25,156 bases of DNA from a virus: the IMG/VR virus record IMGVR_UViG_3300011115_000445, positions 1 to 25,156 of that record. One strand, given 5' to 3'. The notes beneath the pieces are model-generated. The model saw nothing but the letters and a program-made list of their open reading frames with translations. It did not search any database and was not told the DNA's origin. Position numbers and translations under genes: made by a program. Below, in pieces: positions 1 through 25,156 of the stretch; the first letter of the stretch is position 1, and every line of letters begins with the position of its first letter.

Positions 1-21
1 TGATAATTTGCGTTTTGCCAT
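1..21 (-). CDS. Start of a gene running off the left edge (partial)
   Basis: An ATG at 21-19 opens a frame of seven codons (MAKRKLS) before the window ends. It is preceded by a purine-rich AAGGACAAGGAA stretch about 8-10 nt upstream that would serve as a ribosome site, and it follows the hairpin that closes the previous gene group. Nothing can be said about function from seven residues; the start itself is plausible, not proven. Confidence 0.45.
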
Positions 22-28
22 TGTGTGT

Positions 29-73
29 TTCCTTGTCCTTTTTGATACACTGTTTTTTAGCGTTCCTTGTCCT
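29..73. repeat. Pair of 11-bp direct repeats (TTCCTTGTCCT)
   Basis: The 11-mer TTCCTTGTCCT occurs at 29-39 and again at 63-73. Read on the minus strand it is AGGACAAGGAA. The copy at 29-39 sits where the ribosome site of the left-edge gene should be; the other copy lies in the loop of a 6-bp AGCGTT/AACGCT hairpin (plus-strand 59-79) with no start codon behind it. It may be a duplicated leader segment. Confidence 0.5.
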
Positions 74-81
74 AACGCTGA

Positions 82-134
82 GCAGGGTGTGGGCTGGAGG
101 TTTTCTACCTCCTTTCCGCCTCCAGTCCCCCTGC
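82..134 (-). terminator. Compound hairpin at the end of the structural gene block
   Basis: Immediately downstream of the last full gene there is an imperfect long hairpin. The outer arms are GCAGGG (82-87) and CCCTGC (129-134). The inner arms are CTGGAGG (94-100) and CCTCCAG (119-125). A competing small hairpin pairs GGAGGT (96-101) with ACCTCC (107-112), so two exclusive folds are possible. No T-run follows on the minus strand, so it is not a textbook intrinsic terminator; it could still end or stabilise the late transcript. Confidence 0.45.
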
Positions 135-138
135 GTGA

Positions 139-825
139 TTAGTTTAAGTCGTTAATAAGTTGTTGCGCTTCTTTTTCCGTAACTCTAAATGTTCGTGTTA
201 ATTCCCCACTAACAATTACTACGGTTGCTGTTGGTTTGTTTAAAACTTCTTTTGATTCAGGCTTAGTCAGTTCATTGATTATGTTTTCTTTTGATGTAGA
301 TTTACTTTTCTCTACACCGTGTGCTGCTGCTTGTTGTTTTAACGAAGCCAATGGCATTTCTTCATACTCTTCACGAGTAATTGGTTTAAGGGAATCAACA
401 GTGTTGTTTACTTCTTTTTTAGTGTCCACAATTAAAAATGGCGTAAGACCTTGTGTTAAATCAAGAACACGTAATCCGTTGTCAATTAATTTGGTTACTT
501 CTTTTTCTGACGCTACTTCATCTTTGTCATCCCACAAATAAAGAACAGTTCCCATATTCTTTTGCGTCACGTCAATCATCTCATCTACAGACGCTTCAAT
601 TACTTTAATCGCGGAGTTCAGTAACAACGGTGGCGCTGTATTGTTGTGATACGCAATGTATGGCGCTTTGTTGTCTAACAACCAATCATAGACGCGACAC
701 ACACCTTCTAAGTTTGTTCGGTATGTGTAAATACTAAACGTGCTGTCTTTTGGTAAATCAGATAAACAATCTTCTATGATGTTATCCGACGTATTACCTA
801 CTCCAAGTATTACAAACTGACCCAT
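139..825 (-). CDS. Hypothetical protein with C-terminal SAP/HeH-like motif
   Basis: A 228-residue protein of unknown function. Residues 1-135 look like an alpha/beta domain (hydrophobic start FVILGVG, later GTVLYLWDD near 92-100 and FLIVD near 130-134). Residues 157-186 (MPLASLKQQAAAHGVE followed by KSTSKENIINEL) resemble the helix-extension-helix SAP/HeH fold often found in phage structural and DNA-associated proteins. The last 35 residues form a short beta-rich tail. The ATG is preceded by AAAAAGGAGCAC, a strong ribosome site that fixes the start. It is the last full gene before the hairpin, so it is probably co-transcribed with the baseplate genes. It could be a minor virion or DNA-end-binding protein; I do not recognise it further. 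Confidence 0.7.
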   Translation of the reverse strand: MGQFVILGVGNTSDNIIEDCLSDLPKDSTFSIYTYRTNLEGVCRVYDWLLDNKAPYIAYHNNTAPPLLLNSAIKVIEASVDEMIDVTQKNMGTVLYLWDDKDEVASEKEVTKLIDNGLRVLDLTQGLTPFLIVDTKKEVNNTVDSLKPITREEYEEMPLASLKQQAAAHGVEKSKSTSKENIINELTKPESKEVLNKPTATVVIVSGELTRTFRVTEKEAQQLINDLN

Positions 826-838
826 TTTGTGCTCCTTT

Positions 839-1093
839 TTAACGTAACGATTTTGCTCTTGCCATGTCTCCCATGAATGTAATCATGCGAATTAGGCTGT
901 GTACTATACCAGCAATTGTTGCAACAACAAGTCCATGTAACCATATTGTGTCAGTCCACAATATCAAAACTAATGCGTAAGACAAAACCAATGTTGTAAC
1001 AACCTTGACCCAAGGCATTGGTTCTTTAGGTATAAACAAATCTAAAATTTGTACAATTTTGTAAACGGCTAGTGCTACAAGTAATAGTTCCAT
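839..1093 (-). CDS. Small three-helix membrane protein, possible holin
   Basis: An 84-residue protein that is mostly hydrophobic, with three likely membrane helices at about residues 2-21, 28-46 and 50-69 and a basic C-terminus (RAKSLR). I chose the ATG at 1093, which overlaps the stop of the previous gene as TAATG and has AGGAGA 5 nt upstream. An upstream in-frame ATG at 1117 would make the ribosome site part of the coding region and is less likely. Three helices with a charged tail fit a class I holin, but the gene sits beside baseplate genes and far from the M15 endolysin, so it could instead be an unrelated membrane protein. Position and topology are visible; function is inference. Confidence 0.65.
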   Translation of the reverse strand: MELLLVALAVYKIVQILDLFIPKEPMPWVKVVTTLVLSYALVLILWTDTIWLHGLVVATIAGIVHSLIRMITFMGDMARAKSLR

Positions 1094-3060
1094 TAGTCTC
1101 CTGGGATAGTGTTCCATGAAATGTTGTAATTGCCAATCATGTTAACAGGGATTAGTGAGTCACTTACAACCCTATTTACAACATCACTGACTCGCGCATA
1201 ATCTAATGTGTAATACGAAAAGTTTTCGTTGTCGTCTCCACCATTTGGTCCCCATCTGTAATCAGCAGTGCCAACAACGTTTGGTTGGTTTGCTTGAAAT
1301 ATAAAACCACCATAGACGTCATCTCCATCAAAATAACGACCTACGGCGTTAGGCTCAACTAACCATTTAGAAACGATAATAGAATCACCAGGGTCAGCAA
1401 AAAACACTAACGCTGGAACTACAGCCTTTTCAACATTGTCTATATCAAGTGTTTCTGGATGTTGGATACTAAAACGACCAACAGTTGCTAACCCAGGTGC
1501 GCTGGCATTGTAATAAGCCGTGTTTCCATACAAGAATATGTTTTGATTTGCGGCACTTTCTGTGTTCCATGAATCATAAAACAATGGTTCACCCACGGAA
1601 TCAGGTGGGTCAGCTTCTACGTAACTGTTTATATTATCGTTAGTTATAAAACGAAAGTTAACAAAAGATGCTCCCGAAAGACTGCAGTTAAATGAACTGT
1701 AATAAGTAACGTCATTTCGGTAGTAGAATGGTTTTCTTCCGTACACAACAACTACTTGAGAACCAGTTGCATCATCTGGAATCTTAATTTTAAGACCATC
1801 TCCATTAGCGTAAACAACGGATACTGATGCTCCAGCGGTTTCTTCACCGTCATAAACAACAGTTTCAATGATAGGAACAGATGCAGCAGCAGAAAAAGCA
1901 CTTCCATACGTATACACACCCCAACCAACAGAAGCCGCAGTGTCGGTTGTTAATGTTGTTGTGTACTCTGCCAACTCTCCAATAGACAAAGTATTTGAAT
2001 TGTTGTTTCTGATTGAATCATCAACTGCGTTTGGGTTACGCAATGCAGAACCACCATCAGTTTTACGAAGTGTGAAAGGTGTTCTGTTAAGAACAGAAGG
2101 GGTTCCTAAATAAAAAGAAACATCTTGCTGTCTAAATTTTGGGTCAGACAATAAATTTACTCTTTGCGAATATACCTTAAAGGTATTTGTAGAAGAGTCA
2201 AAGTTAGATTGACAACCAGACAATGCAGAAATAAAAGAAAGAGTTCCGTTGGTTGTTCCTTTACGTTGACGAAGGTTAAAAACGTTTAAAAGAACATTTC
2301 TTAACCGTGCTGTTCCAACATCATTAGTGCTTATTGGCAAACCCAATTGTTTAGCAATTGCGTCAAGGGTTATAGTTGGTGAAGTCAACGGGTCATTAAC
2401 AGTTATTAAACTGTCAATTAAACTTCGTGTTTTGTCAAGTTCCCAACCAAACAACGATAGGTATTTTTTAAGGTGTCCGTTACCTTCACCATAGTCTAAA
2501 CCACGATAGTATTCTGGAATTCGTTTCCACAAGTCTTCAACCGACTGATAATATTTTGGCAACTGAACGCTTAAACTTGTTACACGCTCAAACCATTCTG
2601 TGCCACCGTTGGAATACTTAATAAAAAAACCGTAATACAACCATGTTCCAGGTTTGTACAATGAACTTACGTGTCTAAATGTGCTTACAAAGTTTGTACT
2701 ATTACAAGTAAATAATACAGTTCCATCTTCAACTGTAAGTGGTTCTCCATATTGGTTAACTACTAGATGTATTTCAATTGGTGAAGTTGTTACTGGAGCA
2801 GCAACAAGTGGTTCAGTCAATGTCCAATTGGTCAACACATCATATTCATAAACAATATATTGCCCAAGTGGTCGTGTTGTATCAATAATTGTCTTTTCTT
2901 CAATGTTCATGACTGTTGCACTAAACGTAGAAAAGCCACTACCAACGTCTGAAGGAGCCACATATGAGTCACTACGAATTGCCGAATCTAATCGGTCTAC
3001 TTGACGAACAAGTGAACCAGTATCGTCAGTTCTTCGTAACCTAAAAGAAACTAATGACAT
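1093..3060 (-). CDS. Baseplate wedge protein, gpI-like, fused to a putative adhesin region
   Basis: A 655-residue baseplate protein. Residues about 165-283 match the P2 gpI tail-protein pattern: IPEYYRGLDYG, then a helical stretch ending in VNDP, a TLDAIAKQLGLP segment, and LRNVLLNVFNLRQRKGTTNGT. In P2-type and T4-type baseplates this protein binds the gpJ/gp6 wedge. Residues 1-160 are beta-rich and residues 290-655 form a long extension. Near the C-terminus, YFDGD (576-580) followed by a tyrosine/tryptophan-rich segment (YRW ending at 603) recalls a motif frequent in phage minor tail and receptor-binding proteins. This suggests that the wedge carries its own host-binding module. The ATG lies directly after the gpJ-like stop. 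gpI identity is fairly firm; the adhesin role is inference. Confidence 0.82.
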   Translation of the reverse strand: MSLVSFRLRRTDDTGSLVRQVDRLDSAIRSDSYVAPSDVGSGFSTFSATVMNIEEKTIIDTTRPLGQYIVYEYDVLTNWTLTEPLVAAPVTTSPIEIHLVVNQYGEPLTVEDGTVLFTCNSTNFVSTFRHVSSLYKPGTWLYYGFFIKYSNGGTEWFERVTSLSVQLPKYYQSVEDLWKRIPEYYRGLDYGEGNGHLKKYLSLFGWELDKTRSLIDSLITVNDPLTSPTITLDAIAKQLGLPISTNDVGTARLRNVLLNVFNLRQRKGTTNGTLSFISALSGCQSNFDSSTNTFKVYSQRVNLLSDPKFRQQDVSFYLGTPSVLNRTPFTLRKTDGGSALRNPNAVDDSIRNNNSNTLSIGELAEYTTTLTTDTAASVGWGVYTYGSAFSAAASVPIIETVVYDGEETAGASVSVVYANGDGLKIKIPDDATGSQVVVVYGRKPFYYRNDVTYYSSFNCSLSGASFVNFRFITNDNINSYVEADPPDSVGEPLFYDSWNTESAANQNIFLYGNTAYYNASAPGLATVGRFSIQHPETLDIDNVEKAVVPALVFFADPGDSIIVSKWLVEPNAVGRYFDGDDVYGGFIFQANQPNVVGTADYRWGPNGGDDNENFSYYTLDYARVSDVVNRVVSDSLIPVNMIGNYNISWNTIPGD

Positions 3061-4506
3061 TTAACTAACTCCACCAACGGTTGTAAGTGTAAAGGTTCCT
3101 TTTTTTAATAAACCATATGCACCAGACGTTACCGTTTCAGTACTAGGCAAAGAAATTGTTACGTAGTCAACACCAGGAACCTCAAGAATTGTTCTGTAGA
3201 TAACGCCTTTTGACAAAGTTTGGTTAAAAAAAACGTTTTCAAATTTAAATAAAGTGTCCAAGGCTGCTTCAACAGATTCAGAAACTTTACTTGCAACGTA
3301 TCCTGGCAATACATTTACAGTAGCAGTTACGTTTACGGCTGTTAAATTAATTGCGCTTGCTGCTGTTACACTTGCCCCAACCATTTGACGAGGTTCGTAG
3401 TATGCAACAATATCATTTCTTAAATCAGAACTTACTGAAAGTGTATTACTTGCAATTGTTAAATAGTCTTCCGTAAACGGAGCGGCATATATAGTTACGG
3501 CCCCATTTGAATAGGCAGCAGTTCCTTTAGCAATTCCTGCAACTTGAAGAACAAGTGCTTTGTAGTCACTTAGGGATACAGCACGGTCTTGTGTTGCAAA
3601 AGAAGATGGGATATTATTTTTTAAAGAATCAATTGATTCTACGTTTGAACCACCAGTAGCAGCGGAAGACAGAATTTCAGAAAGATAAACGCTTGGAGAG
3701 TTTTGAATTTGAGTAATTGAGTTTGCTGCAACGTTTCCACGAGAACCAACTCCTTTGCGATAATTAACAACTATGGTTTGACCTGTGTTGGGTACCTTAC
3801 CGTTAATACCATTTCCAAAAACAATATCAGTTCCGTTAGACGCCGTTGAAACAAGTGTAAACACACGGTCATTTGATGTTGAATCTAATAATTTATTAAC
3901 AAATTGATACTCAACATTTGAAGGAACTCCATCAACTACAGTTCCTTCTTGTACAAATACTTGTACGCTGTCACCAATTACCCCACTATAGAATAATGAA
4001 AATCGTTGATTTGCAGAACCATTTGAAGTTCCAACAGTTTCATTAGAAACTTGTAAACCTTCAACAACTGAAATAACAGCATTTAAAGAAGCCGAAGCAG
4101 AAGCGCTTTGTGTTGATGTAAAATAGATAATTGGACGTTCTGAAGTTGCTGGAGCAACAAACGTAGTTCCACTATTTATTGTTACAGTTTGTCCTGCAGG
4201 AATGTTTGTACCGACTACTGTTACCGTAGAAGTTGCAGATGTTTGAAGTTGTGGGTTGTAATCAAACAGACTGGCAAGAGCCAACAATGACTCTCGTTGT
4301 GTTGCTGTAGTGATAAAAGCCTCACCAGCAGCACGGTCAATGTAGTAATGTAGTACGTCAGCAAAGTATGACCAAAGGTCAACAAATAGAACTCCAAAAT
4401 CAGAAGAATTTCTTGCTGTCCATTCGGGAACTATTTCTTCTGCACGAAGTAATAAATCAGCGCGAATAGAATCGTAATCTCGGTTAGAATAATCAATAGT
4501 TGCCAT
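3061..4506 (-). CDS. Baseplate wedge protein, gpJ/T4 gp6-like
   Basis: A 481-residue member of the baseplate J family, which forms the ring of wedges around the tail hub. The N-terminus shows the family pattern: YDSIRADLLLRAEEIVPEWT, then SSDFGVLFVDLWSYFADVLHYY and a run of helix with TATQRESLLALASLFDYNP (about residues 9-85). The middle is beta-rich and contains GNGINGKVP (about 230-240), and the C-terminus has the family's VPGVDYVTI segment. The gene overlaps the gp25-like start by one base and is followed directly by gpI, the usual W-J-I order. Length is in the normal range for simple myovirus baseplates. Confidence 0.9.
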   Translation of the reverse strand: MATIDYSNRDYDSIRADLLLRAEEIVPEWTARNSSDFGVLFVDLWSYFADVLHYYIDRAAGEAFITTATQRESLLALASLFDYNPQLQTSATSTVTVVGTNIPAGQTVTINSGTTFVAPATSERPIIYFTSTQSASASASLNAVISVVEGLQVSNETVGTSNGSANQRFSLFYSGVIGDSVQVFVQEGTVVDGVPSNVEYQFVNKLLDSTSNDRVFTLVSTASNGTDIVFGNGINGKVPNTGQTIVVNYRKGVGSRGNVAANSITQIQNSPSVYLSEILSSAATGGSNVESIDSLKNNIPSSFATQDRAVSLSDYKALVLQVAGIAKGTAAYSNGAVTIYAAPFTEDYLTIASNTLSVSSDLRNDIVAYYEPRQMVGASVTAASAINLTAVNVTATVNVLPGYVASKVSESVEAALDTLFKFENVFFNQTLSKGVIYRTILEVPGVDYVTISLPSTETVTSGAYGLLKKGTFTLTTVGGVS

Positions 4507-4904
4507 TAAACGTCACTTTCTTCATTAAACGTATTTGTTACTACTAATTTTACAGTAGATATTGTCCTAGGTGACACAGCGTAACGAACCAGTACTGTAG
4601 CCACATTGTCTTCATAAAACGTGTTATCTGCAGTGTCTACTACTAAAAGGTCTAACACTTTACCAAAAGATAGGTTTAAATTAGCCTCAGTAACAACATC
4701 TAGTTTATAATCAGCCAAAACTAAAGGGTCATTAATTTCAAATGACAACCTAGGCAAGCCACCTCCATATGAAGAGTTCATAACTCTTTCCCCATCAATT
4801 GTCATAAAGTAATTAACTATTTCTTGACTAACAATAGTGTCTACGTTAGTTGTATTAGACACGCTACCTTCTTCAAAAGAAAAGGGTATTCTAATAGATT
4901 TCAT
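4506..4904 (-). CDS. Baseplate wedge protein, gp25/gpW-like
   Basis: A 132-residue protein of the T4 gp25 / P2 gpW family, which nucleates sheath assembly on the baseplate. The diagnostic parts are IPFSFEEGSV at residues 6-15, a VSQEIVNYFMT segment, and GERVMNSSYGGGLPR at 38-52, followed by IND. In the family this last segment is the conserved E-R-x-M-x-P-x-Y-G stretch, here with N-S-S instead of the usual P-x-F, a slight deviation. It overlaps the spike gene by 4 nt (ATGA) and precedes the gpJ-like gene, as in most contractile tails. Confidence 0.88.
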   Translation of the reverse strand: MKSIRIPFSFEEGSVSNTTNVDTIVSQEIVNYFMTIDGERVMNSSYGGGLPRLSFEINDPLVLADYKLDVVTEANLNLSFGKVLDLLVVDTADNTFYEDNVATVLVRYAVSPRTISTVKLVVTNTFNEESDV

Positions 4905-5227
4905 GTTAATGCCTCCAAAATAGACGCTACTTGTGTTTCTAACGTAGCAATTCGTTCTTCAAGTTTAGACGTTCCATCGCTTTGAATCCAAAACACATTT
5001 GTAAAAGTACTATCATCTGTGCCAACAATTATTTGGTCTCCAACACTAGGAACAGACCAACCATTTGAATCTTTGTTCCTGCCAATTAATGAAATAGTTA
5101 CTTCTGACGAACCCAACACAGCAGGTATGCGAACCCTTATTTCCCCACTACTACTACTGGAGTAGGTTACTACTGCTCGGTGCGGTCCTCCAGACACGAC
5201 AGTATGAATGTTTTTAGTTGTATACAT
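4901..5227 (-). CDS. Baseplate spike OB-fold protein with C-terminal coiled coil
   Basis: A 108-residue protein that looks like the N-terminal OB-fold of gpV/T4 gp5/VgrG spikes: GEIRVRIPAVLG (28-39), then SLIGR, and WSVPSVGDQIIVGTDD (57-72) with VFWIQ (78-82). Residues 88-108 form a short heptad pattern (I93, L96, V100, I103, L107), so it probably trimerises through a coiled coil instead of the usual beta-helix needle. It overlaps the hub gene start region by 14 nt at its own 5' end and the gp25-like gene by 4 nt at its 3' end. The context, between the gpD-like hub and gp25, supports a central spike role. Confidence 0.78.
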   Translation of the reverse strand: MYTTKNIHTVVSGGPHRAVVTYSSSSSGEIRVRIPAVLGSSEVTISLIGRNKDSNGWSVPSVGDQIIVGTDDSTFTNVFWIQSDGTSKLEERIATLETQVASILEALT

Positions 5228-6386
5228 TTACATACTCTGATTTCATTACCCATTTGTCTTTAATCAATGTTGGCAAAGGAGGTTCTTGATAACGCTGAAC
5301 AATTGGAAACTTTGGAAGAATGTCGTATGTTCCATTCTTTTCTAATTTTAAAAACGATGTTAAAGTGTCAGTTGACAGTGTGTGAGTTACAGAATTGACG
5401 TACCAGTACCCATCAAAATCTCCTCCGTAACCTTCAATTTTTACAACCCCACCTGGAACAATAGAAGGGTCTCCATACACTAAAGCGTCTGCCATATATG
5501 GATATGCTTTTTTAATTTTAGATTCAATGTAACGAGATGCTTTTTCAAACGAATCAACACTGACTGTTAATTTGTTATAAAACCTGCTCTCTGAAGGAGT
5601 TCCAAAACTGTTTAATCCGTTTAATTGAGAACTGTCAACAGTCACAAACACACCACGTTCATCAAGGTATGTAACTGTTTTGTCACCTGATTGTTGAGAA
5701 ACATCAGCAGTTCCTAAAGTTGATTCTATGCTAACAATATCTCCTGGAAAAGGGTTGTAGTTTTCTTTTTTAACTTTTACCCCACGCAAAATAGTGTATG
5801 AAGATTGACGCGCTAATGATTTGTTTTTGTCCCAAATATGTATGTGTGAGTTAGTAAGAGTTATTACATAACCTAATTGGTCGCACGCTTTTACAAGTAA
5901 CTTCCACAATGATTCTTCTGACTGTACAAGTCGTTTAAAAACATAGTTGTCTACAGGCATTGAATAGCCCAATCTAAAATCGTTTGCAATATCAGAGACA
6001 ATGTTTTCTAATGTAACGTTTTCCCACACCAATGTGTTATTACTGCGAAGTAGGTGTGACGAGCCAAGGCAAATAAGTTTAATAATTTGAAAAGGACTGT
6101 TGTTTACTGTTCCTTCATTTGTAACCGAAGTTCCTTCAATCTGAGTTACATAACCATAAAATGCAAACGATTTGCCCCCTCTAATCTTTACAAATGCTGT
6201 AATAGGACGGTCTACGTACGTAGATACATACGAAGAAGGGACTCCAACTAACTCTACAACCATGTAGTCATGTTGGTTTTCAACAAAAGAAGTTTGAATA
6301 CGTTGAACCGTTTGTTTGATAAACGGAACTCCATCAATTGCAATACTCCAAGTAATTCCAAGAGGTGATAAGTTAGTAGTAATCAT
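5214..6386 (-). CDS. Baseplate hub protein, gpD/T4 gp27-like
   Basis: A 390-residue protein of the late-control gpD / gp27 type, which forms the trimeric hub joining tube and spike. It has the expected plan: a beta-rich N-terminal domain (about 10-115, with a FYGYVTQIEG segment), a second domain with ENVTLENIVSDIANDF followed by ESLWKLLVKACDQLGYVITL (about 122-178), and a C-terminal beta domain ending in FDGYWYVNSVTHTLS plus SFLKLEK (about 328-352). That last pattern, G-x-W-Y-V-x-x-V-x-H, is typical of hub proteins. It overlaps the LysM gene upstream and the spike gene downstream, a linked LysM-hub-spike cassette. Confidence 0.85.
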   Translation of the reverse strand: MITTNLSPLGITWSIAIDGVPFIKQTVQRIQTSFVENQHDYMVVELVGVPSSYVSTYVDRPITAFVKIRGGKSFAFYGYVTQIEGTSVTNEGTVNNSPFQIIKLICLGSSHLLRSNNTLVWENVTLENIVSDIANDFRLGYSMPVDNYVFKRLVQSEESLWKLLVKACDQLGYVITLTNSHIHIWDKNKSLARQSSYTILRGVKVKKENYNPFPGDIVSIESTLGTADVSQQSGDKTVTYLDERGVFVTVDSSQLNGLNSFGTPSESRFYNKLTVSVDSFEKASRYIESKIKKAYPYMADALVYGDPSIVPGGVVKIEGYGGDFDGYWYVNSVTHTLSTDTLTSFLKLEKNGTYDILPKFPIVQRYQEPPLPTLIKDKWVMKSEYVNVYN

Positions 6387-6646
6387 GCCAAAGGTATACG
6401 AATAATAGTTCCAATAGGGATTAAATCAGGAAAACGAATCTGCGGATTTTGGTCGGCAATATACCAATATAACTTTTCGTTGTTTAAATACTTTGCTGCT
6501 AAAGAAGTAAACGATTCATTTGATTCAGTTACGTGTGTAAAATATGGTTGAGACTTGGTAATAACACGTTCTGCTATGGTTCGTGCTTCGTTATCTTTAT
6601 CATTATCAAATAAAGAAGAATAACGAGAGGATTTAGAGTTAATCAT
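6383..6646 (-). CDS. Small LysM-domain baseplate protein (gpX/gp53-like)
   Basis: An 87-residue protein. Residues 35-86 are a LysM-type module: FTHVTESNESFTSLAAKYL, then LYWYIADQNPQIRFPDLIPIG and IIRIP. In contractile tails such small LysM proteins (P2 gpX, the LysM part of T4 gp53) clamp the hub or wedge rather than bind free peptidoglycan. The first 34 residues are polar and probably disordered. It overlaps both neighbours by 4 nt, so translation is likely coupled to the large hub-adaptor gene upstream and the gpD-like gene downstream. Confidence 0.8.
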   Translation of the reverse strand: MINSKSSRYSSLFDNDKDNEARTIAERVITKSQPYFTHVTESNESFTSLAAKYLNNEKLYWYIADQNPQIRFPDLIPIGTIIRIPLA

Positions 6647-8439
6647 CGCCTTTCTCCACCCGCAGAACTAAAACCAACTTTGTATTTATTAACTAGTAAT
6701 AAATTGCTTCCAGTTCCAGCGTTTTCTTCATAAAAAAATGGGTCAGTTCCATTGTAATAAAACTTTTGTTCAATACTATGAGTAACTAAGACTCCGCTTG
6801 ACAAAGATTTATTAAATTTAATTCCTATGTTTAACTCACACCTTGAAGTACTACTAATTGTTTGTTTAACACTAGTTACGTCTACTGGGTCAATATAGAA
6901 AGTGTTTTTAAATACATAAGTTTTTTTAGAATTTTTAGAATTTTCATAAATAAATCCAAAATCAGTGTTACCAGGGCTAGTACTTATTGGAACCCAAGCA
7001 CTACTAGATGGTGATGTTTTAGTGGCCTTAGTTTGACTAGTAGTAGTGTCAATAATTTTTGCTGTAAAAGAAGATGAAACATTATTAAAGTCTTTATCCG
7101 TGGTTTCAAGATATAGGGTTATTGGAAGCAAAGTTTTAACAAAAGCGTCCGTAACTGTTTTACCAACAAATAATGTATTTGCGGTATTTCTCATTATCCC
7201 TAAATCTATATTACTTGCAGCAAAAGCGTTAAACCACTGAGGTAGTGTTACCCAACTTGTTGCACCAGTACTACCATTTCCTGAATAATAAGAAGCGGAT
7301 TCTAAAAACTTACCAGTATTATTTGGTGCAAATACTTTCATAGCAGTAGTATTATGTGTTGGAACAGTTAGCCTGTCACCCTCGGGTTGTACATTAACAC
7401 CAAGGTTTAATTGAATAAGGCTTTTTGCTAGTGTTTTAGTTTCTTTAGTAACTTCGGCTTGAGCCGCTACTTCTGCTTTTACCGTATCAACTGCCCAAGA
7501 CGCAAGGTTGTCTGTTAAAAACGCTTTTTTCTTTGCAAACCCAACATAAAGTGCATAAACTTTACAATTGACTTGGCAAAGTGTTGGAATCATGGTTTGG
7601 CTAAACTTTTGAAAAGCAACAGCAGAACCAACTACCAAACCTTCAACCATAAACAAATCTGAAAACACAATGCGAACAGGCATTGGGTTTAAAAAAGCAG
7701 AGTTTCCAAAGTTTGCTTGAATTGATGTTTTAAAATCCGCTTCTTTAAAAGTAATAATTTCTGCATCTTCTGGTTTGTTTGGGTCGTTAGTTGACGCAAC
7801 AACCTGTTGCCTTGTATACGCTGTAATGACATCAACTAATTCTGATGTAATACCTTGTCCAATAATGCTGTCAAAAATAGTAAGGTCATGCATTACCCCA
7901 ACTTGACCAGGGTCTGTCATTGCACTACTTGCTAGACCACCATCAATGTCAAACCCTTGTGCTCTTGCCTGCCTGTCAATTGAATCATTAGCAGTGCCAC
8001 TTAACAAAAGGTCTCTTTCTCTTTGCGCTACTTCTGCCTCACGATTAAACATCATTGTAAAATCAAATTGAGCAGTTCCTGGAACTGCTTGAGTAAGGTT
8101 TGCTGGATTTTGCAACAAAGGGTTTACCGCCCCTGGACTTTGTGACACGTTACGTTCAATGTACTCTGGATTAAATTGAAAGTTAAGGCGAAGGTTTCCT
8201 GGACTTTTTGTTTTAAAAGCACCTGCAATACTTTGGTCCATAATAATGCTACGCATAAAACCGCGTTTCATTTTTTGGTTTACACGTGTTCCAGCAATAT
8301 TTCTAGAAAATGGACCAGGATAAGCAAAAGGTTTGTTTTCTCTACTTGTATTTCTTGCTTCACCTAATTTTGAATAATTAGAAAAATTATCGTTTTCGGC
8401 TTCGGCTAAAGTCCATTCAAGTTTTTCAAAATCAGCCAT
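6643..8439 (-). CDS. Large baseplate hub/tube-adaptor protein, CIS-tube-like N-terminus
   Basis: A 598-residue protein directly after the tape measure. The N-terminal half has features of the contractile-injection-system tube/LysM hub protein family: FNPE at 89-92, TAQFDFTMMFNRE around 122-134, and a beta-rich block near 250-300 (MPVRIVFSDLFMVEGLVV and a following VYALYVGF). The C-terminal 290 residues are polar and beta-rich without a motif I recognise, an extension compared with the short relatives. It probably caps the tube at the baseplate end together with the LysM protein encoded next. The ATG has AGGAG 8 nt upstream and begins 1 nt after the tape-measure stop. Confidence 0.68.
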   Translation of the reverse strand: MADFEKLEWTLAEAENDNFSNYSKLGEARNTSRENKPFAYPGPFSRNIAGTRVNQKMKRGFMRSIIMDQSIAGAFKTKSPGNLRLNFQFNPEYIERNVSQSPGAVNPLLQNPANLTQAVPGTAQFDFTMMFNREAEVAQRERDLLLSGTANDSIDRQARAQGFDIDGGLASSAMTDPGQVGVMHDLTIFDSIIGQGITSELVDVITAYTRQQVVASTNDPNKPEDAEIITFKEADFKTSIQANFGNSAFLNPMPVRIVFSDLFMVEGLVVGSAVAFQKFSQTMIPTLCQVNCKVYALYVGFAKKKAFLTDNLASWAVDTVKAEVAAQAEVTKETKTLAKSLIQLNLGVNVQPEGDRLTVPTHNTTAMKVFAPNNTGKFLESASYYSGNGSTGATSWVTLPQWFNAFAASNIDLGIMRNTANTLFVGKTVTDAFVKTLLPITLYLETTDKDFNNVSSSFTAKIIDTTTSQTKATKTSPSSSAWVPISTSPGNTDFGFIYENSKNSKKTYVFKNTFYIDPVDVTSVKQTISSTSRCELNIGIKFNKSLSSGVLVTHSIEQKFYYNGTDPFFYEENAGTGSNLLLVNKYKVGFSSAGGERR

Positions 8440-8440
8440 A

Positions 8441-11287
8441 TTAAGAACTCCTCACAATATTCATTCTCAATTCTCGGTCAATAAGTTTAGTTACTTCTTT
8501 TGCTAACTTAGCAGCGTCCATAGGAACAGAACCAGTGCTGTTAACATTTATAGTAGGATTAATGTTAAATACATTATTATTTGTTGGTCCAGTAGTAATT
8601 TTAGTAGAAGAAGGTGCCGACGAACCTGTTTGTTTAGTTGGAGTATAACCTTTACCAGAAGGGTCACCTTCTTGTTTAAGTCCAGACTTGTAAGAATCCC
8701 AATGATACGCAACATTGTAATTGCGGTCTGCAGTCATGCCATCTGCCATTTTCCAATTAGCCGCTACCTCTAAGTTTTTTTTAGGGTCCCATAAACCAGA
8801 AAAATCGTTTTTAAATTCTGGATGTATTTTGAGCATATCTTGGTAATCATGACCACTCATACCTTCCATATTTAACTGGAGTAATCCAAAAGATAAATCT
8901 TTAGTGGATGCTGATGGGTTTAATGAGTTTGCATCCCACGTGTTTCCAGTTTCACGCCCTACAAATCCCATAAACTTAGTTAATTCTTCTTCACTTAATT
9001 TTTTACCACGAACAGAAAGACTACGAAGCATATCTTTAACTACACTCTTAGAGATTGTGTTTTTTCCCATTACCTTTTGTAATTTTGAATAATAGTCTCT
9101 ATGGTCTTGGTTAATGTTTCCTCTGTTTTTAGGAGGTCCACTACTACCACTATCATTTGATGTTTGATTAGAGGTGTTTCTCCCACCACCAGCACCGCCA
9201 GAGTTGCCATGAGAGTTACCATACAACAACGTTGTTAATCTACCTTGTGAAAATGCTGCAATTGATTCGGCAGTGCTCATTTGTTGGTGCACTGTTGCTT
9301 CATAACTCATGTTCATACCACTTTGACCCATTGGTCCAGTTTCAGCAGTTGACCCAGTTGTTCCAATTACATATTTAGTATCTGTATTTTCTTCTGTTCC
9401 ATATGATGCGCCCCCCTCTTCATAATTTCTACGACTGGCTGGATAGGCTTTTGATTGCACGTGCCACACTTCTCCAAGTCGTGAGAATTCATCAAGACCA
9501 TATTTACTTGCATTGTTCCTTAACCATTGTTCATCTTCAGTTGATGAAAACGTAAGGTCGGCAGCCAAACCAATTTCGTGATAAGACAATCCAGGAGGTG
9601 CTGCCGCAGCAACTCCAGGTTTCTTTTGCCAATAAGAACCGTCATAAAACGTTTCTGTTTTTTCATCAGTTTTATAATAACGTGACAAAAACATGCTTTT
9701 CTGTTCTTCAGCACTACGGTATGCACCACCAATACCTATTCCTGGACGGTCCATTAATAAGCGAGTAAGTGGTTCACGAAGAACTGGTTTTAATTGTGAA
9801 AGAAGGTTTTGGTCTCCCTTTTTAACTGTTGGATTAACTGAAGCAATACTTCCAGGACTTGCTGTTCCTCCACCAGTAGCGTCCCCAAGTTTTGTTCCAA
9901 TACCTGAACCAATTCCATAACCAGCAACTGCTCCCATAGGTCCACCAGCATACGCACCAACAATTGCTCCAGCAATTCCAAGTGCTGGGCTTAACAGTTG
10001 ACCAAATCCACGAGTGCTTGTTCTTGCCCCAGTAATTCCAGATAATTTGTCTTCAAAAGCACCTAACGCTTTGTTTACAGCCTGCAAGTTCTTTTCCATT
10101 TGAGCGTAGTTATCCGCTTGACGCTTATACATTTGCTCTTCACGGTTTATCCCTGTTCGTGTAGTTTCCTCTTGTTGTGTAGCATAGTTTCCTTCAATAC
10201 CCATACGTTCACGGTCAGATTTTTTAGATGGGTCGTAAAAACCTTTTCCACCTTTTTCAGTAAAACTAACGTTTGATTCTGCGTATTGCAACAACAAATC
10301 TTGAGCACCTTGGTCTAGTCCAGACATTTGCAATCTTTGACGAACCATTGAACCCTCTTGACGACCAGCGTTGATTAGTTCACGATTGTTTAAACCAAGT
10401 CTTCCAATTAAATCTTGGTTTACTTGTTGTGCTGATTTTTGTTTACCACCAATTCCATAAAGGCTGGTACCAGTCATCATAAACATTTTGTTTACTGTGT
10501 CTGCTTGACCTAAACTTTCAATATAGTTAGTTGCATCACCAGCGCTGGTTCCATATCCCATGAGTGTTCGTATGCTTTCAACAGAACCTGCTTGCTTTTG
10601 AGCATTAATACCAGTGCGTGATTGCATTGAAAGTAGTTCGTTAATTCCACCCATTCCTAAACGATTTTTACGCAACGGTCCACGCAAATCATTCATTACA
10701 CCCATTTGACTCATGCCATACTGTTGCTGCAGTTGCACACTTAACTTGTCTGCTGAAAGTGCATAACCTTTGTTACGGTCAACACGGTCATCAATTGCAC
10801 CTATTGCTGCTTGTCCAAATTGTGAAGCCGCTTGAACGTAAGGGTTGTTTCCAAAAGCCTTTAAACCACCAAGAGTTTTTCCGCCACCACCTCCTCCACC
10901 TCCAGGAAGCCCACCACCTTTACCAAGCGCTCCTAAGATGCGTTCAACATCAGCCAGTTGTTGTTGGCGACCAGCAACCGCAGCATCAGGCATACCTTTG
11001 CTTACGTCCATGTAGCCAGAACTAGACTTACCACTAACTTTGCCCATTGCAGTAGCGGCTTTGTTTAATTCTGCAGTTAAGTCTTTGGTGTTACTAATTA
11101 AATCTTTAAAATTAGATTTAATCTTTTTAGTGTTTTCGTTTAATTTACTAAGTTCGCTGTTAAGACCTTCCAACATTTTAAGGTCAACGCTAAGGCGTGA
11201 GTTAACAACAGAATTACCCATTGAACTTGAGGCGTTGCCTTCAGCAGCACTGCCGCCTAAACCTCCACCAAGATTTGGTTCTTCCAT
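8441..11287 (-). CDS. Tape measure protein with M15 peptidase and transglycosylase-like domains
   Basis: A 948-residue tail tape measure, which sets tail length and is ejected during infection. Residues 35-85 are helical, 122-136 hold a glycine tract, and 432-464 form a hydrophobic Gly/Ala-rich segment that could insert in a membrane. Residues about 505-612 look like an M15 D,L/D,D-peptidase: R524, H570 and D577 in SYHEIGLAAD, and E606 with H609 in EVWH. Residues about 765-850 look like a lytic transglycosylase/lysozyme fold: E779 in GRETG, SFGLLQLN (799-806), and LWDPKKNLEVAA (832-843). The last 40 residues (VTKLIDRELR) are a typical tape-measure tail. Position between chaperone and baseplate genes supports the call. 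Both hydrolase domains keep their visible key residues. Confidence 0.88.
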   Translation of the reverse strand: MEEPNLGGGLGGSAAEGNASSSMGNSVVNSRLSVDLKMLEGLNSELSKLNENTKKIKSNFKDLISNTKDLTAELNKAATAMGKVSGKSSSGYMDVSKGMPDAAVAGRQQQLADVERILGALGKGGGLPGGGGGGGGKTLGGLKAFGNNPYVQAASQFGQAAIGAIDDRVDRNKGYALSADKLSVQLQQQYGMSQMGVMNDLRGPLRKNRLGMGGINELLSMQSRTGINAQKQAGSVESIRTLMGYGTSAGDATNYIESLGQADTVNKMFMMTGTSLYGIGGKQKSAQQVNQDLIGRLGLNNRELINAGRQEGSMVRQRLQMSGLDQGAQDLLLQYAESNVSFTEKGGKGFYDPSKKSDRERMGIEGNYATQQEETTRTGINREEQMYKRQADNYAQMEKNLQAVNKALGAFEDKLSGITGARTSTRGFGQLLSPALGIAGAIVGAYAGGPMGAVAGYGIGSGIGTKLGDATGGGTASPGSIASVNPTVKKGDQNLLSQLKPVLREPLTRLLMDRPGIGIGGAYRSAEEQKSMFLSRYYKTDEKTETFYDGSYWQKKPGVAAAAPPGLSYHEIGLAADLTFSSTEDEQWLRNNASKYGLDEFSRLGEVWHVQSKAYPASRRNYEEGGASYGTEENTDTKYVIGTTGSTAETGPMGQSGMNMSYEATVHQQMSTAESIAAFSQGRLTTLLYGNSHGNSGGAGGGRNTSNQTSNDSGSSGPPKNRGNINQDHRDYYSKLQKVMGKNTISKSVVKDMLRSLSVRGKKLSEEELTKFMGFVGRETGNTWDANSLNPSASTKDLSFGLLQLNMEGMSGHDYQDMLKIHPEFKNDFSGLWDPKKNLEVAANWKMADGMTADRNYNVAYHWDSYKSGLKQEGDPSGKGYTPTKQTGSSAPSSTKITTGPTNNNVFNINPTINVNSTGSVPMDAAKLAKEVTKLIDRELRMNIVRSS

Positions 11288-11290
11288 TAT

Positions 11291-11461
11291 TTAATTGCCT
11301 CCACTGGAGTTTCGCCAACTAGACATCCTGAACCAGTATGCTCGTTGTCTTACCGTCATAGTTTTAAGGTCTTTTAGACCAAAACCCCTATACGTAGAGG
11401 CAATCGCTTCGTACTCCCAATAAACTTTTACTAGATTAGCCAAATAAAAGTGCGACCCAAT
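11291..11461 (-). CDS. Frameshift extension of the tail assembly chaperone (T-like part)
   Basis: An open frame without ATG that begins after a stop codon at 11464-11462, overlaps the end of the chaperone gene, and stops 3 nt before the tape measure start. It encodes 56 codons; the part beyond the upstream stop starts ANLVKVYWEYEAIAS and ends in RMSSWRNSSGGN. It fills almost the whole 148-nt gap between the two genes and reads like protein, with aromatic and basic residues. In many tailed phages the gene pair in this position makes a G and a G-T product by frameshifting. The frame here is +1 (equivalently -2) relative to the chaperone; the -1 frame hits a stop four codons on. A TTG at 11443 could also be an internal start, but no ribosome site precedes it. 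Confidence 0.62.
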   Translation of the reverse strand: MGSHFYLANLVKVYWEYEAIASTYRGFGLKDLKTMTVRQRAYWFRMSSWRNSSGGN

Positions 11462-12236
11462 CTAGTGCTAGTACTATCTTAGCATTACAGTGGGAGCATT
11501 GGGTTTCCACCTCTTCCATACGAGGCCCTGGTTGTGCCGAGAAAAGGGCTTTAACTAACTTGTTACGGTCAGCCAATGACAACCCTCTAGCCCACGCCTC
11601 TTTTTCAGAAGTAGTTTTACCGTCTAATATTGCACATCGTGACAAGATAATAGTGTTTTGTTCAGCCGTAGTCTTACCACGCTTGCCAGCAGTCTGACTA
11701 TCTCCACCTGTTGGATAGCGTAATTGAACTACTTTGTTATTTTTTAGTTTTACTTCAATTGGTTTATGAAGGTCTACAGTTACAGTAGGGCTTGTAAAGT
11801 CCTTATCTAAATCCATAGTGATATCATTATCACCACTACATTCTCGGCAAGTTACTTGAAACTCACGATAACGACCATAGGTTGCTTTTAAAACTCCTAA
11901 AAATAAAGCGTCTCTATCACCAACAATTAAATCGTCAATAACTTCTGCTTTTCCCTTTACTTCAAGGTCTCCAATTGATACAACACCCCGTTTTAAAAGA
12001 TGTGTCATGTATTCAGAGTATGTAACGTTTTTTTGAACGTCAAAAGCAGAAAGGGCTTCTTCGTCCTCTCCGTTAAGTTCACGAACAGTTGCAGTGGTAT
12101 ACCACTCGTCTGATGCGGGTATATACAATCCACGATACAAGTCAACCTTTAAACTTGTTGGAAGGTCTACCTTTGGTGCTGGGTCTTGCAGGGCATTGTT
12201 TACAGCCACGGCGTCAGACGAAAGTTCAGTAGACAT
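11436..12236 (-). CDS. Tail assembly chaperone with zinc-ribbon cysteines (T4 gp26-like)
   Basis: A 266-residue protein encoded between the tail tube and the tape measure, where tail assembly chaperones are found. Residues about 100-140 (DRDALFLGVLKATYGRYREF followed by C130-x2-C133) and a second pair C247-x2-C250 suggest a zinc ribbon. This pattern resembles the T4 gp26-type baseplate/hub assembly proteins (Pfam T4_baseplate family, from memory). The middle (175-220) is polar and helical. The ATG has AAGGAG 6 nt upstream. The reading frame ends in LLFG and a second frame remains open to the tape measure, see the extension entry. The role as chaperone rests on position and the overlapping frame; T4 gp26-like hub protein is the alternative. 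Confidence 0.7.
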   Translation of the reverse strand: MSTELSSDAVAVNNALQDPAPKVDLPTSLKVDLYRGLYIPASDEWYTTATVRELNGEDEEALSAFDVQKNVTYSEYMTHLLKRGVVSIGDLEVKGKAEVIDDLIVGDRDALFLGVLKATYGRYREFQVTCRECSGDNDITMDLDKDFTSPTVTVDLHKPIEVKLKNNKVVQLRYPTGGDSQTAGKRGKTTAEQNTIILSRCAILDGKTTSEKEAWARGLSLADRNKLVKALFSAQPGPRMEEVETQCSHCNAKIVLALDWVALLFG

Positions 12237-12270
12237 GTAGTGCTCCTTAAATTGTAGTTATTGCAATTAG

Positions 12271-12915
12271 TTAACGAGTAGTTCCAATTACGTTAATTTC
12301 GCTTTCAGTAAACGCAATATAGAAACCTTCGTGATGCACCGTCATTTGTTGAATTAATATACCGTTGTCACCAGCGTTAAGACCGTTCATTGCAAAAACA
12401 CCAGGCCAGCAATTAAACAATTTAAATGCTAATTGACATTTACCTGGTTTTGTATCTCCTGCAGGCAAATCAGTTGATTGATATGAACCACCAGTTCCAT
12501 CATTACGAGTATATGGGTGGTCAAACACACGAACAACAATGTCGCAACGGTAGTCATTACTACCTCCATTTTGTAATAAACCAGTGCTACCAGTTGCTGC
12601 TGTTCCTTGTTGCCACGAATGGATAAATGTTTGCCATTTCCACATTTGTGCTTGATTTGAAAAAACTCCACGGCTAAATGACACTGGTGGAAAATCTGAT
12701 TGACCAACCATCTTGTGTGGGTGGGTATTCATGCCACCTTCACGATAGGCAATCAATTCGTTGGTAACGCTTAAACCAGACATTTCAGCAAAACCAAGCC
12801 CATCAAGACCTGTTCCACTTCCTCCTGAAGTATGCGCTGTTAAATCAGGAGCACCTACAATTTGAATTTGAAATTTAAAATTACGAAGCGGGTCAGTGCG
12901 TTGTGAAATAGGCAT
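12271..12915 (-). CDS. Tail tube protein, T4 gp19-like
   Basis: A 214-residue inner-tube protein of the T4 gp19 family, which is shared with extracellular contractile injection systems. It has the family signature at the N-terminus: DPLRNFKFQIQI (8-19), GFAEMSGLSV (41-50), ELIAYREGG (53-61), and then the FPPVSFSRGVFSN segment with MWKWQTF. The C-terminus has a VHHEGFYIAF strand. Length is close to the usual range, slightly long owing to a Gly/Thr-rich loop near residues 105-150. AAGGAG lies upstream of the ATG, and the gene follows the sheath by 9 nt, the standard order. Confidence 0.92.
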   Translation of the reverse strand: MPISQRTDPLRNFKFQIQIVGAPDLTAHTSGGSGTGLDGLGFAEMSGLSVTNELIAYREGGMNTHPHKMVGQSDFPPVSFSRGVFSNQAQMWKWQTFIHSWQQGTAATGSTGLLQNGGSNDYRCDIVVRVFDHPYTRNDGTGGSYQSTDLPAGDTKPGKCQLAFKLFNCWPGVFAMNGLNAGDNGILIQQMTVHHEGFYIAFTESEINVIGTTR

Positions 12916-12924
12916 TAGTTCTCC

Positions 12925-14412
12925 TTAAACGGTTTCATTTAGATTAGAGCCGCCAACAAATTGGCTGACTTCAATTACAATAAATTCGGCAGGTGTTTGC
13001 AGTGCAACCCCGACCTCTATATGAACTTCACCATTTTCAATCGTGTTTGTTGTATTGTTTGTTGAATCACACAAAACGTAAAACGCTTCGGCTGTATTAC
13101 GCCCTTTAAGACCTCCTGCACTCCAAAACTCAGCAAGAAACTTAGACAGACGAACTTGAATGTTTGTCCAAAGACGGTCATTGTTTGGCTCAAACACTGC
13201 AAAATCTGTAATACGTTTTGATTGAGACTTGACGTAGTTAAGACTACGACGTGTTGGAACGTACTTTAACACAGTTGATTTCTTTAAAGTGCGAGCACCA
13301 TTGATGATTACTCCAGCACCAGGAATTGCTTTCATGCTGTTTACGTGAGCATCATACATGGTTCCTTGTTCTGCTTCAGTAAACGAAGTTACAAGACCAA
13401 AAGCGTTGCGAACTTCATAAGAAAAACCAGCAGGTGCTTTTGCAACTGTTCGTTCTGCCTCAACTCGTGAGTACAAACCAAGGATAGCCCCACCAGGTGC
13501 AGTGTCGCGAATAGCCGAAGCACCAGTTTTAGATGGGTCAATCATCTTAAGTTTTGGGTAATACACGGCACCGTATGAAGAAGCCGTATAGCCAGTAATA
13601 GCAGAAATAGCATCAGCACCAGATGTGACTGATACTGGGTCAATTACTACAAAACAATCTCCGCGTGCTTCTGCGTATGCTAATGCAAAGTTAACAGTAG
13701 CAGCCGTTGTTTTATTGACTACGTTAAGAACAAGTTCTTCTGTTACTTGGTCAAACTTGTTAATTGCACTTTCGTAATCTCCGTTAATAAGAGCACTACC
13801 ATCACTACCAGCAGTTAGCGCTGAGTTAGCAACTGCAGTAACAGTAAATGCAGATGTGTATGTGTCAATTTCTGAAACAGAGATGTAAGTAGAATAAGTA
13901 TTTACTACAGTTCCTAAATAACGATTATCAGATAAGTTAAGACTTACTTCGTTCCAACGTTCAACTTCTGTACCACTTAATTTAACAATCAAATTAAATG
14001 TTGGCTCATTTCCAGTTACCAATCCAGCAGTTATAGTGACCGTAAGGTTATTCCCCCACGCACCAGGGTTTGCAGCACTTACTTTAAATACAGAAGTAGA
14101 ACTACCACCATTAATAGTTCCGCTGAGATTTACGCTGGCAGCCGTTGCGGTTGCGGTTGCGTAAACACGAGAAACATATGCGCTGCGACCACCATTTGCA
14201 AAGAAATGATATAGCGCATAACCAAGGTCATAATCATTGTCAATATCACCAAACAACGATTTATACGCTGTCCATGATGATATCTTTGTTGCTACTGTTG
14301 GACCACGTAGTGCAGGTGCAATAAAGCCTGCAGCCACAGTGTCTGTGCCAGTAGATGAGGTTGTTGTAAAGGCGCCTTCTGATACATAAACGCCAGGTCT
14401 TTGAAATGCCAT
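12925..14412 (-). CDS. Contractile tail sheath protein
   Basis: A 495-residue sheath subunit; its presence makes this a contractile tail. The N-terminus has PGVYVSE (6-12), used in sheath-to-sheath strand exchange, and FFANGGRSAYVSRV (70-83), a hallmark of the family. The C-terminal domain holds the strongly conserved part: NYVKSQSKRITDFAVFEPNND, then LWTNIQVRLSKFLAEFW, LKG and a VHIEVGVALQTPAEFIVIEV strand. A short Thr-Ala run (84-90) is encoded by a GTTGCG hexamer repeated three times at 14144-14161. It is intermediate in size between P2 and T4 sheaths. The ATG has AAGGAG about 9 nt upstream. A 54-nt gap separates it from the neck genes. Confidence 0.95.
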   Translation of the reverse strand: MAFQRPGVYVSEGAFTTTSSTGTDTVAAGFIAPALRGPTVATKISSWTAYKSLFGDIDNDYDLGYALYHFFANGGRSAYVSRVYATATATAASVNLSGTINGGSSTSVFKVSAANPGAWGNNLTVTITAGLVTGNEPTFNLIVKLSGTEVERWNEVSLNLSDNRYLGTVVNTYSTYISVSEIDTYTSAFTVTAVANSALTAGSDGSALINGDYESAINKFDQVTEELVLNVVNKTTAATVNFALAYAEARGDCFVVIDPVSVTSGADAISAITGYTASSYGAVYYPKLKMIDPSKTGASAIRDTAPGGAILGLYSRVEAERTVAKAPAGFSYEVRNAFGLVTSFTEAEQGTMYDAHVNSMKAIPGAGVIINGARTLKKSTVLKYVPTRRSLNYVKSQSKRITDFAVFEPNNDRLWTNIQVRLSKFLAEFWSAGGLKGRNTAEAFYVLCDSTNNTTNTIENGEVHIEVGVALQTPAEFIVIEVSQFVGGSNLNETV

Positions 14413-14466
14413 TGTGGATTACTCCTTACAGAAAGTATACCTTAGATATTGGGACTATACACATTA

Positions 14467-15195
14467 TTAATCGGGAAATTGTTCTTCAGAGTTACTACTC
14501 ATATTATATACGCTTCCATTGACGCTGTTGATTCGTTCAACACCGCCAACAACTGTAGTAACCGCCTTAACGCCCACAATACGAGATGATGGAATCTCAG
14601 CGGTCATTTGTACGGTATAAACTTTTCGGAAAATACGTTTGCGATAGCCAGCCTCTGGGTCAAGAAGGTCTGCTGTGGTCCAATCCAGTAGGTCTAAACG
14701 CCTAATGGTTCCATCTGCACCAATGTTAATAAACCCTTTTCTCCAAGGAAATATTTCAGTTAACATTTTGGCAGTTAAATACCTATCATGTAGGGCTGTT
14801 CGTGTAAACGTAGAAACTTGATAAAGCAAATCAACAGGAACGTGTTCGTTAGCCTTTAAATAAGAATAACTGTTCTTTCCTGTTTTAAAACTAAAGTCAG
14901 TAGACACGCTAGGCCAGTAGTCCATACGGTTAGCAGAACTTGCAGGAAGAGATGCACCAGAACCAGCACCAGTTCTGTAATAAATATCTGATTCTGAATG
15001 TTGCCTATTTCTAGCATGGATAATGTCAATGTGTTCTAAAGTAACAAACGGATACGAACGCTCTGTTTCACCTTCTGGATATCTAAAAAAGACCTCTACT
15101 GGTCGTTCATTGTCTCTATCGTCAGGGACAGTCATACCTGCAAACAAGTTTTTAAGAGCCTCGTCCTCAGCAAGAAGAAAACCAACTCTACTCAT
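14467..15195 (-). CDS. Probable tail terminator / tail-to-head joining protein
   Basis: A 242-residue protein just upstream of the sheath gene, the usual place for the tail terminator that caps the finished tail and contacts the neck. The sequence has an alpha/beta look: VEVFFRYPEGETERSYPFVTLEHIDI (33-58) and a later KVYTVQMTAEIP strand (about 197-208) resemble the tail-terminator fold, in which a central sheet is flanked by helices. I see no catalytic motif. Its ATG overlaps the stop of the gp10-like gene as ATGA, so the two are translationally coupled. Assignment is by position and general look; a neck protein is the alternative. Confidence 0.55.
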   Translation of the reverse strand: MSRVGFLLAEDEALKNLFAGMTVPDDRDNERPVEVFFRYPEGETERSYPFVTLEHIDIIHARNRQHSESDIYYRTGAGSGASLPASSANRMDYWPSVSTDFSFKTGKNSYSYLKANEHVPVDLLYQVSTFTRTALHDRYLTAKMLTEIFPWRKGFINIGADGTIRRLDLLDWTTADLLDPEAGYRKRIFRKVYTVQMTAEIPSSRIVGVKAVTTVVGGVERINSVNGSVYNMSSNSEEQFPD

Positions 15196-15605
15196 CGGTA
15201 TTTTGCCGTTAACTTAGCGTGAACTTTATTAGCAATTTTATTACTAAGTTCTGTTTTATTTCCTAGAACTTGCGAACGAAGCAACGGTTGTGGGGCAACC
15301 TTTGTAGGAACACCATATTCAAGGTCTGTAGCAAGACGTGCTTTTTCATCATCTCCAGGTATTCCGTAATCAATAGTTCCAGTGCTTTCGTTATAATTAA
15401 CTTCTAAACTATCAGAAACTTTAGACCAATCAGTTTTAGAGTTTTTGGCTCGTTCTTTTAACGCTTGTGTTTCTTCTTTAGTGCTTTCTTTAATAGCCTG
15501 AGCCAAAGCATTGGCATACTCTTTAGCCAAAAATGCTGCATACCGTACAACCTCAAACTCACCTGAAATGAATGATGGTCTAGAAGAACGTGCGGCAGAC
15601 GACAT
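15192..15605 (-). CDS. HK97 gp10-like neck / tail completion protein
   Basis: A 137-residue protein with the arrangement of the HK97-gp10 family: a long N-terminal helix (about 20-60, rich in Ala, Lys and Glu), a beta hairpin with DYGIP, then DLEYGVPTKVAPQPLLR (92-108) and a C-terminal helix. The E-Y-G-x-x-x-x-x-x-P-x-P-x-x-R segment is the family hallmark. Such proteins sit at the head-tail interface. It starts 71 nt after the previous gene, an unusually wide gap for this region, and overlaps the next gene by 3 nt. Confidence 0.75.
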   Translation of the reverse strand: MSSAARSSRPSFISGEFEVVRYAAFLAKEYANALAQAIKESTKEETQALKERAKNSKTDWSKVSDSLEVNYNESTGTIDYGIPGDDEKARLATDLEYGVPTKVAPQPLLRSQVLGNKTELSNKIANKVHAKLTAKYR

Positions 15606-15644
15606 GCTTGTTAATGCGCTCCAATTCTTCTAGGCAGTTGTACC

Positions 15645-15662
15645 CTTTAGCGCTCGCTAAAG
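15645..15662. other. Short perfect hairpin in the gap between neck genes
   Basis: CTTTAGC (15645-15651) and GCTAAAG (15656-15662) form a perfect 7-bp stem with a 4-base loop, inside a 71-nt gap without a credible ORF. No T-run follows on the minus strand, so it is more likely an RNA stability or weak pausing element than a terminator. Confidence 0.4.
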
Positions 15663-15676
15663 TTAAATCAAGTTTA

Positions 15677-16216
15677 TCAGATACTAGGAAGGTTAGAAGG
15701 CCAAGGAAGGTTACTGATATTAACAAACGTAGTACTAGGGTCAAAAGGGTATTCTTGATTCATATACACTTCAAGACCTTCAACTACTATAATAATATCG
15801 TCTTTGGCTCTACCACGAACTTTGTATGAAGTTACAGTAAAGTATCTTCCGTCGTACGTAAACAAATCATTTAAGTGAGTTTTGTACTCCCAAACATTAG
15901 ACACTCCAGCACTTCTAAAATCTTCAACTGAGGCCACAAAATTAACAACTTCAATCGGTTGACGACCTTCTGGAATTGAACGCTTTTGGTCTTCAGTTTC
16001 TGTAATCATCAAAACTGGAAGAATAATACCATTTTTATATTTACGTCCTCCAACACCTTTTACGCCTTCGTCGTATACTTCATCGTAGTAAGAACCAGTA
16101 GAACTAGCAGCATTACCAAATGGTAAAAACTCATAATAAATAATGGACTCACCAATTAACCGAGAATACTCTCGGTAACGTTTTCTGATAAGCCCTAATT
16201 CAGTTCGGGCATCCAT
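15677..16216 (-). CDS. Probable head-closure / neck protein
   Basis: A 179-residue protein in the connector block. It begins with a helix (ARTELGLIRKRYREYSRLIG) and continues as a beta-rich domain: ESIIYYEFLPF, YKNGIILPVLMI, TYDGRYFTVTSYKVRGR and DIIIVVEGLEVY. This plan, a small beta-barrel with a DGRYF-x-V-x-x-Y segment, fits head-closure proteins of the SPP1 gp16 / neck type, but the match is weak and mainly positional. Its start shares one base with the stop of the upstream connector gene. The C-terminus is proline-rich (LPWPSNLP). Confidence 0.5.
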   Translation of the reverse strand: MDARTELGLIRKRYREYSRLIGESIIYYEFLPFGNAASSTGSYYDEVYDEGVKGVGGRKYKNGIILPVLMITETEDQKRSIPEGRQPIEVVNFVASVEDFRSAGVSNVWEYKTHLNDLFTYDGRYFTVTSYKVRGRAKDDIIIVVEGLEVYMNQEYPFDPSTTFVNISNLPWPSNLPSI

Positions 16217-17031
16217 TAAAAGAATCCAGTGTTATAGAGACTGCTAGGAGGATTTGTGTCTACAAATACGTCCTCTCGTAGGTCATCGCCTTTATCCTCA
16301 ATTTCAATAGTTCCTGTATCTCGTTCTGGAAATATTCGTTCAATTGGACCGTAATCTCCAAGTTCACGAGCGCGGTAAATTGGAACGTAGCGATTTGTAG
16401 TACGTGAAACTCGGCTAAGATTCATTACTTCAATGCGATTAATTCCAATATTAAGCGCACGTGCTTGATTTTCATATTGTCGTTGCCAGTATTCAAGAAG
16501 ACTTTGAACCATTCTAAAACGTTGACTGCCAGGAATGTGAACCGATTCAGAAGTCATTACGTCAATGTCTCGGCTATATTCGCTTAACAAAGCCCACAAA
16601 GAATTAACAACTGTTGCCATTCCAATTGTGTCAATAACAATTCCAGCCATGTTTTCTAAAGGTGTAGACAAGTTATAAACATGTTCTTCAATAGCATGAT
16701 GTGCGTAAAATTCAAGGTCTGCTGGCAAAATCCATTCGTAGTGATAACCTTCAACCATAAGGCTGCTATTGGCTGCTGGAGTACTAGTAAGTCTTAAAAT
16801 ACCATTTCTAGCATCTAATGAATACCCACTTGAAGCCAAAACTGTGGGCGTGCTTGCACCAGACGTGTGTGTTGCAATATATAAACTATCTGTATCAATG
16901 TTTGGATGACCTAGTTCATAGGTGCGAGTAGTTGCCTCAAAAGAAGTTTGAAAAAACTTTGGAAAATCACGCAAAAAATTACGAGCAAGTGTAGTGACTT
17001 CTTCAACTATCGCTGTATTAAAATGAGCCAC
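16216..17031 (-). CDS. Probable head-tail connector (adaptor) protein
   Basis: A 271-residue protein encoded first in the neck block. It opens with a helical segment (VEEVTTLARNFLRDFPKFFQ), then a beta region containing DTDSLYIA, SGYSLDARNGILRLTSTP and LMVEGYHYEWILP, and continues with helices (EFYAHHAIEEHVYNL; MVQSLLEYWQRQYENQARAL). I do not recognise a named family with certainty; helical adaptors of this size commonly sit under the portal. The start codon is GTG, overlapping the stop of the 50-residue ORF as TAGTG, so it probably relies on coupled translation. Confidence 0.5.
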   Translation of the reverse strand: MAHFNTAIVEEVTTLARNFLRDFPKFFQTSFEATTRTYELGHPNIDTDSLYIATHTSGASTPTVLASSGYSLDARNGILRLTSTPAANSSLMVEGYHYEWILPADLEFYAHHAIEEHVYNLSTPLENMAGIVIDTIGMATVVNSLWALLSEYSRDIDVMTSESVHIPGSQRFRMVQSLLEYWQRQYENQARALNIGINRIEVMNLSRVSRTTNRYVPIYRARELGDYGPIERIFPERDTGTIEIEDKGDDLREDVFVDTNPPSSLYNTGFF

Positions 17032-17183
17032 TATTCATCCGCCGAATCTGTGCCAGGAATAGTGTCCTGGTCTGGATAATTAATTGCTGGATATGCTTCT
17101 CGTTGACGGTGTACCATCATTCTTCTCACACGAGTTGCGTCTTGTACGGTTCCAGTTGGCTTAGGGATAGGTCTCTCGGTCAT
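17031..17183 (-). CDS. Small 50-residue ORF in the neck operon
   Basis: This short gene fills the gap between the fibre-like protein and the connector. It starts 8 nt after the upstream stop with ATG and ends in TAG overlapping the next GTG. The product is rich in proline, arginine and acidic residues: it begins MTERPIPKPTGTVQDATRVR and ends DTIPGTDSADE, and it lacks a hydrophobic segment. The tight fit and the coupled stop-start suggest it is translated. Function is unknown; it may be a small neck or head-stabilising protein. Confidence 0.6.
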   Translation of the reverse strand: MTERPIPKPTGTVQDATRVRRMMVHRQREAYPAINYPDQDTIPGTDSADE

Positions 17184-17191
17184 ATTGACCG

Positions 17192-18049
17192 TTACCCAAA
17201 TATCGCTGCGCCAAGAACAATTTGGTCGCTGTCTCCACCCAAAGCAGCCGTACCAGTAGATGCAGCAGTAATACGACCTTGTGCGTCTACCGTGATATCT
17301 GCTGTTGTGTAAGAACCTGGCGTTACCGTTGTGTTTGCTAATTTTGCTGCTGTGACATTAGCATTTAAAATCTTTGCTGTAGTGACTGCATCAGATGCGA
17401 TTGTTAAAGCACCACCAGATGTGGTCGTTGCATCACCACTAACTTTTCCAAAAAGGTATGTAGCAACACGAGATAATGCACTTTTACGATTAGTACCGTT
17501 TGCACCGTCATCAACAATAATAAGGTCTGTATCAACAAGTGCAGCACCAATATCAGTTGCACCATCAATGTCAATGCTTTCCAAAGTATTAACTACTGGA
17601 GTAGCAGATGGGCTAAATGCTCGTTTATCAATAATATCGTTTGCAACAATTGCTTCATTAGCGCGACGCAATACTGCTGCAAGAACAACATCAGTAGAAG
17701 GAAGCGCTGGAAATACTGGGTTTGTAGAACTAGCAGTTCCTGTAATTGTTTGAATGGTTACTGCAGAACTTGCATACCTAGCAACTACTAAATCAAAACG
17801 GTTTCCAGAAGAAGGAGCACTTGATAGTGAGTATGAGCCATTAGCAGAAAGAGCGTAATCAACTCCTTCATATGAAACAGTTCCAGCAGCAACGGCAACA
17901 ACGTTGCCAGAAACAACAGTTACACCAGCATTAGAAACAACGCCTTTTCTACGGTTACCTAAAATCTCAAAATCAACGCGGTCTGGCTCTGATTGGTCCA
18001 GTGTTGATTTATCGGTATCTGGTGAATTGGGGATTGTAAAACCCGCCAT
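17192..18049 (-). CDS. Fibre-like structural protein in the head gene block
   Basis: A 285-residue protein with a fibre-like composition (Ala, Thr, Ser, Val, Gly; no cysteine). Residues about 30-140 form a beta-rich attachment-like domain (GVTVVSGNVVAVAAGTVSYEG, then RFDLVVARY and LPSTDVVLAAVLRR), as seen in the bases of phage fibres. Residues 150-275 look like a shaft: DTDLIIVDDGANGTNRKSAL, SDAVTTAKILNANVTAAKLAN and DITVDAQGRITAASTG. The last motif is very common in tail-fibre proteins. Yet the gene lies between the capsid and connector genes, so it may be a head fibre or a neck whisker rather than a tail fibre. A capsid decoration role cannot be excluded. Confidence 0.6.
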   Translation of the reverse strand: MAGFTIPNSPDTDKSTLDQSEPDRVDFEILGNRRKGVVSNAGVTVVSGNVVAVAAGTVSYEGVDYALSANGSYSLSSAPSSGNRFDLVVARYASSAVTIQTITGTASSTNPVFPALPSTDVVLAAVLRRANEAIVANDIIDKRAFSPSATPVVNTLESIDIDGATDIGAALVDTDLIIVDDGANGTNRKSALSRVATYLFGKVSGDATTTSGGALTIASDAVTTAKILNANVTAAKLANTTVTPGSYTTADITVDAQGRITAASTGTAALGGDSDQIVLGAAIFG

Positions 18050-18058
18050 TAGTATCCT

Positions 18059-18298
18059 TTACAATGTGTCGTAAATATTTCCACTCTTACGCAAGTAGTC
18101 GTGCAAACCTTTTGGGATGTTGAATCGTTTTCCATCTACAAAATTATACACTTCTTGACCCCAGTACATTTGCCAAGTTCCCTTGATACGGGCTTGAATT
18201 AGGTTACTACCTTCTACTGGAACAGGAACTGCAATTTCAACATTTTCTACTTCTTCAGCGAATTGTTGTGTAGCGGTTGTGATGTTTTTACGTACCAT
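18059..18298 (-). CDS. Small protein following the major capsid gene
   Basis: A 79-residue protein of unknown function with a polar N-terminus and a conserved-looking C-terminal part: GTWQMYWGQEVYNFVDGKRF, then IPKGLHDYLRKSGNIYD. The pattern G-x-x-x-Y-x-F-x-x-G-K-x-x-x-I-P resembles small proteins often found beside capsid genes in tailed phages, possibly a head-completion or minor capsid protein. The ATG has AAGGAGAAA at an ideal distance, and the gene lies just after the capsid hairpin. Confidence 0.6.
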   Translation of the reverse strand: MVRKNITTATQQFAEEVENVEIAVPVPVEGSNLIQARIKGTWQMYWGQEVYNFVDGKRFNIPKGLHDYLRKSGNIYDTL

Positions 18299-18330
18299 GT
18301 TTTCTCCTTGTGATTGGACACTTACAAGTA

Positions 18331-18365
18331 TAAAGGGTCAGTGGAATTATCCCACTGACCCTTTA
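18331..18365 (-). terminator. Perfect hairpin downstream of the major capsid gene
   Basis: A perfect 14-bp stem: TAAAGGGTCAGTGG (18331-18344) pairs with CCACTGACCCTTTA (18352-18365) across a 7-base loop. It lies 20 nt after the capsid stop codon and 33 nt before the next start. On the minus strand the stem ends in CCCTTTAT with only a short T-run, so partial termination is likely. That would give more capsid mRNA than downstream mRNA, a common phage strategy. It could equally protect the capsid transcript from 3' decay. Confidence 0.75.
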
Positions 18366-18385
18366 AACTTAAATACTTACTTCAA

Positions 18386-19480
18386 TTACGAAGCGCCGAT
18401 TGCGCCACCCTTAGTGTTGATAAGCACTCGGCTCTCGTGAGTAATAACTCCGAAACCCCAAATTGCGTACCAAGCGAGACCATGCTCACGACCAAAGTCA
18501 ATGACGCCACCATCTCGTAACTCAACTGGCAAAGCGATTGCTTGACCAAATGCGTTATCACCAATCATCATCGCGTTATACGAATCAGCAATTGGGTCTT
18601 GGAAACCAGCCGTTACTGGGTTGACGTCAACAATGTCTGTTGTCGCTTGTCCCTTAAGTACTTGAGTGGTTTCAATGAATACAACGTCGTAGAGACGACC
18701 AATTTCACCAAGCATGAAGTTGCCTGGAGCAGCGTACTTAGTGACTTCAATAAATTCAGGCCAGTCACGAAGCGAACGGCTTTGTGATGGGTGAACGAAG
18801 CACACGTATGTGTCGCCAAGACGTGGGATGTTCTGACCAGCAAGTACTTCAACTGCATCTTTAATAGTTGCAGGTGAGAGATAGCCAGGAGCCGAAGCCG
18901 ACCCAGCCGCTGAGTACTCGTAAGGAGCAATTGAACCACGTGTTGCGCCGTTGGTGTTGCGACCAAAAACCACACTTGGAGGAACTGCTGAACCACCAGC
19001 AAACGGAACACCTGAAGAGTAAAGAGTGTTACGTGCTTGAATGTCCATTGACTGTGCCATGTGACGACCAAGGAGACGTGAAGCCGATGCCATTACGTCA
19101 TCAAATGCTGCGTTAAGTAACAACTCGGTGACAGCAACTGACTTGCCTTGTTCCTTTACGGTGATTTGGATTTGACTTGCCGAAAGAGCACTTGGCTCCA
19201 TACGGACACCTTCAACCAACACTGCACCTGTATCGTCGTTGGTTGTGAGGTTTGTGTAACGCATGAAGTTAACTGTCAAACCAGGCATTACACCAAGTTC
19301 TGTCTTCTTTACTGCGAACTGTTCAAAACGAAGAACAGGCATTGCTTGGAACAAAATCTCTTTTGACCAAATTGCTTGAATTGCTGGTGAGAGGGATGAA
19401 TCACTTGAGTAGCCAGTCGTTGTAATTGCCGACAAGTCTGCTCCAGTAACTGCACCACCTGCTGGGCCTGGATATGCCAT
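18386..19480 (-). CDS. Major capsid protein, N4-gp56 family
   Basis: A 364-residue capsid subunit. The pattern IWSKEILFQAMPVLRFEQFAV (37-57), then LGVMPGLTVNFMRYTNL, EGVRMEPSALSASQIQITVKEQGKSVAVTELLLNAAFDDVMASASRLLGRHMAQSMD and ARNTLYSSG fits the N4-gp56 family of HK97-fold major capsid proteins. The N-terminus before the fold is short (about 30 residues, Gly/Ala/Ser-rich), so there is no long built-in scaffold domain; a separate scaffold is encoded just upstream. AAAGGA lies about 10 nt before the ATG. A strong hairpin follows the gene, in keeping with high expression. Confidence 0.9.
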   Translation of the reverse strand: MAYPGPAGGAVTGADLSAITTTGYSSDSSLSPAIQAIWSKEILFQAMPVLRFEQFAVKKTELGVMPGLTVNFMRYTNLTTNDDTGAVLVEGVRMEPSALSASQIQITVKEQGKSVAVTELLLNAAFDDVMASASRLLGRHMAQSMDIQARNTLYSSGVPFAGGSAVPPSVVFGRNTNGATRGSIAPYEYSAAGSASAPGYLSPATIKDAVEVLAGQNIPRLGDTYVCFVHPSQSRSLRDWPEFIEVTKYAAPGNFMLGEIGRLYDVVFIETTQVLKGQATTDIVDVNPVTAGFQDPIADSYNAMMIGDNAFGQAIALPVELRDGGVIDFGREHGLAWYAIWGFGVITHESRVLINTKGGAIGAS

Positions 19481-19535
19481 AGAATAAATTCCTTTGTTAG
19501 TTGTTGTGGATAATTAAACGCTCTATAAAAGTTCG

Positions 19536-20330
19536 TTAAAAACGACCCTTTGAAGAACGTGCATTTAATATTTTCTCACGCATTTTTTGATACTGTTCCA
19601 TTGACATATTGCGGATATCTTCCGCAGTAATCGTTTGCTGCTCCATTTGGGTTTCCATTGGTCCAACAGGAGGTGATGTAACACCTACTGCTTTAAAGCG
19701 AGTCTGAGATTCAGACTGCACTCTTTGGACATTTTCAAGAATAGCAGAACTTGCGTCCTTGTACTTGCTAATCTGTAACTCAATCTCTTCCTCAGAGTAA
19801 CCAGTTATCAGGGGAAGGAGTTGTGGAATAATGTTCTCCTGCTCCTCCTGCATGCGGCGAGAGATGTAAGTTTGGAGTTCTTGGTGGCGTCGTTCTTTAT
19901 CCAAAAGGGCTGCCTGTGCCTGACGGTCACGCTCAATCTCTTCTAGACGACCTTTCCACTCATTTTCAACGTCATTGATTTTCTTTGTAAACTCTGTCTC
20001 TTGCTTTAGGAGGAGTTCTTTTGCGCTCAACTCTTCAAATTCGCGTTGTTTACGAATGTCTGCTTCTTTGAGAGCAGTTTCTTCAGCCTTCCTAATAGCC
20101 GCTTCTCGCTCTCCAGTAATGACTTTTAATTGCTCTTCCATTGTCTTTGTTCGTAAATCGGCTTCTTCAAGACGCTTATACATCTTGTCTTTTTCCTGTT
20201 TACGGATGCTCTCAACGTCGTCTTCAGTAAAGGTCTTATTATTTTGACCTGTAACTTTTGCTGACTCATCCATCATTGTTGCTGTTGCTTCTGCAAGGAT
20301 AGTAACAGTGTCATCTGTTTGCTTTGCCAT
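19536..20330 (-). CDS. Prohead scaffolding protein
   Basis: A 264-residue, highly charged protein between portal and capsid genes. Residues about 40-185 are almost continuous coiled coil, with Glu, Lys, Arg and Gln heptads (for example RLEEADLRTKTMEEQLKVI and KNDVENEW-like repeats). The C-terminal part (MSMEQYQKMREKILNARSSKGRF) is basic and probably binds the capsid protein, as scaffold C-termini do. Position, composition and length fit a scaffold. I see no protease domain fused to it, unlike the protease-scaffold fusions of some phages. The ribosome site (GAAAG) is weak. Confidence 0.85.
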   Translation of the reverse strand: MAKQTDDTVTILAEATATMMDESAKVTGQNNKTFTEDDVESIRKQEKDKMYKRLEEADLRTKTMEEQLKVITGEREAAIRKAEETALKEADIRKQREFEELSAKELLLKQETEFTKKINDVENEWKGRLEEIERDRQAQAALLDKERRHQELQTYISRRMQEEQENIIPQLLPLITGYSEEEIELQISKYKDASSAILENVQRVQSESQTRFKAVGVTSPPVGPMETQMEQQTITAEDIRNMSMEQYQKMREKILNARSSKGRF

Positions 20331-20380
20331 AATTATGTATCTTTCTAGTTGGGCTTATATTGACTAAGGTAATAAACAGT

Positions 20381-22063
20381 TTAATCTTCGTCTGGATTAC
20401 GGCGCTGGGCGAACCTAGCACCATAAGCCTTGCTAACCAATTGATTCATCAGGTCTGATTCTACAGGGTTTACAGCCGTTCCAGGCATAGAACCTTGAGA
20501 ATTTCCTGCTGTAGATACGTCAGACCCCCCAGCCGACGTAGGAACAGGACCTTCATTATTAGGCAACATACCTGTTGCCAACATAATTGCGGCTTGTATT
20601 TGAGAAGTAAGCATGGTCAAAGCACCTTGGTCAATAGCGTCATCCATGAGTTCTTCAAAGATTTCTTCCATCTTTTCGTTCGGAAATTCCTCACCCAATG
20701 TACGCAGAGCACCGCGTTTTGATTCTAAACCCAATGACATCTTTGCTTGTACTTCATTAAGTTTAATAAGCACATCTACAGGCAATGGGTCAGGCCAATG
20801 GCATGTTGTTTTGTACGTAATAGGGTCAGCAGGGTCTAACTCAAGAAGATTATCTCGTTCTGGTTTTGCTGATTTTAATTGATTATAAACTAGCATTTCT
20901 GGTCTGAACACAGCAGCAGTACGAATAACAAGTTCGTTTATTCGCTCAAGACCTTTTGAAAAATGAATCTTTTTCATTTGATAACGATTCATTAAAGGCT
21001 GATATTGAATAGCCAAAGCAACACCAGAAGTGTTAGACACTGGTTGGAATTGTCCTAATGCTGCTTCTGGAATACCAGTAATCTCGTGCATTGTTCGTTT
21101 AATAATATTGATGTATTCAATAGCGCCAGCCATTTCACCGCGAGATTCAAGGTTAAATACCGAAGCATCTTTTGGTAATCCAGCCCAAACTTTCTTAGGT
21201 CCTCGCTCTAATTGACTAGCCTTTGCTCCAGTAATAATTGTTACTGGTGCAGCATGGTAGTTAATGATGTCTGAAACTTCAGCCATCTTTTCATTTAATT
21301 CACGATTTAACGGAATAATATCCCAAATATCTGATTGACCCCAAGGTGATGAAGAGATACTTACGTTAGTAATGTGGACAATAGGGACCATTCCAATAGC
21401 GTTTTGGTATTCATCAATCAATTCATCATTAATAAATTGTTGAATGTTATCGTCTGTAAGGATTTCTGTAAACGTATAAACTTGACGAGTACCTTCAGCA
21501 GAAGTTCCCCAAAAACGGTATTTTAATTTAAACCGAATAATGCGGTCACGGTCATGTGGGTGGTATTCAGGAAAACAGTGCGCTGGGTTAAGTGGAATAA
21601 TTCTAATACGACCTTCGTGTGGGATACCAGCACCATCTACATAAGGTTCTTCGTACGCTACTTTGGTAAAGCAATCGCCAGTAACTCCAGCCAATTGCCC
21701 CATTTCCCAAATAACTTTATGTTTGTTATTATGGGTGCTCCACACATCATCTAATAAGTGAGGAATTATTGCATTGTTCTGTTCAGGAACTTTAAATTGA
21801 ACGCCTTTACCAAAACAAAAGTTTGTAATGTAATCCGACATAGTTCGGACGTAGTTTGAATAAAATTGAGATTCACCCATCTCACGGCGATATGACCAGT
21901 GGTGTCCTAAGTACCACGCCCAAGCAGACGAGTATCTGTTTAGACGTGGACCGTGGACTTCAAACTCTTCGTCGGCTAACTCAACAAGCCCTAAAGGGCT
22001 AATAGCAACTGTTAAGTCACTAGCAGAAGCACGATAAGAAGGTGACCAAAAATCAATTCCCAT
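20381..22063 (-). CDS. Portal protein
   Basis: A 560-residue portal, the dodecameric ring through which DNA enters and leaves the head. It shows the expected plan: an N-terminal part with SNYVRTMSDYITNFCFGKGVQF, a clip/wing region with GDCFTKVAYEEPYVDGAG and IRIIPLNPAHCFPEY, a stem part with LNRELNEKMAEVSDIINYHAAPVTIITG, then TGIPEAALGQFQPVSNTSGVAL followed by MNRYQMKK. The G-I-P-x-x-x-L-x-x-x-x-x-x-S-G-x-A-L segment is typical for portals. The last 55 residues are low-complexity (Gly/Ser/Pro) and end in RRNPDED. No large-terminase gene lies immediately before it, which is unusual. Confidence 0.9.
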   Translation of the reverse strand: MGIDFWSPSYRASASDLTVAISPLGLVELADEEFEVHGPRLNRYSSAWAWYLGHHWSYRREMGESQFYSNYVRTMSDYITNFCFGKGVQFKVPEQNNAIIPHLLDDVWSTHNNKHKVIWEMGQLAGVTGDCFTKVAYEEPYVDGAGIPHEGRIRIIPLNPAHCFPEYHPHDRDRIIRFKLKYRFWGTSAEGTRQVYTFTEILTDDNIQQFINDELIDEYQNAIGMVPIVHITNVSISSSPWGQSDIWDIIPLNRELNEKMAEVSDIINYHAAPVTIITGAKASQLERGPKKVWAGLPKDASVFNLESRGEMAGAIEYINIIKRTMHEITGIPEAALGQFQPVSNTSGVALAIQYQPLMNRYQMKKIHFSKGLERINELVIRTAAVFRPEMLVYNQLKSAKPERDNLLELDPADPITYKTTCHWPDPLPVDVLIKLNEVQAKMSLGLESKRGALRTLGEEFPNEKMEEIFEELMDDAIDQGALTMLTSQIQAAIMLATGMLPNNEGPVPTSAGGSDVSTAGNSQGSMPGTAVNPVESDLMNQLVSKAYGARFAQRRNPDED

Positions 22064-22071
22064 TTAGTGGC

Positions 22072-22377
22072 TTATTTCTTTTTGTTCTCTGAATCGCCTT
22101 TTTTAATTGCAGTAACTTTAGCAACTCCAGTTGGTCGTGCAACTGTTTCTTTAACTGAAGCCTCAGCAACCTTGCTTTGTTTAGCAAAAAAGTTAGCAAT
22201 TTGAGGGTCTCCAATTTTAGTGCTAAGAAAGTTAAGCACGTATAGAATAGCAGGTAAAATTACAATGTTAAGAGAAGGGTCAACTTCCCATGTAGCCATT
22301 AGGTATGAAACAACACCGATTGTTCCACCTTTAGTTGCTACATCCGTAATTTCTGACATATTTATTTTCTTAGTCAT
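22072..22377 (-). CDS. Small membrane protein, holin candidate
   Basis: A 101-residue protein with two likely membrane helices at about 14-30 (GTIGVVSYLMATW) and 35-52 (SLNIVILPAILYVLNFLS), separated by a short Asp/Pro turn. It has a Lys-rich hydrophilic C-terminus ending in KKGDSENKKK. Two helices plus a charged tail fit a class II-type holin, and an M15 endolysin lies three genes upstream, but the gene sits directly before the portal, so a head- or DNA-packaging-associated membrane protein is also possible. AAGGAGAC lies 5-6 nt before the ATG. Topology is visible; holin is inference. Confidence 0.6.
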   Translation of the reverse strand: MTKKINMSEITDVATKGGTIGVVSYLMATWEVDPSLNIVILPAILYVLNFLSTKIGDPQIANFFAKQSKVAEASVKETVARPTGVAKVTAIKKGDSENKKK

Positions 22378-22407
22378 ATTTAGTCTCCTTGATAGGTTGT
22401 GTGTTAA

Positions 22408-23037
22408 TTATACCTTTTTGCGTCGTTTAACGCTCACTTTTTCGCCTTGTACAAATGAATGATAAGGCGACCCTGTGTGAGGGTCGTATTTGGAAGCAAC
22501 AGCCAAAGCGCGAAAACATGCTGTTTTTGCAAATTGACTATTTACTTTTTTGTTACGAGTTAATACCTCTAGTGCGCCTAGCGCATAAGAAGCACCTGAA
22601 CCTAAGGCGTATAGCCCAGTTGCTTCAGAAGACCATGAATAATCACTTTCTACAACATAGATAGTACTGTTAATAGAAACGATGACTGAGGAACCCTGTT
22701 CTGCAATGTGTTCTTTATCTTCACGTTCAGGTACAGCGTATCCTTGTGATTCAAAACAATCTCTTAAAGATGGCACAAATTTAGATGTAAAAAACTGGTC
22801 TAAAGTTTTCTTTTTGTAACTTACAGGAGGAGAGGGTGGTTGAAAAACATGTTGAAGAATGTTAATGGCGCGAACGTCACCAGCAGCACCAATCAAGTAT
22901 TTACCGTTTTGAGAAACTTTGCTAGAACCTTCTCGTAAAGTTCCAATCTGGAAAAACTTATCACCACTTGTAGACACACGAGAGTCTGAGCAAATTACTG
23001 AAAACCCATCTCCTTGAATACCGAGGATAGTAGTCAT
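22408..23037 (-). CDS. HslV/20S-proteasome-like N-terminal threonine hydrolase
   Basis: A 209-residue protease-like protein of the Ntn-hydrolase fold. I start it at the ATG at 23037, 2 nt after the stop of the previous gene; the longer TTG-started frame would bury the nucleophile. After loss of Met it begins TTILGI, so Thr2 would be the nucleophile. CSDSR (16-20) matches the conserved D17-x-R19 position, K40-V41 the catalytic lysine region (K33, here shifted by an insertion), IGAAGD (49-54) the GxxG helix start, and LYALGSGASYALGA (142-155) the A-x-G-S-G segment. D185 with T188-G189 fits the late Asp/Ser region. No propeptide is present, as in HslV; PrcB and Anbu are the other relatives. The C-terminus is basic (KRRKKV). 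No AAA+ unfoldase is encoded in the window. It probably forms an oligomeric peptidase, perhaps for head maturation. Confidence 0.82.
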   Translation of the reverse strand: MTTILGIQGDGFSVICSDSRVSTSGDKFFQIGTLREGSSKVSQNGKYLIGAAGDVRAINILQHVFQPPSPPVSYKKKTLDQFFTSKFVPSLRDCFESQGYAVPEREDKEHIAEQGSSVIVSINSTIYVVESDYSWSSEATGLYALGSGASYALGALEVLTRNKKVNSQFAKTACFRALAVASKYDPHTGSPYHSFVQGEKVSVKRRKKV

Positions 23038-23039
23038 GG

Positions 23040-24191
23040 TTACTTGACGATAAATTCTTTGCCATGATATATAGCCCAACCATTGTATATAGGTATTAGT
23101 TCATATGAGAACTTATGGTCTCCACTCTGTTCGTAGGTAACCACAGCCAATCCTTGTTGCCAGTTTTCATACCTAACAAGTGGTCGTCCATCAAGGTCTA
23201 CACCACCTCTAGTAGAGGGCACTGCTCCGTCAATACGAGCAAGACAACCAGGAGAGGCTGCCATAATTGTACGAGGACCATCAAAGTCTTCTCGTGTTTT
23301 AAATGCCATTTCAATTCTGTGAATGTGCCCGTAAATAACAGAAGTCTTTTCTTGGTTTAGGTATATATGTGCTGTTGACCCTGATGATTTAACCCTGTCT
23401 CCATGAATAACACGAAGTTTTTCATTAATCCAAAAATCAGATGCTGGATAGCCTGGACGGTACTCAACACCAAACTCATCCATACGGCAAAGATACGGAA
23501 CAGTTAACACAGGCCAAGAATCTGGAGTGTTACCCTTCCTTAAACCATAAGCAGCACCAGCGTTAGTAAGTAAGTATTTTGGCATTCGCTCTTCATGGTT
23601 TCCTGCTAACCAAACAATAGTTGCACTTGGAGCAGCCTCACGAAGTTCTGCACAAAACTTTGTTGCGCGGTCAATTGCTGCTTGAGTAGTTTGTGCGTAC
23701 GATGGGTAGGTAAGATATTTACCCATTTCAGGTAAATCTAGATTGTCACCAACACAGACAACGGTTTGAGGTTGTACCTCGCGTATTAATTCAATTGCAA
23801 TTTGCATTGCTTTTTCATCATGGGTTGGTTCAAGTTTCCCATCCCGTCCTCGGAAATAACCAATTTGAGCGTCTGGAACTATCACACACTTCTTATATTT
23901 GTTTTTGGTTTTAACAATTGGTTTTTTAATAGGCAATTTAATTGCTGGTCCTTGTTGGACCACAGGCCACTCAGGACCACTGTCCCAAGAAGGTGAGAAC
24001 TGAATAGCAGCAAGGTCGTGTACTTCTGCCTCACCATCCTCATTTTTAGTAAGTGATTGGTAAATAGATACCCGTTTTACATCACCAATATCTTCAATAT
24101 CTATGTTCTTGCGGTCAAGCAACTCAAGCAACTTACCAAGAACTTTGGTATTTTTGTTTGGTTGGTTTAAGTCATTAATCAGATTGTTCAC
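23040..24191 (-). CDS. Calcineurin-like metallophosphoesterase
   Basis: A 383-residue metallophosphoesterase. Residues 100-330 contain all metal-binding motifs: D107-A-Q109 (a variant of the usual D-x-H), G148-D-N-L-D152, G197-N-H-E200, H263 in VIHGD, and G288-H-I-H291. It probably cleaves phosphodiester or phosphomonoester bonds; phage members have been linked to nucleic-acid or nucleotide processing, but the substrate cannot be read here. The first 100 residues are a separate low-similarity region beginning NNLINDLNQPNK, which resembles the start of the neighbouring HTH protein. The start is GTG, chosen because AAGGAG lies about 10 nt upstream; the gene overlaps the HTH gene by 17 nt. Confidence 0.88.
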   Translation of the reverse strand: MNNLINDLNQPNKNTKVLGKLLELLDRKNIDIEDIGDVKRVSIYQSLTKNEDGEAEVHDLAAIQFSPSWDSGPEWPVVQQGPAIKLPIKKPIVKTKNKYKKCVIVPDAQIGYFRGRDGKLEPTHDEKAMQIAIELIREVQPQTVVCVGDNLDLPEMGKYLTYPSYAQTTQAAIDRATKFCAELREAAPSATIVWLAGNHEERMPKYLLTNAGAAYGLRKGNTPDSWPVLTVPYLCRMDEFGVEYRPGYPASDFWINEKLRVIHGDRVKSSGSTAHIYLNQEKTSVIYGHIHRIEMAFKTREDFDGPRTIMAASPGCLARIDGAVPSTRGGVDLDGRPLVRYENWQQGLAVVTYEQSGDHKFSYELIPIYNGWAIYHGKEFIVK

Positions 24192-24456
24192 AGGAGCACT
24201 CCTTGTTAACGTGTCGTTGAATAGTACTTGGACTTATTGGATAACCATTTTTACGAAGAACTTTAGATAACCATACACTACTATACGTTTTGTTTTTACC
24301 TTGGTATTGCGTAGTGCGTATTAAACCAACCGCCTTCTGTATTGCATCGGAAGTCTCTTCAGGAAGCATATCAACCATGCGACCTACTTTACACTTTTGT
24401 TGATTTTGTTCTTTTGTAGGGTTTAGTAAATCGTTAATTAACGATGAGTTGTCCAA
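24175..24456 (-). CDS. Small helix-turn-helix protein
   Basis: A 93-residue protein. Residues about 58-85 (SSVWLSKVLRKNGYPISPSTI, then QRHVNKE) look like a helix-turn-helix DNA-binding unit, followed by C87-S-C89. Small proteins of this kind, with G-Y-x-I-S-x-x-T-x-x-R-H and a C-x-C end, occur in actinobacterial phages, some as regulators or small-terminase-like DNA binders; which applies here is open. The start is TTG with GGAG about 8 nt before it; an ATG later in the gene (residue 27) would discard the LINDL segment shared with the metallophosphoesterase N-terminus, so I prefer the TTG. It overlaps the metallophosphoesterase gene and is probably co-translated with it. Confidence 0.65.
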   Translation of the reverse strand: MDNSSLINDLLNPTKEQNQQKCKVGRMVDMLPEETSDAIQKAVGLIRTTQYQGKNKTYSSVWLSKVLRKNGYPISPSTIQRHVNKECSCEQSD

Positions 24457-24498
24457 GTGGTGCTCCAGTTTGTATGGTTATAAACTCCAGTACACTAC

Positions 24499-24527
24499 AC
24501 TGTAATGGCTATATGTAGGTATATCAA
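24499..24527 (-). promoter_or_regulatory. Candidate sigma-70-type promoter before the HTH gene
   Basis: In the 88-nt gap between the endolysin stop and the HTH gene, TTGATA (24527-24522) and TACAGT (24504-24499) on the minus strand are separated by 17 nt. The first matches the -35 consensus at five of six positions, the second the -10 at four. An inverted repeat TGTAGG/CCTACA (24514-24536) overlaps the -35 box. The gap is one of the widest between genes here, which favours a regulatory site, but the match is modest. Confidence 0.28.
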
Positions 24528-24544
24528 CTCCCTACAAAATTACT

Positions 24545-25096
24545 TTAAACTAGTGGTTGTCCACCAGTGAAAGCAACAACGGCTGGTGTTGGATTATCAC
24601 CAGTTACTAGTCGCAAATGCCATGGTTCGCTTGGAAAAACTTCCCAACTAAAACCAAAGTCTTTAACATTATTGATGAGCCAGGTTAGTCGTTTTGCTTC
24701 TCCTGCAGAATGAACGTCTATAGCCAAACCAAGATTATGATTTGACTTTCCTGGTGTAGCCATCATAGCCATACCCTTTTTTAGATACCAGGTTTTGCCT
24801 TCAAAGGTTTTTGTGCTTGTTCCGACAACTGGTTCCAATACGTAGCGTGACTTAAAGCCCGCCAATTGCGAGTCGTAAGTGTGATAGAGGTCGCCCGACG
24901 ACGTGGGTTTGAGTTCAAGCCCTTCCGCTGCTGCTTTGGCGACCATTGCGTTCCATGCGTCTGCTGCTCGCCAATGGAGTTTTCCACCTGTTGGGATTTT
25001 TCTGAGCAATTCTTCAGGCAATTTTCCAGGGGTTACTCCTTTTAGGTCGGCTGGCATTTTGATAGGAACAATGTAATTCCAAGCAATTTTATTCAT
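24545..25096 (-). CDS. M15 family peptidase, probable endolysin
   Basis: A 183-residue single-domain peptidase of the M15 (VanY/L-Ala-D-Glu or D-Ala-D-Ala carboxypeptidase) type. Zinc ligands are visible: H120 and D127 in SNHNLGLAIDVH, and H160 in EPWHLR, with E157 as likely general base. YDSQLAGFKSRY (74-85) is the upstream conserved part. No signal peptide and no separate wall-binding domain are seen, so it would need a holin or sit in the virion. It begins with an ATG that overlaps the previous stop (ATGA), with AAGGAAG upstream. A second M15-type domain is present in the tape measure, so this free copy is best explained as the lysis enzyme. Confidence 0.87.
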   Translation of the reverse strand: MNKIAWNYIVPIKMPADLKGVTPGKLPEELLRKIPTGGKLHWRAADAWNAMVAKAAAEGLELKPTSSGDLYHTYDSQLAGFKSRYVLEPVVGTSTKTFEGKTWYLKKGMAMMATPGKSNHNLGLAIDVHSAGEAKRLTWLINNVKDFGFSWEVFPSEPWHLRLVTGDNPTPAVVAFTGGQPLV

Positions 25097-25156
25097 TGTA
25101 CTTCCTTTGATTTGGGTTTAAGTGCTTCTTTCTTAACTTCAGCGTCTTTTCCATCT
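25093..25156 (-). CDS. C-terminal end of an unknown gene (partial)
   Basis: The last 20 codons of a gene entering from the right edge. The tail is Lys/Glu-rich (for example KDAEVKKEALKPKSKEVQ) and ends in TGA overlapping the endolysin ATG. A charged tail before an endolysin would suit a holin or another small lysis protein, but also many others. The body of the gene is outside the window. Confidence 0.6.
   Translation of the reverse strand, partial: DGKDAEVKKEALKPKSKEVQ

Follow-up and report, generated by a model that had tools for sequence, protein, structure and literature searches.

We find that the window, by which we mean the whole 25,156-nucleotide stretch analysed here (the full 25,156 bases of IMG/VR record IMGVR_UViG_3300011115_000445), carries a gene for a predicted member of the proteasome-like superfamily, and that this Ntn gene is a new branch of a class already known from phages. 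New are its abundance in actinophages, a portal neighbourhood that recurs in two lineages and natural presence/absence pairs, for which we found no earlier description in the literature. The gene is accessory, and the explanation we favour, to which we give about an even chance, is that it encodes a self-contained BPH-like barrel peptidase carried as accessory cargo and acting in the infected actinobacterial cell. Two phages already in culture, whose host is a dominant freshwater bacterium, encode distant homologues, and the combination of an abundant branch, a repeated neighbourhood, presence/absence pairs and cultured phages makes the viral use of a proteasome-like enzyme directly testable.

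The gene runs from ATG to stop on the minus strand, with the coordinates given by an earlier sequence-only reading; the minus frame is open, and the plus strand of the same interval is full of stops and holds no open frame. Its ATG lies 2 nt past the stop of the upstream metallophosphoesterase gene, a spacing kept in relatives, whose Ntn starts fall mostly at −4 to +5 nt relative to the phosphoesterase stop, and in 88 of 126 testable relatives an in-frame stop lies within 20 codons upstream with no alternative start between, so that the predicted start codon is sound. This start codon directly precedes a Thr, and relatives show no conserved upstream extension, in agreement with the propeptide-free start first read from the letters; all motifs quoted in that reading (the MTT start, SDSR, the K-V pair, IGAAGD and ALGSGASYA) are found in the 209-aa protein. 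Sheath- and tube-like genes can also be read in the record.

Table 1. Predicted features of the head-gene region of the window and of the Ntn protein
Feature	Position	Strand	Remarks
Major capsid protein	18386..19480	-	phrog_1357, PF25209; no additional domain at the N terminus relative to the family model
Scaffold-like protein	19536..20330	-	in the same place as the scaffold annotated in Streptomyces phage Alone3
Portal protein, SPP1 gp6-like	20381..22063	-	phrog_64
Small protein, putatively holin-like	22072..22377	-	hydrophobic segments and basic tail; no family match
Proteasome-like Ntn threonine peptidase	22408..23037	-	209 aa, ATG to stop 23037-22408; profile, fold and conservation tests
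Part coding for the C-terminal tail of the Ntn protein	22408-22430	-	
Calcineurin-like metallophosphoesterase (MPE)	23040..24191	-	kept in relatives without the Ntn gene
Predicted nucleophile	Thr2 (mature Thr1)		209-aa Ntn protein
Predicted catalytic Asp	Asp18 (Asp17)		Asp of SDSR
Predicted catalytic Lys	Lys40 (Lys33)		Lys of K-V
Predicted oxyanion position	Gly50		
Further predicted active-site positions	Ser147 (Ser129), Asp185/Thr188 (Asp166/Ser169)		
Pore loop	residues 98-116		
Basic C-terminal tail	residues 203-209		

An AlphaFold model of the monomer (pLDDT 84.8, pTM 0.81) shows the strands to be expected together with four helices, H1–H4, and thus the four-layer Ntn fold that the sequence-only reading had staked its assignment on, with BPH, HslV and 20S β subunits as the top fold matches. 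Z-scores over about 170 residues are 19.4 for BPH, 18.5 for HslV, 18.4 for the M. tuberculosis 20S β subunit and 17.9 for Anbu (5nyw), and BPH, HslV and 20S cannot be told apart by structure alone, their values being too close to rank. A profile of the relatives likewise matches BPH, HslV and 20S β subunits in the PDB (best BPH E = 2.7e-5, HslV 4e-5), and the protein passes the Pfam Proteasome model PF00227 marginally, at 22.8 bits against a curated cut-off of 22.4. The direct match is to phrog_1040, "peptidase HslV family" (E = 1.8e-22), and A0A6J7XBU4 of an uncultured phage is similar as well (39% identity, TM 0.86–0.92); both are known by annotation only, as is most of what the literature holds on phage HslV.

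The profile searches place the protein within the proteasome/HslV superfamily, as proposed, but not in HslV proper or PrcB proper. The HslV equivalog cut-offs are not reached (NF003964, 22 against 137 bits; TIGR03692, 20.1 against 157.75), and HslV proper is rejected on these scores and on the failure to find an HslU partner in the relatives' records; the fold, the propeptide-free start and the GSG motif are shared with HslV, whereas the pore loop is longer. PrcB is rejected by its equivalog TIGR03690 (13.5 against 191.9 bits) and by the missing propeptide before the Thr. The long C-terminal helix H5 of Anbu is not found, the model having no helix after residue 184. BPH (5ovs, 5ovt, 5ovu) is the top structural match (Foldseek E = 2e-11; 2.9 Å over 176 residues at the Z-score above) and the top PDB sequence match, and it shares with the Ntn protein a long acidic pore loop and the lack of a detected unfoldase; unlike BPH, however, the Ntn protein has an insertion before the Lys, identity is only about 20%, and HslV and 20S lie within about 1 Z unit.

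Phage-encoded proteasome homologues named PPH, AAH and CPH were described in 2021 (Fuchs, Alva, Lupas, PMC8665760). Our protein resembles them in being group I proteasome-like, in occurring in tailed phages without a propeptide, in its Thr1/Asp17/Lys33 set and in having no AAA+ partner that could be found; that survey found no co-occurring AAA+ partners either (PMC8665760). PPH itself is excluded, with about 140 published residues and no helix 2, compared with 209 residues and a helix 2 predicted at residues 76–97, from which a 19-residue loop (98–116) leads to the next strand. Membership of AAH or CPH is plausible: in a profile comparison, a set of Rhizobium, Mesorhizobium and Streptomyces plasmid proteins and phage relatives proves clearly related (E = 6e-45, 27% identity). 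The survey reported AAH in no actinobacteria-specific phage, an uninformative gene context and no function for the phage-borne members (PMC8665760), whereas the hosts here are actinobacterial and the present branch supplies a recurrent context, the portal neighbourhood.

Thr2, Asp18 and Lys40 are invariant in 42/42 diverse relatives and common also to the plasmid and other phage homologues, and the Thr start, whose loss in close relatives would have counted against the earlier assignment, is present in 195/195 homologous loci (some overlapping on the same contigs). Position 147 is Ser or Thr in the 42 diverse relatives with a single Cys exception, and Asp185 and Thr188 are retained in 40 of them; the GSG motif reads GTG, at residue 147, in about half of the diverse relatives (the L023 group and other homologues). 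Close pairs give dN/dS of about 0.02–0.16, which indicates that the gene is under purifying selection, and given this ratio and the conserved catalytic positions a catalytically dead decoy is unlikely.

The insertion before the lysine, already remarked on from the sequence, is real and amounts to six to seven residues relative to HslV and BPH-type relatives, a rough comparison in the case of HslV since the E. coli sequence aligned is approximate; it puts the Lys of K-V six positions later than Lys33 when the second residue is counted as Thr1. Specific insertions lie at residues 23–37 and 66–75. At the other end of the protein, 59 of 60 distinct copies from the window's lineage have a mostly basic tail with Val as its last residue (RRKKV, SRKPV), compared with 3/32 in other gene contexts, and this tail could serve in docking or nucleic-acid binding.

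In the window's lineage the order MPE–Ntn–small gene–portal–scaffold–capsid recurs in most contigs. A second lineage is represented by OX376640 and OX376641, which are LanE43-AprE7 and LanE43-AprF5 (E7 and F5), the first phages to be grown on 'Ca. Planktophila' (PMC10202952); each encodes a homologue next to the portal gene. These homologues belong to the same family and likewise come from phages of an actinobacterial freshwater host, but their identity across the matched segment is about 32%, the gene lies downstream of the portal, and the portal families are unrelated (PHROG 104 in the E7 lineage, 64 in the window's). Both genomes were deposited unannotated as 'Caudovirales sp. ct2KA10', with the proteasome-like protein directly after the portal (L133:5698-8036 and L287). 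Among E7-lineage contigs found by their Ntn gene, it follows the portal by 18–54 nt in 81/81, so that adjacency to the portal gene region, first noted in the window, is seen in two unrelated actinophage lineages.

In other branches the gene has WhiB and phosphoesterase nearby, or SSB and uracil-DNA glycosylase; in the unrelated phages Pumpernickel and AAS21 and one IMG/VR contig (L130, L132, L180) it is found beside or near thymidylate synthase genes. The protein tree mixes these contexts, which implies that the Ntn gene has moved. The phosphoesterase was considered as an obligate partner and rejected, as relatives that have no Ntn gene retain it and it is absent beside the Ntn gene in group L151.

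That the gene is accessory follows from its absence in relatives of three kinds. When the portal was used as bait (75–81% portal identity), 23 of 53 testable relatives had no Ntn gene at the site while retaining phosphoesterase, portal, scaffold and capsid, although some of the loci in this count end before the capsid gene. A search of all the available sequence of nine of these gene-lacking records found the Ntn gene nowhere, with both controls matched. In the E7 lineage it is present in 61/68 and missing in 7/68, and of three lacking records searched whole, two of about 37–40 kb held none; in these seven (L390, L395, L409, L414, L424, L425, L444) the portal is followed directly by another small gene instead, of about 75–80 aa. 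Streptomyces phages whose heads are related (e.g., Alone3, Abafar) were also searched, and the gene was not found. The portal tree requires several state changes, of which well-supported branches force few; because the outgroup branch is very long, neither the root nor the number of gains is certain. An obligate head-maturation protease is rejected by these relatives with the same head module. The sequence-only reading had set the gene in a structural block as part of a virion module: its position beside head genes stands, but membership of the virion module is weakened, since many relatives share the head genes but not this gene, and in other phages it sits with the SSB/UDG, WhiB or thymidylate synthase genes.

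The branch is not rare, contrary to what had been supposed: IMG/VR pattern scans give at least 576 and at least 579 confirmed relatives, with 144 in a second branch, so that hundreds of viral contigs carry the gene. The suggested actinobacterial host is borne out by the regulator WhiB, an actinobacterial marker, found in 15/15 long Ntn-bearing records and 6/6 in a second set (only 1/14 control genomes matched, that one an actinobacterium), and by the cultured relatives on 'Ca. Planktophila'; DSL-LC01, a named relative, is predicted to be an actinophage. The sole match in genome_contigs, L122 (JAURLY010000091.1), is a Gammaproteobacteria MAG contig with a phosphoesterase–Ntn–WhiB arrangement, and we rejected it as a cellular relative because it carries WhiB and is probably an actinophage contig in the wrong bin. 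A literature search on a proteasome of the host bacteria found no paper.

The absence of an unfoldase, noted in the window (a 25-kb fragment), extends to 13 long records of relatives, where AAA_2 (ClpX/HslU/ClpA-type) gave no match while controls matched in 14/14, and a phage-encoded ClpX/HslU-type partner is accordingly rejected. In HslV the pore linker is short and an ATPase caps the enzyme, and in BPH the pore loop is elongated and acidic and there is apparently no unfoldase (PMC8665760, PMC5777263; family knowledge); the EDKEH within loop 98–116 of the Ntn protein aligns with the acidic EDKED of Td-BPH. It is this long acidic loop, together with the 13 records free of such ATPases, that favours a self-contained barrel. 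In our preferred explanation the protein is a group I proteasome homologue on the HslV/BPH side, in which removal of Met would expose Thr2 as the N-terminal nucleophile, acting with Asp18 and Lys40; the subunits would most likely close into a homo-oligomeric double ring that encloses the active sites, and, given the BPH-like loop and no dedicated unfoldase, would most likely degrade unfolded or specifically recognised proteins free of ATP. Its place of action would be the infected actinobacterial cell, in a host-directed role, and the gene would be cargo under purifying selection, inserted beside portal genes, rather than an essential head-assembly protease. ATP-independent proteolysis is uncertain because BPH itself is inactive in standard assays (PMC5777263). 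Weak AAA matches (PF00004, weak or single and not adjoining the Ntn gene) in some records count against an unfoldase-free reading, and the recurrent portal neighbourhood, which is easier to reconcile with a role linked to heads than with one directed purely at the host, counts against the preferred explanation.

Pairs of peptidase and ATPase have precedent in the superfamily in HslU–HslV and Mpa–20S, and the Ntn protein might by analogy be the peptidase half of a two-part machine in which a host unfoldase (Mpa/ARC, ClpX, ClpC or another AAA+) redirects host proteolysis during infection. Phage records without an unfoldase and the actinobacterial host markers would suit this arrangement, but the long acidic pore loop, so unlike the short linker of HslV, and the lack of co-occurring AAA+ partners in the 2021 survey (PMC8665760) speak against it, and we hold it to be rather unlikely.

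We consider it unlikely that the protein is a head-assembly protease, made with the portal, entering the prohead and trimming portal, scaffold or capsid instead of the usual prohead protease. Adjacency to two different portal families speaks for it, as do the lineage-specific Val-ending tail and the searches for a conventional enzyme, in which the S78 prohead protease gave no match in 11 uncultured Ntn-bearing records or in the 9 of a second search and a ClpP-type protease none among 16 records (a T4-type S77 search was uninformative, its controls giving no match). S78 and ClpP-type enzymes are absent both with and without the Ntn gene, however, so no trade-off is seen, and relatives that share the portal, scaffold and capsid do without either the Ntn gene or such a replacement; the capsid protein carries no additional domain at its N terminus, and in many phages the gene lies far from head genes. 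The head-processing idea is thus weakened, while the portal neighbourhood and basic tail still call for explanation. DSL-LC01, unlike the other Ntn-bearing records tested, has a Peptidase_S78 match (OQ999401 66328-66648) inside an 869-aa frame.

A more elaborate proposal, that a proteasome-type threonine peptidase was taken up independently by two unrelated freshwater actinophage lineages to serve as an optional processing enzyme associated with the head or portal, possibly one that is packaged in the virion and injected, strikes us as decidedly improbable. A highly specific amide-bond enzyme, monomeric or a small oligomer and engaged in limited processing or ligation like connectase, a monomeric ligase of this family, would accord with the insertions at 23–37 and 66–75 and with a dispensable, patchy gene, but is very unlikely, as the model lacks a helical insertion of the connectase type, which would come between strands 3 and 4, and all four flanking helices of the ring-forming members are predicted.

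Positions 8441-11287 of the window encode a 948-aa, probably tape-measure-like protein, part of which resembles D-Ala-D-Ala peptidases; there is also a separate gene of VanY type, at 24545-25096.
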